Positions 1 through 64,000 of a stretch of DNA of 64,000 bases are shown piece by piece. The notes under the pieces are model-generated. The model made no database searches. It saw nothing but the letters and a program-made list of their open reading frames with translations, and was not told the origin of the DNA. The number at the start of each line of letters is the position of its first letter. Positions within the stretch are counted from its first letter, which is position 1. Source of the DNA: Siphonobacter aquaeclarae (lineage in GTDB: Bacteria; Bacteroidota; Bacteroidia; Cytophagales; Spirosomataceae); assembly GCF_900103285.1 (NCBI RefSeq), contig NZ_FNGS01000001.1, forward strand, positions 186,001 through 250,000. The letters run 5' to 3'. The position numbers were made by a program, and so were the translations under genes.

Positions 1-2
1 AT

Positions 3-1739
3 CCCCTGAATTTTATCAACGAACAGTCAAACAAAACCCGGGCGAATATCGCCCTGCTCAACGCGTCCCTGCTTTTTAAGCCGATCGAGGCCCTCACGAT
101 ACGCATCTCCGGCGGCGTCGAAAACCGCGACGACCGAACCGACAACTATACCACACGGAAGTTTGTCAACTCCAACGGCGTCGCGAGCGTGAGTACCGGC
201 CAGCAAACGAGCCTGCTCAGTGAAAACACGGTGAGCTATAACAAGACGTTCGGGGGAAGGCACACGGTATCAGCGGTAGCGGGGTTTACCTACCAGGATT
301 TTCTGTCGACGAGCCTTTCTGCCGGCGGCAACGGCTTTCTGAGCGATATCTTTGAAACCTATAACCTCGGCTCCGCTACCACCCCGGGGATACCCGGTTC
401 AGGCTATTCGAAAGCTATTCTGCTGTCGTTTCTGGGGCGGGTGAATTACAATTTTGCTGATAAGTACCTCGTCACGGCGAGTTTCCGCCGGGACGGCGCC
501 TCGAAGTACTCGGAGGGAAACAAGTGGGGCTCCTTTCCCTCCGCCGCAGTGGCCTGGCGCGTATCCAACGAAGATTTCCTGAAAAGCCAGAATACCCTTT
601 CTGACCTTAAAATCCGGGCCAGCTGGGGGCAAACCGGCAGCCAGGCGATCGACCCGTATACCACGCTCAATCAGCTGACTTCGGGGAAAACGGTGTTCGG
701 CGACGCCCTCTATACCACCTTCTCTCCGGGTACTACCCTGCCGGGAAACCTGAAATGGGAGACGACCGCCCAGTTTGACGCCGGATTCGATCTCGGTCTG
801 CTCAAAAACCGCCTGACGGTCACCGTAGACTACTACGTCAAAAACACAAAAGACCTGCTGAATACGGTACGGCTGCCGTCGTCGCTCGGCTATTCCAGTA
901 CCGTCCGCAACGTCGGGCAGGTACAGAACAAGGGGCTGGAGCTCGGCGTCGACGCCCGGATACTGGACGGTCCGGTACGCTGGGACGTCAACGCGAACAT
1001 CGCCTTCAACCGAAACAAAGTCGTCAAACTCTATGACGGCCAGGATATTCTGAGCGGACAGATCAATACGGTTGTGGTCAATGACGTCAGCAATATCCTC
1101 AGGGAAGGACGGCCCATCGGGCAGTTTTGGGGCTATGTGGAAGACGGATATGACGAAAAAGGCAAAATCCGGTACAAGGACCTGGATCAGGACGGCGCCA
1201 TTACCATCAGGGATAAAACCTACATCGGTAATCCAAACCCCGATTTCATCTATGGCCTGAATTCGTCGGTTTCGTACAAAAACTTCGATCTCACGGTTTT
1301 TGTCCAGGGAACGAAGGGCAATGATCTGTTCAACGCCAGCTCCATCGGCAGTACCATCGACTACGGTTTCGGCCTGAATATGCCCCGCGAAGTATACCTC
1401 AACCACTGGACGCCGGAAAAAACACAGGCGAAGTACCCGATTATCAGTAACAACGTCAACGCGCGGATTTCGAACCGTTTTGTGGAAGACGGCTCCTACC
1501 TCCGGCTGAAGAATATCCAACTGGCCTACAATTTCCCGGTCGGCAACTGGAAAGCCCCGTGGCTGCGGAGTATCCAGGTATACGCCAGCGCGCAGAACCT
1601 CCTGACATTCACGAAGTACTCCTGGTGGGATCCGGAAGTCAACTCCGCCGGCGGCGCCAATTCCATCACCCAGGGCGTCGACTTTTACAGCTATCCGGTA
1701 GCCAAATCGTATACGTTCGGCCTGCGGGTCGGCCTCTGA
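3..1739 (+). CDS. SusC/RagA-family TonB-linked outer membrane receptor (C-terminal part)
   Basis: The frame is open from the left edge, so the 5' end lies outside the window. The visible 578 residues are the outer-membrane barrel of a SusC-type importer. Typical SusC barrel segments are present: YLVTASFRRDGASK, WGSFPSAAVAWR, LKIRASWGQTG, GYVEDGYDEKGKIRYKDLDQDG and, near the end, YLRLKNIQLAYNFP. The last residues form an aromatic-rich terminal strand, as usual for barrel proteins. A SusD gene follows after about 23 bases, so the pair should bind and import a glycan or other oligomer with TonB energy. The substrate cannot be read from the sequence. The N-terminal plug is not visible. Confidence 0.95.
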   Translation, partial: PLNFINEQSNKTRANIALLNASLLFKPIEALTIRISGGVENRDDRTDNYTTRKFVNSNGVASVSTGQQTSLLSENTVSYNKTFGGRHTVSAVAGFTYQDFLSTSLSAGGNGFLSDIFETYNLGSATTPGIPGSGYSKAILLSFLGRVNYNFADKYLVTASFRRDGASKYSEGNKWGSFPSAAVAWRVSNEDFLKSQNTLSDLKIRASWGQTGSQAIDPYTTLNQLTSGKTVFGDALYTTFSPGTTLPGNLKWETTAQFDAGFDLGLLKNRLTVTVDYYVKNTKDLLNTVRLPSSLGYSSTVRNVGQVQNKGLELGVDARILDGPVRWDVNANIAFNRNKVVKLYDGQDILSGQINTVVVNDVSNILREGRPIGQFWGYVEDGYDEKGKIRYKDLDQDGAITIRDKTYIGNPNPDFIYGLNSSVSYKNFDLTVFVQGTKGNDLFNASSIGSTIDYGFGLNMPREVYLNHWTPEKTQAKYPIISNNVNARISNRFVEDGSYLRLKNIQLAYNFPVGNWKAPWLRSIQVYASAQNLLTFTKYSWWDPEVNSAGGANSITQGVDFYSYPVAKSYTFGLRVGL

Positions 1740-1762
1740 ATCACCCCCTGAAACGCACAGCT

Positions 1763-3214
1763 ATGTCTGCTCAACACCTACTTATCCGGTTTTTTGCCGC
1801 GGCGCTTCTTTTCGGGGCGACGTCGTGTTCGGACCTCCTGACCGAAAATCCCAGGTCCCTCGCGGTCGAGAACTTTTTCCAGACAGCGGCCGAAGTCGAA
1901 TCGGCGGTCAACGCCGCCTTCACGCCGCTGCGCGCCACCAACTATTCGGTCTATGAAACCTCGCTCGAGTGCCAGTCGGACTACACCGGCGGCCGCGGCA
2001 GCTGGGCGCCCCTGCATGAGTTCCAGGGGCTGAACGACGCGAATATCACCCGGGTGGCGGGCCTCTGGGACGCCTTTTACCTCAGTATCCGGAATGCCAA
2101 CCTGGTGATCCGCCATGCGCCAAATGGTAAGTCCATCAGCCAGGCGGATAAGGATCGGTACGTGGGGGAGGCGCGGTTTCTCCGCGCGTTCAACTACTTC
2201 CAGCTGGTCCGTAACTGGGCGGGTGTTCCGCTGAAAAAAGAAGACAATATGGACGACGCGGACGTTAAACGGGCGTCTGTTGAAGAGGTTTATTCTTTGA
2301 TTGTCAGTGATTTGACGGCAGCTGAAACGGTATTGCCTGAAACGCCGTCCGTCGCCGGCCGACCAACCAGATGGGCCGCCAAAACCCTCCTGGCGGATGT
2401 ATACCTTCACCTCAGCAAATTCGCCGAGGCCCGGGATAAAGCCGCGGAAGTCATCCAGAGTAATAAGTTTTCGCTGGTGCCGGTGACGACCAAAGCCGAT
2501 TTTCAGGTGAAAGTCTGGGGTCCGGAGCTGGTTTCTACGTCCGAGGAAATATTCTTCCTCAAATACACCCGGCAAACCGGGCAGGGTAACTACATGCTGT
2601 GGGTCGCGAACCACCCGGATACCAAGCTGTTCAATTTCGGCGGCGCATACGTGTTGTACGCGGATGTAACGAGCGCGTATTACACTTCCTGGAACAATGC
2701 CGATATCCGTAAGTCCCTGTGGGACAAGATCAATTTCGGCCTTGGTCCCAATACCCTCGTCAGTTCCCGGTTTACCGATCAGGCAGCGGTGGGGCAAAAC
2801 GGCGCTGGCAATGACGACCCGGTTTACAGCTATTCCGACGTCCTGCTGATCTATGCCGAGGCGTCGTCGCGGGCCGGAAACGGACCCACTGCTGCCGGTA
2901 TGGAAGCACTCAATCAGGTACACCGCCGGGCATACGGAAAAGCGCCCGGAGCGGCGGCGGCCGTTGACTACAAAGTCGCCGACTACACCGCCGAAACGTT
3001 TCTCGATCTGGTATTACAGGAGCGCAGCTACGAATTCCAGCTCGAAGGAAAGCGCTGGCTCGATCTCAAGCGGACCGGCCGCGTGAAGGACGTCATCCTG
3101 GCGGCTACCGGTAAAACGGTGGCCGACAAACACCTGCTCTGGCCGATTCCCGTCTCCGAAATGAACTACAACAAAGCCCTCGACCCGGCGAAAGACCAGA
3201 ATCCGGGGTACTAG
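1763..3214 (+). CDS. SusD/RagB-family nutrient-binding outer membrane lipoprotein
   Basis: This 483-residue protein is the surface lid partner of the SusC barrel just upstream. The start is the ATG followed by MSAQHLLIRF. It gives a lipoprotein signal with the lipid-attachment Cys at about residue 22 (GATSCSD). SusD hallmarks include the N-terminal LTENP segment, the TPR-like helix VGEARFLRAFNYFQLVRNWAGVPL, and the C-terminal QERSYEFQLEGKRWLDLKRTGR with the closing LWPIP and NPGY. The open frame extends further 5' over the SusC end, but that part is a shadow without a signal peptide. The stop codon directly abuts the next ATG, so co-transcription with the downstream oxidoreductase is likely. 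Confidence 0.95.
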   Translation: MSAQHLLIRFFAAALLFGATSCSDLLTENPRSLAVENFFQTAAEVESAVNAAFTPLRATNYSVYETSLECQSDYTGGRGSWAPLHEFQGLNDANITRVAGLWDAFYLSIRNANLVIRHAPNGKSISQADKDRYVGEARFLRAFNYFQLVRNWAGVPLKKEDNMDDADVKRASVEEVYSLIVSDLTAAETVLPETPSVAGRPTRWAAKTLLADVYLHLSKFAEARDKAAEVIQSNKFSLVPVTTKADFQVKVWGPELVSTSEEIFFLKYTRQTGQGNYMLWVANHPDTKLFNFGGAYVLYADVTSAYYTSWNNADIRKSLWDKINFGLGPNTLVSSRFTDQAAVGQNGAGNDDPVYSYSDVLLIYAEASSRAGNGPTAAGMEALNQVHRRAYGKAPGAAAAVDYKVADYTAETFLDLVLQERSYEFQLEGKRWLDLKRTGRVKDVILAATGKTVADKHLLWPIPVSEMNYNKALDPAKDQNPGY

Positions 3215-4579
3215 ATGAAGGAAAAACTGCAACGGCGTACCGTGCTGTCAGCTCTCGGCGGCGCGTTGTCAATCAGCATGGTAGCTCCCGGGGAGCGGCT
3301 CGCCGAACCCTATCGCGTACATAAAAAGACGATCCGGACGGATATCCTGGTAGTAGGCGGAGGAACGGCCGGTGTTGTCGCCGCCCTCCAGGCTGCCCGA
3401 GCCGGAAAGAAGACGATACTTGTCGAAAATGGCAGCCAGTTGGGTGGAACGACTACTACCGGAGGTGTGGCTTTCCCAGGTATCTTTTTTGCGTGGGGAA
3501 AACAGGTTATCGGTGGAATAGGCTGGGAAATGGTACAGGAGGCCGTCGCCCTCAACGATGATACCCTCCCGAATTTCTCCATTCCCCACGGCCGGAACCA
3601 CCCCCGCCACCAGGTACGGCTCAACGGGCAGTTGTACGCACTCTTGCTCGAAGAAAAATGCACCGATGCCGGCGTACAGCTCCGCTTTTATGAAACCCCG
3701 ACGAAGGCATCGTTCCGGAACAATACCTGGACAGTCGAAACGATGGGCAAGGGGACGCAAACCGAAATCGTCTGTCAGCAGTTGATCGACTGCACCGGCA
3801 ATGCGTTCGTGACCGCACTGGCGGGATTTGACGTACTCCGGGAGACGGTCACTCAGCCCGGTACGCTGATGTTCCGGATTGGCGGATACGACCTGTCATC
3901 GCTCGATCTGCCGCTGATCCAGTCCCGGTACCAGGACGCCATCAGGCGGGGAGAACTGGTGAAATCCGATTTCCGGAACAACATCGCCGGCCTGCTGCGC
4001 AGCGAAGGGGATAATATCCAGCACGTTCTGGGTGCAGATTCCACGACATCCGAAACCCATACCCTCGCCAACATTGCCGGCAGGGCGTCGCTCCTGAAAA
4101 CGCTCCGGTTTCTGCGGACGCTTCCGGGTCTCGAGAAAACGAAAATCATAGACGTTCAGAACGAAACGGCCGTACGGGAGACCTACCGGATCGACGGGCA
4201 CTACCAGATCACGCATCAGGACTACGTTACGGGTCGTGTTTTTGACGACGCTTTGTCCTATTCATACTACCCGATTGATGTACACGATGAAAACGGGGTA
4301 GTGCCGGATCATCTAAAAGAGGGCGTCGTCCCGACAATCCCGCTCCGGTCCCTGATTCCGAAGCGCAGCCGGAACTTTCTGGTGGCGGGCCGTTGCGTCA
4401 GCAGCGACCGGCTGGCCAATTCCGCGCTCCGGGTACAGGCTTCCTGCATGGGCATGGGGCAGGCTGCGGCAGCGGCGGCGGTACTGGCCTGCGACCGGAA
4501 AACCACACCCCTGGAAGTACCTCATTCGGCTATCAAAAAACTGTTGCGCGAGCACGGAGCGATTGTCCCCGGCGCATGA
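3215..4579 (+). CDS. FAD-dependent oxidoreductase (FAD_oxidored family), probably exported by Tat
   Basis: The protein has 454 residues. After a leader containing RRTVLSALGGAL, which resembles a twin-arginine signal, there is a Rossmann FAD-binding motif VVGGGTAGVVAALQAARAG (about residues 46-64). It is followed by LVENGSQLGGTTTTGG, the usual second half of the FAD_oxidored (PF12831) N-terminus. The C-terminal part has RNFLVAGRCVSSDRLANSALRVQASCMGMGQAAA, a typical closing FAD-contact region. Members are flavin oxidoreductases of poorly known substrate, often encoded with SusCD genes in Bacteroidota. It starts immediately after the SusD stop and overlaps the next start by 4 bases. It may oxidise a sugar or uronate released outside the cytoplasm (inference). 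Confidence 0.85.
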   Translation: MKEKLQRRTVLSALGGALSISMVAPGERLAEPYRVHKKTIRTDILVVGGGTAGVVAALQAARAGKKTILVENGSQLGGTTTTGGVAFPGIFFAWGKQVIGGIGWEMVQEAVALNDDTLPNFSIPHGRNHPRHQVRLNGQLYALLLEEKCTDAGVQLRFYETPTKASFRNNTWTVETMGKGTQTEIVCQQLIDCTGNAFVTALAGFDVLRETVTQPGTLMFRIGGYDLSSLDLPLIQSRYQDAIRRGELVKSDFRNNIAGLLRSEGDNIQHVLGADSTTSETHTLANIAGRASLLKTLRFLRTLPGLEKTKIIDVQNETAVRETYRIDGHYQITHQDYVTGRVFDDALSYSYYPIDVHDENGVVPDHLKEGVVPTIPLRSLIPKRSRNFLVAGRCVSSDRLANSALRVQASCMGMGQAAAAAAVLACDRKTTPLEVPHSAIKKLLREHGAIVPGA

Positions 4580-5679
4580 AAGTGCTGATTTTCATCGGAG
4601 TATGGCTGACGGCGGCGGAGGGCTTTGGGCAGGCTTTCCGTCCGTCGTCGCTGCCATTGGCGCCGGCGGCGACCCTGGGGCACTTCCTGCCCGCCCGGGA
4701 TTCCATCGCTTCCGATACCTTGTACGAATGGGTTTCGGGAGAAGGGTATCCGCTGGCTTTTTTTCGCAAAATCCGCACGAGCGTCTGCTTTGATAACCAG
4801 TGCCGCTTGCTGCGCTGCGCGGTATACTGGAATCCCACAGGCCGTTTTCTGGGATTGTCCTTTCCGCCGGGAGAGTACCTGAGCAAGGCCGAGCACAAGC
4901 CGTTTGTGCCGGAAGAACACGAACGGTTACTGATGCTGCTGGCCGATCCGTCGCTGCCGCTGAAGGACTATACCTACGACGAGCTCGTTCCGCGACGGCA
5001 TACGTCCGGTAGCAACGACGCAGACGGGGTTACATCCGCTACGGCAAAAAATGTACTGGAGTATGTCGTCGAAGGCGCGGCGTTTACGACCTATAAACTC
5101 TGGCACGTTGTCTATGGGTCTACTCAATCCGACATCGATTCCCTTGTCCGCCCGAAAAGTACCGCCGCGTTTCTGCTGCGGGTACTCGATAGTCCGGACG
5201 TCACAGACCGGTTGTGGGCACTGAATCAGATACATAGCCCGGTGCCGGCGGCGCTGTGGCGGCGGCTGACGGGCATTGCTACCGGGAGCGATTACACCCT
5301 GGCGGAAACGGCGGTTCAGCGTCTTCCGGCGGCAGACCTTGTTATCCGGCAGGGCGATCTGTTGGGTGTTGTTGAAAAGGCGCTGCCGTCTGTCCGGAAG
5401 CAACTCTTCACCAAACTGAAAGAAGCGAAGCCGTTTACCCTGGCCGCTCCGCTGGCTGCCCGGCTGCTTTCTGTGCCGGTCGACGAAGCCGCCGCAATAC
5501 TCGACCTGCTTACCTACCACCGTATAGACGATCCGGCAGCCTTGCGGGCCGTTTCGCAGGTACTGGGCGCTCCGAATGCCTTCCTTGCGCGGAAAGCTGC
5601 GGCATGCCTGACGGCCGCGCCGCGACTGGAGGCCGTTGTGCAGCAGCGGCTTGCACGGTACCGGTCGTCCCATCGCTGA
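4576..5679 (+). CDS. exported protein of unknown function with a DGVTSAT motif and HEAT-like C-terminal half
   Basis: The 367-residue product begins at the ATG overlapping the previous stop (ATGA). It has a signal peptide ending near AEGFGQA. The middle contains HTSGSNDADGVTSATAKN followed by VEGAAFTTYKLWHVVYG. The D-G-V-T-S-A-T string resembles the flavin-attachment motif of FMN-binding (NqrC/RnfG-like) domains, but the whole fold cannot be assigned by eye. The last 150 residues are alanine- and leucine-rich helices, for example LARKAAACLTAAPRLEAVVQQRL, and look like degenerate HEAT repeats. Translational coupling to the flavoprotein suggests that the two act in the same exported redox step (inference). 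No firm family name is claimed. Confidence 0.7.
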   Translation: MKVLIFIGVWLTAAEGFGQAFRPSSLPLAPAATLGHFLPARDSIASDTLYEWVSGEGYPLAFFRKIRTSVCFDNQCRLLRCAVYWNPTGRFLGLSFPPGEYLSKAEHKPFVPEEHERLLMLLADPSLPLKDYTYDELVPRRHTSGSNDADGVTSATAKNVLEYVVEGAAFTTYKLWHVVYGSTQSDIDSLVRPKSTAAFLLRVLDSPDVTDRLWALNQIHSPVPAALWRRLTGIATGSDYTLAETAVQRLPAADLVIRQGDLLGVVEKALPSVRKQLFTKLKEAKPFTLAAPLAARLLSVPVDEAAAILDLLTYHRIDDPAALRAVSQVLGAPNAFLARKAAACLTAAPRLEAVVQQRLARYRSSHR

Positions 5680-5787
5680 TCCCTTCATCCGAAAGCCCCT
5701 GTATTCGTCGCCACAGCATAGAAAGTCCGGGGTAATTGGTGAATTTTGAGCGGTCCCGCCGCCGACTTCCGGCGGGAGTATCCTGCC

Positions 5788-6444
5788 ATGATCGGAATTC
5801 TGATATTGTTGCTGATTTCCTGGGGCGCCCTGCGGATGGCGACCGGGCGTGGTTTGACCGCTCTCGGATTAGTACCTGACCGCAGGCTGACCGGCGAGAT
5901 TTTCGGAAGCCTGGCTGCGACGGCTGTGCTTTGCCTCGGCTATCACCTGCTCAAGAATGCGTCGGAAACGGCTGTCGTATCGGTAAATCCTGACTTTACA
6001 GGCATGACTTTTCTTGCCGGACTCCGCAGCGTTATTCAGTCCGTCGTTACGGAAGAGCTTGTCTTCCGCGGAGCGGCATTGTACCTCCTCACCGAATACG
6101 CCGGAGAAAAGAAAGCCGTCGCCATCTCCGCCATAGCTTTTGGCATATACCACTGGTTTTCCTTCGGCCTGTGGGGGCAGGTGGTACCGATGGCGTATGT
6201 TTTTCTGCTGACGGGCGGCGCAGGCTGGGCGTTTGCCCTTTCGTTTGTCCGCACCCGCTCACTTTACGTGCCTGTTGCCCTGCATTTGGGCTGGAATGCC
6301 GTGCACCTGCTGGTATTCGGGAAACAGGGGTATTGGCTGGCCCAGCCTACCCGGTCGGCGCCGGTAGCTTTCGCGGTGGCGCTGTTTCTCTATCAGTTGG
6401 TACTCCTGCCGCTGCTGGCGTACCGGCGGTGGGGGTGGAGATAG
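5788..6444 (+). CDS. CPBP-family intramembrane metalloprotease (Abi/CAAX-like)
   Basis: The 218-residue protein has about six hydrophobic segments and the CPBP signature motifs. The first is VTEELVFRGAALYLL, the EExxxR glutamate pair and arginine. The second is AIAFGIYHWFSFGLWGQ, with the metal-ligand histidine. The third is PVALHLGWNAVHLL, with the second histidine and the asparagine. The family contains CAAX prenyl endopeptidase relatives and bacterial membrane proteases, and the substrate here is unknown. The frame can start earlier at a TTG (5746), but the ATG used here gives a direct entry into the first membrane helix. The gene stands alone: 108 bases follow the preceding stop, and a large inverted repeat lies downstream. 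Confidence 0.85.
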   Translation: MIGILILLLISWGALRMATGRGLTALGLVPDRRLTGEIFGSLAATAVLCLGYHLLKNASETAVVSVNPDFTGMTFLAGLRSVIQSVVTEELVFRGAALYLLTEYAGEKKAVAISAIAFGIYHWFSFGLWGQVVPMAYVFLLTGGAGWAFALSFVRTRSLYVPVALHLGWNAVHLLVFGKQGYWLAQPTRSAPVAFAVALFLYQLVLLPLLAYRRWGWR

Positions 6445-6452
6445 TCTTTTTG

Positions 6453-6554
6453 TTTTCTCACAGAAAGCACAGCATACACAGAAGTTGAAGGAATAGAGGC
6501 CCGATAGCCTCTTTATCACCTTTTTCTGTGTATTCTGTGCTTTCTGTGAGAAAA
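6453..6554. repeat. nested inverted repeat, 31-bp arms, with 9-bp tandem CACAG units
   Basis: Arms 6453-6483 and 6524-6554 are reverse complements over 31 bases with one mismatch. The 40-base spacer holds a second, smaller stem: AGAGGC at 6495-6500 pairs with GCCTCT at 6507-6512. The left arm is built from three 9-base units that each start with CACAG: 6459-6467, 6468-6476 and 6477-6485. The element starts 8 bases after the CPBP stop and ends about 115 bases before the sigma factor. In RNA it could form a long terminator-like stem, and an A-run at 6550-6556 ends the right arm. CACAGA-type tandem repeats are a known kind of intergenic repeat in bacteria, so this may be one copy of a dispersed family. 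Confidence 0.85.
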
Positions 6555-6669
6555 AAACTCCATTTTTTTCAGGACATCCCCTTCCCTCCCGACTCTTTAT
6601 CCGTACAAAGTCATTCCGATAAGGTTCTGGCAAGAAAATCTATAACGATTCGGAGTAAACAGGCCCCGC

Positions 6670-7281
6670 ATGCAGCGTACTCACACCCAGGAATATCCGC
6701 ACCAGGCGAATGAAGCCGTTCTCTGGAAGGCCTTCAAGGAGGGCGATCGGGCAGCTTTTGCCGAGCTGGTGGAGCTATACTACCCGCAGCTGCTGAACTA
6801 TGGCGTGCGGTTTCAGCGCGACAGGGAGTTTGTGAAAGACTGCCTGCACGATCTGTTGCTGGAGCTGTGGAACCGCAGGCAGCGGCTCGACGACGTCCAC
6901 GTCGTCAAAGTATACCTGCTCAAATCCCTCCGCCGGAAAGTACTGAAGGAATCGACCCGCCTGAAATGGTTTCGGGAGGCGCACGAGGTATCGGACGACT
7001 ATGCCTTCGAAGTACAGTTCGCCATCGAAACCTACCTCATCAGCCGGGAGGTGCAGCACGAGGACCTCGTCCGCCTGCGTACCCGGCTCGAGCGCCTCAC
7101 AAAGCGCCAGCGGGAGGCAATCTACCTCCGGTTTTACCAGGATCTTGATTATGACGCCATCGCCGGTGTCATGTCGATTCAGGTCCATTCGGCTGTGAAC
7201 CTCGTGTACGAGGCCCTGAAGCTCCTCCGGCGTAACTGGTTTCTGTCGCTCCTTATCTGGATTCTTCCCTTAAACCCATGA
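6670..7281 (+). CDS. ECF-type RNA polymerase sigma factor
   Basis: This 203-residue sigma-70 family protein has region 2 around residues 20-85 (LWKAFKEGDRAAFAELVELY, then DCLHDLLLELWNRR). Region 4 lies around residues 135-185 (LTKRQREAIYLRFYQDLDY, then a helix-turn-helix ending AVNLVYEALKLLRRN). This is the architecture of the Bacteroidota extracytoplasmic-function sigma factors that act with FecR anti-sigma proteins. The stop overlaps the start of the FecR gene by 4 bases. A SusC with a signalling STN domain follows, so the sigma factor should switch on the glycan-uptake genes downstream when substrate is sensed at the cell surface. Confidence 0.93.
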   Translation: MQRTHTQEYPHQANEAVLWKAFKEGDRAAFAELVELYYPQLLNYGVRFQRDREFVKDCLHDLLLELWNRRQRLDDVHVVKVYLLKSLRRKVLKESTRLKWFREAHEVSDDYAFEVQFAIETYLISREVQHEDLVRLRTRLERLTKRQREAIYLRFYQDLDYDAIAGVMSIQVHSAVNLVYEALKLLRRNWFLSLLIWILPLNP

Positions 7282-8270
7282 AAAACTACAGTCAGTTTGA
7301 CACCGAAGACTTTGTCCAGGATCCCTACTTCCGGAAGTGGGTATTGGGCAAGTTGCCGCCCGGCGACAGCTTCTGGCCGACGTGGCAGTCCGCACATCCC
7401 GGTCGGCAGGAACAGCTGGAGGAGGCCCGTTCGCTTGTCGTGGCGCTTCAACCGGATGACCGCCCTGCCGATCCCGATGAAGTCCGTCTGGCCGTTCAGG
7501 ACATTATGAACGACCTGGACGACCGCCGCCGCCCGTTTCCGCTTCTCCGCATCGCTGCCGGGCTGCTTTTGCTGGCGGGCCTGGGCTGGTGGGTGTGGAC
7601 GGCACTCCTGCCACCGGGCAGCCGGGAAGAGGTGAACCGATCCGCTCTTCCCCGGAAAATCCAGCTGGCCGACGGAACCCGCGTGACGCTGTCGCCGAAC
7701 AGCCGTCTGAAAATCTCCGAGCATTACGGGCAGAAAAAGCGGGAAGTATCACTGACGGGAGAAGCCTTCTTCGACGTCGTCCGGAACCCCGAAAAGCCCT
7801 TTCTCGTCTATGCCGGAAACCTGGTAACGAAAGTACTGGGTACCAGCTTTACGATACGGGCAACGGACGACCGGGTATCGGTTGCCGTCCGGACCGGAAA
7901 GGTGACCGTCTACCGCACGGAGAAAAAGCCGGGATCGGCGCTGTCGGAAGAAATGATCCTGCTGCCCAATCAGCAGGCGGTCATGGAAAAAGCCAGCCTC
8001 GTGAAAACCCTGGTGGAGGAGCCTGTATTGCTCGAAAGTCCGGTCGAACGATTCGCCGAAACGCCTGTAAATGAGGTATTTCACCGCCTCGAAAAGGCCT
8101 ATGGTATCCGGATTCTGTTTGAAGAAGACCAGTTGAAGGACTGCAATTTTACAGCGACGTTTACCCGTGAATCGCTGTTCGACAAACTGAGTTTTGTCTG
8201 TGAGACGATCCAGGCCCGCTATGAGGTCGTCGACGGACAGATTGTGATTGACGGCGCGAAGTGCCGCTGA
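7278..8270 (+). CDS. FecR-family anti-sigma / sigma regulator
   Basis: The 330-residue protein has a cytoplasmic N-terminus and one membrane helix at about residues 88-110 (LLRIAAGLLLLAGLGWWVW). The periplasmic FecR domain is at about 125-220 (KIQLADGTRVTLSPNSRLKI, GEAFFDVVRNPEKPFLVYAG, VLGTSFTIRA). The C-terminal FecR-associated domain (DUF4974 type) starts near RFAETPVNEVFHRLEKAYGI. It is translationally coupled to the sigma factor (ATGA). In this system FecR holds or licenses the sigma factor until the STN domain of the outer-membrane SusC contacts its periplasmic part. Confidence 0.93.
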   Translation: MKNYSQFDTEDFVQDPYFRKWVLGKLPPGDSFWPTWQSAHPGRQEQLEEARSLVVALQPDDRPADPDEVRLAVQDIMNDLDDRRRPFPLLRIAAGLLLLAGLGWWVWTALLPPGSREEVNRSALPRKIQLADGTRVTLSPNSRLKISEHYGQKKREVSLTGEAFFDVVRNPEKPFLVYAGNLVTKVLGTSFTIRATDDRVSVAVRTGKVTVYRTEKKPGSALSEEMILLPNQQAVMEKASLVKTLVEEPVLLESPVERFAETPVNEVFHRLEKAYGIRILFEEDQLKDCNFTATFTRESLFDKLSFVCETIQARYEVVDGQIVIDGAKCR

Positions 8271-8435
8271 TATCCAACCCGCGAAATCTCTGTATCTGAA
8301 AGAAGGCCGGCGGTGCCGCAAACACTGCCGGCCGGATCCCCTGCTCCGGCCTTACCGCAAATAAGACCGGAAGGGAGTGCTTTTGCCAAACGAAAACCGC
8401 TTCACAAAAACAGCCCTGGAAGGCCTTTCAAACCT

Positions 8436-11400
8436 ATGAAAAAAACTCGGCATGATTTGCTGCTGATCGTCATGAGAATATCCATTACGCAGGCGTTTGT
8501 GTTTCTGATTGCGGGAATGACCTGGGCGCTGCCGGCCCCGGGGCAGGAGCTGCTCGATAAGCCGGTGACTATCCGGATGGAAGACAAGTCTCTCAAAACG
8601 GTCCTTTCCTTCCTCGAAGAGCATACCAGCGCCCGGTTTGTCTACAGCCCGAAGGCCGTGCAGGCGGAACGACGGGTGTCGGTACACGTCACCAATCAAC
8701 CGCTCCGGAAGGTACTTGAGACCGTGCTGGCGCCGATGAAAATCCGCTACCGGCTTGTCGGCGACCAGATTATCCTGAGCCAACCGAAAATTCCGGAAGA
8801 AAAAACGCCGGAACCACCTGCGGAGTCATCCGCTATGCCCGAAGCACCGGAAGAAGCAGCAGACCGTACCCTCCGCGGAACGGTCACGGACGCGGCCGGC
8901 GCCCCGCTTCCCGGCGTCAGCGTGGCTATCCGGGGTACGACGCGGGGTACGACCACGGGTGCAGACGGCTCCTTTACCCTCCGCTTACCCGAAGAGCCGG
9001 TGACGCTCGTCTTTTCCTCGGTAGGCTATCTGACGCAGGAACAGGCCATCACGACGCAGACGGTCTTTTCGGTGACGATGGCGCCGGCCGACAGGGCCCT
9101 CGACGAAGTCGTGGTGGTGGGTTATGGTACACAGAAGAAAGCAGACGTAACAGGCTCTGTATCAACCATCAAAGGAGATGCGCTGACCAAGGCCCCCACG
9201 CCTAACCTGGCGAACTCCCTGACCGGAAAGATGACCGGAGTCATTACCACCCAGCAAAGTGGCAAGCCCGGGTTCGATGATCCGACGTTTCTGGTCCGGG
9301 GAAAAAGTACCTTCGGAGACAACGGCGCACTGGTACTGGTCGACGGTATCGAGCGGTCTTTCAGCCGCCTTGATCCCAATGAAATCGAGAGCGTGACGGT
9401 TTTGAAAGACGCCGCGTCGGCAGCGGTATACGGCGCACGGGCGGCGAACGGCGTTGTTCTGATCACCACCAAACGCGGGAAGGACGGTAAAACCAAAATC
9501 AGCTATACCGGATCGACGGGTTTTCAGATGCCCACGCGCGTGCCTCATGTCATGAATGCGTATGAGTACGCGACATACCTGAACAGGGCAAAGGTAAACC
9601 TGGGCGATGTACCCCGGTTTTCGGACGCAGATGTCGAAAAATTCCGCACGGGCGCGCTGCCTTCAACGGATTGGTGGGGTACTGTCCTCCGCAAGCGCGC
9701 CGCTATCCAACAGCATAACCTGACGTTGAGCGGGGGGAAGTCGGAGGGTACCAAATACTTCGTGTCCCTGGGTGTTCTCAACCAGAACGGACTCTATGAA
9801 CTATCTGATTTCAAGCGCTATAACCTGCGGGTGAACCTGGATAATCAGGTCACGAAGGATTTTCGCGTGAGCCTGGATATCGGCGCCCGGCATGAACTGC
9901 TGAGCCAGTCGGCCATCGGCGACGGCATCTTCACGACCCTGATCAATTCCAAACCGACCGAACGGCCCTATACGCCCGACAGCATCGCGGTGGGCGGTCT
10001 GGGTTCCAACGGGCAGGGGCTGTCCCCGATTGGCCTGACACAGCAATCCGGGTACTCCAAAACCACGAACGACGTGTTCCAGGGAACGCTTCAGGCTACT
10101 TATGCCGCTCCTTTTGTGAAGGGACTTTCGGCGAATATGCGGTTTTCGTACGACCGGTTTTTCTCCGCCGCCAAAACCTTCAATACGCCGTATACCTACT
10201 ACGTGTTCGACCGGGCGATCAGCAAATACACCGCCTTCCAGAGCGGGGGAGGGACTAATTTGTCGGAAGGAACGGCGCAGGACGCCCGCTCAACGCTCCA
10301 GGTATCCCTCAACTACGACCGTACCTTCGGCAACCACGGTATTTCGGCGTTGCTCCTGACCGAACGTATTCATTATGCCTACCAGAACCTGCAGGCGTCG
10401 CGCGTGCAGTACATCTCTCCGGCGATAGACCAGCTGTTTGCCGGACCAGACCTGAACCAGAAAAATGGCGGCTCGGCGACGGAGACGGCCCGCCTGGGTT
10501 ACGTCGGTAGGGTGAATTACAACTACCGGGAGCGGTACCTGTTGCAGGCCAACTTCCGGTACGACGGCTCGTTTAACTTTCCCAATGGCCGCCGCTGGGG
10601 CCTGTTTCCGGCTGTCTCGGCAGGCTGGCGGATCAGCGAGGAGCCGTTTCTACGCAGTACCACATGGCTGAGTAACCTGAAAATCAGGGCCTCATACGGG
10701 CAGTTCGGAAACGATCGCGTCGCGGCTTTTCAATACCTGAGCGGGTTTCGGTTCGGTTCGGGCTCGGTGATTGGCGGGTCGTATCAATCCGGCCTGGCGG
10801 ATCTCGGTATTCCGAACCCGAATATTACCTGGGAAACGGCGACGAATACCGATGTCGGCCTGGAATTCGGCCTCTTCAACGGAAAGGTCTCCGGCGAGCT
10901 GGATTACTTCTACAAACGGACAAAGGACATACTCCTGCCGCGGAATGCTTCTGTTCCGTCCACGTTCGGCGCGACGCTGCCGTATGAAAACATCGGTATC
11001 GTCGACAACAAAGGCTTTGAAGCCATCCTCCGGTATCAGAACCAGGTCCGGAAGGTGCGGTTTTCTGTCGAAGGAAACATGACCTATGCCCTCAGCAAGG
11101 TGATTTTCATGGATGAACCGAAAGACGTGGACGCCCGTATCCGCAAAACCGGCCAGCCGTTCGACCAGTTTTTTGCGCTGGAATCAGCCGGTTTGTTTCA
11201 GACGCAGGAAGAAATCAACGCTGCACCGGTGCAGGACGGCAACGGCAACAAGTCGATCAAAACGGGTGACATTCGGTATATCGATTACAACGGCGACAAA
11301 ATCATTGATGGAAAAGACATCCATAAAGTCGGCAAAAGTGACATCCCTCGTTTGGTATTCGGTTTCAACCTGTCGGTCAGCTATGCCGGGTTTGACCTGA

Positions 11401-11822
11401 CGGCCAATTTTCAGGGCGCGACGGGCTTCCAGCAGTTTCTCCGCTATGACCCGTTCAACCTGGAATCCAACGCCCTGGCGATGTTCAAGGATTCCTGGAC
11501 GCCGGAAAACCCCAATGCCCGCTTCCCGCGGCTGTATGCCGGGCTGAAGCAGAATAACCGGGAGTCGTCCTCCTTCTGGCTCTATAACGCAACGTATATG
11601 AGGCTCCGGAACCTGGAACTGGCTTATTCCTTCAACCGCTTTGCGGCAATCAAAAAGGCAGGCTTCGGAAACCTGCGGGTCTTCGCTTCCGGAAATAACC
11701 TCCTGACCTTCTCGAAGATGAAAGACTTTGACCCGGAAGCGCCGAATATCGAGCCCGGCTCAAAATCCTACTACTATCCGCAGATGAAAACCTATAACCT
11801 CGGCGTCCAGCTGGAATTCTAA
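8436..11822 (+). CDS. SusC-family TonB-dependent receptor with N-terminal STN signalling domain
   Basis: The protein has 1128 residues. After a signal peptide (ending near ALPAPGQE) comes an STN domain at about residues 35-110 (VTIRMEDKSLKTVLSFLEEH, FVYSPKAVQ), the periplasmic domain that signals to FecR. A carboxypeptidase-regulatory-like domain follows at about 145-220 (LRGTVTDAAGAPLPGVSVAI). The TonB plug begins at VVVVGYGTQKKADVTGSVST (about 226), and the rest is the 22-strand barrel. The long frame opens further upstream at a GTG, but MKKTRHDLL is the first start giving a signal peptide. The SusD gene starts 4 bases after the stop. Together they import the substrate that switches on the sigma/FecR pair upstream. 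Confidence 0.96.
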   Translation: MKKTRHDLLLIVMRISITQAFVFLIAGMTWALPAPGQELLDKPVTIRMEDKSLKTVLSFLEEHTSARFVYSPKAVQAERRVSVHVTNQPLRKVLETVLAPMKIRYRLVGDQIILSQPKIPEEKTPEPPAESSAMPEAPEEAADRTLRGTVTDAAGAPLPGVSVAIRGTTRGTTTGADGSFTLRLPEEPVTLVFSSVGYLTQEQAITTQTVFSVTMAPADRALDEVVVVGYGTQKKADVTGSVSTIKGDALTKAPTPNLANSLTGKMTGVITTQQSGKPGFDDPTFLVRGKSTFGDNGALVLVDGIERSFSRLDPNEIESVTVLKDAASAAVYGARAANGVVLITTKRGKDGKTKISYTGSTGFQMPTRVPHVMNAYEYATYLNRAKVNLGDVPRFSDADVEKFRTGALPSTDWWGTVLRKRAAIQQHNLTLSGGKSEGTKYFVSLGVLNQNGLYELSDFKRYNLRVNLDNQVTKDFRVSLDIGARHELLSQSAIGDGIFTTLINSKPTERPYTPDSIAVGGLGSNGQGLSPIGLTQQSGYSKTTNDVFQGTLQATYAAPFVKGLSANMRFSYDRFFSAAKTFNTPYTYYVFDRAISKYTAFQSGGGTNLSEGTAQDARSTLQVSLNYDRTFGNHGISALLLTERIHYAYQNLQASRVQYISPAIDQLFAGPDLNQKNGGSATETARLGYVGRVNYNYRERYLLQANFRYDGSFNFPNGRRWGLFPAVSAGWRISEEPFLRSTTWLSNLKIRASYGQFGNDRVAAFQYLSGFRFGSGSVIGGSYQSGLADLGIPNPNITWETATNTDVGLEFGLFNGKVSGELDYFYKRTKDILLPRNASVPSTFGATLPYENIGIVDNKGFEAILRYQNQVRKVRFSVEGNMTYALSKVIFMDEPKDVDARIRKTGQPFDQFFALESAGLFQTQEEINAAPVQDGNGNKSIKTGDIRYIDYNGDKIIDGKDIHKVGKSDIPRLVFGFNLSVSYAGFDLTANFQGATGFQQFLRYDPFNLESNALAMFKDSWTPENPNARFPRLYAGLKQNNRESSSFWLYNATYMRLRNLELAYSFNRFAAIKKAGFGNLRVFASGNNLLTFSKMKDFDPEAPNIEPGSKSYYYPQMKTYNLGVQLEF

Positions 11823-11826
11823 CGCG

Positions 11827-13470
11827 ATGAAAAAGACCTTTATCTGCCTGCTGGCTTCGACCCTGCTGCTGGCTTCGTGCCGGAATGATTTTCTGGACCG
11901 CAAACCCCTCGATATCATCTCCAGCGATGCCGTTTTCAAAGACAAAGCCCTCACGGAGGCCTACCTTTACCACATTTACGACTACATGCCGGTAGGCTAT
12001 GGTTTATACCAGACGGAGGGCCAGAACGTCTTTTCCGGTTTGGGTATTACCGACCTGCTTGACGGCAGTACGGATATGCTGCGATCGCCCTCGATCTGGA
12101 ACGAAAGCAACAGCATCATGATCCCGGGGCTGATTTCGGCGACCTACAACCCGCTCGAAACCTGGGCCCGCAACTACCAGGCGATCCGGAAGGTACACAA
12201 CCTGATCGACGGCCTGAAAACCAGCACATTGGACGAAACCTGGAAGAGCCGCATCACCGCCGAAGCCCGCTTTGTCCGCGCGTTCCTGTACTTCGATCTC
12301 GTCCGCCGGTACGGCGATGTTCCGCTGGTGAAAGACCTGCAATCGTTCGATAACCTCGATAACCTTCTCGTGCCGCGTACGGCCGCCGCCGATGTGTATG
12401 CTTTTGTTGCAGCCGAACTGAACGCCTGCGCGGAGCTGGTACCTTCCGTCAAGGCACTGGCGAGCCTGGAGCTTGGCCGGGTGACGCGCGAAGCCTGCTG
12501 GGCGCTCAACGGGCGGGTATTGCTTTTCGCAGGAAAATATGCGGAGTCGGCCGCTGCATCGAAGAAAGTAATCGACAGTGGCAGCTACCTGCTCGACCCG
12601 GATTACAACGCCCTGTTTCAGTCCCGGGGCGGTAACCGGGAAGTCATCTTCGAGGTGATGTTCAACGGGACAAACAAAGGGCATGCGTTTGATAACCTGT
12701 TTCTGCCGCCGAGTATCGACAACGGTTGGGGATCGCAGACACTTCCGACGCAGGAAGCCGTCGATTCCTACGAAATGCTGAACGGAAAAGCGATCACCGA
12801 CCCGACATCCGGCTACGACCCGCAGAACCCCTATGTCAACCGCGATAAACGTTTCGCTGCCAGTATTGTGTACGACGGAGCAGTCCTGAAAGGTAAGACC
12901 ATCCGCACCGCCGCGCTGGTGCCGGACGACGGGCTCGGCCTCGAAGGGCGTACCGTCACCGGTTACTATATCCGCAAGTTTATCGACGAAGCGATCCCCT
13001 TTGTGGAGCTCGATTTCAACGGAAGCAAGGTTTCCTGGAAAGAACTGCGCCTCGGGGAAGTACTGCTCAACTATGCCGAAGCGCAGAACCAGGCGGCAGG
13101 TCCGGATGCCTCTGTGCTTGAGGCGATTAACCAGGTTCGGCGTACCCACGGCGGTCTGCCCGCCCTGCCCGCCGGATTGAGCAAACAGCAGGTAACCGAC
13201 CGGATCATGCAGGAACGCAAAGTAGAACTGGCTTTTGAAGGCCATCGGTTCTGGGACCTACGCCGGTGGAAAAAAGCAGAGGAAGTATTGCACGACAAGT
13301 ACTTCCATGGCATGAAAATCACCGTCGACGCGGCAGGGAAACGCACGTTCACCCCGTTTGAGCTGTCGACTCTCCCGAAACAGGTATTCCTGCCGAAACA
13401 TTACCTCATGCCCATCAACCTCGCTGAACTCAACAAGAACAAAAACCTCCAACAAAACCCCGGTTACTGA
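11827..13470 (+). CDS. SusD/RagB-family nutrient-binding lipoprotein
   Basis: This 547-residue SusD partner has a lipoprotein signal with Cys at about residue 18 (LLASCRN), followed by FLDRKPLDIISSDAVF. SusD features include the TPR-like AEARFVRAFLYFDLVRRYGDVPLV and LRLGEVLLNYAEAQNQA. The C-terminal VELAFEGHRFWDLRRWKKAEE and the final HYLMPI and NPGY are also typical. It lies 4 bases after the SusC gene and 3 bases before the beta-helix gene, inside one operon. It should cap the SusC barrel and bind the polysaccharide fragment. Confidence 0.96.
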   Translation: MKKTFICLLASTLLLASCRNDFLDRKPLDIISSDAVFKDKALTEAYLYHIYDYMPVGYGLYQTEGQNVFSGLGITDLLDGSTDMLRSPSIWNESNSIMIPGLISATYNPLETWARNYQAIRKVHNLIDGLKTSTLDETWKSRITAEARFVRAFLYFDLVRRYGDVPLVKDLQSFDNLDNLLVPRTAAADVYAFVAAELNACAELVPSVKALASLELGRVTREACWALNGRVLLFAGKYAESAAASKKVIDSGSYLLDPDYNALFQSRGGNREVIFEVMFNGTNKGHAFDNLFLPPSIDNGWGSQTLPTQEAVDSYEMLNGKAITDPTSGYDPQNPYVNRDKRFAASIVYDGAVLKGKTIRTAALVPDDGLGLEGRTVTGYYIRKFIDEAIPFVELDFNGSKVSWKELRLGEVLLNYAEAQNQAAGPDASVLEAINQVRRTHGGLPALPAGLSKQQVTDRIMQERKVELAFEGHRFWDLRRWKKAEEVLHDKYFHGMKITVDAAGKRTFTPFELSTLPKQVFLPKHYLMPINLAELNKNKNLQQNPGY

Positions 13471-13473
13471 TCG

Positions 13474-15474
13474 ATGAAAAAGACCGCCGCTTTCCTGTGC
13501 CTGCTCGCGCTCGCGACAGGCTGCAACCCGCCAGTAACGCCGCCGACAAACTCGACGGGCAACACGACCTATTACGTCGACTCACAAAACGGCAGCGATA
13601 CCAACGCCGGAACGAGCGAAGGAGCCGCCTGGAAAACGTTTACCAACGTCAACACGATCACCTTTGCCGCCGGAGACAAGATATTGCTCAAAAGCGGAGG
13701 AGTATGGACCGGACAGTTGCATCCGCTCGGCAACGGCGGGACGGATAACCCCATCACACTGGGGTCGTACGGAACCGGGAGTAAGCCGCTCATCAGCGCA
13801 GGTGGGATCACCGGAGCCGCGGTATACCTCAAAAATCAGCAGAACTGGGTCATCGAAAACCTCGAAATCACAAATACGGCGGCGAGCCGGAGCGATGTCT
13901 ACCGCTGGGGTATTCAGGTGGAAAACAACGGCGGCGGGACCCTTTCCAACATCATCATCCGGAATAACTACGTACACCACGTCACCGGCTCCTTCAAGTG
14001 GGTCACGGGGTATATTGATCCGCACCTCAACGGGGGTATCGCCGTCAACGTCACCGGCTCTGCGGGTACAGACAAGTTTGATTATGTGGTGATTGAAGGA
14101 AATACCGTGTCGAATTCGGGGCGGACGGGTATTGTGGTGTGGGATAATGTATGGAACGGCAGCAACTTCGCTTCGACCCGCGTCAAGGTCCGCCAGAATA
14201 CCGTGGAGTACATCGACAGCGACGGTATTCTCACGTTCGGCTGCAACGGCGCGCTGCTCGAATACAACGTCGCCAATACCTGCGGCAACTACGCTGAATC
14301 CGGCCAGTTCAACGGCTCCTGTGCGATCTGGTCGACGCGCGGCAGCGACTGTATCAGCCAGTATAACGAAGCCTACAACACGAAAGCGCTGCTGGACAAT
14401 GTTGACGGCCAGGGCTTTGATATTGACATGGATGCAACGAATTGCATCGTCCAGTACAACTATAGCCACGACAACGAAGGCGGTTTTATTCTGCTGATCG
14501 ATGCCCGGACACAGCCCGGCGTGTATGTCGGTACTTCCGGCGCTGTGGTTCGCTACAATATCAGTCAGAACGATAAGACGCGTATCATCAATTTTGCGGG
14601 AGGAATCGCACCGAATTCGGCTGTTTACAACAATACGTTCTACATCGGGAGTGGTTTGGCGACAAACATTATCGAACATTCCTGGGATATGGACATGACG
14701 CAGCCGTTCTCCTTCCGGAACAACATCGTCTACAACCTCGGCTCCGGCGGGTACCAGATTCCGGGACCGAACGGGACGTTTGACTACAACCTGTTTTACG
14801 GAAACCACCCGGCTACGGAGCCGGCGGATGCCCATAAACTTACTTCCAATCCCCTGCTGGCCAATCCGGGCAGCGGAGGGACGGGACGCTCAACCGTTGC
14901 CGGCTACCTGCTCGGCAGCGGCTCTCCGGCGGCAGGTTCCGGGAAAGTGATCGCGAATAATGGCGGGCTGGATTACTTCGGCAATACCATCACGGCGGGG
15001 TACTACCCTTCGCGCGGGGCGCATCAGGTAGCAGGCGGACCGGCGGGTACCACGCCCGAAACCGTCACCGATCCGCTGGATAATTTTTCGCTGGTCTCGT
15101 CGCGCAGTACCAATATCCAGCTCGACGCATCCAACCCGGCGTATTTCGGAGGCGATAATTCGCGGGTGACGCGCAGCTCCGGCAGTATCGGGTACATCAC
15201 CTACAACCTGAGCAACCTGACGTCGTTCAGCGCTGATATTCACGAGTTTTCGACGGACCTGAGCAAGGTGAAGTACTATGCTTCGGCTGACGGAACGACC
15301 TGGACGCTACTCTCTTCCTCCTATACCGCACCCGTGCTGATAGCCAATGGCTGGTCCAAAACGACGTTCTCCGGAGCGGTGCCAGCCGGCAACCACTACC
15401 TCAAAATCGAACTTTCCGACGCCTCAAGCTGGGGTACGCAAATCGGAAAAGTAACCATTACCCACCTGAACTAG
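13474..15474 (+). CDS. right-handed parallel beta-helix lipoprotein, probable polysaccharide-acting enzyme
   Basis: The protein has 666 residues and a lipoprotein signal with Cys at about residue 17 (LATGCNP). TYYVDSQNGSDTNAGTS, at the start of the mature part, is the usual opening of secreted beta-helix proteins. Residues of about 95-510 contain the N- and I-rich repeating strands of a right-handed parallel beta-helix (VIENLEITNTA, IIIRNNYVHHV, VVIEGNTVSNSG, VKVRQNTVEYIDSDG). This fold is shared by pectate lyases, polygalacturonases, alginate epimerases and related enzymes. The last 120 residues look like a discoidin-type beta-sandwich that could bind carbohydrate. Catalytic residues cannot be assigned by eye. 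Its place after SusD marks it as the surface enzyme of this locus. Confidence 0.85.
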   Translation: MKKTAAFLCLLALATGCNPPVTPPTNSTGNTTYYVDSQNGSDTNAGTSEGAAWKTFTNVNTITFAAGDKILLKSGGVWTGQLHPLGNGGTDNPITLGSYGTGSKPLISAGGITGAAVYLKNQQNWVIENLEITNTAASRSDVYRWGIQVENNGGGTLSNIIIRNNYVHHVTGSFKWVTGYIDPHLNGGIAVNVTGSAGTDKFDYVVIEGNTVSNSGRTGIVVWDNVWNGSNFASTRVKVRQNTVEYIDSDGILTFGCNGALLEYNVANTCGNYAESGQFNGSCAIWSTRGSDCISQYNEAYNTKALLDNVDGQGFDIDMDATNCIVQYNYSHDNEGGFILLIDARTQPGVYVGTSGAVVRYNISQNDKTRIINFAGGIAPNSAVYNNTFYIGSGLATNIIEHSWDMDMTQPFSFRNNIVYNLGSGGYQIPGPNGTFDYNLFYGNHPATEPADAHKLTSNPLLANPGSGGTGRSTVAGYLLGSGSPAAGSGKVIANNGGLDYFGNTITAGYYPSRGAHQVAGGPAGTTPETVTDPLDNFSLVSSRSTNIQLDASNPAYFGGDNSRVTRSSGSIGYITYNLSNLTSFSADIHEFSTDLSKVKYYASADGTTWTLLSSSYTAPVLIANGWSKTTFSGAVPAGNHYLKIELSDASSWGTQIGKVTITHLN

Positions 15475-15477
15475 CGA

Positions 15478-16059
15478 ATGCAGAAACGACGGAACCACCT
15501 GCAGGCGGCCGCACTATGCTGGCTGCTGGCCGCCTGCGGGGCGCCGGTCGACGAGCCGGTACTCACCATCAACGGAGATGCCATCGGGCAGGAGGAATTC
15601 CTCGCCCGTATGGAACAAAACCGGGCGGTGGTAATCGGGTATTTTCAGCGGGAAAAAGCGTCCGGCTACGCTGATGATTTCTGGACGCATTCGTACGATG
15701 GTACCACGCCGCTGGAGGTACTCCGGGATTCGGCCCGGAAACAGCTTGCTGATCAGTATTTGAAAATGCAACTGGCTGAAAGTATGGGTGTTATCGCTGA
15801 TGCCGGGTATTTGAAACGCAGGGAAGCCTGGCAGGCTGAAAACGAACGCCGCCGCAAAGCAGTCGTTGCCCGGGAGATCCTATTTGGCCCGACGGTTTTA
15901 ACTTTTTCCGGCTATGAAAAGTACCTGCTGAGTAACCTGGAAAATACCCTGGCCGACCGGCTCGGCGGAGCTTCCAACTATCGATTCCGGCTCGACTCGC
16001 TCCGGCGAAAAGCCATCGTCACCGTCCACCTGCCGGTTTACGGAAAAATGAAACCCTGA
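15478..16059 (+). CDS. SurA-N-like chaperone-domain lipoprotein without a PPIase domain
   Basis: The 193-residue lipoprotein (Cys at about residue 20, LLAACGAP) opens with EPVLTINGDAIGQEEFLARM, the pattern that begins SurA/PpiD-type periplasmic foldases. Helical segments follow (LEVLRDSARKQLADQYLKMQLAE, YLKRREAWQAENERRRKA). A conserved YEKYLLSNLENTLADRL helix comes later, as in the SurA N-terminal chaperone domain. No parvulin catalytic domain is present, and the gene ends normally. It lies 3 bases after the beta-helix gene and 5 bases before the esterase gene. It may help fold or secrete one of these large envelope proteins (inference). Confidence 0.7.
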   Translation: MQKRRNHLQAAALCWLLAACGAPVDEPVLTINGDAIGQEEFLARMEQNRAVVIGYFQREKASGYADDFWTHSYDGTTPLEVLRDSARKQLADQYLKMQLAESMGVIADAGYLKRREAWQAENERRRKAVVAREILFGPTVLTFSGYEKYLLSNLENTLADRLGGASNYRFRLDSLRRKAIVTVHLPVYGKMKP

Positions 16060-16064
16060 TTCCC

Positions 16065-16895
16065 ATGCGATACCTCCTTTTGCTTTTTTTCGGACTGTTG
16101 CTCCGCCCGGCGGGGGCGCAGCAGGCTCAAACCTTGACAGATCTTGCCTACGGCCCGGATTCCCTTCAGAAAATGGACGTGTACCTCGTCGCGAACCGGA
16201 CGACCCAGACGCCGCTGGTTATCCTTGTTCACGGCGGGGGATGGATGAACGGAGACAAGACCGCCTGCCATTTCATGCGGGATTTTCTCCTTCCGCAGGG
16301 AATCAACATCGTCAACATCAACTACCGCCTGGCTACTCCGCAGCGGCATTACCACGAAATCATGGCGGATATGGACAGCGCCGTGAGTATGCTGCTGCGC
16401 AAGGCAGACGAATGGGGCATCCGGAAAGACCGCTACGTTTTCTGGGGCGGAAGCGCCGGCGGGCACCTGGCACTGCTGTATGCTTACAAGTATGACAGGC
16501 GAAACGTGATTTCGGCGGTAACATCTCTCGGCGGGCCGACCTGCCTGGACGATCTCCGCACGCTTTCCAAAGTCAAACCGTCTGATTTACAGGGCCTGCT
16601 GCCGCTCATCACCGGCGACCCGTGGACGCCGCCCAACCTGCCGGCCGGCTATCGGGAAGCGAGCCCCTGCCACGGGCCCGACTACAAGCCTACGCTGCTG
16701 ATGCACGGCGGCGCAGACCCGATCGTTCCCGTTGGGCAATCAGAAATAATGTATCAATTGTTACAGGAAAGACAGATACCCTCGGAACTGATCGTCCTCC
16801 CCAACGGCGGCCACGGCGGAGAAGGTACCACGCCCGAGGCCGCACAGCACATGGCCCGCACGCTGGTCCGGTGGATTCAAACCTACAGCCGCTAG
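16065..16895 (+). CDS. secreted alpha/beta hydrolase, carbohydrate-esterase-like
   Basis: The 276-residue enzyme has a cleavable signal peptide (ending near RPAGAQQ). Its catalytic plan is that of the BD-FAE / hormone-sensitive-lipase type: oxyanion motif VHGGGWMNG (about 56-63), nucleophile elbow GGSAGG with Ser at about 130, Asp at about 218 in HGGADPIVP, and His at about 250 in NGGHGGE. Such enzymes remove acetyl, feruloyl or methyl esters from plant polysaccharides. As the last gene of the uptake locus it probably de-esterifies the glycan attacked by the beta-helix protein. Its 3' end overlaps the convergent LytTR gene by 4 bases. Confidence 0.88.
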   Translation: MRYLLLLFFGLLLRPAGAQQAQTLTDLAYGPDSLQKMDVYLVANRTTQTPLVILVHGGGWMNGDKTACHFMRDFLLPQGINIVNINYRLATPQRHYHEIMADMDSAVSMLLRKADEWGIRKDRYVFWGGSAGGHLALLYAYKYDRRNVISAVTSLGGPTCLDDLRTLSKVKPSDLQGLLPLITGDPWTPPNLPAGYREASPCHGPDYKPTLLMHGGADPIVPVGQSEIMYQLLQERQIPSELIVLPNGGHGGEGTTPEAAQHMARTLVRWIQTYSR

Positions 16896-17590
16896 CTCAG
16901 GCTTTTGAGGACGTGCCGGAAGTTCTTTCCGACAGGCAGTTCGCGCCCGTTTTTCAGGTGAATGGTATTTCCTTCGATGAAATGAACAAAATGCCGGTTG
17001 AGCAGAAAAGACTTGTGAATACGAATGAAAGTATCTCCGGGTAGCTGGGTTTCAAAGCTGGTCAATGTCCTGGGTGTCAGCGTGAAATGGCCGTCCTCCC
17101 AGATTTTGACATAGTTGCCGAGGCTTTCCAGGTACTGGATGCGGTCGAGGTCGATCAGCACCTGTTTCTTATCCGATTTGACAGAAATACGGAGTGATTC
17201 TGCTGGTGCGGCAGGTGCGGAAACAGCAGGCTGTTTGAGGGAAAACTCTGCCTGCGCGCGGTTGACGGCTTTCAGAAAGCGGTCGAACCGGAACGGTTTC
17301 AGGAGGTAATCACACACGTCCAGCTCAAAACTCTCCAGCGCATGCTCTTCATACGCCGAGGTAATAATCACCAGCGGCCGGTGCGTCAGCGTCCGTAAAA
17401 ACTCCAGGCCGCTGAGCCGGGGCATACGGATGTCGAGAAAAATGAGGTCAACCGGCTGCGCGCTCAGAAACGTCAGCGCTTCGGTAGCGCGGTAGCAATG
17501 CCCGGCGATTTCCAGGAAGGGCACGTCTTCGAGGTATTGCCCGATGATCTCGTGGGCAAGGGGTTCGTCGTCGACGATCAGGCAGCGCAT
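16892..17590 (-). CDS. LytTR-family response regulator
   Basis: The 232-residue regulator has a receiver domain with the acidic pair VDDEP, phospho-acceptor Asp at about residue 53 in LIFLDIRMPRLSG, and conserved Lys in DYLLKPFRFDRF. The C-terminal LytTR DNA-binding domain has KKQVLIDLDRIQYLESLGNYVKI and the final FIRIHKSFLLNRHFV plus LPVGKNFR. The ATG used here overlaps the kinase stop by one base. A GTG three bases earlier would give a GTGA overlap and one more residue. It is the output partner of the upstream LytS-type kinase. Its target genes are not identifiable here. Confidence 0.93.
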   Translation of the reverse strand: MRCLIVDDEPLAHEIIGQYLEDVPFLEIAGHCYRATEALTFLSAQPVDLIFLDIRMPRLSGLEFLRTLTHRPLVIITSAYEEHALESFELDVCDYLLKPFRFDRFLKAVNRAQAEFSLKQPAVSAPAAPAESLRISVKSDKKQVLIDLDRIQYLESLGNYVKIWEDGHFTLTPRTLTSFETQLPGDTFIRIHKSFLLNRHFVHFIEGNTIHLKNGRELPVGKNFRHVLKSLS

Positions 17591-19050
17591 CACAGATCGA
17601 GGGAAAGTTCAGCCGTAAAGGTAGTTATTCCGGCGGACGTGGTCAGGCGGTGCTTGCCCGGGTAAAGGAGTTCCAGTCGCCGGCGGAGGTTTTCCAGGCC
17701 GATTCCCCCCGTTTCGCCCGGCTGCTCTTCTACCGAATTTTCACACCGGAAGAACAGCTGACCTTTCCGGCAGCGGAGGGTAATGGTCAGACTTGCCGAT
17801 TCCGCAGCCGGCTCGATGCCGTGTTTGAAGGCATTCTCGACCGGTACAATCAGTAAAAGGGGAGATATGGGCTGCTGTTCGTCGTCCAGCTCAACGGATA
17901 CCTTCAGCGCCAGCGGCAGGCGAAGCCGCAATTGCTGCAAACGAAGGTAGTCGCGCAGGTACTGGACTTCTTCCTGAATGGCGACCTGTTCTTCCTTTCC
18001 CCGGTAAATGACATACCGCATCAGGTCGGAGAGCTGAAGGATACTCTCTGGCGCGTCAGGCGATTGTTTCAGGGTGAGGGAATACAGGTTATTAAGCGTA
18101 TTGAAGAAAAAGTGGGGATTGAGCTGCTGCCGGAGCAGGTCGAGCTCCGCCCGGGTTTTTTCCTGTTCGAGCAGACTGATCCGGTCGTTTTGCTGCGCCC
18201 ATTGCAGGGCGAGTACCACCGGCAGACTGACGAGCATGACGCCGGAGAAAACCAGCGCATTTTCAAAGACAAAGGGATTTTCGATGATATCTCCGAAAAT
18301 CCGCCGGAGCGTCAGGGACTTGATTAGTTGGGAAGCTGCCGGGTACAACAGGGACAAAACGGCTGCAAAACTCAGCAGGTAGATCAGCAGGCCTTTTTCT
18401 TTCAGGACAACGGCAACGAGAAAATGCCGGTTGAGCAGGTAAAACACATATCCGGCCAGGTACATCACTTCAAACTGAAGGAAAAACTGCACGAAAATAC
18501 CAAAGTGCCGGAGGATAAGGGGACCATCGAAGAGGTAATGAACAAGCAGAAAGCCATCCGGATAGTGCGCCGGATCGTCCATCGACGAAACACTCATAGC
18601 CGCCAGACCTGCCGCTACCAGCGTAATACTCAGCAGAATAGCGTTGTCTAACCCGATGCGCAATACCTTTGGCGCCTGCCGGTTCCGGAAATAGGCAGAA
18701 GCCGTGAGGATACCCTCCAGCGCCAGGTTCAGGCAGGCCGCGAGGACAAACAACCCGTCGGGTGCAGTACCCGGATGGAAATAGGTCAGCGCAGGGAGCG
18801 CCACCAGGAAGCACCCGGCCCGGACGGCAAGGTACCGGGACCGGCTCAGCCGTTCCTTCAGGTACTCTTTTCCGGCGGTAACTGCCAGTACCGGTAGCTG
18901 CACGACCAACAGCGGCAGCAGAATGCCGGCAAACCGTGCCCAGGTATACGGTTCCTGCTCCAGCGTCTGCCCGATGGCCAGCCACGCCGACAGACCGGCA
19001 AACAGCCAGACGTCCAGAAAACGCAGGAAAAAACGTCTCATCTCTTCCAT
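17590..19050 (-). CDS. LytS-type membrane sensor histidine kinase
   Basis: The 486-residue kinase has about eight hydrophobic segments in its N-terminal 280 residues. A coiled linker (LLEQEKTRAELDLLRQQ) leads to the His_kinase (PF06580) motif LNPHFFFNTLNNLYSL with the phospho-accepting His. The C-terminal ATPase domain has PLLLIVPVENAFKHGIE (N box) and GGIGLENLRRRLELLYPG (G box). The ATG used gives MEEMRRFFLRFL. The frame also opens upstream with TTG, and a second ATG lies 9 bases inside. It is encoded directly before its LytTR partner and diverges from the ABC exporter genes. That arrangement would fit control of the ABC system, but there is no direct evidence for it. Confidence 0.92.
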   Translation of the reverse strand: MEEMRRFFLRFLDVWLFAGLSAWLAIGQTLEQEPYTWARFAGILLPLLVVQLPVLAVTAGKEYLKERLSRSRYLAVRAGCFLVALPALTYFHPGTAPDGLFVLAACLNLALEGILTASAYFRNRQAPKVLRIGLDNAILLSITLVAAGLAAMSVSSMDDPAHYPDGFLLVHYLFDGPLILRHFGIFVQFFLQFEVMYLAGYVFYLLNRHFLVAVVLKEKGLLIYLLSFAAVLSLLYPAASQLIKSLTLRRIFGDIIENPFVFENALVFSGVMLVSLPVVLALQWAQQNDRISLLEQEKTRAELDLLRQQLNPHFFFNTLNNLYSLTLKQSPDAPESILQLSDLMRYVIYRGKEEQVAIQEEVQYLRDYLRLQQLRLRLPLALKVSVELDDEQQPISPLLLIVPVENAFKHGIEPAAESASLTITLRCRKGQLFFRCENSVEEQPGETGGIGLENLRRRLELLYPGKHRLTTSAGITTFTAELSLDL

Positions 19051-19242
19051 AAAAGACCGAAAACAAGGCGAAAGCTTCCTTTCCGGCAAAAAGGAATGAC
19101 AAAGGGAGTTGTTTTCGTGACGAAAGGAAGGTAGTTCCGGTTGGCCCCGGTACGCGGTCGTTCATCAGCCTCATTCATACCTTCCTCATCTAAAATTCAC
19201 AGAGAAAAGTACTTCCGCCAGGTTGCGCCAAAAAAGCAATCA

Positions 19243-20127
19243 ATGGCTGATTTACAGATACAACACCTCACCAAACAATACGGCAATGTCCGGGCGCTGG
19301 ACGACGTCACGCTGGCGATCGGTACCGGCCTTTTCGGCTTGCTGGGCCCGAACGGAGCAGGAAAATCGTCCCTCATGCGTACCCTCGCCACGCTTCAGGA
19401 ACCGGATAGCGGGAAGGTATTTTTTTCAGGAACCGACATACACCGGGAGCCATTCGCACTCCGCCGGCAACTGGGATACCTGCCGCAGGATTTTGGCGTA
19501 TATCCGCGCTTCACGGCCGTGGAGCTGCTGGATCACCTGGCGGTGCTGAAAGGTATCCGCAGCCGCGCCGACCGGCGTGAGCAGGTACTGGCGCTGTTAC
19601 AGCGCACCAACCTGTACGAGGTCCGCAACCGGGCCGTCAGCAGCTACTCAGGCGGAATGCGCCAGCGGTTTGGCGTTGCCCAGGCCCTGCTCGGCGATCC
19701 GAAGCTGGTGATCGTCGACGAACCTACCGCCGGTCTCGATCCCGAAGAACGGAACCGGTTTCACGACCTTTTGGGTGAAATCGGAGAAAAAATAGTGGTG
19801 CTGCTATCGACCCACATCGTCGAAGACGTCAGCGAACTCTGTCAGGACATGGCCGTTCTGGCGCAGGGCAGGGTGATCCTGCGCGGTCGCCCGGCAACGC
19901 TCCGGGAGCAATTGGCCGGAACGGTCTGGCGAAAATCCGTTCACCGCGATGAAGCGGAACACTACCGGCAGTCGTTTGCTGTCCTGTCCGAGCGCCTTCG
20001 CGAAGGAAAGATTCAGGTACACGTACTCGCATCCGAACGACCGGAATCCGGTTTTGAGCCGGTTGCTCCGGGCCTGGAAGACGTTTACTTTTCAGCGCTG
20101 GCGGGCCGGCGGGGAGGTGCCGCGTGA
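19243..20127 (+). CDS. ABC transporter ATP-binding protein
   Basis: The 294-residue ATPase shows Walker A in LLGPNGAGKSSLMRTL, a Q-loop in LGYLPQDFGVYPRFT, signature SSYSGGMRQRFGVAQALL, Walker B LVIVDEPTAGLDP, and the switch His in LLSTHIVEDV. The start is the ATG of MADLQIQHLTKQYG; the open frame extends further upstream without coding character. It overlaps the permease gene by 4 bases (GTGA). It powers the permease-peptidase fusion encoded next. The pair is of the ABC-2 type, and the transported substrate is unknown. Confidence 0.94.
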   Translation: MADLQIQHLTKQYGNVRALDDVTLAIGTGLFGLLGPNGAGKSSLMRTLATLQEPDSGKVFFSGTDIHREPFALRRQLGYLPQDFGVYPRFTAVELLDHLAVLKGIRSRADRREQVLALLQRTNLYEVRNRAVSSYSGGMRQRFGVAQALLGDPKLVIVDEPTAGLDPEERNRFHDLLGEIGEKIVVLLSTHIVEDVSELCQDMAVLAQGRVILRGRPATLREQLAGTVWRKSVHRDEAEHYRQSFAVLSERLREGKIQVHVLASERPESGFEPVAPGLEDVYFSALAGRRGGAA

Positions 20128-23100
20128 GGAAAAATGCCTGGCTTTTTGAACTCCGGTACCACAGCCGGCAGGCGTCGTTTCGGGTAGCGCTGGTCGTCTT
20201 TTTTCTGCTTGGTATCGGGATGTCGTTCGGGCGGTTCGGCGACGCCCACAAAAACGCTCCCTACGTCCTGGGAATGCTGACGGGGCTGCTGTCGCTGACG
20301 ACGGTTTTTGCGGCGACGATTTTTACTGCTAACGTATGCCTCCGCGATGTGAGGTACCGGATGGAACCGCTGCTGTTTTCGACATCCCTGCGCCGGTCAG
20401 ACTACTTCCTGAGCCGGCTGTCGGGTTTGTGGCTGGCTGTTTTTGCGATACTCACGGTATCCCTGGCAGGAGTGGCAACCGGCTGCCTGATACAGGAGCA
20501 TGAGGTGCAGGGGCCTTACGTGGCAGGTTGGTTTCTGCATCCGCTGGTAGTATTCGGAGTACCGAATGTTCTGGTGATTGTGTCGCTTCTGTTTGCCGTG
20601 GCGCTGTTTTCGCGGAGCGAACGGTCGGTATATGTGACGGGCGTGCTGCTCTATATTCTCTACCTGACGGGATCGATACTGGGCGGCTCGCCGCTGATCG
20701 CCGGTTCGCCACTGAAAGACGGGCCGCAGAATATCTGGCCATTGCTGGGCGATCCCTTTGGTCTGTCGTCGTTTTTCGGCGATACACGGTTGTGGACGGT
20801 ATCCCGGAAAAACAGCGAGCTATACGGCCTTTCCGGCGCTTTCGGGTGGAATCGGGCGGTGTGGACCGGCTTTTCGGCGGTCGTGCTTTTCGTTACATAC
20901 CGCCGTTTCCCGTTCCGGCTGCCAATATCGTCCCCGGAAAAAAAGAAAATGCAGGAAGCGGCTGCGCCCGCCGTCTATCGCCTGATACCGGTTCAGGCAA
21001 CCGGAATATCCTGGTATTGCTGGGTTTTTTGGGCGCGTTTGGAACTCGAAATCAGACTGTTATTCCGGCAGATTCCTTTCTGGGTCATGCTCCTGCTGTG
21101 GGTGTTTCTGTATGCGGTGGAGTTGCAGGATGCGTGGTATGGAGGTCCGTACGGAATGCGTTTATTACCGACAACCGGCCTGTTGGTGGAAGAAGTCCGC
21201 GCTTTTCGCCTCGCCCTGCCGGTATTGCTCTTTTTCAGTTCGGAAATGGTCTGGAGCGATCGGCAGGTGCGTTTTTCGGATATACTCACGGCGACGCCCG
21301 TCGCCGGCAGCCTGCTCTGGGCCTCAAAAATGACAGTGCTGGCACTGCTGATACTGGTACTGATCGGCGCGACGGCCATAACCGGCGTGGCCTCTCAGCT
21401 CGCCGCGGGATACACCGATCTGCAACCTTGTACGTACCTGAGTCTGGCCTGTTACGGCGGTCTGCCGCTGCTGTATGTAACGGTGTTACTGTTGTTTGTT
21501 CAGGCAATTACGCCCAATCGATACCTCGGCCTGGTACTGGGATTGCTGGTGATGGCGCTGGTATTGTTCAGCCGGAGGATAGGTCTCGAACATCCGCTGC
21601 TCCGGTATGCGACACCACCGGAGCTGTATTATTCGGAAATGAGCGGCTGGGGACACTATGCCGACGCTTTCGACGGATACATGCTATACTGGGGTGCGGC
21701 GGCGGCTTCCATCGGAATACTGACCGCCGCCTGGTGGGGAAAGCGCCGCCCGGTTTTTTCCCGATCCTTGAAATTTTTGCTGATACTGGCGCTCTGTACC
21801 TGGGCCGGAACCGGCGTAGCCTTGTACCAACGCCTGGCGCCGACGTACCAAAGCCAGCAGTCGCTTATCAATCAGGGCATTAGTTATGAAAAGCGATACA
21901 AACGCCTGGGACTGGCCGCGCAGCCGGTGATTCAGGCCACGCAGCTGGCGGTAGACCTATTTCCGTCCGAACGAAAGTACCGCGTCCGCGGCACCTATCG
22001 TCTCCGAAACGAAAGCGATAAGCCGCTTAGCCAGATTTGGGTGGGAACGGATCCCGGAACGATGACGACGGAAATCACGCTTTCGGAGCGTTTCAGCGAC
22101 CGGACGGAGGGCAACCAGCACTTTCTCCGCCTGTCGCGCCCCCTCTTGCCGGGAAGGGAGCTGACGCTTCGTTTTTCGATGGAAGCGGACCGCTCCGGCT
22201 ACGTACCATTCGACGCCGAACACAGCGTAGTACCGAACGGATCATACATCGAGCTGGAAAAATTCCTGCCCTGGCTGGGCTATAATCCCCGCCTCGAAAC
22301 GCGTGACCGGCAGGCGAGGCGAAAGGCGGGGTTGCCGGAGGAGTCGGTGCCGATACCCGCAGATTCCCTGTATCATCCTGTGCATCAGGATATAACCGTC
22401 ACAACAGACCCCGGTCAGACCGTCGTAGCAATCGGAACGCTGATTTCGACGGGTAATAGTGCCGGCAGGCCTGTGTTCCGGTACCGGCTGGACGGCCCGT
22501 TCCGCTGCGCGCTGAGTTCGGCCCGGTATGTAGTCCGGGAAGACCAGGCAGGTACCACCCGGATACGGATCTTCTATCACCCCGGCCATGAAACCAACGT
22601 CCCGATGCTGGTGAAAGCAGCGAAAGACGCGCTCACATATGCCGATACAGCTTTTCATCCTTACCCGTTTCCCGAACTGACGATAGCAGAAATACCCCGG
22701 TATCCGGGCGCGGCGACGGCCTATCCGGGTACTGTTTTTTCGGCTGAAAACATCAATTTTCTGGGAAATTTCAGCCGAAATGCCTTTCCGCACGCCTATG
22801 CGATCCTCGCGCACGAAATCTCCCATCAATGGTGGCCGCACCAGATGGCGCCGGTGGGCGGTCCGGGAGACGGTTTGCTGACAGAGTCCCTGGCGAAATA
22901 TGCCGAGGCGGTGATCACAGAGCGCTTTACCGGCCGCGAGCAGCTGAGTACCTACCTGAAACGGGACAACAATTTCTACTTCGGCATGCGGGAAGACGAT
23001 GAAAAGCCGCTCACCCGGTCATCCGACCAGCTTTATGTCGAATACCAGAAGGGCGGACTCGTGCTTTACGGCTTGCGCGAGCGCCTGGGCGAGGACCGGG

Positions 23101-23543
23101 TCAACCGCGCATTGAAAAAGCTGGTACACAGGTATCGCTACCCCGGCCGCCGGGTACGTCCGGCGGACCTTCTCCGGGAGCTGACGGTCGGCGCATCCGA
23201 ACGCGAAAAACGACTGATTCGGGAGTTGCTTCAACAGAAAACAACCTATGACCTGTCGATCCGGGTACTGAAAACCGAACGCAGACCCGATGGAAGCTAC
23301 CGGCTGCTGCTGGAAATCAGCGCCCGGAAGGAAGAAAACGGCCGGAAGCTGCCCGTCGATGAGGATATGGAGGTTGCCGTTTCGGGTGACAGCGGTCGGT
23401 TGTTCTCCCGGAAGTACCGGATTACGGAGGACCGCACCCGGTTGTCGCTCGTCGTCCGGCAGCGCCCCGATCAGGTTATGGTTGACCCGATGGGATACAT
23501 CCTTGACCCGGATCAACGGGATAATTCGGCGAAGGTAAAGTGA
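20124..23543 (+). CDS. ABC-2-type permease fused to an M1-family metallopeptidase
   Basis: The 1139-residue protein starts with GTG, overlapping the ATPase stop. Residues of about 1-570 hold two blocks of roughly six membrane helices each, the ABC-2 permease part. Residues of about 600-1139 form an extracytoplasmic M1 (gluzincin) aminopeptidase-like domain. It has the zinc motif HEISH at about 897-901 followed by QWWPH, and the third ligand Glu at about 921 in LLTESLAKYAE. This architecture is known in Bacteroidota as ABC permease/M1 aminopeptidase. The zinc ligands are all present, so the peptidase is probably active. It may process peptides moved by, or controlling, the transporter (inference). 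Confidence 0.93.
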   Translation: MRKNAWLFELRYHSRQASFRVALVVFFLLGIGMSFGRFGDAHKNAPYVLGMLTGLLSLTTVFAATIFTANVCLRDVRYRMEPLLFSTSLRRSDYFLSRLSGLWLAVFAILTVSLAGVATGCLIQEHEVQGPYVAGWFLHPLVVFGVPNVLVIVSLLFAVALFSRSERSVYVTGVLLYILYLTGSILGGSPLIAGSPLKDGPQNIWPLLGDPFGLSSFFGDTRLWTVSRKNSELYGLSGAFGWNRAVWTGFSAVVLFVTYRRFPFRLPISSPEKKKMQEAAAPAVYRLIPVQATGISWYCWVFWARLELEIRLLFRQIPFWVMLLLWVFLYAVELQDAWYGGPYGMRLLPTTGLLVEEVRAFRLALPVLLFFSSEMVWSDRQVRFSDILTATPVAGSLLWASKMTVLALLILVLIGATAITGVASQLAAGYTDLQPCTYLSLACYGGLPLLYVTVLLLFVQAITPNRYLGLVLGLLVMALVLFSRRIGLEHPLLRYATPPELYYSEMSGWGHYADAFDGYMLYWGAAAASIGILTAAWWGKRRPVFSRSLKFLLILALCTWAGTGVALYQRLAPTYQSQQSLINQGISYEKRYKRLGLAAQPVIQATQLAVDLFPSERKYRVRGTYRLRNESDKPLSQIWVGTDPGTMTTEITLSERFSDRTEGNQHFLRLSRPLLPGRELTLRFSMEADRSGYVPFDAEHSVVPNGSYIELEKFLPWLGYNPRLETRDRQARRKAGLPEESVPIPADSLYHPVHQDITVTTDPGQTVVAIGTLISTGNSAGRPVFRYRLDGPFRCALSSARYVVREDQAGTTRIRIFYHPGHETNVPMLVKAAKDALTYADTAFHPYPFPELTIAEIPRYPGAATAYPGTVFSAENINFLGNFSRNAFPHAYAILAHEISHQWWPHQMAPVGGPGDGLLTESLAKYAEAVITERFTGREQLSTYLKRDNNFYFGMREDDEKPLTRSSDQLYVEYQKGGLVLYGLRERLGEDRVNRALKKLVHRYRYPGRRVRPADLLRELTVGASEREKRLIRELLQQKTTYDLSIRVLKTERRPDGSYRLLLEISARKEENGRKLPVDEDMEVAVSGDSGRLFSRKYRITEDRTRLSLVVRQRPDQVMVDPMGYILDPDQRDNSAKVK

Positions 23544-23550
23544 AGAAGGA

Positions 23551-23576
23551 GGTACGGCGGCGCAGGCCGCCGTACC
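23551..23576. terminator. GC-rich palindrome after the ABC/M1 gene
   Basis: An 11-bp perfect stem, 23551-23561 with 23566-23576, is closed by a 4-base loop (GCAG). It lies 7 bases after the stop and is followed by AAAATACTTTTTA. It could act as a terminator, though the T-run is weak. Its design, a GC-rich perfect stem with a tiny loop, resembles the palindrome at 51890-51914, so it may also belong to a dispersed REP-like family. Confidence 0.6.
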
Positions 23577-23625
23577 AAAATACTTTTTATTTTCGCCGCG
23601 CCGGATTGTCCGCCGGCCGGAATGC

Positions 23626-24057
23626 ATGAAAACCCATCAGCCTGTTGCGATCGTCTGTATTTTTACCTGGATCGGCTTTGTCTGCGCGATCAGTTTTCTC
23701 GAAGCCTGGCTGAAGTTTCAGGCTCCGGGTGTGACGATCCCGATTGGTTTGGGTATCGGGCGACTGGTGTTCTCCGCCCTGAACAAAATCGAATGGGTAT
23801 TCGCGGTAGCGGTGCTTGGAAGCGCTTTCCTGAGTCGGAACGGGCTTCGCTGGCCGCTGTGGATTGCCATCGCCATTCTGGTTGCGGAGACGGTCTGGTT
23901 GCTGCCGGCGCTCGACGCGCGTGCGGAAGAGATGATCCATCACCGACCGGTTCCGCCGTCGCGCCTTCACATAATGTACATCGCAATGGAAGGCGTCAAA
24001 GTTTTCGCATTGCTGGCCGGCGGTCTGGCGCTGTTCAAAAGTACCCGCTACCGGTAG
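23626..24057 (+). CDS. small membrane protein of unknown function, four helices
   Basis: The 143-residue protein is almost entirely membrane-embedded. Four hydrophobic helices can be seen: VAIVCIFTWIGFVCAISFLEAW, LVFSALNKIEWVFAVAVLGSAFL, WPLWIAIAILVAETVWLLP, and MEGVKVFALLAGGLALF near the end. A short loop with HHRPVPPSRLH precedes the last helix. No family motif was recognised with confidence. Its 3' end overlaps the end of the convergent carbonic-anhydrase gene by 10 bases, and it is transcribed alone. Confidence 0.75.
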   Translation: MKTHQPVAIVCIFTWIGFVCAISFLEAWLKFQAPGVTIPIGLGIGRLVFSALNKIEWVFAVAVLGSAFLSRNGLRWPLWIAIAILVAETVWLLPALDARAEEMIHHRPVPPSRLHIMYIAMEGVKVFALLAGGLALFKSTRYR

Positions 24058-24785
24058 TATTCGTCGAGCAGGTCCCGGCGCTCTCCCGTTTCGAGGTGAA
24101 TGCACTCCAGGCGCTTGTAGGAACAAAATGAACCCATATCGCGGTCGCCGTTGATGAATACCGCGCCGGCGAGTATTACATACCGGCAGGGATAGCTGGT
24201 TTGACTCACGAGTACATCAATGCGCTGATTGATGGCTTCATACATGACTTCTGTCGCTTCAAACAAGGAATGCGGAGCGTTTTTAATGCGGCTTTCTTCT
24301 TTCAGGAAAATCTGTTCGATGGTGTTCATCTGGTAATCGAGGTCCGTCACCGCACCCGGCCGGATGTTTCCGGCAAGTAACTTTCCGAGCGCACCTTTGG
24401 CGGCGCCACAGCACGCAGAAGCCTGACTCTGGCCGATCCGGCTGATTTCTCCCAAAGATCCTTCCTTGGTAACCCCGATATGCGGCGCGAAAAAGACGAG
24501 TACGGCTCCGTCTTCCGGCACGTGATGGGCGAAGGCGTTCATACCGGTCACGCCGGCGAAGGGGAAACCGTCGAGGCCGCCGAGGTGGAAAGGACCTAGC
24601 ATTTCCAGCGCCCGCGGAGGATACTGAATCGCATTTACGTCGTCGCAGCAGAGGCTGTCGGCATGCATGATCTGCCGGGGCGAAAGACCCAGCGTGCGCC
24701 CGAGGGTATCGAGGAGGCGGTCGACGGTTTCAATAGACGTCAGCGCATTCGGATACCAGCGCCGTACTGTTTCGAGGTGGTTCAT
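24048..24785 (-). CDS. LCIB/LCIC-type (theta/beta-like) carbonic anhydrase homologue
   Basis: The 245-residue protein matches the limiting-CO2-inducible B/C carbonic anhydrase family (PF18599) in its conserved blocks: HADSLCCDDVNAIQ, LGGLDGFPFAGVTGMNAFAHHVP, VFFAPHIGVTKEG and SQASACCGAAKGAL. By analogy with algal members the zinc ligands should be Cys46, His87 and Cys126, with Asp48 next to the first ligand. These are all present, so hydration of CO2 to bicarbonate is plausible. The start is the ATG giving MNHLETVRRWYP, 4 bases after the bestrophin stop; a TTG further upstream is less likely. No signal peptide is seen, so the enzyme should act in the cytoplasm. The family call is from recalled motifs and was not searched. 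Confidence 0.85.
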   Translation of the reverse strand: MNHLETVRRWYPNALTSIETVDRLLDTLGRTLGLSPRQIMHADSLCCDDVNAIQYPPRALEMLGPFHLGGLDGFPFAGVTGMNAFAHHVPEDGAVLVFFAPHIGVTKEGSLGEISRIGQSQASACCGAAKGALGKLLAGNIRPGAVTDLDYQMNTIEQIFLKEESRIKNAPHSLFEATEVMYEAINQRIDVLVSQTSYPCRYVILAGAVFINGDRDMGSFCSYKRLECIHLETGERRDLLDEYYR

Positions 24786-24789
24786 GATG

Positions 24790-25797
24790 TTAAAGAACAA
24801 TGTTGTTAACAGGTTGAATAGCAGGGGGAAGGTCGGTTTCGCCGAGCATTTCGCGCAGGTCGATTTCGATCGTGCGGGAAATCTGGGTGATGGGTACGTC
24901 GTTGGCGCTGCCTTCGAACGGGTTTTCGGTGGCCTCGCCGGTCATATCAAGCGCCACGAATACCCAGCCGAGAAGCGTACTGAACGGAATGGAGAGCCAG
25001 ACAAATTCCGGTCCGAACTTTGCGAATTCCTGTACCATCCCGAACGGAATCAGGATGCATAGCAGGTTGGTAAAAAACAGGTTCAGGCTGGAATACTGCC
25101 GCGGATAGGGGAAGTTTTTAATGCGCTCGCACCGGCCCTGCTGGTCATACAGGTCTTTGAGGTGGGTTTCGAGCGCGACGAAGTTGTAATCCGTCAACAA
25201 TCCCGCTTCGTTCAGCCCGCGCAGCTCGTCAGACTGCCGGGACAGCAGCTGCGTCGCCTTGTTTTTCCGGGCGAGGATATACTGTCGTTCTTCTTCTGGC
25301 AAAAAAGGCTTCAGTTCTTCGCCCATGTCCGATTGCCATTCCGGCACGACGTAATACCGCTTCTGATATTCCTGATTATACCTCCGTTTTTTGATGTATT
25401 CCCAGCTGCGTACTTCGCGCAGCTGAAACCGCAGGGCTGTCAGCCACGCGATGTGCCGGTAGATCAGCCGTTGGTGGATATCCTGTTCGAGGGCAGGGTC
25501 ATCGGCGCGAACCATACTGCGCACGAGTATTCCGAAGCTGCGGCTCTGGTTGATAATGCCTCCGTAAATCTGCCGGGCTTCCCAGGTACGGTTGTAGGTC
25601 TGGGTGTTCCGGAAACCGGAGATAAACGCCGTCACCGTTCCGAGCAACGCAACCGGCACCCAGGGCATGGTAAACCACTTGCCGCCGGTGCAGGCATAGA
25701 TAATCGCCGGAATGGTGCTGATGAGAAGGAGTTTGTAGATCTGGAAGCGTGTCCAGGGGATGTAGTGGCTGAGGTGGTAGTGATCGCCTGTGTTCAT
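24790..25797 (-). CDS. bestrophin-family (UPF0187) anion channel
   Basis: This 335-residue membrane protein carries the bestrophin signature. FISGFRNTQTYNRTWEARQIYGGIINQSR lies around residues 58-87, after two hydrophobic helices near the N-terminus. The C-terminal block reads VALDMTGEATENPFEGSAND, then ITQISRTIEIDLREMLGE, the conserved end of bacterial bestrophins. The family forms pentameric channels. Animal members conduct chloride and bicarbonate, bacterial homologues can conduct cations, and algal thylakoid members are linked to bicarbonate movement. Its stop lies 4 bases before the carbonic anhydrase start, and the methyltransferase gene ends 16 bases before its own start. Bicarbonate is therefore the likeliest cargo (inference). 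Confidence 0.92.
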   Translation of the reverse strand: MNTGDHYHLSHYIPWTRFQIYKLLLISTIPAIIYACTGGKWFTMPWVPVALLGTVTAFISGFRNTQTYNRTWEARQIYGGIINQSRSFGILVRSMVRADDPALEQDIHQRLIYRHIAWLTALRFQLREVRSWEYIKKRRYNQEYQKRYYVVPEWQSDMGEELKPFLPEEERQYILARKNKATQLLSRQSDELRGLNEAGLLTDYNFVALETHLKDLYDQQGRCERIKNFPYPRQYSSLNLFFTNLLCILIPFGMVQEFAKFGPEFVWLSIPFSTLLGWVFVALDMTGEATENPFEGSANDVPITQISRTIEIDLREMLGETDLPPAIQPVNNIVL

Positions 25798-25813
25798 GAA
25801 AAGCAGGGCCGGA

Positions 25814-26335
25814 TTAGGTAGTCGATGATTCGATTAAGGCGGCGTATAAAGGATGGGGGCCGTAGAGAGACGGTCGCTCGCCGAGCTTCCGGATTGTCTG
25901 GTAGCCGACTTGTTCGGCGAGACGGGTCAGCCGGGCGAAATCCAGCGGATACGGCACCCAGGGATTTCCTTGCGTCAGCTCATATTCAACAATCAGGAGG
26001 GAATGCCGGGTTTGCAGCAGCGGAAACAGCCGCTCCAGAAACGCCTCCGGATGACGGACGTAGTGGAGGGCATTGGCCATCAGCAACCCGTCGGCCGGCG
26101 GAACCGGCAGCGCTTCGGACTCAAAATCGGCCTGCATGCCGTGAATCCGGACGCCGTCGACAACCGGCTCGAGCCGCAACGGCTGCCGGTCTACCGCATA
26201 AATAGTACTACCCTGGCGCAGCAACCGGGCCAGCGCACGGGTGAATGTTCCTCCGCCTGCACCGAGCTCAAGCCAGACAGCCTTGGCCGGATCAGGGGAA
26301 AACCGGATCAGATCAGTCGCTTCCTGAATGGTCAT
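25814..26335 (-). CDS. class I SAM-dependent methyltransferase
   Basis: The 173-residue protein is short for the family but complete. It has the SAM-binding glycine loop VWLELGAGGGTFTRALARLL (about 20-39), the acidic residue at the end of strand 2 in IYAVDRQPLRL, and motif III-like ADGLLMANALHYVRHPEAF. The rest matches a minimal Rossmann methyltransferase core. The acceptor is unknown. It is the first gene of a tight three-gene operon with the bestrophin channel and the LCIB-type carbonic anhydrase. Whether it shares their function or only their transcript cannot be decided here. Confidence 0.87.
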   Translation of the reverse strand: MTIQEATDLIRFSPDPAKAVWLELGAGGGTFTRALARLLRQGSTIYAVDRQPLRLEPVVDGVRIHGMQADFESEALPVPPADGLLMANALHYVRHPEAFLERLFPLLQTRHSLLIVEYELTQGNPWVPYPLDFARLTRLAEQVGYQTIRKLGERPSLYGPHPLYAALIESSTT

Positions 26336-26448
26336 AGACAGGTGTTTTCTTACGGGAAACTACTAATTTTTTATGAAAAATCACAGATCCGAAAATGCCA
26401 AAAATAACAGACCAGGCAGACCAGGATATGGTGAACTTTTCGGTTTTT

Positions 26449-27279
26449 TCAGGGATGCCGCTCCGGAACCTCCCGAAATTCCAGCCAGAAGCCGGCTGTC
26501 TGTTCCGGAGAAAGGAACAGGCTTTTCCCGGCGGCAACCGGCCTTATTCCGGCTTGTTCGAACAGGGCCCGCGTCGTTTTCAGGCTTTTAACGCGCAGCG
26601 TCGCGCCGATGATCGGGCGATGAGCCAACCGCTGGTAAGATGCGGGTAGCAGGACGATCTCTCCGTCCCGGAAGCGGGTAACTTCGGCGTTGAGCTTCGC
26701 GGGTATCCGGACTGTTTCCCGGGTGGTCGTTCCCCCGAATACATGCAGCAACTCCCGCAGCGCCTTCGGATCATCGGGCGCTAGCCAGACGCTGATGAGT
26801 GACTCCGCGCCGTTGGCATGCGCGAAATGTTCGGGTTTGTCGGTGGGCGACTGGTTTCCCGAACCCAGGAAATAGGTGTCCAGCGCTCCGCGAAAGCTAT
26901 CCCCTGTATGCGGGATACCAGCCGCGTCGAGGCGGCTGCGGAGTGTTGCGCGGTCGGGCGCGAGGAAGGCCAGATACGCCGGGCCGTCGCCCTGTACGAG
27001 CAGGCGACGGTAGTTGGCTGTGAGTTCATCTTTCGCTTCCGGAGCGGTGATGATCTCCATTTCGGTGCCATCCCGAAACTTGATGTGCCGGTTGCGGATA
27101 CCGTTGTCATGCGGACGGCCCTCTTTCAGCGCAAAGCCCAGTTTCCGGAAGCGGGCCGCCGCCGATTCCAGATCAGAAACCGCCACAGGAACATGGTCCG
27201 GGCCGGTGACGAGCGGAGCGGACTGGGCCGTGCTGATGAACGGAATCGCCCAGAAGAGAATAAAAAGGAAGCGGATCAT
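26449..27279 (-). CDS. secreted glyoxalase-fold (VOC superfamily) protein
   Basis: The 276-residue product has a signal peptide (MIRFLFILFWAIPFISTAQS) and then a VOC/glyoxalase-like domain. The first half-module starts at TGPDHVPVAVSDLESAAARFRKLGFAL and contains IRNRHIKFRDGTEMEIIT. A second module lies in the C-terminal part (IIGATLRVKSLKTTRALFEQAGI, ending with FWLEFREV). The arrangement fits the Glyoxalase_3-like family. H and E residues at the usual metal positions (DHV, MEII) are present, but the reaction is unknown. The frame extends upstream without a signal peptide, so the inner ATG was chosen. It diverges from the Oar-like receptor. Confidence 0.85.
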   Translation of the reverse strand: MIRFLFILFWAIPFISTAQSAPLVTGPDHVPVAVSDLESAAARFRKLGFALKEGRPHDNGIRNRHIKFRDGTEMEIITAPEAKDELTANYRRLLVQGDGPAYLAFLAPDRATLRSRLDAAGIPHTGDSFRGALDTYFLGSGNQSPTDKPEHFAHANGAESLISVWLAPDDPKALRELLHVFGGTTTRETVRIPAKLNAEVTRFRDGEIVLLPASYQRLAHRPIIGATLRVKSLKTTRALFEQAGIRPVAAGKSLFLSPEQTAGFWLEFREVPERHP

Positions 27280-27442
27280 ACCGGATTTTTCCGAAAGAAA
27301 CGAAAGAATCCGACTACGGGAAACAGGCCGTTTCGGGCTACTGCCGAACGGAAACATCACATATCGGTAACATTTCCTTAACCGAATCCGCGGCACGGGC
27401 TCACTTGTTTTGCAGCCGGAAAACTTCCCTTCAGAAAACTGC

Positions 27443-30400
27443 ATGAAACGTTTTTTACTTGGCTGCATTCTCCTGTGTCTTTCCTGCCTGTCTTCCGCGC
27501 TCATGGCGCAGACGACCCAGGCATCGATCTCAGGGGTCATCTATGAAAATGAAAACACGCCGCTTGCCGGAGCTACGGTACGCGTGCGGAACGAATCGAC
27601 CGGCTTCTCGACCGGTACCATCACCAACGCCAAAGGAGAATACTCATTCAAGGAGCTTCCGCTCGGCGGACCCTACACGATCGTTTCGACCTTCGTGGGT
27701 TTCGGCGAACAACGGCGCACCGGCTACTCCCTCAACCAGGGCGATGCCGTGAAAATCAACCTGAAACTCGAAGACGCGGGTAAAACGCTGGAGGTCGTTC
27801 AGGTCGTCGGATCCGGTATCAAAAACAAAATTGAAAACATCGGCGCAGCGACGGCCATTTCAGCCCGCGCCATTACGCGCCTGCCGGTAAACGGTCGGAA
27901 TTTCACCTCGCTTACGGATCTTTCTCCGCTGAGCCGGGGTGGTAACCTGTCGGGCCAGCTGGGATCGTCGACCAACTACACGATCGACGGGATGAACGCG
28001 AAGAACCCTACTTCTGCCGGTTCCACGACCAGCCGGAGTGGCGCGCCGTATTCCATTTCGATGGAAGCGGTACGGGAGTTCAAAGTCGTCACCAACCAGT
28101 ATGACGTAACGCAGGGCCGCGCAGGCGGCGGTGCGGTCAGCGCGGTAACCAAGTCCGGTACCAATACCATGACCGGTAGCATCTTCAACTATACCCGTGC
28201 CAACTGGCTCTCCAGCCGGTACGACATCCGCGGTAACCGCCGGTCGGTGAAGTATTCCACCAACCAGTTCGGCTTCTCCCTGGGTGGTCCGATTATCAAG
28301 GACAAACTGCACTACTTTGTGGTATGGGATCACCAGGCGGATTCGCGCCCGCTGATTATTGCCGATGTTCAGTCGCCCGCCGACGAACTTCGCTTCAACG
28401 TAAACCGCGCAACGCTCGACAAATTCGTCGACATCGCCCGCAGCAAGTACGGCGTCGCCAACACGCCTCAATACGGTTCTTTCGGAAAGAAACGCGGTTC
28501 TGACGCTATTTTCGGTCGGATTGACTGGCAGATCGACCAGAAGAACCTGCTGACGATCCGGGACAATTACACCAGCGATCGCAACAAGCTCGGCCTGGCA
28601 GACAACACGTCGATCAACATCCTGGAGTCGTACGGCAATGACTACAACATGGACAACAGCCTCCTCGCCAGCCTCCGGACGGCCCTGAACCCGAAAGTGA
28701 CGAACGAGCTGAAACTCCAGCACCTGTACACGTACCAGAAGAGCAGTCCCGGCGATCAGCTGCCTGCGGCGAATATTCCGCGTGCGATTGTAGAGAACGT
28801 CGCGTCGACAATTGACGGGCAGACCAAAACCACCAATATTCAAATGGGCGGTCACCGCTTCGCGCAGGAAGGCTTCACGAACAATGTCTTTCAGCTCGTC
28901 GACAACCTGTACTACAACACAAACAAGGCGGAATTTACCTTCGGCATTGACCTGATGTATACCCATGCCAAGTCGAAATACGGCAGTGAAGTAAACGGCC
29001 GCTTCCACTACAATCAGGAAGTCGTCAACAACGTGACGATCAGCGCACTGGAGAACTTCGAAAACCTCAAGCCGTACCGTTATTACCGCGAAGTACCCCT
29101 GATGGACGACTGGACCGTGCGCGGCGGCATCTTCAACGCCGGCGCATACGGACAGATGAAAACAAAGCTGGCGCTGGGCCTCGATCTGACCGCCGGCTTG
29201 CGCTTCGATTACGCACACTACCCGTCGTCGCCGCTGAACCAGCTGGTACTTGACGAAACCGGCGTGCGGACCGACAACAAGATCAAATCGTTTGTGGTAC
29301 AGCCGCGTATCCAGTTGACATGGGATGTGAACGACCGCCACACGGATATCTTCCGTGCCGGCGCGGGTATCTTCTCGTCCGACATCAACAACTACATGGT
29401 TATCAACAACCTGACGTTCGACGGCAAGCACCTGGCAACGGTGGACGTGCGCGCCCCGAACATCCCGACGCCGGATTTCGCCGCCTACCGGAAGGATTAC
29501 AACGCGATCCCGACGCTGGCGCAGTTTCAGCTTCCGACGATCAATACGAACGGGTCAAATGTGCACGTTCCGATTGTCTACAAAGCCAACCTGTCGTACA
29601 GCAAGTACCTGACAGACAAACTGCGGGTAGGTATCGCGGGATATATGTCGCTGGGCCGGAATAATTACATGTATGTGGACCGGAACATGGTGAAAGACCC
29701 GTTCTTTCGCCTCGCTAACGAAGACAACCGCGGCGTATATGTTCCTGCTTCGAGCATGCCGACCAACGGCGCCGGCGACTGGCTTCAGGGCCGCATCAGT
29801 CAGAAACTCGGCCGGGTGCTGGAGCTGAACTCGGAAGGAAAAGTGAACCAGTTCGCAGTTGTGGTCGACGCTACCTATCAGTACTTCAAAGACGGCGAAA
29901 TCACGGCGAGCTATACCTGGAACGATGCGAAGGACAATACCTCCTTCAACGGAAACGTGGCGAATACCGCAACGCTCTCTCTCCCCGTAAAAGACGACCC
30001 GCGTAATCTCAGCAAGATGAGCTACTCCGACGGGCAGTTCCGTCATAAAGTAGTTGTTTACGGAACGCTGCCGACCTTTGCCGGCTTCAAAGTAGGCTTC
30101 CGGTTCTCCGGTATGGGCGGTACACGGTACTCCCTGCTCTCCGGCGGAAATACCAATGCTGACTTCGTATCAGGTACGAACGACCTCGCCTTTATTTTCG
30201 ACCGGAAGAACGCTGCCGTACCTGAAAACGTCAAAACCGGTCTTCAGGGCCTGCTCGACAGCCCGACGGCCAGTCAGAGCCTCAAGGACTATATCCTCAA
30301 ATACGAAGGTAAAATGGCCGAGCGGAACGGTGGTATCAACGGTTTTTACAGTACGATCGACCTCCGGGTATCGAAGTACTTTAAGATCTACAAAAACCAC

Positions 30401-30646
30401 GGCGTCGAGTTGTCGGCGGATATCTTCAACTTCACCAATATGCTCAAGCGTGACTGGGGCGTCAACCGCTCCCTCGGATCGCAGGCATTGTATGGTCTGG
30501 GTATTCCGGCAACGAAAACCACTCCGGGCGTAGCCGCATTCGACAAAACGACCAACCAGTTTGTATACCGCGTGAACAACTCCGGCGTCATAACGCCGTC
30601 CGGAGATCCGTTCCAGATTCAGATTGGCGGTCGCTACAGCTTCTGA
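27443..30646 (+). CDS. Oar-like TonB-dependent outer membrane receptor
   Basis: The 1067-residue protein has a signal peptide (MKRFLLGCILLCLSCLSSAL, cleaved after MAQ) and a carboxypeptidase-regulatory-like domain at about 25-105 (ASISGVIYENENTPLAGATV). Its plug begins near GIKNKIENIGAATAISARAI and includes TNYTIDGMN and GAPYSISMEAVREFKV. NQYDVTQGRAGGGAVSAVTKSGTN is a hallmark of the OmpA-related Oar family. The remainder is a large barrel ending in FQIQIGGRYSF with a terminal Phe. There is no SusD neighbour, so it is not a SusC-type importer. It is followed by a strong terminator and is likely transcribed alone. Confidence 0.94.
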   Translation: MKRFLLGCILLCLSCLSSALMAQTTQASISGVIYENENTPLAGATVRVRNESTGFSTGTITNAKGEYSFKELPLGGPYTIVSTFVGFGEQRRTGYSLNQGDAVKINLKLEDAGKTLEVVQVVGSGIKNKIENIGAATAISARAITRLPVNGRNFTSLTDLSPLSRGGNLSGQLGSSTNYTIDGMNAKNPTSAGSTTSRSGAPYSISMEAVREFKVVTNQYDVTQGRAGGGAVSAVTKSGTNTMTGSIFNYTRANWLSSRYDIRGNRRSVKYSTNQFGFSLGGPIIKDKLHYFVVWDHQADSRPLIIADVQSPADELRFNVNRATLDKFVDIARSKYGVANTPQYGSFGKKRGSDAIFGRIDWQIDQKNLLTIRDNYTSDRNKLGLADNTSINILESYGNDYNMDNSLLASLRTALNPKVTNELKLQHLYTYQKSSPGDQLPAANIPRAIVENVASTIDGQTKTTNIQMGGHRFAQEGFTNNVFQLVDNLYYNTNKAEFTFGIDLMYTHAKSKYGSEVNGRFHYNQEVVNNVTISALENFENLKPYRYYREVPLMDDWTVRGGIFNAGAYGQMKTKLALGLDLTAGLRFDYAHYPSSPLNQLVLDETGVRTDNKIKSFVVQPRIQLTWDVNDRHTDIFRAGAGIFSSDINNYMVINNLTFDGKHLATVDVRAPNIPTPDFAAYRKDYNAIPTLAQFQLPTINTNGSNVHVPIVYKANLSYSKYLTDKLRVGIAGYMSLGRNNYMYVDRNMVKDPFFRLANEDNRGVYVPASSMPTNGAGDWLQGRISQKLGRVLELNSEGKVNQFAVVVDATYQYFKDGEITASYTWNDAKDNTSFNGNVANTATLSLPVKDDPRNLSKMSYSDGQFRHKVVVYGTLPTFAGFKVGFRFSGMGGTRYSLLSGGNTNADFVSGTNDLAFIFDRKNAAVPENVKTGLQGLLDSPTASQSLKDYILKYEGKMAERNGGINGFYSTIDLRVSKYFKIYKNHGVELSADIFNFTNMLKRDWGVNRSLGSQALYGLGIPATKTTPGVAAFDKTTNQFVYRVNNSGVITPSGDPFQIQIGGRYSF

Positions 30647-30668
30647 TCCGTCAGATCTTGCTGATTGA

Positions 30669-30700
30669 CAAGCCGGAGAATCACTCTCCGGCTTGTTTTT
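30669..30700 (+). terminator. rho-independent terminator of the Oar-like receptor gene
   Basis: A perfect 11-bp stem, 30669-30679 (CAAGCCGGAGA) with 30685-30695, is closed by the loop ATCAC and followed directly by TTTTTGTTT. It lies about 22 bases after the stop. It separates the receptor from the sulfatase gene, whose start is 53 bases further on. Confidence 0.92.
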
Positions 30701-30752
30701 GTTTGCAGATGTGGCGGGGAACGTTGATTTTTCGGGACGAAAAGAATACCCG

Positions 30753-32288
30753 ATGCGAAACCTCTTCACCGTCTGTTTGCTATTACTCGTCTGTTCCGGG
30801 ACGCGCCCGTCCGGGACGCGCCCGTCCGCTGCACCGCCGAATATCATTGTCTTTCTCGTCGACGACATGGGCTGGCAGGATACGTCCGTGCCCTTTTGGA
30901 AAGAACAAACGCCGCTCAACCGCCGGTACCATACCCCTGCGATGGAGCGGATGGCTAGGGAAGGGATTGTCTTCACCGATGCCTATGCGACGCCGTTGTG
31001 CACGCCGTCTCGCATCAGCCTCATGACCGGGCTCAACGCTGCCCGGCACCGGGTGACGAACTGGACATCTCCCATACCCGACACCAGCACTGACTATGCG
31101 GATACGACGTTGCTGCCGGTCGACTGGAACATCAACGGCTTGAGTCCGCAGCCGGGAACGCCGCGGACGGTCGTCGCAACGGCTCTTCCTGCACTTCTCT
31201 CTCAAAAAGGCTATTACACCGTTCATTGCGGAAAGGCACATTTCGGGTCAAAGGGAAAACCGGGTGCTGACCCGAAGCATATCGGTTTTGCTGTGAACAT
31301 CGCCGGGAACGAAATCGGCCACCCCGGAAGCTACCTCGGTACCGAAAACTACGACCATCCTTCCGGAGGAAAACCGGGACGCAACGCCGTTCCCGGGCTC
31401 GAAGCCTACCACGGTACGGAGACATTCCTGACCGAAGCCCTTACGAAAGAGGCCCTGAAGGCTCTCGATCAGCGGGGCGGCAAGCCGTTTTTTCTGTACC
31501 TGACCCACTATGCGATTCACACCCCGATCATGGGTGATCCGCGTTTCGTAGATCGCTACCTCAAAGAGGGCCTACCTCCCGTCGAAGCCCGGTATGCTTC
31601 GCTGATCGAAGGCATGGATAAAAGCCTGGGCGACGTGCTGAACTACCTCGATCAGAAGGGTTTGGCGCGGAATACCCTAATTGTTTTTATGTCGGACAAC
31701 GGCGGGCTGAGCCTGTCGCCACCGCGGAGCGCACCCGCCCATACGCACAATGCGCCGCTGCGGGCGGGTAAAGGTTCGGTTTACGAGGGCGGCATCCGGG
31801 AACCCATGCTGGTGCGCTGGCCGGGCGTCGCGCCGGCCGGTAAACGTTCGGAGGCGAATGTGCTGGTGGAAGATTTCTTTCCGACGATCCTGGACGCTGC
31901 GGGTGCCGACCGACCGGCGGGCACGATTGACGGGCAGTCCTTTCTTCGGGTGATCAAGAATCCGGAGAGGAAAGGTCCGGAGCGACCGCTCGTCTGGCAC
32001 CATCCCAACCGCTGGATCGCGGAGGAGGGGCCGCTGGTTTCCTGGGCGAGCGCTATCCGGCTCGGGGACTGGAAGCTGGTGTACGACCAGCGCCGCGAAA
32101 AATGCGAGTTGTACAATCTGAAGGAAGATATCGGAGAGACAGATGACCTGGCCTTTGCCCGACCGGAAACTACCCGGAAGCTGGCCATAGCGCTCAGTAA
32201 TTACCTGCGCGAACGGAACGCGCAGATGCCGGTTTTCCGGGCTTCGGGAAAGGCAGTACGCTGGCCCGACGAGGTAGTCCGGCAGTAA
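30753..32288 (+). CDS. sulfatase (type I, formylglycine-dependent), exported
   Basis: The 511-residue enzyme begins with a hydrophobic leader. It may be a lipoprotein (Cys14 in LLVCSG, a non-ideal lipobox). Sulfatase motifs are NIIVFLVDDMGWQD with the metal-binding Asp pair, the maturation site CTPSRISLMTG with Cys at about residue 83 (the C-x-P-x-R pattern for conversion to formylglycine), GYYTVHCGKAHFG, and IVFMSDNGGLS with a further metal ligand pair. It should hydrolyse a sulfate ester, perhaps from an algal or animal glycan. No sulfatase-maturating enzyme is visible in the window. The start is the ATG after a 53-base leader following the terminator. Confidence 0.92.
   Translation: MRNLFTVCLLLLVCSGTRPSGTRPSAAPPNIIVFLVDDMGWQDTSVPFWKEQTPLNRRYHTPAMERMAREGIVFTDAYATPLCTPSRISLMTGLNAARHRVTNWTSPIPDTSTDYADTTLLPVDWNINGLSPQPGTPRTVVATALPALLSQKGYYTVHCGKAHFGSKGKPGADPKHIGFAVNIAGNEIGHPGSYLGTENYDHPSGGKPGRNAVPGLEAYHGTETFLTEALTKEALKALDQRGGKPFFLYLTHYAIHTPIMGDPRFVDRYLKEGLPPVEARYASLIEGMDKSLGDVLNYLDQKGLARNTLIVFMSDNGGLSLSPPRSAPAHTHNAPLRAGKGSVYEGGIREPMLVRWPGVAPAGKRSEANVLVEDFFPTILDAAGADRPAGTIDGQSFLRVIKNPERKGPERPLVWHHPNRWIAEEGPLVSWASAIRLGDWKLVYDQRREKCELYNLKEDIGETDDLAFARPETTRKLAIALSNYLRERNAQMPVFRASGKAVRWPDEVVRQ
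30796..30825 (+). repeat. exact 15-bp tandem duplication in the sulfatase leader
   Basis: CCGGGACGCGCCCGT occurs twice in a row (30796-30810 and 30811-30825), just after the hydrophobic core of the sulfatase signal sequence. It keeps the frame and encodes the repeated peptide in SGTRPSGTRPSA. It lengthens the linker after the possible lipobox by five residues and looks like a recent slippage event. Confidence 0.9.
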
Positions 32289-32475
32289 ACGTATACAAGC
32301 AGGCGAAATAGTTATTACATTGGAATCCTGAATGTTATCCCCTTGCAAAGCGGCTGGTTAGATCGTCGCGGCAGACGATAGCCAGGTCTCCGCGTACCAG
32401 ACAGAGCCTCCGTCTACCGCTTTGGAATTAGCACAGGAGATACATCGGAAGATTGGAGAATCAACATACACCGCC

Positions 32476-33567
32476 ATGAAACACTATCTGCTCCTGGCAT
32501 TTCTCCTGCTGGTCGCCTGCAAGTCCACACAAAAACTGATGGACAGCGGCCGCTATACCGAAGCCTTTTATTCAGCGATAGAAGACTGGAAGAAAAAGCC
32601 GGACGACGAAACCATCCGCCGGCAACTAAGCGAAGCGTACGACCGCTCCGCTGCTCAATTGCTGGCAGGTATCAATTCGGCAAAAGCGGCTTCGGGTCGG
32701 CGTATGGGCGACCGCCTCGACCAGGCTTATGCGAACTACAAAACCCTTCAGGAGCTGTACGATGCCGGTCAGGGCATACCGTCGCTCACCGTGAAAGACT
32801 ACTCCGCGCCGTTTGATTCCGCCGCGCGGGAGGCTGCCTCGTACCATTATGAAGCCGGGATGGTACTGATGGGCCGGGGGCCTTCCCGGCAGGACGCGCG
32901 TGAAGCGCTGACGCATTTCCGTCGCGCGGATGCATATGTGCCTGGTTACAAGGATGTTGTGCAGCAGCTTTCAGCGGCGGAAGACCTATCGGTTACCCAT
33001 GTGGTCGTAAGACAATTTGACCAGCGTTTTGGCCGGTACTCGGTCAACGGGGCCTTTTTTGAAGGAGAGGTACTCTGGAACCTGAATACGCTCGGCAACT
33101 ACGTGAAGTTCTATGGCGCGCGTGATCCGTCCACGCGCGATGTCCGTCCGGATCAGTACATGGATATACTTCTGAGCGATATCTGGTTCGGCAGGATGTT
33201 TACCAATAGCTATTCCTATACCGTCAGCAAAACGCTGCCGGCCGATCCGAGGCTGAAAATTGCGCCGGAGAAGGTATCGGCGACGGTTTTCGTCACCCGG
33301 CGGGGTATTGAAGCGCGGGCGACGATGGATTGCCGCATTACGACAGCCGGTGGGCAGCCGGTTTCGTCCGACCGCTTTCCGGCCCGGTATGCCTGGGAAA
33401 ACCTGACCGGCCGGTATACCGGCGACTCCCGCGCGCTGAGCGAAAAGGACTGGGCGATCATCCGCGGAGCGTTCAACCAGCCTCCTTCCTACGACGAACT
33501 ATACCGGAACCTGACGCGCCAGATTATGAATGACTTTTTGTTCAGGATGCGGGGGATTTACCGGTAA
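32476..33567 (+). CDS. lipoprotein with TPR-like helical N-terminal half, unknown function
   Basis: The 363-residue protein has a clear lipoprotein signal with Cys at about residue 15 (LLLVACKSTQ). KLMDSGRYTEAFYSAIEDWKKKPDDETI and ALTHFRRADAYVPGYKDV look like TPR-type helix pairs. The second half is a beta-rich region (VTHVVVRQFDQRFGRYSVNGAFFEG, ARATMDCRITTAGGQPVSSDRFPARYAW) with no family recognised. The start was chosen at the ATG giving the lipobox. A 187-base intergenic stretch precedes it, with TACATTGG at 32316-32323 as a weak match to the Bacteroidota -7 box. It ends 28 bases before the convergent membrane-protein gene. Confidence 0.8.
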   Translation: MKHYLLLAFLLLVACKSTQKLMDSGRYTEAFYSAIEDWKKKPDDETIRRQLSEAYDRSAAQLLAGINSAKAASGRRMGDRLDQAYANYKTLQELYDAGQGIPSLTVKDYSAPFDSAAREAASYHYEAGMVLMGRGPSRQDAREALTHFRRADAYVPGYKDVVQQLSAAEDLSVTHVVVRQFDQRFGRYSVNGAFFEGEVLWNLNTLGNYVKFYGARDPSTRDVRPDQYMDILLSDIWFGRMFTNSYSYTVSKTLPADPRLKIAPEKVSATVFVTRRGIEARATMDCRITTAGGQPVSSDRFPARYAWENLTGRYTGDSRALSEKDWAIIRGAFNQPPSYDELYRNLTRQIMNDFLFRMRGIYR

Positions 33568-33595
33568 AGCTGCGACGGTCCCGACAAAAAGGACA

Positions 33596-34249
33596 TCATT
33601 CCTCTCCAATACGTGGCTGTTCATAGCCGGGCCGGAACAGAATGAAGGCCGCGACTGCCACAAGAATCAGGCCTGTTCCCAACTCCACGTAAACGACAGT
33701 CCATCCGTACTCGATTTGCGGCAACCTGCTTTTCACATAGGCGATAATGCCCAGTACGGTCACCAGAAGGGTAATAATACGGGCGGGGCGGACCCCGTTC
33801 CCTCGTCCGGTTCGGAAAAGCAATACCCAGGCGCCGCCGACGTAACCAAAGTATTGTAAAAAAACTACCGTCTGAGCGGCGAATACCTCAAAGAGAAAAG
33901 CAAAAGGGTCGTTGCGATCCGCGAAGGGGATATGCAAGGCTACCATCGCCAGCAAAATACCAAGCGGAGCTAGGTGCACATAGTGCTCGCGGCCGAGCCG
34001 GAATTCAGGCTGAACGAATGTGCGGATCAGGAAGTAAAAGCAGGGATAGAGCGCCGGCAGAAGACCATACAGGTATTGCACGGGGCCAGGGAATCCGGAC
34101 GCATGCCGACAGGAAATCAGTGCGATAAACAGACAGAGGAGGGCATTTCGCTGCTGATTGTCGGAAGGTCGGTACAGGAAAAACAGAAAGCCCGCAAACC
34201 CCGCCGCCGTTGAGGCGAGAAAAAAGACATACAAAATCTGGTTGATCAT
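33596..34249 (-). CDS. multi-helix membrane protein resembling the sensor half of membrane AraC regulators, no HTH
   Basis: The 217-residue protein has about seven membrane helices (for example MINQILYVFFLASTAAGFAG, NALLCLFIALISC, YLYGLLPALYPCFYFLIRTFV). The string YPCFYFLIRTFVQPEFRLGREHYVHLAPLGILL is very like the membrane region of Bacteroidota AraC-type regulators in which helices precede a C-terminal HTH. Here the protein stops after the last helix (FILFRPGYEQPRIGEE) and no HTH follows in any frame. An upstream ATG (34306) would add 19 hydrophilic residues and put the start 3 bases after the LytTR stop. It is the last gene of the efflux/two-component run. Confidence 0.72.
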   Translation of the reverse strand: MINQILYVFFLASTAAGFAGFLFFLYRPSDNQQRNALLCLFIALISCRHASGFPGPVQYLYGLLPALYPCFYFLIRTFVQPEFRLGREHYVHLAPLGILLAMVALHIPFADRNDPFAFLFEVFAAQTVVFLQYFGYVGGAWVLLFRTGRGNGVRPARIITLLVTVLGIIAYVKSRLPQIEYGWTVVYVELGTGLILVAVAAFILFRPGYEQPRIGEE

Positions 34250-34309
34250 CGGGTTGGATACATTGGACGAAGGAAAGTACGACGACTTCACCGAACTACC
34301 AACCATCCG

Positions 34310-35053
34310 CTACCGATCCAGCCACGCCTTAAATACCGGCGCTTTTTCCCGGCTGATCATGACCTCGGTACCGTCGCGGAGTAATACCAGCAGCTTGCCG
34401 TTGAAGCTGTTCCGGATGACGTCGATGCTGTTGACGTGGATGATAAACTGCCGGTTCGCCCGGAAAAACGGATCGGGATCCAGTTCTTCCTCCAGTTCAT
34501 CCATGCTTTGCGGAATAGCTTCAACCTGCCCGTTCATGAGCGTCAGGTGCGTGACTTTGTATTCTGAATAGACATAGGCGATTTGCTCCACCGGTACCGT
34601 TTTGAACCCGTCGAAGCTCGGGAGCAGAAACCGGCGGCGGTACAGGGCGGAAGACGAACGAAAGAGCTTCAGGAGATCCTCCACGCCCGCAGCTGCCAGG
34701 TTTCCGGCCGGTTTTACTTTCTGCAGGGCGAGTTTCAATTCCTCTTTTTCAATGGGTTTGAGCAGATAATCAAGTCCGTTGACACGAAATGCCCGGACGG
34801 CATACTCGTCGTAAGCAGTCGTGAATATTACCGGACAACGGATATCTGTCTGCGCAAATAGGTCGAAACTCAGCCCGTCTGACAGGCGGATGTCCATCAG
34901 AATCACATCCGGCGCCGGCTGCTCCTGCAGCCATTCGAGGCTCTCGCGTATTGTTTCGAGTATGCCGACGATCCGGTATCCGCCCAGTTCGGTCAGGATA
35001 CGCCGGAGCCGGGCGGCATTGGGTTTTTCGTCTTCAACAATCAGAATCGTCAT
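34310..35053 (-). CDS. LytTR-family response regulator
   Basis: The 247-residue regulator has a receiver domain with VEDEKP, phospho-acceptor Asp at about residue 54 in VILMDIRLSDGLSFD, and Lys in DYLLKPIEKEELKLAL. The LytTR domain contains KTVPVEQIAYVYSEYKVTHL and FFRANRQFIIHVNSIDVIRN. It starts 4 bases after the stop of the kinase gene and lies downstream of the RND efflux genes. It is the probable regulator of that operon, acting on direct-repeat sites typical of LytTR proteins. No such site was identified by eye. Confidence 0.93.
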   Translation of the reverse strand: MTILIVEDEKPNAARLRRILTELGGYRIVGILETIRESLEWLQEQPAPDVILMDIRLSDGLSFDLFAQTDIRCPVIFTTAYDEYAVRAFRVNGLDYLLKPIEKEELKLALQKVKPAGNLAAAGVEDLLKLFRSSSALYRRRFLLPSFDGFKTVPVEQIAYVYSEYKVTHLTLMNGQVEAIPQSMDELEEELDPDPFFRANRQFIIHVNSIDVIRNSFNGKLLVLLRDGTEVMISREKAPVFKAWLDR

Positions 35054-35057
35054 AAGC

Positions 35058-36137
35058 CTAAAAATCTAGCAACGGAAGTACGACCGTAAACTCCGTCAAT
35101 CCCTGACTCACTTCCGGCAGTCGCCCCGACAAAATCCGGTACCGGTCTGTGATGTTGGCAAGGCCCGTGCCGGTCGACGGCATCGGGTTCGGAATCGGCT
35201 GCAGGTTGTTGATGACGTACAGCCAGTCGTCGTCCGCCGTTACCGTAATCCGCAGCGGCTGCGAGGCCGTCGCCACGTTGTGTTTGATGGCGTTTTCGAT
35301 CAGCAATTGCAGGGTAATCGGTGGAATGGCCCGTTTCCGGGCTTCGTCTCCAACGCCGATGGTCACCTGTACGTTTTCCCCGTGGCGGATGCGGATGAGG
35401 TAAAGATAGGCCTTTACAAACGCGAGCTCGTCGCCCAGTTGCACCAGATCCCGCTTGACATTCTGAATCATGTACCGGTACACGCGGGAGAGATTATCGA
35501 GAAACCGGGTGGCGACGGCCGGGTCATCGTTGATCAGCTCCGACAGCGTACTGAAGTTGTTGAACATGAAGTGCGGATCGAGCTGCAATTTGAGCGACTG
35601 CAACTCCGCCTGCATGGCTATTTCCTTCAGTTCCAGGGTTTTGACCCGAAGATCCGCTGCCTCCGACATCGAGGTCTTCCACCGTTGCAACAAAAAATAG
35701 CCGGTATGAACAGTACTCACGAGAATCGAGACCAGTACACTGACGACGAAAAACTGCCACAACTCCAGGCTTTCCTGCTGGCTGAAACAGCATTCCCCGT
35801 AAATAATCCGGAACACCAGGTCCTGAAAAACGAGCAGAAATACCACCGACACGACCGTCAGCGTCGTTTGCAGCAAAAACCGCCGGAGCGGAGAGCTCGT
35901 CCACGGCAGGCGTCTTTCCAACCAGTGGGCAATACCCGTGCTGACTTCGATAATCGCCCACCCCAGCAGCAGACTGAGGGCGATTTCAATCGCGAGGTCG
36001 GCGGCGCTGTGGTTGGCATATTCTTTCCATGACGGACTGAAAGGATTCATCAGAAACGCCAGGAAATAAATCAGCACGAATACCACCAGTACCAGGACCA
36101 GCCGGACGAACCGGTTGTATTTCTTCTCGTCGGACAT
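35058..36137 (-). CDS. LytS-type membrane sensor histidine kinase
   Basis: The 359-residue kinase has about four membrane helices in the first 150 residues. A coiled linker follows (LRVKTLELKEIAMQAELQSLK), then LDPHFMFNNFSTLSELI with the phospho-accepting His. The ATPase end contains PITLQLLIENAIKHNVA (N box) and GTGLANITDRYRILSG (G box). It follows the outer-membrane-factor gene after 25 bases on the same strand. The kinase and its LytTR partner are thus probably co-expressed with the efflux pump and may sense its substrate or membrane damage (inference). Confidence 0.93.
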   Translation of the reverse strand: MSDEKKYNRFVRLVLVLVVFVLIYFLAFLMNPFSPSWKEYANHSAADLAIEIALSLLLGWAIIEVSTGIAHWLERRLPWTSSPLRRFLLQTTLTVVSVVFLLVFQDLVFRIIYGECCFSQQESLELWQFFVVSVLVSILVSTVHTGYFLLQRWKTSMSEAADLRVKTLELKEIAMQAELQSLKLQLDPHFMFNNFSTLSELINDDPAVATRFLDNLSRVYRYMIQNVKRDLVQLGDELAFVKAYLYLIRIRHGENVQVTIGVGDEARKRAIPPITLQLLIENAIKHNVATASQPLRITVTADDDWLYVINNLQPIPNPMPSTGTGLANITDRYRILSGRLPEVSQGLTEFTVVLPLLDF

Positions 36138-36162
36138 GCGCTAAAAGTAGGGATTTCAGGAC

Positions 36163-37551
36163 CTATTTCCAGCCTCCGCCCATGGCCCGGTAGAGTTCAA
36201 CCCGGGCGACGGACAGGTCGCGCCGGAGTTGACTGGCCTGAAGCCGGGCCTGGAGGTAGTTGCTCTGAGCGGAAATCACTTCGAGGTAATTCGCCGAACC
36301 GGTCCGGAACAATACGCCGGCCGAGACAAGTCCTTCCCGCAGGGTATTTTCACGGTTCAGAGCCAGTTGGTACTGCTCCCTCGTTTTTTCGGCGACGGCC
36401 AGCGCATCGGATACTTGTGTATACCCTTCCAGAACGGTCTGGCGGAATTGATACACAGCCTTTTCCCTTTCCAGGAGCGCCTGTTCGTACTGCGTTTTGA
36501 GCTGGCGGCGCTGGAATACCGGCTGCGCCAGGCTGCCCGATAGCAGTCCGAAAATTGATCCCGGAACGGTAAACCAGTTGGACGTCCGGAAGGAGTTAAG
36601 ACCGCCCGATGCGGATATCGTCAGCGTCGGGTACATCTGCGCCTGGGTCACGCCGGTGCGGGCGTTCGCGGCGCGAAGGCTCCATTCGGCTGAGAGTACA
36701 TCCGGGCGTACCGAGAGGGCCGAAACGGGATACGCGCCAACAGGCGCCAGGTCGTCCGGCGTAGCAGGTTGCCGCCGGATACGCTCAGCATACTGCCCGG
36801 CCAGCAGACTAAGGGCATTTTCCTGCTGGAGGATACTCTGTTCGATCTGCGGCACGAGCTGGCGCGTTTGCTCCAGCTGTGCTCTCGCCTGCTGCACCGC
36901 CAGGGCATGGGTATCCCCGACGCGGAACTGTACCTCCGTGATGCGGAGGGTACTGTCGGCCAGAATCAGGCTGGACTCGGCGATGGCCCGCTGCTCGTCG
37001 AGCATCAAGAGGGTATAATAGCCGGTGGCGAGGTCTGCGACGAGCCGGGTTTGTACCGCTTTCCGGACTTCGCCGGCTTCAAACAAGCGTGAAACGGCTT
37101 CTTCCTTTTCTTTCCGGATACGGCCCCAGAGGTCAATTTCCCATGAAAAACCGAGGCTCGTCGTGAAATCATCGACGCTCCGGGAGCCGATAAACTGTTC
37201 GTTTCCGATGCCGGCGAGGCTATTGCGGGACGAAATATTCCGGTTGGCCGTCAGCTGCGCCGTGAGCTCCGGGAAGTAGCCGAGGCGTACGCGTTTCAGC
37301 GTCGTGCGGGCAATTTCCGTATTCGCCGCGGCGATTTTCAGGTTGTTATTCTGCCGGAGGGCGGAGTCAATCAGCGTCACGAGCCCTTCGTTCCGAAAAA
37401 AATCATGGAGGTTGGGAAGCCGGACGCTGTCGGCTGCCGGCCCGTTCCGGAACCGCTCGGGCAGTGCCAGATCGGGGCGTTTATAGTCCTTCCCCACGCG
37501 GCACCCGGCGAGCGCCGCGAGGAGAAACAGGACAGTCAGTCGGGTTTTCAT
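36163..37551 (-). CDS. outer membrane factor lipoprotein of an RND efflux system (NodT/OprM type)
   Basis: The 462-residue lipoprotein (Cys at about residue 17, LAGCRVGKDYKRP) has the GxxYxRP opening of NodT/OprM proteins. It shows the duplicated long-helix plan: QNNNLKIAAANTEIARTTLKRV, QVRLVADLATGYYTLL-type segments, then QAQMYPTLTISASGG in the second repeat. It forms the trimeric exit duct with the RND pump. The start codon overlaps the pump stop by 4 bases (ATGA). Gene order is adaptor, pump, duct, followed by the two-component genes. Confidence 0.94.
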   Translation of the reverse strand: MKTRLTVLFLLAALAGCRVGKDYKRPDLALPERFRNGPAADSVRLPNLHDFFRNEGLVTLIDSALRQNNNLKIAAANTEIARTTLKRVRLGYFPELTAQLTANRNISSRNSLAGIGNEQFIGSRSVDDFTTSLGFSWEIDLWGRIRKEKEEAVSRLFEAGEVRKAVQTRLVADLATGYYTLLMLDEQRAIAESSLILADSTLRITEVQFRVGDTHALAVQQARAQLEQTRQLVPQIEQSILQQENALSLLAGQYAERIRRQPATPDDLAPVGAYPVSALSVRPDVLSAEWSLRAANARTGVTQAQMYPTLTISASGGLNSFRTSNWFTVPGSIFGLLSGSLAQPVFQRRQLKTQYEQALLEREKAVYQFRQTVLEGYTQVSDALAVAEKTREQYQLALNRENTLREGLVSAGVLFRTGSANYLEVISAQSNYLQARLQASQLRRDLSVARVELYRAMGGGWK

Positions 37552-40500
37552 ACAGGTTGTGGCTTGGGAGCCGGCTTGCGGCTCACTTTCTCCTGGAGAG
37601 TTTGGAAAACAATGAACAGAACGGGAATGAAAAACAACCCGAGCAGTACGCCGGTGATCATCCCGCCGGCAGCGCCGGTACTGATGGAGCGGTTGCCGAC
37701 TGCCGACGGGCCGGTGGCGATCGTCAGCGGCAATAGTCCCGCTACAAACGCCAGAGACGTCATCAGAATCGGGCGGAGCCGCTGCCGCGCGCCTTCGAGC
37801 GCCGCCTGTACCACCGGCATGCCTTCTTTGCGGGCCCTGAGGGCAAACTCGACAATCAGGATGGCGTTTTTCGCCAATAATCCGACCAGCATGATCAACC
37901 CTACCTGTACGTAGATGTTATTGGTAATACCGGTTGCCCCGATGGCGAGATATACCCCCAAAAGGCCCGTTGGGATGGAAAAGATCACCGCCAGCGGGAG
38001 CAAATAGCTTTCATACTGTGCTGCAAGCAGGAAGTACGTAAACAGCACGCACAGCCCGAAAATGAACAGGGTCTGGCCGCCGGAGCGCTTTTCTTCCCGG
38101 CTGAGCCCGCTCCATTCGTATCCGTAGTTCGAAGGAAGTTTCCGGCTCAGGATTTCCTCCGCCGCTGCCATGGCCTGGCTGTTGCTGTAGCCGGGGGCAG
38201 GCAGGAGGTTGATCGTGATGCTGTTGTACAGGTTATACCGGTTGACGACTTCCGGGCCGTATACTTTCCGAAGGTGTACCAGCGTACCGACGGGAATCAT
38301 CGCCCCGGTATTGTTTTTGACAAATACCTGGTTGAGCGACTGTTCGTCCATGCGGTAGCTTCCTTCCGACTTGATATTCACGCGGTAGAACTTCCCGAAC
38401 CGGACAAAGTCACCCGCCTGCGCACCCCCGTAAAAGAGTTGCAGCGTGGTCAGTACCTCCCGCGGGGTGGTTCCCAGCTGGTATGCCTTGTCTTCGTTGA
38501 CCTCCACTTCAAATTGCGGGAAGTCGCTCCGGAACGTCGTAAATGCTGCACCAACCGACGGCTGTTTGCTGAACGCTTCGATGAGGCTGTTTGCCGTCTG
38601 ACTGAAAACACCCAGGTCGCCGCCGGCTTTGTCCTGCAATACCAGCTCGGCGCCGCTCACGCTCCCGAAACCTTCGACGGGCGGGGAGCGGAAAAGGCTC
38701 AGCTCGCCGTCTTTGACAGAAGCAAGGCGCTCGTTCATCGCCACGATCACCTGGTCCATATCCTGTATTTCGCCGCGGTCTTCTGTCGCTTTGAGTCGGA
38801 TGAAGCCGATGCCGTAGGAAGGTCCCGCGCTGTTGCTCAGGATGTTAAAGCCGGAAACGCTCGTCACCATTTCTACTTCGGGCATATGGCGGAGAGCGCT
38901 GTCGATTCGGGTGATCGACCGCGTTGTAAACTTCAGGTTCGTCCCCGCCGGAAGGGCGAGGGAGTACATCACAAAACGGTCGTCTTCTTCCGGGACGAAG
39001 GCTTTCGGGGACTCGTTCATCAGCCAGAAAGCCAGGACGGAAATCGCTCCGAGGCCGCTGAGCGCGAGGATTTTTCGTTTCGACAGGAAGCGAACCGCGC
39101 CGATGTAGCGGCCGGTCAGCTGATCGAACCCGGCGTTGAATGCCGTGAAAAACCGCCCGGCTATTCCTTTGTGCTGCGCATGGCCGCTTTTCAGGAATAG
39201 CGCACACAGGGCGGGGCTGAGCGTCAGCGCGTTGAGTGCCGAAATCAGGATCGCGATGGCCAGGGTGAAGGCAAACTGCCGGTAAAAAATACCCGCCGGC
39301 CCTTCCATAAACCCGACTGGCAGAAATACCGCCGACATCACCAGCGTAATCGAAATAATAGCGCCTGTGATTTCGCCCATCGCGGCGTGTACCGCTTCGC
39401 GCGGTTCGTATTCGCCTTCGGATAGTTTGGCGTGTACGGCTTCGACGACGACAATCGCGTCATCCACCACAATACCAATCGCCAGTACCAGAGCAAAAAG
39501 CGTTAATACATTGACTGTGAAGCCAATCAGCGACAGGAAAAAGAACGTCCCGATAATGGCGACAGGTACGGCGATGGCCGGAATGAGCGTCGACCGAAAG
39601 TCCTGCAAAAAGATAAACACCACGATAAAGACCAGCACAAAGGCCTCTACGAGCGTCTTTTTTACCTGATCGATCGATTGATCCAGGCGTTCTTTCACGC
39701 TTTGAATCACCCGGTACTCAACGCCTTTCGGAAACCGGGTACTGAACTCATCGAGGCGGTTCCGCACTTCGGTGGCAATCTGGTTGGCGTTTGACCCGGC
39801 TGTTTGCTGAATACCCAGCGTGACCGCCGGGAAGCCGTCTTCCTTGTTGTCCGAATCGTAAAACGCCGCTCCGAATTCCACCCGCGCTACATCCCGGAGG
39901 CGCAGCATCGAGCCGTCTGAATTGGCTTTGAGTACTATCCGCTCGTATTCTTCCGGCTGGTTCAGTTTGCCTTTGTACTTCACGACATACTGCAACGGCG
40001 CATCTGACTCCTCACCGAGCTTGCCCGGCGATGCTTCGAGGCTGCTGTTGGCGATGGCATTCTCCACATCCTGAGGTACTAATCTGTGTACCGTCAGCTT
40101 CTGCGGATCGAGCCAGATACGCATGGAGTAGTCTTTTCCTCCGAACAACTGCACGTTACCGATACCCTGAATCCGCTTCAGGCTCGGGATGACGTTGATT
40201 TTGGTATAGTTCTGCAGAAATACTTCATCATACTTCTCCGGATCGTGGCTCACGATGTTGAAGTACATGATGTTGCTGTTCTGCTGCTTGGAGGTCGTGA
40301 TACCGGCCCGGATCACCTCCGCCGGTATCAGGCTGTTGGCCTGCGCGACCCGGTTCTGCACGTTTACGGCGGCCTGGTCCGGGTTGATACCCTGCCGGAA
40401 AACGACCTGAATGGAGAAGGAGCCGTCGCTTCCCGCTGACGACGTCATGTACTGCATGTTTTCCACCCCGTTGATGGCTTCTTCGAGCGGGGTAATGACC

Positions 40501-40679
40501 GAGCGGGTTACGCTTTCGCTGTTTCCGCCCGGGTAGGCGCCGGAGACGAAGACCGTCGGCGGCGCGATATCAGGGAATTGTGTGACCGGAAGCCGGGACA
40601 GGCTCACAAGTCCCAGCAGTACGAGCACGATGGAGATCACCGTGGCCAGTACCGGTCGGTCGATAATGGTTTTCAGCAT
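37548..40679 (-). CDS. RND multidrug efflux pump (AcrB/HAE1 family)
   Basis: The 1043-residue inner-membrane pump opens with the family's MLKTIIDRPVLATVISIVLV. It contains VSGAYPGGNSESVTRSVITP, the proton-relay Asp pair in AIGIVVDDAIVVVEAVHAKL (TM4), and the late motif GLIMLVGLLAKNAILIVEFA. Length and spacing are normal for a homotrimeric drug pump of the HAE1 group, not the metal group. It lies 5 bases after the adaptor gene and overlaps the outer-membrane-factor gene. The range of drugs exported cannot be predicted. Confidence 0.96.
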   Translation of the reverse strand: MLKTIIDRPVLATVISIVLVLLGLVSLSRLPVTQFPDIAPPTVFVSGAYPGGNSESVTRSVITPLEEAINGVENMQYMTSSAGSDGSFSIQVVFRQGINPDQAAVNVQNRVAQANSLIPAEVIRAGITTSKQQNSNIMYFNIVSHDPEKYDEVFLQNYTKINVIPSLKRIQGIGNVQLFGGKDYSMRIWLDPQKLTVHRLVPQDVENAIANSSLEASPGKLGEESDAPLQYVVKYKGKLNQPEEYERIVLKANSDGSMLRLRDVARVEFGAAFYDSDNKEDGFPAVTLGIQQTAGSNANQIATEVRNRLDEFSTRFPKGVEYRVIQSVKERLDQSIDQVKKTLVEAFVLVFIVVFIFLQDFRSTLIPAIAVPVAIIGTFFFLSLIGFTVNVLTLFALVLAIGIVVDDAIVVVEAVHAKLSEGEYEPREAVHAAMGEITGAIISITLVMSAVFLPVGFMEGPAGIFYRQFAFTLAIAILISALNALTLSPALCALFLKSGHAQHKGIAGRFFTAFNAGFDQLTGRYIGAVRFLSKRKILALSGLGAISVLAFWLMNESPKAFVPEEDDRFVMYSLALPAGTNLKFTTRSITRIDSALRHMPEVEMVTSVSGFNILSNSAGPSYGIGFIRLKATEDRGEIQDMDQVIVAMNERLASVKDGELSLFRSPPVEGFGSVSGAELVLQDKAGGDLGVFSQTANSLIEAFSKQPSVGAAFTTFRSDFPQFEVEVNEDKAYQLGTTPREVLTTLQLFYGGAQAGDFVRFGKFYRVNIKSEGSYRMDEQSLNQVFVKNNTGAMIPVGTLVHLRKVYGPEVVNRYNLYNSITINLLPAPGYSNSQAMAAAEEILSRKLPSNYGYEWSGLSREEKRSGGQTLFIFGLCVLFTYFLLAAQYESYLLPLAVIFSIPTGLLGVYLAIGATGITNNIYVQVGLIMLVGLLAKNAILIVEFALRARKEGMPVVQAALEGARQRLRPILMTSLAFVAGLLPLTIATGPSAVGNRSISTGAAGGMITGVLLGLFFIPVLFIVFQTLQEKVSRKPAPKPQPV

Positions 40680-40684
40680 GGCTT

Positions 40685-41812
40685 TTACTCTTTTGTGGCG
40701 ACGGGCTGGAAGGATTCGCCTTCGGTGACGGTGGTTACTTCTGCGGAAATGATGCGGTCGCCCGGCTTCAGGCCGCTTTCAACGACATAATGGTCTCCGC
40801 TTTTGCCGGCGATGCGCAGGGCTACCCGTTCGGCTTTATTACCGGGACCAACGCGAAAGGCGAAGATCTTGTCCTGCATGTCTACCGTTGCACGCGTAGG
40901 CACCAGCAGGGCATGTGCCCGGGTTTCCGGCAGGGAAATACGGCCGGTATTGCCGGAGCGGAGCAGGAAGGCCGGGTTTTTGAAAACGGCCCGCACGCCG
41001 ATCGCGCCCGTCTGGGTATCAAACTGCCCGTCGATCAACTGGATATGCCCGGGATGCGGGTATTTGGTTCCGTCGGCCAGCACCAGGTCTACCGGCGGCA
41101 GCTGTGCCACGACTTTCGGAAGCGGAACATCCGGACGGCGGCTGCTGAGGCGGAGAAAGTCTTTTTCAGACAGCGAAAAATAGGCATATACCTCGCTGAT
41201 GTCTGTCAGTTGCGTCAATGCCTGCGCATCCGTTTTCGACGCCAGGTTACCCACCCGGCGCGGAATGCGGCCGACATAGCCGCTCACCGGAGCCCGCAGA
41301 ACAGTAAAGCCGACATTAATCCGTGCAGATTCCACCGCTGCCTGTTGCTGGGCGACGTTGGCCTCCGCGTTTTCCAGCGCTGCTTTGGCTGCCTTTAGCG
41401 GAAATTCGGAGCTGACACGGTTGCGTACGAGTTCGGTTTGTTTCTCTACCTCGAGCGAGGCGCTTTTCAGCGCGGCGCGGGCGGCGCTGAGGTTGGCCTG
41501 TGCCGTGTGCAGCGCCTCGCTATAGGGCGCGTCTGCGATTTTGAACAAAGGCTGTCCCTGGCGGACATAGGCGCCTTCCTCGATAAAAATCTTTTCGAGG
41601 TAGCCGTCGACCTGCGGACGGATGTCCACGTTCACACGCCCTTCAATACGGGCGGGGTAATCGGCATGAAGCGTGACGGACTGCTCGGCAAGGGTAAGCA
41701 CAGGACGTTTGGCAACGGTTTGTTCCTGAGGGGCTTCTTTTCCTTTCAACGTACATCCGGTCAGGCTGAGGGCGAGGCCCAGAGCAAGGTACTGTTTCAG
41801 TGGGAGGTTCAT
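40685..41812 (-). CDS. periplasmic adaptor (membrane fusion) lipoprotein of the RND system
   Basis: The 375-residue lipoprotein has Cys at about residue 20 (LSLTGCTLKG). The lipoyl-like part reads VNVDIRPQVDGYLEKIFIEEGAYVRQGQPLFKI, followed by an alpha-hairpin coiled coil (ALHTAQANLSAARAALKSASLEVEKQTELV). The closing lipoyl half is INVGFTVLRAPVSGYVGRIP, and a beta-barrel domain follows. It bridges the pump and the outer-membrane duct. It is the first gene of the operon. The 198-base spacer to the divergent reductase gene must hold both promoters. Confidence 0.94.
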   Translation of the reverse strand: MNLPLKQYLALGLALSLTGCTLKGKEAPQEQTVAKRPVLTLAEQSVTLHADYPARIEGRVNVDIRPQVDGYLEKIFIEEGAYVRQGQPLFKIADAPYSEALHTAQANLSAARAALKSASLEVEKQTELVRNRVSSEFPLKAAKAALENAEANVAQQQAAVESARINVGFTVLRAPVSGYVGRIPRRVGNLASKTDAQALTQLTDISEVYAYFSLSEKDFLRLSSRRPDVPLPKVVAQLPPVDLVLADGTKYPHPGHIQLIDGQFDTQTGAIGVRAVFKNPAFLLRSGNTGRISLPETRAHALLVPTRATVDMQDKIFAFRVGPGNKAERVALRIAGKSGDHYVVESGLKPGDRIISAEVTTVTEGESFQPVATKE

Positions 41813-42010
41813 GGCTTTTGGGAATCAGGCCACAAAATTGGACCAACGCCCCTGAAAGGGGAAGCGAAAACTGCCCGAACCGGAAGAGATCACAGCCGAA
41901 CCGCCGGCCGCGCAGGCCGAAGCGGAGCGGTTTTCCCTGCTTTCGTTTTCGTACAATCCGGCGGACGCGGCGTGTCTGAATTTTGTCCCGAACAAAAAAC
42001 AAAACAGACC

Positions 42011-42883
42011 ATGAACACGCTTTTGATCACCGGAGCAACCGGTACCATCGGATCCGAACTCGCCCGTCAACTTTCTGCCCGCGGAGCCTCTTTCCGGGCG
42101 CTGGTCCGTACCCTTGATGCCCGTGCCGCCCAATTGGCAGCATTGCCGGGCGCCGAGGTAGTTGTCGGCGACTTCCGTGATTCCTCAAGCCTCCACGCCG
42201 CACTGGAAGGTATCGAAAAAGCATTTCTGCTGACGCATTCGTCTGAAGAGGCGGAAGCCCATCAACTCGCCTTCGTCCGGGCGGCGAAGGAAGCGGGCGT
42301 GCAGCATGTCGTGAAGCTGTCGCAACTGGCGGCGGCGGCTGACTCGCCGGTTCGTTTTCTCCGTTACCACGCCCGGGTCGAAGAAGCACTGCGTGATTCC
42401 GGGATGGACTGGACCTTTCTCCGCCCGAATCTCTTCATGCAGGCATTGCTGGGTTTCCGCCAGTTGATCGCGGAAAAAGGTGTGTTTTTCGCGACGGCTG
42501 GAGACGCTCCGGTCAGCCTGATCGATATCCGGGACATAGCCGCCGTAGCTGCCGAAGCGCTCACGACCTCCGGCCATGAAGGAAAGACATACGACCTGAC
42601 CGGACCGGAACCGCTGACACACGGCCGGCTGGCAGAGATCCTCTCCGAAGAGCTGGGAAAACCGGTTCACTACATCAACGTGACCGAAGACGAGTTACTT
42701 CCCGGACTACTTGCGGCGGGATTTCCGGAGTGGCAGGCGGAAGGCCTTCTGGAAGACTACGCCCATTATGCCAGGGGTGAAGCATCCGGGGTATCTCCCG
42801 CCGTACAGCACGTAACGGGGGTACCGGCCCGTACTTTCCGTGCTTTCGTGGCGGAAACGACCACACTGTTTTCCGGGAAGTAA
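42011..42883 (+). CDS. NmrA-like NAD(P)-binding reductase (atypical SDR)
   Basis: The 290-residue protein has the N-terminal Rossmann motif LLITGATGTIGSELARQLSARG, typical of NmrA/QorB-type atypical short-chain dehydrogenases. It continues with VVVGDFRDSSSLHAALEGIEKAFLL, VVKLSQLAAAADS and the DWTFLRPNLFMQ block. The family includes NAD(P)H:quinone oxidoreductases and redox-sensing regulators, and the substrate is not known. The true start is the ATG of MNTLLITG; the longer open frame runs through the divergent adaptor gene and is not coding. It diverges from the RND operon, so the two may share a stress response (inference). A hairpin follows the stop. Confidence 0.9.
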   Translation: MNTLLITGATGTIGSELARQLSARGASFRALVRTLDARAAQLAALPGAEVVVGDFRDSSSLHAALEGIEKAFLLTHSSEEAEAHQLAFVRAAKEAGVQHVVKLSQLAAAADSPVRFLRYHARVEEALRDSGMDWTFLRPNLFMQALLGFRQLIAEKGVFFATAGDAPVSLIDIRDIAAVAAEALTTSGHEGKTYDLTGPEPLTHGRLAEILSEELGKPVHYINVTEDELLPGLLAAGFPEWQAEGLLEDYAHYARGEASGVSPAVQHVTGVPARTFRAFVAETTTLFSGK

Positions 42884-42894
42884 CCCTTACCGGT

Positions 42895-42930
42895 ATAGCC
42901 TGGAAGAGCTGTCCGGCTCTTCCAGGCTAT
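42895..42930. terminator. long perfect hairpin after the NmrA-like gene
   Basis: A perfect 15-bp stem (42895-42909 with 42916-42930, ATAGCCTGGAAGAGC on the left) has a 6-base loop and lies 12 bases after the stop. No T-run follows, so it is not a textbook rho-independent terminator. It may protect the mRNA end or belong to a repeat family. Confidence 0.6.
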
Positions 42931-43001
42931 CAATGGATCACTAGTCAAAAACAGGTATATTGCCGTAAGAACCTTTCCCCGGAAAGATCGAACAAAATTG
43001 A

Positions 43002-43040
43002 TTCTATAGTTTGACAGAATAACGGCGTCAGACTATAGAA
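43002..43040. promoter_or_regulatory. operator-like dyad upstream of the TPR sensor kinase
   Basis: TTCTATAGTTTGAC (43002-43015) is the reverse complement of GTCAGACTATAGAA (43027-43040) except at one base, with an 11-base spacer. The dyad ends 30 bases before the kinase ATG. It could be an operator for a dimeric regulator overlapping the promoter or early leader, or a hairpin in the 5' leader. No T-run follows. Confidence 0.55.
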
Positions 43041-43069
43041 ATAGTTCCTTTCAACACCTGACTGAACGT

Positions 43070-45103
43070 ATGAGATCACATCGCCCGATGCTGATCGGTA
43101 TCCTGGTTTTACTGTCTTTTTTAACGGGTTGTTCCCCTGAAAAAGCAGTAGTTGACCTGAGTGCCTATGAAAAAATAAGCCGCGAACTCGCGCGGTTAGA
43201 TAACAACCCCGGCCGTTCGCAGGCCATGCGGTATGCCGACTCGCTGCGGCGCAAAACCGCTCCGGATACACTGCTCGTGCGGATTGCCCGGCTGGAATTC
43301 CTGCGCGACCGGACGCAGTCGGCCAGCCGGTTTGGCGAAAGCCTGCGGTATGCCGATTCTGTCATCACCGATCTCGAACAACAAACGGCAGACAACAGCG
43401 ACCGGCAAAAGCTACTGACGATGATGTACCGGCGAAAGGCAATCCTGCTTGGCCATATCGGAGACACCGAAGGCGCGGTATCGTTCTTCCGGCAATCGAT
43501 GGAGCTCGGAAGCCGCCTGTCCGATACCTGCTTTGCGGCCGGAAACAGCATCAATATCAGCACAAGCTTTGCCGCCATGCGCTATCGGGCGAAGCGGTAC
43601 CGGGAGGCCGCCTGGTACTACCGTGACGCGCTGAATACGTATTCCGGTTGTGCGATGGATCAGGCGACAGACTATGATCGGCAGACAACCTGCAACAACC
43701 TGGGACTGGCCTACTTTCGGGCCGGAGACTCCGACAGCGCGCTGATCGCGTACCGGCTTGCCCTGAAGGAAATCGGCCGCTATGCCCGCCGGTATCCCGA
43801 AAAGCACCAGGACGCCGCTAATGCCCTCGGAAATGTTTATAGTAATATTGCCGAAGTAGAGCTGGCCGGTAATAAACTGGATACGACGGTCTCGCTGCTG
43901 CGCCGGAGTATTTCACTTTGCGAAAAAGGTATTCCGGAAGCGGCGCTTTTTTCCCGCATCCGGCTGATAGAGGCCTGTACCCGGACGGGAAAACTGAGCG
44001 AGGCCGGGACTGCGCTGCAGGCCGTGACGCGCGTTCTGGATACCCTGCATTCGGAAGAAGGTTCGAAGCGATTTTTTCGCGCAGCGGCGCAGTACTACGA
44101 ACGTTCCGGTGATTCCGGACAGGCACTTTTCTTCCAGCGGAAATATGCGAATGAGATCGAAAAAGAGAACAAAGCGACGGCCGAGCGAACAGAATCGGAC
44201 GTGATTCAGTCGCTTCGCCTGGCTGTAACGGAGGGGCGTCTGGCTTTGCTTGAGCAGCAAAGCAATGTCAAAACCCTGTTCCTGTTGCTGGCTGCCGGCG
44301 GCGCGGCGGCTTCGGTCGTCGTTTTGCTGCTGATCGGCTTGTATTCCCGTAGGCTGAAAACCCGCAACCGGGAAGTAACCTCGGTAAACCGGCAGCTGGA
44401 GGTGACATTGTCCGGCTTGCACGCCTCTAACCAGCGTTATAGCCGCATGATCGGGGTCATCGCGCACGACCTGAAAAATCCCATGAAAGTGATCGAGCAC
44501 CTGAGCGAACGGGGCATACAGGGGCAGGCCGAAACCGCGGACGTCCTCCGGGCCATCTCCGAGGCTTCCCGGGATTCGACAGCGATTATTGAGAACATTC
44601 TCCGGTATGAGCGGGAAGAGCTGGTGCCGGCCCGGACGCTCACCGATTTATACACCGTCGTCGCTCCGTGTATCCGCCTGATGCAGGCAGAGGCGGAGAG
44701 GAAAAATCAGCGGATCGTTTTTTCGGGCGATCACCCGGCCTGGTGCTATGCCAACGCCGACAGCATCTGGCGCGTGATGCTGAACCTGCTCGGGAATGCC
44801 ATCAAATTCAGCTATTCCGGTGCTGAAATCCGCGTGAGGCTTGCCAGCCAGCAGGATAGCATTCTTCTCAGCGTAGAGGACGATGGTATCGGAATTCCTC
44901 CCGACCGGCTTGACGAAGTATTCGATTTTCGCACCCGTATTGCCCGGGCGGGTACCGCGGGTGAAATGCCGACGGGAATGGGTCTTTCGATCTGCCAGCG
45001 GATTATTGCTTTTCACGAAGGAGATATCTGGGCGGAAAGTGAACCCGGTCAGGGAACAGTTTTCTTTTTTACGCTGCCCAAACCCGCCGGAAAACGGACC
45101 TGA
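43070..45103 (+). CDS. TPR-containing sensor histidine kinase with lipoprotein-like signal
   Basis: The 677-residue kinase has an N-terminal signal with a lipobox-like FLTGCSPEK (Cys about 21). Some 370 residues of TPR-like helices follow (for example AAWYYRDALNTYS and LAYFRAGDSDSALIAYRLALKEI). One membrane helix lies around residues 400-425 (LFLLLAAGGAAASVVVLLLIGLY). The cytoplasmic kinase core has the H box IGVIAHDLKNPMKVIEHLS with His at about 466, the N box MLNLLGNAIKFSYSG, G1 VEDDGIGIPPDRLDEVFDF and G2 GMGLSICQRII. TPR kinases of this form are common in Bacteroidota. The LuxR-type regulator 177 bases downstream is the likely partner, although it has its own promoter. Confidence 0.93.
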   Translation: MRSHRPMLIGILVLLSFLTGCSPEKAVVDLSAYEKISRELARLDNNPGRSQAMRYADSLRRKTAPDTLLVRIARLEFLRDRTQSASRFGESLRYADSVITDLEQQTADNSDRQKLLTMMYRRKAILLGHIGDTEGAVSFFRQSMELGSRLSDTCFAAGNSINISTSFAAMRYRAKRYREAAWYYRDALNTYSGCAMDQATDYDRQTTCNNLGLAYFRAGDSDSALIAYRLALKEIGRYARRYPEKHQDAANALGNVYSNIAEVELAGNKLDTTVSLLRRSISLCEKGIPEAALFSRIRLIEACTRTGKLSEAGTALQAVTRVLDTLHSEEGSKRFFRAAAQYYERSGDSGQALFFQRKYANEIEKENKATAERTESDVIQSLRLAVTEGRLALLEQQSNVKTLFLLLAAGGAAASVVVLLLIGLYSRRLKTRNREVTSVNRQLEVTLSGLHASNQRYSRMIGVIAHDLKNPMKVIEHLSERGIQGQAETADVLRAISEASRDSTAIIENILRYEREELVPARTLTDLYTVVAPCIRLMQAEAERKNQRIVFSGDHPAWCYANADSIWRVMLNLLGNAIKFSYSGAEIRVRLASQQDSILLSVEDDGIGIPPDRLDEVFDFRTRIARAGTAGEMPTGMGLSICQRIIAFHEGDIWAESEPGQGTVFFFTLPKPAGKRT

Positions 45104-45247
45104 AAAGAGTTTCCGGCCGGGCTGAAGATGAGTAGAAAGCCGGGCAGGGTCCTGATTGCAGGCCTATAAATACCGCCAGAAATATCGTACATGGAAAGGA
45201 GTCGAATTCCCCTGATCGGGCTATTTACCGAAGGGTCGTTTCGCCCC

Positions 45248-45255
45248 TACATTTG
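45248..45255 (+). promoter_or_regulatory. Bacteroidota-type -7 promoter box for the LuxR regulator
   Basis: TACATTTG matches the Bacteroidota -7 consensus TAnnTTTG. A TTTA about 20 bases upstream (45224-45227) is a poor -33 element. Transcription from here would begin near 45262. That supports the ATG at 45281 as the start of the regulator rather than the in-frame ATG at 45191. Confidence 0.5.
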
Positions 45256-45280
45256 TTCTGACAAGCCAAGTCGACACCAG

Positions 45281-45931
45281 ATGGATAAACAGTACCCGAA
45301 AGTTGACCTTCCTCCCGTAAAGATTCTGTTGGTAGATGACCACGTCCTGCTGAACCTTGGCATGTACGAATTGCTGAAAAAACTGCTGCCGGAGGCGAAA
45401 ATAGCTTTCGAGACGACAACGGAGGCTGCCCGGAAACGCTTGCAGGAAACAGACTATACCTTTCTGTTAACCGATTACCATATTCCCGGTGAAAACGTCG
45501 ACGAATTTATCCGCGATTGCCGGAAAACGTGGCCATCGCTCCTGATACTGGTCGTCAGCGGGCTGAGCGACCTGACCGTTGTCAAACGCTGCCTGCAACT
45601 GAAAGCCAACGGTTTCGTGAGCAAATCGGTCAACGACTACGAGCTGAAAATGGCCCTCGAACGCATCTACCGCGGGGAAGTATACATCAGCAGCGACCTG
45701 ACAGGACGGCTCGCCGCGAGTTTTCTCAACAGCGAAACCTCTGAACTGACGCGGAAAGAAATGGATGTGCTGCTGCTCGTCGCCAAAGGAAAAAACGTAA
45801 AAGCCATCGCCGAGGAGTTGTTCATCAGTCCGTCGACGGTGATGAGCCACCGGTCGAGCATCATGCGGAAGCTGAATGTGCGGTCGGCCGCCGAACTGGT
45901 CCGGTATGCCTACGAGAATAACCTGATTTGA
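45281..45931 (+). CDS. LuxR-family (NarL/FixJ-type) response regulator
   Basis: The 216-residue regulator has the receiver acidic pair in KILLVDDHVLLN (about 14-25), phospho-acceptor Asp at about residue 65 in LLTDYHIPGENVDEFI, and Lys in GFVSKSVNDYELKMAL. The C-terminal GerE/LuxR helix-turn-helix is SELTRKEMDVLLLVAKGKNV followed by KAIAEELFISPSTVMSHRSSIMRKL. The chosen ATG lies behind a TAnnTTTG box. It is the natural partner of the TPR kinase encoded upstream, and the metal-efflux genes begin 65 bases after it. Confidence 0.93.
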   Translation: MDKQYPKVDLPPVKILLVDDHVLLNLGMYELLKKLLPEAKIAFETTTEAARKRLQETDYTFLLTDYHIPGENVDEFIRDCRKTWPSLLILVVSGLSDLTVVKRCLQLKANGFVSKSVNDYELKMALERIYRGEVYISSDLTGRLAASFLNSETSELTRKEMDVLLLVAKGKNVKAIAEELFISPSTVMSHRSSIMRKLNVRSAAELVRYAYENNLI

Positions 45932-45996
45932 GCCAGCGCCGGAAGAATCCGGTGATTTCTTTCCGAAACAGGCCGGTAGCCGTATCTTTACGCCCG

Positions 45997-46380
45997 ATGA
46001 AACGCTGTACGGCCTTCTTTCTGAGTTTCCTGATGTTTGCAGGAAGTCTGTTTCCCCAGACAGACATTGAAGAGGTGTACAAAATTCCGGGGCTTTTTAC
46101 CCATTTTCAGGAACACCGGGCCAAGGCGGATCTTTCGTTCTGGCAGTTTCTGGAGATGCATTACAGTCCGCTTTCCAGGCACGCCCGGACGCCGCATCCG
46201 CACACCAAGATTCCGTTTTACAATCACATGTCGGCCGGTTTTCTGTTCGTTCTGACGGAACAGGGAACATCGCTGGACCCGCCTTCTGTTTCTTACTTTT
46301 CGTTTTCCCACCATTTCCAATACGCCGTATCGTACGTTTTTCAAACGTTCGGCTCCTTGTTGCGACCTCCGCAGGCATAA
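45997..46380 (+). CDS. small exported His-rich protein upstream of the metal-efflux pump
   Basis: The 127-residue product has a signal peptide (MKRCTAFFLSFLMFAGSLFPQ). The mature part is rich in His and aromatic residues: FTHFQEHRAKADLSFWQFLEMHYSPLSRHAR is followed by HPHTKIPFYNHMSAGF and later FSFSHHFQYAVSYVF. No family was recognised with confidence. Small exported proteins of this kind often precede CusA/CzcA genes in Bacteroidota, and the HPH and HMS clusters could bind a metal (inference). The open frame extends upstream, but the inner ATG gives the signal peptide. Confidence 0.7.
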   Translation: MKRCTAFFLSFLMFAGSLFPQTDIEEVYKIPGLFTHFQEHRAKADLSFWQFLEMHYSPLSRHARTPHPHTKIPFYNHMSAGFLFVLTEQGTSLDPPSVSYFSFSHHFQYAVSYVFQTFGSLLRPPQA

Positions 46381-46471
46381 AGACAGCTCCGCCCGCTTAG
46401 CCGGGTGATGTGTTTTCCGGCGAACCGGCCTGACCGGTCCGCCGGCATCTGTCATTTTATCCTTTGCCGGC

Positions 46472-49400
46472 ATGATACAGTCGCTGATCGGATTCAGTAT
46501 CCGAAACAAACTCATCGTGGCCTCCGGCGTCGTGGCCCTGGTGGCCTGGGGAATCTATGCATTCTTCCGGCTGCCGATCGACGCCAACCCAGACATTACC
46601 AATAACCAGGTGCAGGTCATTACCCAGGCGCCTTCCCTCGCTGCCCAGGAAGTGGAGCAGTTCATAACCTTCCCGCTCGAAACGGGCCTGCGCAATGTTG
46701 CAGGAGTCACCGAAATACGCTCCGTTTCCCGCTTTGGTCTGTCAGTGATTACGGTGGTATTCGACGACGACGTCGACACCCACCTGGCCCGCCAGCTCGT
46801 CGGCGAAAAACTGCGGGAATCGGATTTCCTCGCCGGCGTCACCCCGCAGATGGCGCCGATTACGACCGGACTGGGTGAAATATACCAGTACGTACTTCGC
46901 CCGGCGCCCGGGTACGAAGACCGCTATACGCCTGCCGAACTCCGGACCATCCAGGACTGGATCGTGAAGCGGCAGCTTGCCGGTGTACCCGGCGTTGTCG
47001 ACATCAGCAGTATCGGCGGCTACCTCCGGCAATACGAGGTCAGTATCGACCCCGACCGGCTCAAGGCGCTCAATACCACTGTTTCGGAAGTATTTGCCGC
47101 CCTGGCGACCAACAACGAAAACACCGGCGGCAGCTACATCGAAAAAGGCCCGGAAGTATTCTTTATCCGGGGCGAAGGGATGGTACGGACCGAAGCGGAA
47201 ATCGGGCAGGTAGTCGTCAAAACAATCAACCAGACGCCGTTGCTGATCCGGGATGTAGCAGATGTACGTATAGGTCATGCCGTTCGATACGGTGCGATGA
47301 CCCGGAACGGAGAAGGAGAGGTAGTCGGCGGTATTGTCCTGATGCTCAAAGGCGCCAGTTCGGAGAAAACCATCCAGGCCGTGAAAGAGCGCGTCGTGCA
47401 GATCCGGAAAACCCTGCCGAAGGGATTGGTACTGGAGCCGTTTCTCGACCGGACCGTCCTGATCGACAAGGCAATCCGGACTGTTGCCCAGAACCTCCTC
47501 GAAGGCGGGGTCATCGTAATCCTCGTGCTGCTGGTACTGCTGGGAAATATCCGGGCGGGTCTTATCGTCGCTTCCGTCATTCCGCTGTGCCTCCTGTTTG
47601 CGCTGGGGCTGATGCATACGTTCGGCGTTTCGGCCAACCTGATGAGCCTGGGGGCGATTGATTTCGGATTGCTCGTCGACGGCGCTGTGATCATCGTCGA
47701 AGGGACCATCTTCTACCTCGCGCACCGGACTACCGCTGCCCCGATGGACGAAGTAGCCGGGGAATCCGCCGGGCGGATGATGAAATCCGCACTTTTCGGT
47801 CAGCTGATTATCCTGATCGTGTATTTCCCGATTCTGTCGCTGACCGGTATTGAAGGAAAAATGTTCCGGCCGATGGCGCTGACAGTCGGCTTTGCCCTGA
47901 TCGGCGCGATGCTGCTCTGCGTGACGTACGTACCGGCGGTGACAGCCGCCTTTCTCCGTCCCGATACCCGGGAGAGCGCTTTTGCCGAGCGGCTTATGCA
48001 CGGGTTGCAGCGTGCCTACAGGCCGCTGATCCGCTTCGCGCTGCGCCGGCGGGCAGTAGTACTTGCCGTGTCAGTGATGTTATTGATTGTCAGTGGAATA
48101 GCATTTTCGAGAATGGGTGGTGAGTTCATTCCCAACCTCGACGAAGGGGATATGGCCATCAGCCTTACGCTCAAACCGGGTACCTCCCTCAGCCAGACGA
48201 TTGAAACGACAGGCCAAATCGAGCGGATTCTGAAAACGTCTTTCCCCGAAGTAAAGGAAGTCGTCTCCAAAATCGGTACCGCCGAGATACCGACCGACCC
48301 GATGCCCATCGAAGCCGCCGATATCATCGTATTGCTCAAAGAGCCTTCGGAATGGGTCACCGCTCACGACAAACCCGCGCTTCTGGCGCGGATGAAACGG
48401 GCGCTGGAGACATTGCCGGGTGTCAATCTCGAATTTACCCAGCCTATTCAGTTGCGGTTTAATGAGTTGATGACAGGAGTTAAATCGGATATCGCCGTCA
48501 AAATCTACGGAGAAGAACTGGATACCCTCTACCGCCGGGCCAACGAAGTAGCCGGGCACCTGCGTGCTATCCCGGGCGCCGCGGATATCAAGGTGGAACA
48601 GATCGTCGGATTACCGCAGATGCTGGTCTCCTACAACCGTGCGCGCATTGCGGAATACGGTATGAACGTAGCTGCCCTGAACCGCATTCTGAAAACGGCT
48701 TTTGCCGGTGAGGTCGCAGGCAGCGTTTACGAGGGGGAAAAGCGGTTTGACCTGGTCGTCCGTCTCGACAGCGCCCGGCGCCGGGATATTACCGACATCC
48801 GGCAAATGTTTGTGGACCTGCCTTCCGGTAATCAGGTACCGCTCGAAGAACTCGCAACAATCCGGTACAGCAAGGCGCCTATGCAAATCTCGCGGGACAA
48901 TGCCCGGCGGCGTATTACCATCGGTATAAACGCCCGGGGCCGGGACGTAGAAAGCCTCGTGCGGGAGATACAGGCGACGGTAGGGGCGAAGGTCCGCCTG
49001 CCGCCCAACTACTACATCACGTATGGCGGCCAGTTCGAAAACCTGGTCAAAGCCAAATCGCGGCTGATGGTAGCCGTGCCGGTTTCCCTGCTGTTGATTT
49101 TCGTGCTGCTGTTTTTTACGTTCCGGTCAGTCCGCCAGGCATTGATGGTTTTTTCAGCGATTCCGTTTTCCGCCATCGGCGGGATATGGGCGTTGTGGCT
49201 GCGGGGATTGCCGTTCAGCATTTCAGCGGGCGTCGGGTTCATTGCGCTGTTCGGGATTGCTGTGCTGAACGGAATCGTACTGGTCAGTTACTTCAACCAA
49301 CTGAAAGAGGAAGGGTATACGCACCTGATCCGCCGCATTCTGACAGGTACTTCTGTTCGATTCCGGCCCGTGGTAATGACGGCCGCCGTGGCTTCGCTCG

Positions 49401-50734
49401 GGTTCCTGCCAATGGCGATTTCGTCCTCTGCCGGGGCGGAAGTACAACGCCCGCTGGCGACCGTCGTCATCGGCGGACTGGTCTCCGCGACGCTGCTGAC
49501 GCTGGTCGTTTTGCCGGTGCTGTATAGTCTTTTCGGGGAAAGAAAGCTCCGGAGAGTACCGGTTGCAGTGATGCTATTGATCGGCGCGGGGCTTTCTCTG
49601 TCTGCCGAAGCGCAGGTAGTACCGCTGCCGGAGGCTATCCGTGAGGCGAAGGAGCGGAACGGGCATCTGCTGTCGGCCGGTATGACGCTTCGCGCGCAGG
49701 AGCAATTGAAAGGAGCGGCGGTGGATATTCCGAAGACGACGGTCGACTACCAACGCGGACAAATACAGGGCTCTCCGAACGACTATGCGCTGACGGTTGG
49801 CCAATCGGTATCCCTGCCGGGTGTATACCGGTCGCAACGCCGGTACCTGGAAGCGCAGACAGAGGCGGCCCGCGCCGGCCGCGCGCTGACCGAGGCCGAG
49901 CTGGTCCGTGATGTGAGGCTCGCCTACTACCACCTGCTGTACCTCCATGCAAAGCGGAAGCTGCTGACCGAGCAGGATACTCTTTTCGCCAACGTACTGC
50001 GGGCTGCCTCAGTACGGCTCCGGACCGGTGAAACCAATGCCCTCGAAGAAATCTCGGCCAGAGCCCGGCATGAAGGCGTCCGAAACCAGATACGGACCCT
50101 GGAAACCGCGCTGGAATCGGTGCGGCTGCGGCTGGGTATGCTCCTCCAGCGTCCGGAGGGCATAGAGGCGGATACCACAGTACCGCTGATTCTGCGGCCG
50201 GCAGGCGCAGGTACTTCGCGGCCGCTTTCTGATGTGCTGGCGGCGGAGACCGAAGCAGAGCGCCGGAAAATTGCCGTCGAAAAAAGCAGGATGCTTCCCG
50301 ACTTGAGGTTCAGCTACCTCAATCAGTCTATCGAGCGGCAGCGGGGATTTCAGGCGGTACAGGGCGGCGTATCGATTCCGCTGGTTTCGGGGTGGTACCG
50401 CAGTCGCATCCGGGCGGCCGAATCGGCCGCGCAGGCCCGCGAGGCGGAAAATACCTATCAGACGCTGCAACTCGACCGGAACATAGCTATCCTGAGAAAA
50501 CAGCAGACCCGGTATAACGCCTCTCTGAATTACTACCTGGAAAACGCCCTGCCGCAGGCGTCAGCAATCCTCGAAAATGCCCGAAAGAGCTACCTGAGCG
50601 GGGAAATAGACTACCTCGGCTTCGCGCAGGCGAGCTGGCAGGCCTGGCAGATACGCGAGCAGTACCTCGACGAAGTCGCTGCCGCCAATCAAAATACGAT
50701 CGAACTGGAAGCGCTAAGCCTTCCTCAACCCTGA
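46472..50734 (+). CDS. heavy-metal RND efflux pump (CusA/CzcA family) fused to a TolC-like outer membrane factor
   Basis: The 1420-residue protein is a pump of normal length (about residues 1-1030) followed in frame by a complete outer-membrane-factor-like domain. Pump motifs include VQVITQAPSLAAQEVEQFITFPLE, the TM4 Asp in FGLLVDGAVIIVEGTIF, and the metal-group block GTAEIPTDPMPIEAADIIVLLKEP. The second part starts with a new hydrophobic segment (VAVMLLIGAGLSLSAEAQ, about 1036). It continues with LPEAIREAKERNGHLLSAGM and the coiled-coil repeats of TolC proteins (LVRDVRLAYYHLLYLHAKRKLL). Such fusions are known in Bacteroidota metal efflux loci. A periplasmic adaptor follows after 7 bases. Likely cargo is a divalent metal or copper/silver. 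Confidence 0.94.
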   Translation: MIQSLIGFSIRNKLIVASGVVALVAWGIYAFFRLPIDANPDITNNQVQVITQAPSLAAQEVEQFITFPLETGLRNVAGVTEIRSVSRFGLSVITVVFDDDVDTHLARQLVGEKLRESDFLAGVTPQMAPITTGLGEIYQYVLRPAPGYEDRYTPAELRTIQDWIVKRQLAGVPGVVDISSIGGYLRQYEVSIDPDRLKALNTTVSEVFAALATNNENTGGSYIEKGPEVFFIRGEGMVRTEAEIGQVVVKTINQTPLLIRDVADVRIGHAVRYGAMTRNGEGEVVGGIVLMLKGASSEKTIQAVKERVVQIRKTLPKGLVLEPFLDRTVLIDKAIRTVAQNLLEGGVIVILVLLVLLGNIRAGLIVASVIPLCLLFALGLMHTFGVSANLMSLGAIDFGLLVDGAVIIVEGTIFYLAHRTTAAPMDEVAGESAGRMMKSALFGQLIILIVYFPILSLTGIEGKMFRPMALTVGFALIGAMLLCVTYVPAVTAAFLRPDTRESAFAERLMHGLQRAYRPLIRFALRRRAVVLAVSVMLLIVSGIAFSRMGGEFIPNLDEGDMAISLTLKPGTSLSQTIETTGQIERILKTSFPEVKEVVSKIGTAEIPTDPMPIEAADIIVLLKEPSEWVTAHDKPALLARMKRALETLPGVNLEFTQPIQLRFNELMTGVKSDIAVKIYGEELDTLYRRANEVAGHLRAIPGAADIKVEQIVGLPQMLVSYNRARIAEYGMNVAALNRILKTAFAGEVAGSVYEGEKRFDLVVRLDSARRRDITDIRQMFVDLPSGNQVPLEELATIRYSKAPMQISRDNARRRITIGINARGRDVESLVREIQATVGAKVRLPPNYYITYGGQFENLVKAKSRLMVAVPVSLLLIFVLLFFTFRSVRQALMVFSAIPFSAIGGIWALWLRGLPFSISAGVGFIALFGIAVLNGIVLVSYFNQLKEEGYTHLIRRILTGTSVRFRPVVMTAAVASLGFLPMAISSSAGAEVQRPLATVVIGGLVSATLLTLVVLPVLYSLFGERKLRRVPVAVMLLIGAGLSLSAEAQVVPLPEAIREAKERNGHLLSAGMTLRAQEQLKGAAVDIPKTTVDYQRGQIQGSPNDYALTVGQSVSLPGVYRSQRRYLEAQTEAARAGRALTEAELVRDVRLAYYHLLYLHAKRKLLTEQDTLFANVLRAASVRLRTGETNALEEISARARHEGVRNQIRTLETALESVRLRLGMLLQRPEGIEADTTVPLILRPAGAGTSRPLSDVLAAETEAERRKIAVEKSRMLPDLRFSYLNQSIERQRGFQAVQGGVSIPLVSGWYRSRIRAAESAAQAREAENTYQTLQLDRNIAILRKQQTRYNASLNYYLENALPQASAILENARKSYLSGEIDYLGFAQASWQAWQIREQYLDEVAAANQNTIELEALSLPQP

Positions 50735-50741
50735 TATACCC

Positions 50742-51884
50742 ATGAACATACTTCTTAAGTCGGGCCTGATCGCAGGCGTATACCTGCTGGTTGGCTGCCG
50801 GCCGTCGGCCCCGGAATCCGCAACAGAAACAAAGGAAGCCTCTTCTGCCCTTACACTCGCGCCGGCGATGGTCTCCCAGGCCGGTATCCGGACCGGCCGT
50901 CCCGATTCGGTCGAAATCAGCGAGACAATCCAGGCGAACGGAACCGTCGAAGCACCCCCGCAATACATCGCAACGATCAGCGCCCCGCTCGGCGGGTTTG
51001 TTCGCCAGATGCCATTGCTGCAGGGAAGTTTTGTGGAAAAAGGGCAGGTCGTCGTCGAACTGGAACATCCCGACTACATCCGTCTGCAGCAGGAGTTTTT
51101 GCAGGCGCTGAGCCGGCAGACGTTTCTGCGGGAGGACTTCGACCGGCAGGCCCAACTCGAAAAAGAACAGGTTGGCTCCCGCCGCAAGCGCCAGGAATCG
51201 GAAGCGGAGTACCGGTCCACCCAGGCGCTGGTGTCATCGCTCGAAACGCAGCTGAAACTCCTCAACATCGACCCGAAAATTGTCCGGCAGGGAACAATCC
51301 AGAGCAGTATTCTGCTGCGGGCGCCGTTCAGCGGTTATGTGCGGTCGCTCAGCGTCAACCTCGGGAAACATGTCAACGCCAACGAAGCGATGATGGAGCT
51401 GGTCAATAAGCAACACCTGCACGTCGAACTTCAGGTATTCGAAAAGGACATTGCGGAAGTGCAGGAAGGGCAGACGATCCGTTTTTCTCTTCCTCAGGCG
51501 CGGTCCGGAGAACATACGGCCCGGGTAGAGCTTGTCGCGAAAACGTTTGACGGAACGACGAAGACGGTCAAGGTACACGGCCACCTCGCCTCCGGTTTCG
51601 AAGACCTCGTTCCAGGCTCATACGTAAGGGCTAGAATCATCACGCACCGGAAAAAGGTGACGGCCCTGCCCTCCGAGGCGCTGGTATTCGACGGAAGCAA
51701 GGCTTTTGTTTATGCCGTAACCTCCCGGAATGCGTCCGGATGGACGTTTTCCCGTATACCGGTCACAGCCGGAGCGTCGGAAAACGGGTACACAGAAATC
51801 CGCTTTGCGGGAGAGATTCCGCCTGAACTGGTCCGGAAAGGTGCTTATTTCCTGAGTGCCGAAGCGGCGAAAGCAGAGGAATAG
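50742..51884 (+). CDS. periplasmic adaptor lipoprotein of the heavy-metal efflux system
   Basis: The 380-residue lipoprotein has Cys at about residue 19 (LLVGCRPSA). The adaptor plan is visible: IQANGTVEAPPQYIATISAPLGGFV, then a coiled-coil hairpin (LQQEFLQALSRQTFLREDFDRQAQLEKEQ), and the returning lipoyl half SILLRAPFSGYVRSLSVNLGKHV. A C-terminal barrel follows (GSYVRARIITHRKKVTALPSEALVF). It belongs to the CzcB/CusB-like group and completes the pump encoded just upstream, which already carries its outer-membrane factor. A strong hairpin follows. Confidence 0.93.
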   Translation: MNILLKSGLIAGVYLLVGCRPSAPESATETKEASSALTLAPAMVSQAGIRTGRPDSVEISETIQANGTVEAPPQYIATISAPLGGFVRQMPLLQGSFVEKGQVVVELEHPDYIRLQQEFLQALSRQTFLREDFDRQAQLEKEQVGSRRKRQESEAEYRSTQALVSSLETQLKLLNIDPKIVRQGTIQSSILLRAPFSGYVRSLSVNLGKHVNANEAMMELVNKQHLHVELQVFEKDIAEVQEGQTIRFSLPQARSGEHTARVELVAKTFDGTTKTVKVHGHLASGFEDLVPGSYVRARIITHRKKVTALPSEALVFDGSKAFVYAVTSRNASGWTFSRIPVTAGASENGYTEIRFAGEIPPELVRKGAYFLSAEAAKAEE

Positions 51885-51889
51885 GCAGC

Positions 51890-51914
51890 GTGGCGCGGGC
51901 GAAGCCCGCGCCAC
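51890..51914. terminator. bidirectional GC palindrome between convergent genes
   Basis: An 11-bp perfect stem (51890-51900 with 51904-51914, GTGGCGCGGGC on the left) is closed by the loop GAA. It sits exactly between the adaptor stop and the stop of the convergent hydrolase, followed by CTTTTA on the plus strand. It could end transcription from both sides. It resembles the stem at 23551-23576. Confidence 0.65.
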
Positions 51915-51917
51915 CTT

Positions 51918-53591
51918 TTAATCCAGGCAGGGCATCCGGATGTAACTGCCGCTTAGTAAAGTTACTTTTAAGACACCGGCGTCGGCCATGGATTCGTCAG
52001 CCACATCCTTTCCGCTGCCATAGTTCAGGATTTCGAACGGATGTTTGTTGAGATCGACGATAACAAGCAGGCGGCTCCCTTTCTCAAATCGTTTGCTCAC
52101 AAACCGGATATTACGGAGGGATATCGGGGTGCGTTTGCCCGGCCTGAGTAACTGCCGGCGTGAAGGGTCGGCCGCATAGCTGGCCCGGCCGAGGTAACGG
52201 GTAAGGTAAAAGCATTTTCCGTCGGCCTGCTCTTCATAAAAAGCGACAGAAAGGTCTGCATCGCGCCGGTTCAGCGAAACGGACAGCTCTCCCGAAAAAC
52301 TCCCGGCAAGGGTAGTCGCCCGCGCAAACGGAGCCGACCGGAAAATAAGACCATGGGTAGCGGGCACTTCTTCGCGGACGATGACAGGCGTAAAATAATT
52401 ATGCTGGGCGCTGTCAGACCGATCGCGTAAATCAGTAGTGATCACGCCTGATACCGTATTGCTGGTTTTTGCGGGAGTCAATAGTCCGCCGGGAGTAACG
52501 AAAAAAGTCCGTGTTTCCGTCGCGGGGGCCAGCGACTCCGCGTGCTTCCAGGTATTCGTCCCCATGACCTGATAGGCAAGCCGCTTTTTCAGCAGGTCGG
52601 GTTTCGGAGTGCCTTTCAGGATATGGTCTAGCCAGTCGTAGGCGAGAAGAGCCATCGAGACGTTTGCGACACTGTCAATTTTGTAACCCATCAACTCGGG
52701 TGAAGGCCGGCGCTGCCCTCCCCAGTGATCGTACGGTCCGATAACCACGTGTACATCGGGATTGGCGTGAAGGGAAAGATAGCGGTGGAGGTAAGCCATT
52801 GCGCCGATCTGGGAGCCGTCGTAGTAGCCTGTCGTTACCAGGATGGGAATGCGAAAGGCTTTCAGTTCCGCATCGGTCGGAACCAGCTGCGACCAGTACC
52901 GGTCATATGCCGGATGTGCCAGCCAGTTTTGAAAAACAGGCTCCGAAATTCCGGCCAGCGAATCCAGTTGCCGGTAGGGAGCGCCGGATTCGTACCAGCG
53001 GAATACCAGATCCCGCGGAAGGGGTGGAGCCGACCGGATATTGTCGTTAGCCCAGGAAAGAATACCCGGAAGGGGAATGTTATTTTCCATCGGGAAATCC
53101 AGTCCCGGATAAACCGCCACCTGCGGAACGATCGTCTTAAGCGCCGGATGCGGCTGTTTAGCCATCGCCCACTGCACATACCCGGTATAACTTCCGCCGA
53201 ACATACCGATACGGCCGTTGCACCACGGCTGCCTGCTGATCCAGTCGATTACGTCGTGGCAATCTGCTGCGTCGTGTTCAAACGGCCGGTACCGGCTGAC
53301 GTCGGTACGGAGACCGCGGCAATAGGCGATGATGCCGGTATAACCCCTGTCTGCCAATGTTTTGAAGAGATTGGCATCCCGTTTTCCCTGGTAATAGGTG
53401 GTAAAAAACAACACGGCCGGTCCGGGCGCCGGGGTACCTTTCCGGGAGACGATCGTCGACACGATCGGGTACCCGTCACGCGCAGGGATCAGTACGCTGT
53501 CCTGTACAACGTAATCCGGATGGCCCGCAAGCGGCGCCTGCGCCATTGCCCGGCCGCAAAGAAGACAGAGGAATAACAGGAGAAAACGCAT
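51918..53591 (-). CDS. CocE/NonD-family hydrolase (X-Pro dipeptidyl-peptidase-like), secreted
   Basis: The 557-residue enzyme has a signal peptide (MRFLLLFLCLLCGRAMAQ). An alpha/beta-hydrolase domain follows with ARDGYPIVSTIVSRKG, CRGLRTDVSRYRPFEHDAADCHDVIDWI and the nucleophile elbow GGSYTGYVQWAMA (Ser at about 134). The later acid and base lie in ILVTTGYYDGSQIG and VVIGPYDHWG. The C-terminal 200 residues match the PepX_C jelly-roll domain (LSVSLNRRDADLSVAFYEEQ). The family includes acylases, cocaine esterase and X-Pro peptidases, and the substrate is open. Confidence 0.93.
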   Translation of the reverse strand: MRFLLLFLCLLCGRAMAQAPLAGHPDYVVQDSVLIPARDGYPIVSTIVSRKGTPAPGPAVLFFTTYYQGKRDANLFKTLADRGYTGIIAYCRGLRTDVSRYRPFEHDAADCHDVIDWISRQPWCNGRIGMFGGSYTGYVQWAMAKQPHPALKTIVPQVAVYPGLDFPMENNIPLPGILSWANDNIRSAPPLPRDLVFRWYESGAPYRQLDSLAGISEPVFQNWLAHPAYDRYWSQLVPTDAELKAFRIPILVTTGYYDGSQIGAMAYLHRYLSLHANPDVHVVIGPYDHWGGQRRPSPELMGYKIDSVANVSMALLAYDWLDHILKGTPKPDLLKKRLAYQVMGTNTWKHAESLAPATETRTFFVTPGGLLTPAKTSNTVSGVITTDLRDRSDSAQHNYFTPVIVREEVPATHGLIFRSAPFARATTLAGSFSGELSVSLNRRDADLSVAFYEEQADGKCFYLTRYLGRASYAADPSRRQLLRPGKRTPISLRNIRFVSKRFEKGSRLLVIVDLNKHPFEILNYGSGKDVADESMADAGVLKVTLLSGSYIRMPCLD

Positions 53592-53649
53592 GCCGGATCA
53601 ATTTCCCGAAAGATAAAACGCTTTCGCCGGACACCCGCGCTTCGGTGAG

Positions 53650-54351
53650 TCAGCGGTTCCGGCCGGCGAGCAGCTCGTCGATCTTTTCCCGGTAGCTGCG
53701 ACCGATTGGTACGGCGTGCCCGGCGACGAGCAGCTGATTGCGCTCTATCCGGGTAATGCCGGCCGCGGCCACGACAAACGACTTGTGTACCCGGATGAAA
53801 CGCTCCTCCGGAAAGATCGTGTGTATGGATTTGATGGAACCTTTGATGACGATTTTCCCGGTCGACGTATGAATGATGGCATAGTCTTTCAGACCCTGGA
53901 TATGGGAGACGTCGTCGAGATTGAGGCGGATGCGCTGTATCCCGCTTTTCACGAAAACAAAACCCGCCGGTTCGTTTTCCAGGTGGGCGTTGGGATCGCG
54001 CAGCGCCAGAAAATCCTGCACTTTCTGAACCGCCTGGGCAAACCGGCTGAAGGAAATGGGTTTCAGCAGAAAATCAATGACGCCGAGCTCATACCCGTCG
54101 AACGCATAGTCGCGGTAAGCCGTCGTAAATACCGTCAGCGGTGGTTGTTCGAGGGCGCGTAGAAACTCCAGCCCGTTCATCCCCGGCATTTCAATGTCCA
54201 GGAAAAGAACGTCGGCCTCGTTGTAGGCGAGGTACGCCAGGGCCTCCCGCGCGGTACCGAAGCGCGTCACGGCATGATTCAGTCGCTCGAGGTAGCCGGT
54301 CAGGACTTCCCGGGCCAGGGATTCGTCATCGATGACGACGCAACGCAGCAT
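53650..54351 (-). CDS. LytTR-family response regulator
   Basis: The 233-residue regulator shows IDDES, phospho-acceptor Asp at about residue 52 in VLFLDIEMPGMNGLEFL, and Lys in DFLLKPISFSRFAQAV. The LytTR domain has GIQRIRLNLDDVSHIQGLKDYAII and ERFIRVHKSFVVAAAGITRI, with the closing VPIGRSYREKI. It starts one base after the stop of the NlpE-like gene and is the last gene of the kinase, NlpE-like, NlpE-like, regulator operon. Confidence 0.93.
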   Translation of the reverse strand: MLRCVVIDDESLAREVLTGYLERLNHAVTRFGTAREALAYLAYNEADVLFLDIEMPGMNGLEFLRALEQPPLTVFTTAYRDYAFDGYELGVIDFLLKPISFSRFAQAVQKVQDFLALRDPNAHLENEPAGFVFVKSGIQRIRLNLDDVSHIQGLKDYAIIHTSTGKIVIKGSIKSIHTIFPEERFIRVHKSFVVAAAGITRIERNQLLVAGHAVPIGRSYREKIDELLAGRNR

Positions 54352-54352
54352 A

Positions 54353-54844
54353 TTAGTTTACAACGCGGTTCAGGGTGAAACTCAGGTAGTCGTCGCCAAT
54401 CCGGAAGCGGTGCTTCTGGTCAAGTACAAACAGGACATTTTCGTCGCCGCGGCAGAGGTAAACCGACACGTCGGGCTGGTCCGCATCCAGCTGAAAAACA
54501 ATGGCGTGCGGGTTTTCCGGAACACCGTGGACGACTGCCCAGGTACCTTCTCTCCTCCGGTCCTTGTTAAGCGAACCGAGCAGCAGGTACCGCGTCGGGC
54601 GACGGGTTTTCGGATCCTGAAAGAGCGTCAGGCGCCATTTTACTTTTTCGCATTCCGGTCCGACGGCTACTTTCCAGTCGGCGGCGATCTCGCGGCAGGG
54701 AAACCGTCCTTCGTATACGCCCAGTACGCCGGGGCCTTCTTCGACCGGCGTGCGGGCCGTTGTCTTTGACGGTCGGCTGACCGTCTGCGCCGTCGCCGAA
54801 AAGGTCACGGCCACTATTCCCAGCAGAAAAAAGAGTGTTTTCAT
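54353..54844 (-). CDS. NlpE-like exported protein (second of two paralogues)
   Basis: The 163-residue product has a signal peptide (MKTLFFLLGIVAVTFSATAQ). The mature part starts with GVLGVYEGRFPCREIAADWK, like the small beta-barrel domain of NlpE that begins GxYxGxLPC. It continues with EGTWAVVHG and FVLDQKHRFRIGDDYLSFTLNR. Similarity to the neighbouring 149-residue protein is clear: the patterns KWRLTL/TWKITL, GDENVLFVLD/GDGLLHLLD and SFTLNR/SYTFNR line up. NlpE proteins sense envelope and copper stress in enterobacteria. The operon position next to a kinase suits a sensing accessory role (inference). Confidence 0.72.
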   Translation of the reverse strand: MKTLFFLLGIVAVTFSATAQTVSRPSKTTARTPVEEGPGVLGVYEGRFPCREIAADWKVAVGPECEKVKWRLTLFQDPKTRRPTRYLLLGSLNKDRRREGTWAVVHGVPENPHAIVFQLDADQPDVSVYLCRGDENVLFVLDQKHRFRIGDDYLSFTLNRVVN

Positions 54845-55290
54845 GGCTTCTGCCGGTTAAAGGTATAGCTCCAGGCGCCGTTGCCGATCATCAGTTTTCC
54901 CTCGGAATCGAGCAGGTGTAACAGGCCGTCGCCGATACGGGCGAACGGAATCTGTTTGTCCCCGACAGCCAGGGAAATAACCGTTCGTTGCCCGGGCCGG
55001 ACAGAAAAAGATCCGTTCCGGCTGACCGTCGTCCCGCCGTTCCGGAAGCCCCTCGTTCCCGGGACAGTCATGCCATATGTGTACCGCATTTCATACTGAC
55101 GCGTGTCCGGGTGAAGGGTAATTTTCCAGGTCATAAACTCGCTCTCATCGTTTTCGGGAATGGTGAAATAAGCGCGGACCGGGCTGTCACACGGGGTACT
55201 TGCCACATAGATTTCCGCCGGTTTTAAGGGCGCGGCGGGCAGGGGGCGCATAGCCTCCGGCAAAAGCAGTAGGAAAAACAGGAAATTCAT
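54841..55290 (-). CDS. NlpE-like exported protein (first of two paralogues)
   Basis: The 149-residue product has a short hydrophobic leader (MNFLFFLLLLPEAM). The mature part contains ASTPCDSPVRAYFTIPENDESEF, TWKITLHPDTRQYEMRY and the C-terminal block GDGLLHLLDSEGKLMIGNGAWSYTFNR, which matches the end of its neighbour. It overlaps that neighbour's start by 4 bases and begins 12 bases after the kinase stop. Relation to NlpE is weaker than for the second paralogue and is inferred through it. The two copies have diverged strongly, so the duplication is old. Confidence 0.68.
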   Translation of the reverse strand: MNFLFFLLLLPEAMRPLPAAPLKPAEIYVASTPCDSPVRAYFTIPENDESEFMTWKITLHPDTRQYEMRYTYGMTVPGTRGFRNGGTTVSRNGSFSVRPGQRTVISLAVGDKQIPFARIGDGLLHLLDSEGKLMIGNGAWSYTFNRQKP

Positions 55291-55302
55291 GGCTTTTCGG
55301 AT

Positions 55303-56367
55303 TCAGGGCCAGGAGATGGCCAGTGTTGCGCGGTATTCTGTCGAGGTCTCTTTGGTTTCGAGGGAATAACGTCCCGGATAAAGCAGGTCAAGCCGGCGGC
55401 GCAGGTTTACCAGGCCGATGCCACCTTTTCCGGACCGGGAACCACCCGGAGGCAGGCTGTTTGAAACCGAAAAACGCAGCGTATCCCGGTCTACCTGCAG
55501 CGCGCCGTGCAGCCAGCTGGATTCTTCCTGACGGCTGACGCCGTGCTTGACAGCGTTTTCGACCAATGGCAACAGGAGCAGAGGCGCAATTTCACGCCCG
55601 CCGGGTTCGCCGTTGGTCGCCAGTGAAATATCCGAATGATCGCCGAAACGAAGCTTTTCCAGGTCGAGGTAACAATGAAGATACCCGATCTCCTTTTCCA
55701 GCGGAACGAAGGCTTCGTCGCTGTCATAGAGCATATACTCCATCATTTCAGATAGCCGGAGGACGACGTCCGGGGCGAGGTCCGATTTCCGCAGCGTCAG
55801 CGCATACAGGTTATTGAGCACATTGAAGAGAAAATGCGGATTGACCTGAGACCGCAGGAAATTGACTTCCGCCTGCAGCTTTTCAACGACAATCTGCTGA
55901 AACACACGCTGTTGTTCGTACCAGTCGATCGCAAGTTTCAGCGCCACCATCAGTCCTAGGTACCAGAGAGTGCTGAAGAAATTATAGGAGAGCGTTTCGA
56001 CCCAGTCGCTGTTTCGTTGCGGCCCGATCACAAATCCATAGAGATAATAATCGTAGAAACCCTGGATGATCAGGTACCCGAGGATTGACGCCAGCACCGC
56101 CCCGAAATAGGCCCCGTACCGTCTCCGCAGCAGAAAACGGGGCAGGAAATAGTGCAGATTCAGGTAGGCAATCACAATCAGCAGCCCGATCCGCCCGATC
56201 ACGCAGATCACGAAATACGGCATACTCGCCTTGTAGATCAGGTACCGTTTTTCATAGGTAAAAAAGCCGGTGATCAGGATCCAGTACGCGGCATGGACGA
56301 GGGCGTGTTTGACGGTGATCGTCCGGCCGGAGAACGGCATTTTCAGGGTACGGTCGAGGAAGTCCAT
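55303..56367 (-). CDS. LytS-type membrane sensor histidine kinase
   Basis: The 354-residue kinase has four membrane helices in its first 150 residues. A linker (RVFQQIVVEKLQAEVNFLRS) leads to QVNPHFLFNVLNNLYALTLR with the phospho-accepting His. The ATPase part has PLLLLPLVENAVKHGVSRQE (N box) and GKGGIGLVNLRRRLDLLYPG (G box). The start is MDFLDRTLKMPFSG; the frame extends far upstream through non-coding sequence. It heads the operon that ends with the LytTR regulator, with the two NlpE-like genes between them. It diverges from the dioxygenase gene. Confidence 0.92.
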   Translation of the reverse strand: MDFLDRTLKMPFSGRTITVKHALVHAAYWILITGFFTYEKRYLIYKASMPYFVICVIGRIGLLIVIAYLNLHYFLPRFLLRRRYGAYFGAVLASILGYLIIQGFYDYYLYGFVIGPQRNSDWVETLSYNFFSTLWYLGLMVALKLAIDWYEQQRVFQQIVVEKLQAEVNFLRSQVNPHFLFNVLNNLYALTLRKSDLAPDVVLRLSEMMEYMLYDSDEAFVPLEKEIGYLHCYLDLEKLRFGDHSDISLATNGEPGGREIAPLLLLPLVENAVKHGVSRQEESSWLHGALQVDRDTLRFSVSNSLPPGGSRSGKGGIGLVNLRRRLDLLYPGRYSLETKETSTEYRATLAISWP

Positions 56368-56575
56368 AGCGCGGAAAGGAAAAGGGAATCTGTTGCAGAA
56401 ATCCGATGTAAATGAATGAAAAAGACCGAGATACAAAAAATCGCGTCGACCAACGACACAAAAAGTAGAGGAACAGAAACGGCTTTTCCCGCGGTCGATT
56501 TTCCGGAACGTTGGTCGACTCCTTTTCTCCCGACGCCGGTTCGTACCCTTCCTTTGCCTCAAAACCGATACACCC

Positions 56576-57202
56576 ATGAAAAAACTACTGCTGCTTTTGT
56601 TTTGTGCTCCGGCAATGGTCTGGGGGCAGCGCGCTGTCGGCGGCCCTTGTGAAGGCTGCGAAGCCATCCATGAAAGTCAGGTGCCGTTCGACCGGTTGCA
56701 GGCTTTTACCCGTCTGCCGGGCGTGACCGACTCTTCGCCAAACCGCCTCGGTATCAACGGCGTTGTGTTTCAGGCAGACGGGAAAACCCCTGCGCCGAAC
56801 GTCATCCTTTATATTTATCATACCGATCCGGAAACAGGCATTTACCCCCGGAAGGGCGACGAAAAAGGCTGGGCGCGCCGCCACGGATACATCCGCGGTT
56901 GGATGAAAACAAACCACAAGGGAGAATATAAATTTGTAACCCGTCGGCCGGCGCCCTACCCCGACCGGACGGAGCCGGCCCATATTCACATCGTTGTTCT
57001 GGAACCGGGTCTGAAGGAGTACTATATCGATGAGTACCTTTTCGATGATGATCCGTTGCTGACGGATGCGGTTCGGAAACGGCAGCTAAACCGCGGCGGC
57101 AGCGGTATTCTGCACCTCAACGATGTCGGAGAGGGGATGTTCAAGGCTGAGCGGAATATTTACCTGGGCCGGAATATTCCCGGCTACCCGTCCTCCCGCT
57201 GA
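56576..57202 (+). CDS. exported intradiol ring-cleavage dioxygenase-family protein
   Basis: The 208-residue protein has a signal peptide (MKKLLLLLFCAPAMVWGQ) and a Cys pair in GGPCEGCEAIHES. The dioxygenase core is NGVVFQADGKTPAPNVILYI and then WMKTNHKGEYKFVTRRPAPY. Non-heme iron ligands expected for intradiol enzymes are all present: Tyr at about 90 (TGIYP), Tyr at about 128 (APYPD), and His at about 136 and 138 (AHIHIV). Intradiol enzymes split catechols between the two hydroxyl groups with Fe(III). This one acts outside the cytoplasm, and its substrate is unknown. The receptor gene begins 5 bases after the stop. Confidence 0.88.
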   Translation: MKKLLLLLFCAPAMVWGQRAVGGPCEGCEAIHESQVPFDRLQAFTRLPGVTDSSPNRLGINGVVFQADGKTPAPNVILYIYHTDPETGIYPRKGDEKGWARRHGYIRGWMKTNHKGEYKFVTRRPAPYPDRTEPAHIHIVVLEPGLKEYYIDEYLFDDDPLLTDAVRKRQLNRGGSGILHLNDVGEGMFKAERNIYLGRNIPGYPSSR

Positions 57203-57207
57203 ATGCC

Positions 57208-59483
57208 ATGTGCCGGTATCTCCTTTTGTGCTTCCTGACGCTGGAGGCCGCCGCGCAGACCGGCCGGATTTCCGGTACTCTGCAGGATTCGCTGACCGGG
57301 AGCCCGCTCCGGCTCGCAACGGTTTCCCTGCATACGAGTACCGGCCGAACCGACGGTACCTTTGCCGATAGCCTCGGCTGTTTGTATTCGAAACGATACC
57401 GGCAGGGCCGTTTACCTTATCGGTTGCCGGGTATCGTCCGGAAATTAGGGGTATACTCGAGGGGGCGGACTGGTCGGCCGGAGTCGTACGCCTGTCGCCG
57501 GTTGCACAGACACTGGCAGTTGTGACTGTCCGCGGACAGCGACCGGCCATTGAGCAGCGGTCCGACGGCTTTGTCTTTCATCCCGGATCGTTGCCGGGAA
57601 TAGCCGGAAGCGATGCCGCGGATATCCTGCGGAAGATACCGATGCTGTCGGTCGACGCCGACGGGAATCCTTCTCTCGCCGGCGGACGAAGCCTGCGGGT
57701 ATGGATCGATGGAAAACCATCCGAAACCTATGCCGCCACTGTAGCCGACGCATTGCGGGCGATAGGCGGCGAAAATATCCTGCGGGTAGAAGTCATCACG
57801 GCGCCATCGGCCCGCTACGATGCGGAAGGTACAGACGCCGTTATTCATATCATCACCAAACGACCCGTACAATCGTCGGGGATTGTCCGGGCGATGCCGG
57901 GCAACCGCAGCGTTGCCGCCGGAGGCGAATGGACGCAGCGTCTTGGCAAGTGGGTGATTACCTCCGACCTGTTTTACCAGCGTTACCGAAACCGGAACGG
58001 GTTTGTACTCACGCGGGAAGCCAAAGCCACGATTCGCCAGGTACAGGAAACGTGGCAGACCGGTCAGTATGCCTCGGGCGGGACGACGGTACTCTTCAGC
58101 CCCGATACCAACCGGACGTTTCAGGTGGGTTACCGCCTGCGCCGGTCTCCGAACGAAACGGACGCCATATCAGCAAGTTACGGAGTGGATGCGACGCTGC
58201 CCGATTTTACCCGTTCCATCCATACCCCAAACGGCAACAAGGGTGATTCATGGACGGCAAGCTACAACTATCATTCGGCACGGCGGGAATGGTCGGATCT
58301 CGGTACGCGGTTCCGGTTTGACGGCACCGGAGGCTATTCGTTGCGCCAGCAAAAGCCCGGGAATCCGGATACGGAAGAAACGCTTCATACCGAAACCCGC
58401 AACCGGGACTGGCTTCTTCAAACCGACTATGCCGAACGGATATCGCGCCGGTTTCGCCTGGAAACGGGACTCAAGGCCATACACCGGCAAACCGAATCAG
58501 ACAACCGTTACCTGCTTCCAATTCCTTCCACAACGGGATTTGCGTACCGGAGTACCGTTTTGGCCGCGTATGCGTCGGGATTGTGGTCGCTGGGAAAATG
58601 GCAGGCCGTGACAGGCTTCCGCCTGGAGCGGACGGTGTGGTCGGCGACGTTCGACGGAAAGGCGCTGACACTGAAACCTTTTCAGAATGGTATTCCTTCC
58701 GTTTCTTTTTCGCGGGATATTGGAAAAGGCGGGCAACTGAAAGCCGCCTGGACCGTGAAACTGCAGCGACCCTATTTCGCCTACCTCAATCCGATGGTGG
58801 TGAGCAGCGATTCCCTGACGCGTCAGGCCGGGAATCCTTCTCTCCGTCCGGAGCGGACGCAGGCTTTCCAGTTGTCCTGGTCCCGGACCCGGAACAGCCT
58901 GTTTACGGATTTCTCCGTATTCGTTCAAAATAACCGGAACAGCATCGAGCAGGTACGCCGCTTGCTGGCCGGTGGGCTGGTGGAAAGTACCTGGCAAAAT
59001 GTTGGTTTAAACCGCCGGCTTGGCGTTACGCTGGCGTCGACCTGGAAGCCGGTGCACGCATTGAGCCTCGGCCTTACGCTAACGCTGCAGCGGGTAAGTC
59101 TTCAGACGCCGGATGTCCGGAACACAGGATGGATGCAGACGGCCGTTCTCAACGGCAGTTATACCTTTGGGAAAGGATACAGTGCGGATTTATATGGTTT
59201 TTTTGACGGAAACAGTATCCGTTTGCAGGGGTATCGCACCGGCTGGAAATATTACAGCCTGACGTTGACGAAAAAGTGGAAAGAAGGCCGGTATGCAGTC
59301 AGCCTGCGGGCAGACGCATTTCTGACGCCATATACGTACATGGAGGAGAAAACGCGGGCGGCCGGCTTTCGCCAGACTGTTTCCACCCGGTACCAGAATC
59401 AAAACCTTCGCTTGACTTTTTCCTGCCGCCTCGGAAAAAAGGAAATACAGACGCCCCGGATACGGGAAGGAGCGGTGGACTGA
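57208..59483 (+). pseudogene. TonB-dependent outer membrane receptor (TonB_dep_Rec_b-barrel type) broken by one frameshift
   Basis: The first frame encodes a signal peptide and the start of a carboxypeptidase-regulatory-like domain: QTGRISGTLQDSLTGSPL and then DGTFADSLG. From about 57378 the frame changes. The continuation, LFVFETIPAGPFTLSVAGYR, then LAVVTVRGQRPAIEQRSDGF, runs in another frame to the stop. Reading GGCTG as GGCCTG restores one protein of about 758 residues, so one C seems to be missing at about 57377-57378. Downstream are a plug (DILRKIPMLSVDADGNPSLAGG) and a barrel. The second open frame by itself starts at a GTG (57522), with no signal peptide. The cause may be a true mutation or a sequencing error. 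Confidence 0.85.
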
Positions 59484-59531
59484 TTTTTAAAAAAGAGACC
59501 TTTTTTCTGCGATTTCCCGAAGATTCTACGG

Positions 59532-59572
59532 AATCCGGTCGACTGAACGATCGGATTTTCTGCATTTTTTTT
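59532..59572 (+). terminator. probable terminator after the broken receptor
   Basis: A 9-bp stem (59532-59540 with 59549-59557, one G-U pair) with an 8-base loop is followed, after 7 bases, by a run of eight T (59565-59572). The region to about 59610 is unusually AT-rich for this window. It probably holds the terminator together with the promoter region of the sigma factor gene. Confidence 0.5.
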
Positions 59573-59693
59573 CTTACTAATAATTTTTTGTTAAATTTTT
59601 TTAAAGTCCGATAGGGGTGTTTGCAACGCTGGTTCGTCCTCAGGCGTCATTGGATGGTTACGTCGTATTTCGTTCATTAGTCCACCACACAAA

Positions 59694-60314
59694 ATGTCAT
59701 TACCTCTGCCTAACTCGTCGTCTTCCGGCCTGCAATTGCAGGTCGACGGAGAAGTATTGATCCAAAAGGCTTTCGCGCGGAGTACGGAAGAGGGGATGAC
59801 GTTGCTGTTTCAGCGTTATTATCAGTCGCTGTGCAGCCATGCGGTGCGCTTTGTCAGTTCGCAGGCGGTGGCGGAAGACATCGTCTCCGATCTGTTTTAC
59901 GAGTTTCAGGTCAAGGAGCTGCATACCTCCATTACGGTGTCCTACCGGGCCTTTTTCTATACGTCTATCCGCAACCGCTGCTACGACTACGTCCGGCGGG
60001 AGCTGCACCGCAGTACGTCCCTCGAAGCCGAAGGCGGGCTGCCGGTACAGCCGGATCTCCATCCCGACACCATTACCCAGTTTGAAGAACTTTACCAGGA
60101 CGTCGAGAAGGCTATCCATGGCCTTCCGCTGCGGCGCCGGCAGATTTATCTCATGCACCGTTTCGAAGGAAAGTCTTACCGGGAAATTGCCGGCGAGCTG
60201 ATGATTTCTCCGAAAACGGTGGAGATACAGATGTCCAAAGCGATCCAGCAGGTCAAGGAAGTTCTTCGCGACAAGTGGCTCCTCCTTGTAATGGCAGCCG
60301 CGTACTGGCTCTGA
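59694..60314 (+). CDS. ECF-type RNA polymerase sigma factor
   Basis: The 206-residue sigma factor has region 2 at about residues 30-100 (LLFQRYYQSLCSHAVRFVSS, AVAEDIVSDLFYEFQVKE, SIRNRCYDYVRREL). Region 4 is at about 135-185 (LPLRRRQIYLMHRFEGKSYR, EIAGELMISPKTVEIQMSKA). It belongs to the Bacteroidota RpoE-like group paired with FecR. The preceding 210 bases are AT-rich. The FecR gene follows after 37 bases and an STN-SusC after that, so this is the second surface-signalling system in the window, distinct in sequence from the one at 6.7 kb. Confidence 0.93.
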   Translation: MSLPLPNSSSSGLQLQVDGEVLIQKAFARSTEEGMTLLFQRYYQSLCSHAVRFVSSQAVAEDIVSDLFYEFQVKELHTSITVSYRAFFYTSIRNRCYDYVRRELHRSTSLEAEGGLPVQPDLHPDTITQFEELYQDVEKAIHGLPLRRRQIYLMHRFEGKSYREIAGELMISPKTVEIQMSKAIQQVKEVLRDKWLLLVMAAAYWL

Positions 60315-60351
60315 TCCAACCCTTTTCATACACACTTATTACAGATTACGC

Positions 60352-61341
60352 ATGTCAACGCCCTTAGCCGTCACGCAGGAATTGTTGTTCCGGTATTTCG
60401 CCGGAAATGCAACCACCTTTGAAAAGCAGCAGATCGATACCTGGATGCGGGAGGAAGCGAACCGGGAGTCGTTTTATGCCTGCCTTGATGTATACGAGCA
60501 CCGCCATCACCAGTTTCAGGCGGATGCCGGTGAAGCCCTTGAGCGTCACCGCGAACGTATCCGGAACAACGGAGTAGTCCCGGCGCCGGTATTCCGGCGG
60601 CGATTTCCCTGGAAACTGACGTCGGTCGCCGCGGCAGTCGCGCTGGTCGCGACAGGTTTTCTTTTCCGGGAAAAGCTCCTCTTCCGGAAGTATACGACCG
60701 GTTTTGGGGAAACCCGGCGACTGACGCTGAGCGACGGCAGCCGTGTCATCCTCAACGCCAACTCTGAACTGAAGGAGCCGCGGTTTGCGCTTGGAGATAC
60801 GGCCCGGCGCGTGTACCTCTCCGGCGAAGCCGATTTCTCGGTTGTGCACACGCCGGACGACCGGCGTCTGGTAGTCAAGACAGTAGACGGCATGGAGGTT
60901 GTCGTACTCGGCACCGAGTTTACCGTCTACGATCGTCACCATTCTTCCCGCGTGGTGCTGCGTCAGGGAAAAGTGGAACTGCGGTACCGGGAAGGTACGT
61001 CGTTCCGGAAGGTAATTCTCCGGCCGGGCGAACTGGTGCGCGTCAAGCCGAAACAGGAACTGGTCCGGGTGGAACGGACCCCTGCCCCGGAAAAGTACCG
61101 GGCCTGGTCGGAAGACCGCTTCGTCTTTGAAGAGACATCCCTCCGTGAAATCGTGGGACTGTTTGAAGACAATTACGGCGTCACGCTTGAAATCCGTGAT
61201 CCCGAACTGGCCGACTGGACCATCTCCGGCTCCTTTACCGCCCACAACGGGCAGGAGTTGCTGGAGCTGCTCGTGGAAGCCTCCTCGCTGAAATTCACTC
61301 AAACCGGTAATCATATCCTCATCACTAAACCAACCAAATAA
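60352..61341 (+). CDS. FecR-family anti-sigma / sigma regulator
   Basis: The 329-residue protein has an N-terminal sigma-interacting part and one membrane helix at about residues 87-105 (LTSVAAAVALVATGFLF). The periplasmic FecR domain has RLTLSDGSRVILNANSELKE, VYLSGEADFSVVHTPDDRRL and VVLGTEFTVYDRHHSSRVVL. A DUF4974-type end follows (FVFEETSLREIVGLFEDNYG, LLVEASSLKFTQTGNHILIT). It relays the signal from the STN domain of the SusC protein encoded 2 bases downstream to the sigma factor encoded upstream. Confidence 0.93.
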   Translation: MSTPLAVTQELLFRYFAGNATTFEKQQIDTWMREEANRESFYACLDVYEHRHHQFQADAGEALERHRERIRNNGVVPAPVFRRRFPWKLTSVAAAVALVATGFLFREKLLFRKYTTGFGETRRLTLSDGSRVILNANSELKEPRFALGDTARRVYLSGEADFSVVHTPDDRRLVVKTVDGMEVVVLGTEFTVYDRHHSSRVVLRQGKVELRYREGTSFRKVILRPGELVRVKPKQELVRVERTPAPEKYRAWSEDRFVFEETSLREIVGLFEDNYGVTLEIRDPELADWTISGSFTAHNGQELLELLVEASSLKFTQTGNHILITKPTK

Positions 61342-61343
61342 CC

Positions 61344-64000
61344 ATGACCCACCCTCTACCCAGGCTGTTCGCGCTGATGGGACTTGTTTCGGTGACCTCG
61401 CCGGGCAATGCCCAACTGATCGCACAGGTGTCTACCCAGCCCGTTCAGGAGCGGAAATCGCCCCGGATCGAGCTGAAACACGCGCTCAGAGAGCTGAAGG
61501 AATACTACAAGGTAGACCTGCTCTATTTCGATCGCATCGTGCAGGGCTATACGGTTTCCCGGCAGGCCATCCACTGGGAGGCCGGGCTGGAGCAGAACCT
61601 TGAGCAACTGCTGCATCCCCTCGGTCTTACCTTCAAAAAGACCCGCAACAAAGGCTATGTCATCACGCAGACCCTTCCCGTAAAGGAGTCAAAGGCCGGC
61701 GGAAACGCGTTTGACGGCTCCGGCATTCCGGAAGCGATGACCGACGTGACCGGTCTGGAATCGATCCAGGCGATCACGGTACGCGGTCGTGTGACCGACA
61801 GCCTTCGCCGCGAAGGTGTTCCCGGCGTCAGCGTCGTGATCAAAGGCACGAGCCGTGGCGTGACGACGGCAAGCGACGGACGGTATTCCCTTTCCGTCGA
61901 CGGACCGGATGCGGTACTCGTCTTTACGTCAGTCGGTTATCAGAAAAAAGAAATCGCCGTAGGCGGCCGCAGCGTCATTGACGTAGTGCTGGTGGAAGAC
62001 CAGAAGGCGCTGAGCGAAGTGGTTGTAACGGGTTTCGGCGACCGTTCAAAGCGCAACGTCGGGTATGCTACGACGGTAGTCGACGGAGACGCGATCCGCC
62101 GTCAGGGCGCCATCAACCCGATTTCCGCCCTGCAGGGGATGGTACCGGGCTTGCAGGTACAGCCGGGTATCGGCGGTCCGCAGGCAACGCCCCGCTTCCT
62201 CATCCGGGGCAGCGCGTCGCTTGATCCGTACCGCAACCAGCCGCTGATTGTCATCGACGGTATTGTGATGGAGCAGGATGTCGTGCTGCCGAACCGCGGC
62301 GGCGACCAGGATTTCGGTAACGTCCTGAAAGACATCAACCCGGATGATATTGAGTCGGTTAACGTCCTCAAAGGCGGCGCAGTAACCGCACTTTATGGCA
62401 GCCGGGCCAACAACGGGGTAATCCTCATCAAGACCAAGCGCGGATTCTCGCAAAAAGGTCTCGGTGTGACGGTGTCGCAATCCCTCATCTGGGATAAGCC
62501 GTACCGCACGGTGGACTTCCAGAACCGGTTTGGATCGGGTAATTACACAGGCGACTTTATCACCGGCCCCAATAACGAGCTGCAAATCAACCCGAACACG
62601 TACGGCTATAACTTCGGTCCGGAAATGACGGGTCAGGAAGTACGCGACGTGACGGGTAAGCTGATGAAGAACAACCCCCGTCCGGACGATATCCTGCGTA
62701 TTTTTCAGACCGGTCTGACCTCCAATACGAACGTGGGCATTTCGGGAGGAAACGAGACCGGGACCTTCCGCCTTTCCTACTCCCGCCTTGGCGCGCAGGG
62801 TGTTGTTCCGCGCAATAATTTCGACCGGAACAGCTTCAACTTCCGCGGTACGCAGCGCCTCCTGGGCAAAGTACTGGTAGACGCCAACATCACGTATGTC
62901 CGGAGCAATACGGCCAACCCGGCTAACCAGGGCTCTTCCGGTATTTTCCGCAGCCTGGCATACGGCGGCGTCCGGAACTACGACCTGGATTTCTGGCGGA
63001 GCAACTACATTGCGCAAGCCGGAGGGATCAACCAGGACGATCCGAGCGGGCTCACTTCTGTCTGGTATGCCATTTACCAGAACAACAATACCCAGATTGA
63101 CAACAACCTCCGGGGTAGTGTGGACCTGCGCGCTCCGCTCGGCGGCGGCTTTGAGTTCCAGGGAACGGCCAGTGTGAACTATGTCGGTTCCAACAACGAA
63201 AAGAAAACACGCGGGACCGAAATCAACTTTGCCAATCCCGGATATGAGTCGTTCGTACGGAACACTACGGTCAGCCGTTTCCGTGGAAGCATGAACTACA
63301 ACAAGACGTTCGGTGAATTTGATGCCTTGCTGCAAGTGGGGGGTGAATTGAACGCTTCGACCTCGAAAGGCGTGCGCTACTGGACCAACGGCGGTATCCT
63401 TCCTGACATCTATCGTCTGAAGAACTCCAGAAACCCCGTAGGTGCCGAAGAAGACAAGCCGAATCAGACCCGAAGCAACTCGGTGTTCTACCAGGCCAGC
63501 CTTGCATTCCGCGATTACCTGACGATGAACGTCTACGGCCGGAACGACTGGAATTCGACGCTCGTCTATAACGATGGACACGGCAATTACTCATACTTCT
63601 ATCCCGGCGTAGACCTGGCATGGGTATTCACCGACGCATTCAAGCACGCCCTCCCGTCTGCATTTACATTTGGGAAATTGCGTGCGTCCTACGTGATTTC
63701 AGGGAATGGTACGTCTGCCTACAACGCGAATACCGGCGCCTACGGAGCAAACTCTCCCTACATCAACGTCAACGGAACGACCGTTATCAACTACGCCTAC
63801 CAGTCCAACACCCTGCCCAACCAGGCGCTGGTGCCGGAACGTACGAAGAAATTTGAAACGGGTATCGAACTCAAGATGTTCAACAACCGCTTCGGTATCG
63901 ACGCGACGTTTTACACGCAGGATACGAAAAACCAGATCATTAACTTCGGCGTGCCTTCTTCGTCCGGCGTAGGTTCTGCGTTGATCAATGCAGGCGTAGT
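61344..64000 (+). CDS. SusC-family TonB-dependent receptor with STN domain (3' end outside the window)
   Basis: The frame is open from the ATG to the right edge, giving 885 codons, and the barrel is incomplete. After a signal peptide (ending near PGNAQ) the STN domain spans about residues 33-100 (ELKHALRELKEYYKVDLLYF, LEQLLHPLGLTFKKTRNKGY). A carboxypeptidase-regulatory-like domain lies at about 143-216 (VRGRVTDSLRREGVPGVSVV), and the plug starts at VVVTGFGDRSKRNVGYATTV. IKTKRGFSQKGLGVTVSQSL marks the plug end, and barrel strands follow. Its FecR and sigma genes are directly upstream. The SusD partner, if present, lies beyond the window. The long antisense frame inside it is a shadow. Confidence 0.95.
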   Translation, partial: MTHPLPRLFALMGLVSVTSPGNAQLIAQVSTQPVQERKSPRIELKHALRELKEYYKVDLLYFDRIVQGYTVSRQAIHWEAGLEQNLEQLLHPLGLTFKKTRNKGYVITQTLPVKESKAGGNAFDGSGIPEAMTDVTGLESIQAITVRGRVTDSLRREGVPGVSVVIKGTSRGVTTASDGRYSLSVDGPDAVLVFTSVGYQKKEIAVGGRSVIDVVLVEDQKALSEVVVTGFGDRSKRNVGYATTVVDGDAIRRQGAINPISALQGMVPGLQVQPGIGGPQATPRFLIRGSASLDPYRNQPLIVIDGIVMEQDVVLPNRGGDQDFGNVLKDINPDDIESVNVLKGGAVTALYGSRANNGVILIKTKRGFSQKGLGVTVSQSLIWDKPYRTVDFQNRFGSGNYTGDFITGPNNELQINPNTYGYNFGPEMTGQEVRDVTGKLMKNNPRPDDILRIFQTGLTSNTNVGISGGNETGTFRLSYSRLGAQGVVPRNNFDRNSFNFRGTQRLLGKVLVDANITYVRSNTANPANQGSSGIFRSLAYGGVRNYDLDFWRSNYIAQAGGINQDDPSGLTSVWYAIYQNNNTQIDNNLRGSVDLRAPLGGGFEFQGTASVNYVGSNNEKKTRGTEINFANPGYESFVRNTTVSRFRGSMNYNKTFGEFDALLQVGGELNASTSKGVRYWTNGGILPDIYRLKNSRNPVGAEEDKPNQTRSNSVFYQASLAFRDYLTMNVYGRNDWNSTLVYNDGHGNYSYFYPGVDLAWVFTDAFKHALPSAFTFGKLRASYVISGNGTSAYNANTGAYGANSPYINVNGTTVINYAYQSNTLPNQALVPERTKKFETGIELKMFNNRFGIDATFYTQDTKNQIINFGVPSSSGVGSALINAGV

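Follow-up and report, generated by a model that had tools for sequence, protein, structure and literature searches.

A three-gene unit in Siphonobacter aquaeclarae

Three consecutive genes on the minus strand of the window, the 64,000-nucleotide stretch of S. aquaeclarae DNA analysed here, encode in this order a methyltransferase, a bestrophin and a homologue of the LCIB-type (theta) carbonic anhydrases (CAs); the intergenic gaps measure 16 and 4 bases. The first gene of the unit (26335-25814) encodes a SAM-dependent methyltransferase of 173 aa (PF13489 Methyltransf_23, 39 bits, E 6e-10). It is followed by the gene for a 335-aa Bestrophin_2 channel subunit (25797-24790; PF25539, 158 bits against a cut-off of 27, E 4.3e-46) and, across a 4-base CATC spacer on the same strand (24786-24789), by that for the 245-aa LCIB homologue (24785-24048). 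The junction reads ...GTT CTT TAA catc ATG AAC CAC, the LCIB start being the ATG at 24785. The identity, order, strand and spacing of the bestrophin and LCIB genes given in the original prediction are borne out by the ORF coordinates and by Pfam. A gene for a Glyoxalase_3-domain protein lies 113 bases upstream of the methyltransferase gene on the minus strand (26449-27540; PF13468, 54.5 bits); nothing indicates that it is part of the unit, and it was not a recurrent neighbour in the neighbourhood clustering of related loci. On the plus strand, a membrane-like protein of 143 aa with no Pfam match is encoded convergently with the LCIB gene (23626-24057), the two 3' ends overlapping by 10 bases.

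The LCIB homologue, whose gene is single-copy in the S. aquaeclarae genome, matches PF18599 (LCIB_C_CA) at 215.9 bits against a curated cut-off of 25 (E 5.8e-64) over profile positions 4-222 of 223, a search that had been named in advance as a check on its family. Its sequence also matches 6kfs, 9vzj/9w05 and the diatom protein PtLCIB4 (5b5y) in the PDB. The AlphaFold model (pLDDT 94.7) superposes on PtLCIB4 and 6kfs with TM scores of 0.81-0.84, and the best eight PDB structure matches are all LCIB-family proteins (TM (query) 0.66-0.84), with beta-CAs trailing far behind. Profile search and fold comparison together confirm the membership of the LCIB/LCIC family that had been proposed. The residues of a Cys-His-Cys site and the Asp, Arg and His around it are present in the sequence as C46, D48, H88, H102, R116 and C126. 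PtLCIB4 and related theta-CAs have the same fold and the same six residues, the alignment giving identical numbering in PtLCIB4 and the protein studied here (C46, S/C47, D48, H88, H102, R116, C126); PDB 5b5z is the structure of the PtLCIB4 H88A mutant. PtLCIB4 differs in being only 25% identical and in coming from a plastid-bearing host, and we know of no gene partner for it.

Among 45 aligned homologues, D48, H88 and R116 are kept in all, and C46, H102 and C126 in 44. Two of the three zinc ligands first put forward, Cys46 and Cys126, are thus conserved as expected; the third, His87, is replaced by Ser in 22 of the 45 and is therefore no family zinc ligand. Judging from the alignment, the conserved site histidines are H88 and H102. 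The sole exception at C46, H102 and C126 is a homologue 51% identical to the S. aquaeclarae protein (L126:1450-2166), in which G, N and S replace these residues and which is probably non-catalytic. Two other leads were dropped: phmmer matches of the LCIB homologue to TAL effectors, no stretch of which was significant alone and which were gone with the profile search, and the isocyanate chemistry of AsqI as an LCIB precedent, AsqI being described as hemocyanin-like rather than LCIB. A point against CA activity of the homologue is that Chlamydomonas LCIB itself is reported to have shown little activity in vitro.

The bestrophin is one of three Bestrophin_2 proteins in the genome listing. Its single-chain AlphaFold model (pLDDT 91.3) gives TM scores of about 0.7 (query) and 0.9 (target) to KpBest of Klebsiella (4wd7), which its sequence also matches, with about 27% identity over the structure. 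While sharing the bestrophin fold, the two proteins differ in that the S. aquaeclarae channel has a longer cytoplasmic part, an LCIB partner and the neck residues T54/F58/F62, as opposed to I62/I66/F70 in KpBest; animal anion channels have I76/F80/F84. KpBest, its best-studied relative, is a cation (Na+) channel, so that permeability to anions or HCO3- is not a given. We know of no physiological role for bacterial bestrophins. A conserved (N/S)NI(L/V/I)(M/L) motif at the end of the LCIB-linked bestrophins was considered as a docking tail and rejected: the same ending is found in a same-subfamily bestrophin (L141) of a genome without LCIB, and similar endings in other Bestrophin_2 proteins mark it as a subfamily trait. 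Apparent bestrophin-LCIB fusions at two loci (L116, L117) were likewise discarded: each gene has its own stop, and the long frames are out-of-frame ORFs of GC-rich sequence.

No match to Rubisco (PF00016) was found in the 98.7% complete S. aquaeclarae genome. The earlier remark that no carbon-fixation gene is in view thus holds for Rubisco genome-wide, and an algal-type CO2-concentrating mechanism, which calls for Rubisco in the same cell, does not fit this organism. LCIB would not be the sole CA encoded: searches for the alpha and beta classes gave one beta-CA (PF00484, 193 bits) and no alpha-CA. On contig C7, the beta-CA gene stands directly 3' of a SulP-like transporter gene on the same strand (L111:1432-2064 and L111:2089-3450). 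The SulP-like label is our reading of the sequence rather than a profile match; so read, the two constitute a second transporter and CA pair, of families unrelated to bestrophin and LCIB.

The bestrophin-LCIB pair recurs across Bacteroidota

In two genome draws not chosen by similarity, one of 395 genomes of the phylum and one of 395 of the class, LCIB was found in 35 and 18 genomes, respectively, and Bestrophin_2 in 89 of the phylum draw. The draws supplied 46 loci for inspection, and a bestrophin directly adjoins LCIB in 8 of them (L001, L003, L005, L112, L113, L115, L116 and L117), and all eight are among the 12 loci whose LCIB is at least 50% identical to that of S. aquaeclarae. Chance adjacency would be expected at about 0.1% per genome, a rough figure derived from 3 bestrophins in ~5,200 genes. 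The draw loci were combined with those of a GTDB scan (80 named loci, selected by similarity to the query LCIB) in an LCIB tree of 126 rows, a quick tree with some long branches that fall chiefly beyond the clade of interest. One clade of 92 rows (SH-aLRT 97) has a bestrophin neighbour in 70, against none of the 34 LCIB rows outside it. Bestrophin linkage requires at the fewest 10 label changes on this tree, compared with 41 when labels are shuffled, and the LCIB and bestrophin distances of 66 pairs are correlated (Mantel r 0.72; 0 of 2000 permutations as high).

An arrangement confined to this one genome would have spoken against the original prediction; linked pairs instead occur in ten named families, all of them Bacteroidota: Chitinophagaceae, Cyclobacteriaceae, Cytophagaceae, Flammeovirgaceae, Flavobacteriaceae, Leadbetterellaceae, Saprospiraceae, Sphingobacteriaceae, Spirosomataceae and Weeksellaceae. 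LCIB identity within the linked loci falls to about 50%. Four loci (L065, L072, L100, L105) have the reversed order, LCIB before bestrophin, and the linkage has therefore been kept through rearrangement. A search for plasmid carriage gave no match. Chitinophaga and Sphingobacterium rows nest within Chryseobacterium in the LCIB tree, a topology that suggests horizontal movement. Linked pairs were also seen on single MAG contigs (L078, L092) labelled Blastocatellia (Acidobacteriota) and Limnohabitans (Comamonadaceae), and these may be transfers or binning errors.

In the remaining 22 of the 92 clade members LCIB lacks a bestrophin neighbour, the view for most of them being the locus and not the whole genome. 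One genome with an unlinked LCIB (G190) carries a same-subfamily bestrophin on another contig, and another (G375) has such a bestrophin with no LCIB found in the genome. A second LCIB lineage, bestrophin-free and single-copy, is represented by L006-L030, mostly from f24, a family of the phylum outside the class of S. aquaeclarae in which it is common; its LCIB neighbourhoods are conserved and consist of unrelated genes.

An extended operon with alternative cation partners

A longer operon, which we defined by neighbourhood clustering and by Pfam on representatives, often has the bestrophin-LCIB pair as its last genes. The recurrent order is small AraC-type regulator, SDR, DoxX_2, NTF2-like lipoprotein, aldehyde dehydrogenase and/or methyltransferase, cation partner, bestrophin and LCIB, the AraC and NTF2-like labels being sequence readings rather than profile matches. 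The cation partner is a K+ channel (PF07885) in 31 of the 61 linked named loci and a Na+/H+ exchanger (PF00999) in 11; the two never occur together (hypergeometric 1.3e-4, uncorrected for genome relatedness). The K+ channels carry a conserved (S/T)IG(F/Y)GD filter. Other neighbours among the 61 loci are DoxX (28), NTF2-like proteins (21), SDR (18) and aldehyde dehydrogenase (11), and the redox genes are absent from roughly half of the linked loci as well as from that of S. aquaeclarae. At two further loci (L108:1-2598 and L109:34-2631), a bestrophin gene is followed by a Na+/H+ exchanger gene, with LCIB 3-4 kb downstream on the same strand, an arrangement that supports a bestrophin-exchanger link on its own.

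The locus of S. aquaeclarae is a reduced form of this operon, made up of methyltransferase, bestrophin and LCIB and without a counter-ion gene, since homologues of its methyltransferase (38-42% identity by tblastn) stand inside the extended operon in five other genomes (L032, L033, L035, L037, L075). The methyltransferase, first noted as an open question, is no longer an isolated oddity. The description of the pair as a minimal module is not supported, as in many relatives it comes last in a larger gene set that also encodes a K+ channel or a Na+/H+ exchanger.

Relation to known systems

In Chlamydomonas, LCIB/LCIC interact with the bestrophin-like proteins BST1 and BST3 in the interactome, and knock-down of BST1-3 stops growth on low CO2 (PMC6708349). 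The bacterial pair draws on the same two superfamilies, the LCIB family and the bestrophins. It differs from the algal system in its bacterial rather than thylakoid membrane, in the lack of Rubisco, in an LCIB only 19-20% identical to algal LCIB/LCIC, in a bestrophin of the bacterial/fungal Bestrophin_2 family, and in operon partners that are K+ channels or Na+/H+ exchangers. SulP with beta-CA and MpsAB/DAB resemble it in that a transporter and a CA (or CA-like subunit) are encoded side by side, although their transporter and CA families are unrelated to bestrophin and LCIB. Animal bicarbonate-transport metabolons bring together the same three activities, those of a Na+/H+ exchanger, a bestrophin or other anion channel and a CA; the likeness is offered only as an analogy of parts, not as one of descent or of physical assembly. 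A 2020 review lists theta-CAs in diatoms and green algae only (PMC7215798), and our search of titles, abstracts and text found no description of a bacterial bestrophin-LCIB pair, a provisional result given that most subscription papers fall outside such a search. Both protein families are known; what is, provisionally, new is their pairing in bacteria and the operon with exchangeable cation partners.

A candidate role in bicarbonate handling

We consider it highly probable that LCIB and bestrophin act in one function, and rather more probable than the reverse that this function is the handling of CO2 and HCO3-. From the families, folds, site residues, linkage, co-divergence and alternative cation partners observed, we infer HCO3- conduction, CA activity and joint action of the pair. 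The bestrophin channel, in the inner membrane, would pass HCO3-, and the soluble LCIB-type zinc CA, on the cytoplasmic side, would interconvert CO2 and HCO3- in the channel mouth or close to it. Respiratory CO2 would be hydrated; HCO3- would leave and H+ would stay. The counter-ion would be handled by the gene often found just upstream, either a K+ channel (charge, with exit of KHCO3) or a Na+/H+ exchanger (protons). The alternative cation partners can be read as two counter-ion routes, in which K+ accompanies the departing HCO3- or the remaining protons are exchanged. No other part of the proposal is as open to error, KpBest being the main warning. Induction of the operon by stress, which the set of AraC, SDR, DoxX, NTF2-like and aldehyde dehydrogenase/methyltransferase genes may indicate, is its weakest step. 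Bacterial membranes are inside-negative and an anion channel is passive, which favours exit of HCO3- and makes pH or ion control by HCO3- exit likelier than carbon supply; we hold to this role tentatively, at a little under an even chance.

The original prediction is supported in part: family, fold, operon arrangement, recurrence of the pair and the lack of Rubisco agree with it, but the supply of carboxylases or retention of CO2, which it named among possible roles, is not supported as the likely one. In such a role the pair would feed anaplerotic and biosynthetic carboxylases when CO2 is scarce, by importing inorganic carbon or holding it back, as a heterotroph version of the algal CO2-recapture system. 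The same two families do serve inorganic-carbon accumulation in algae (PMC6708349), and it is established that non-autotrophs depend on CO2 and possess transporter/CA systems (PMC6689103, PMC8552792). An inside-negative potential, however, prevents a passive anion channel from accumulating HCO3-, the genome already has another transporter and CA pair in SulP-like protein and beta-CA, and the recurrent neighbours are K+ channels and Na+/H+ exchangers, not carboxylases; we regard supply as unlikely. Somewhat less unlikely is a stress-detoxification operon in which the pair would help by shifting cytoplasmic pH when electrophiles or aldehydes stress the cell, much as K+ efflux through KefB/KefC does in E. 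coli. Such a role overlaps with pH and ion control and differs in the trigger. The frequency of DoxX, NTF2-like, SDR and aldehyde dehydrogenase genes in the linked loci and the K+ channel within the same operon favour it, but the redox genes are missing from about half of these loci and from that of S. aquaeclarae itself.

LCIB might alternatively regulate the channel or sense CO2/HCO3- for it, with a sensing or slow site, rather than act as a flux enzyme. Close linkage and co-divergence fit such a channel-subunit relation, as does the association of algal LCIB/C with bestrophins (PMC6708349); yet the catalytic residues are all kept in the linked members examined, beyond the needs of a binding role, and we give this explanation a low probability. 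Another substrate is very improbable. Some enzymes of the beta-CA fold hydrolyse COS, CS2 or cyanate, and the LCIB homologue could do so with the bestrophin exporting the resulting anion, but its weak fold similarity to CS2/COS hydrolases (3teo, 3vqj) is common to all beta-CA-fold proteins, LCIB proteins are by far its closest structures, and genes of sulfur or nitrogen metabolism are not among the recurrent members of the operon. Chance adjacency or hitchhiking with no functional link, which the S. aquaeclarae locus alone would not exclude, is scarcely credible: ten families carry the linked pair, its genes occur in either order, and the similarity-independent draws show it in 8 of their 12 clade members. 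The fall in LCIB identity also argues against one recently spread element. A more far-reaching picture is that of a so far undescribed bacterial bicarbonate-transport metabolon, in which LCIB would be docked on a bestrophin HCO3- channel and which, together with an exchangeable cation partner, would control cytoplasmic pH and ions in heterotrophic Bacteroidota; we offer it as a tentative model with somewhat less than an even chance of being correct.

LCIB, treated as a protein of algal carbon concentration, is tied by gene order to bestrophin in a Rubisco-free bacterium and in many of its relatives. The bacterial pair offers a soluble, expressible system in which to ask whether LCIB is an active CA, and a way to test whether the bestrophin carries the bicarbonate of LCIB and whether the two are in contact. 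Such questions bear on the algal system and on plans to transfer it to crops. The pair also provides a candidate function for bacterial bestrophins and, if the proposed metabolon is true, the partnership between LCIB and bestrophins in algal CO2 concentration would gain a non-photosynthetic counterpart.
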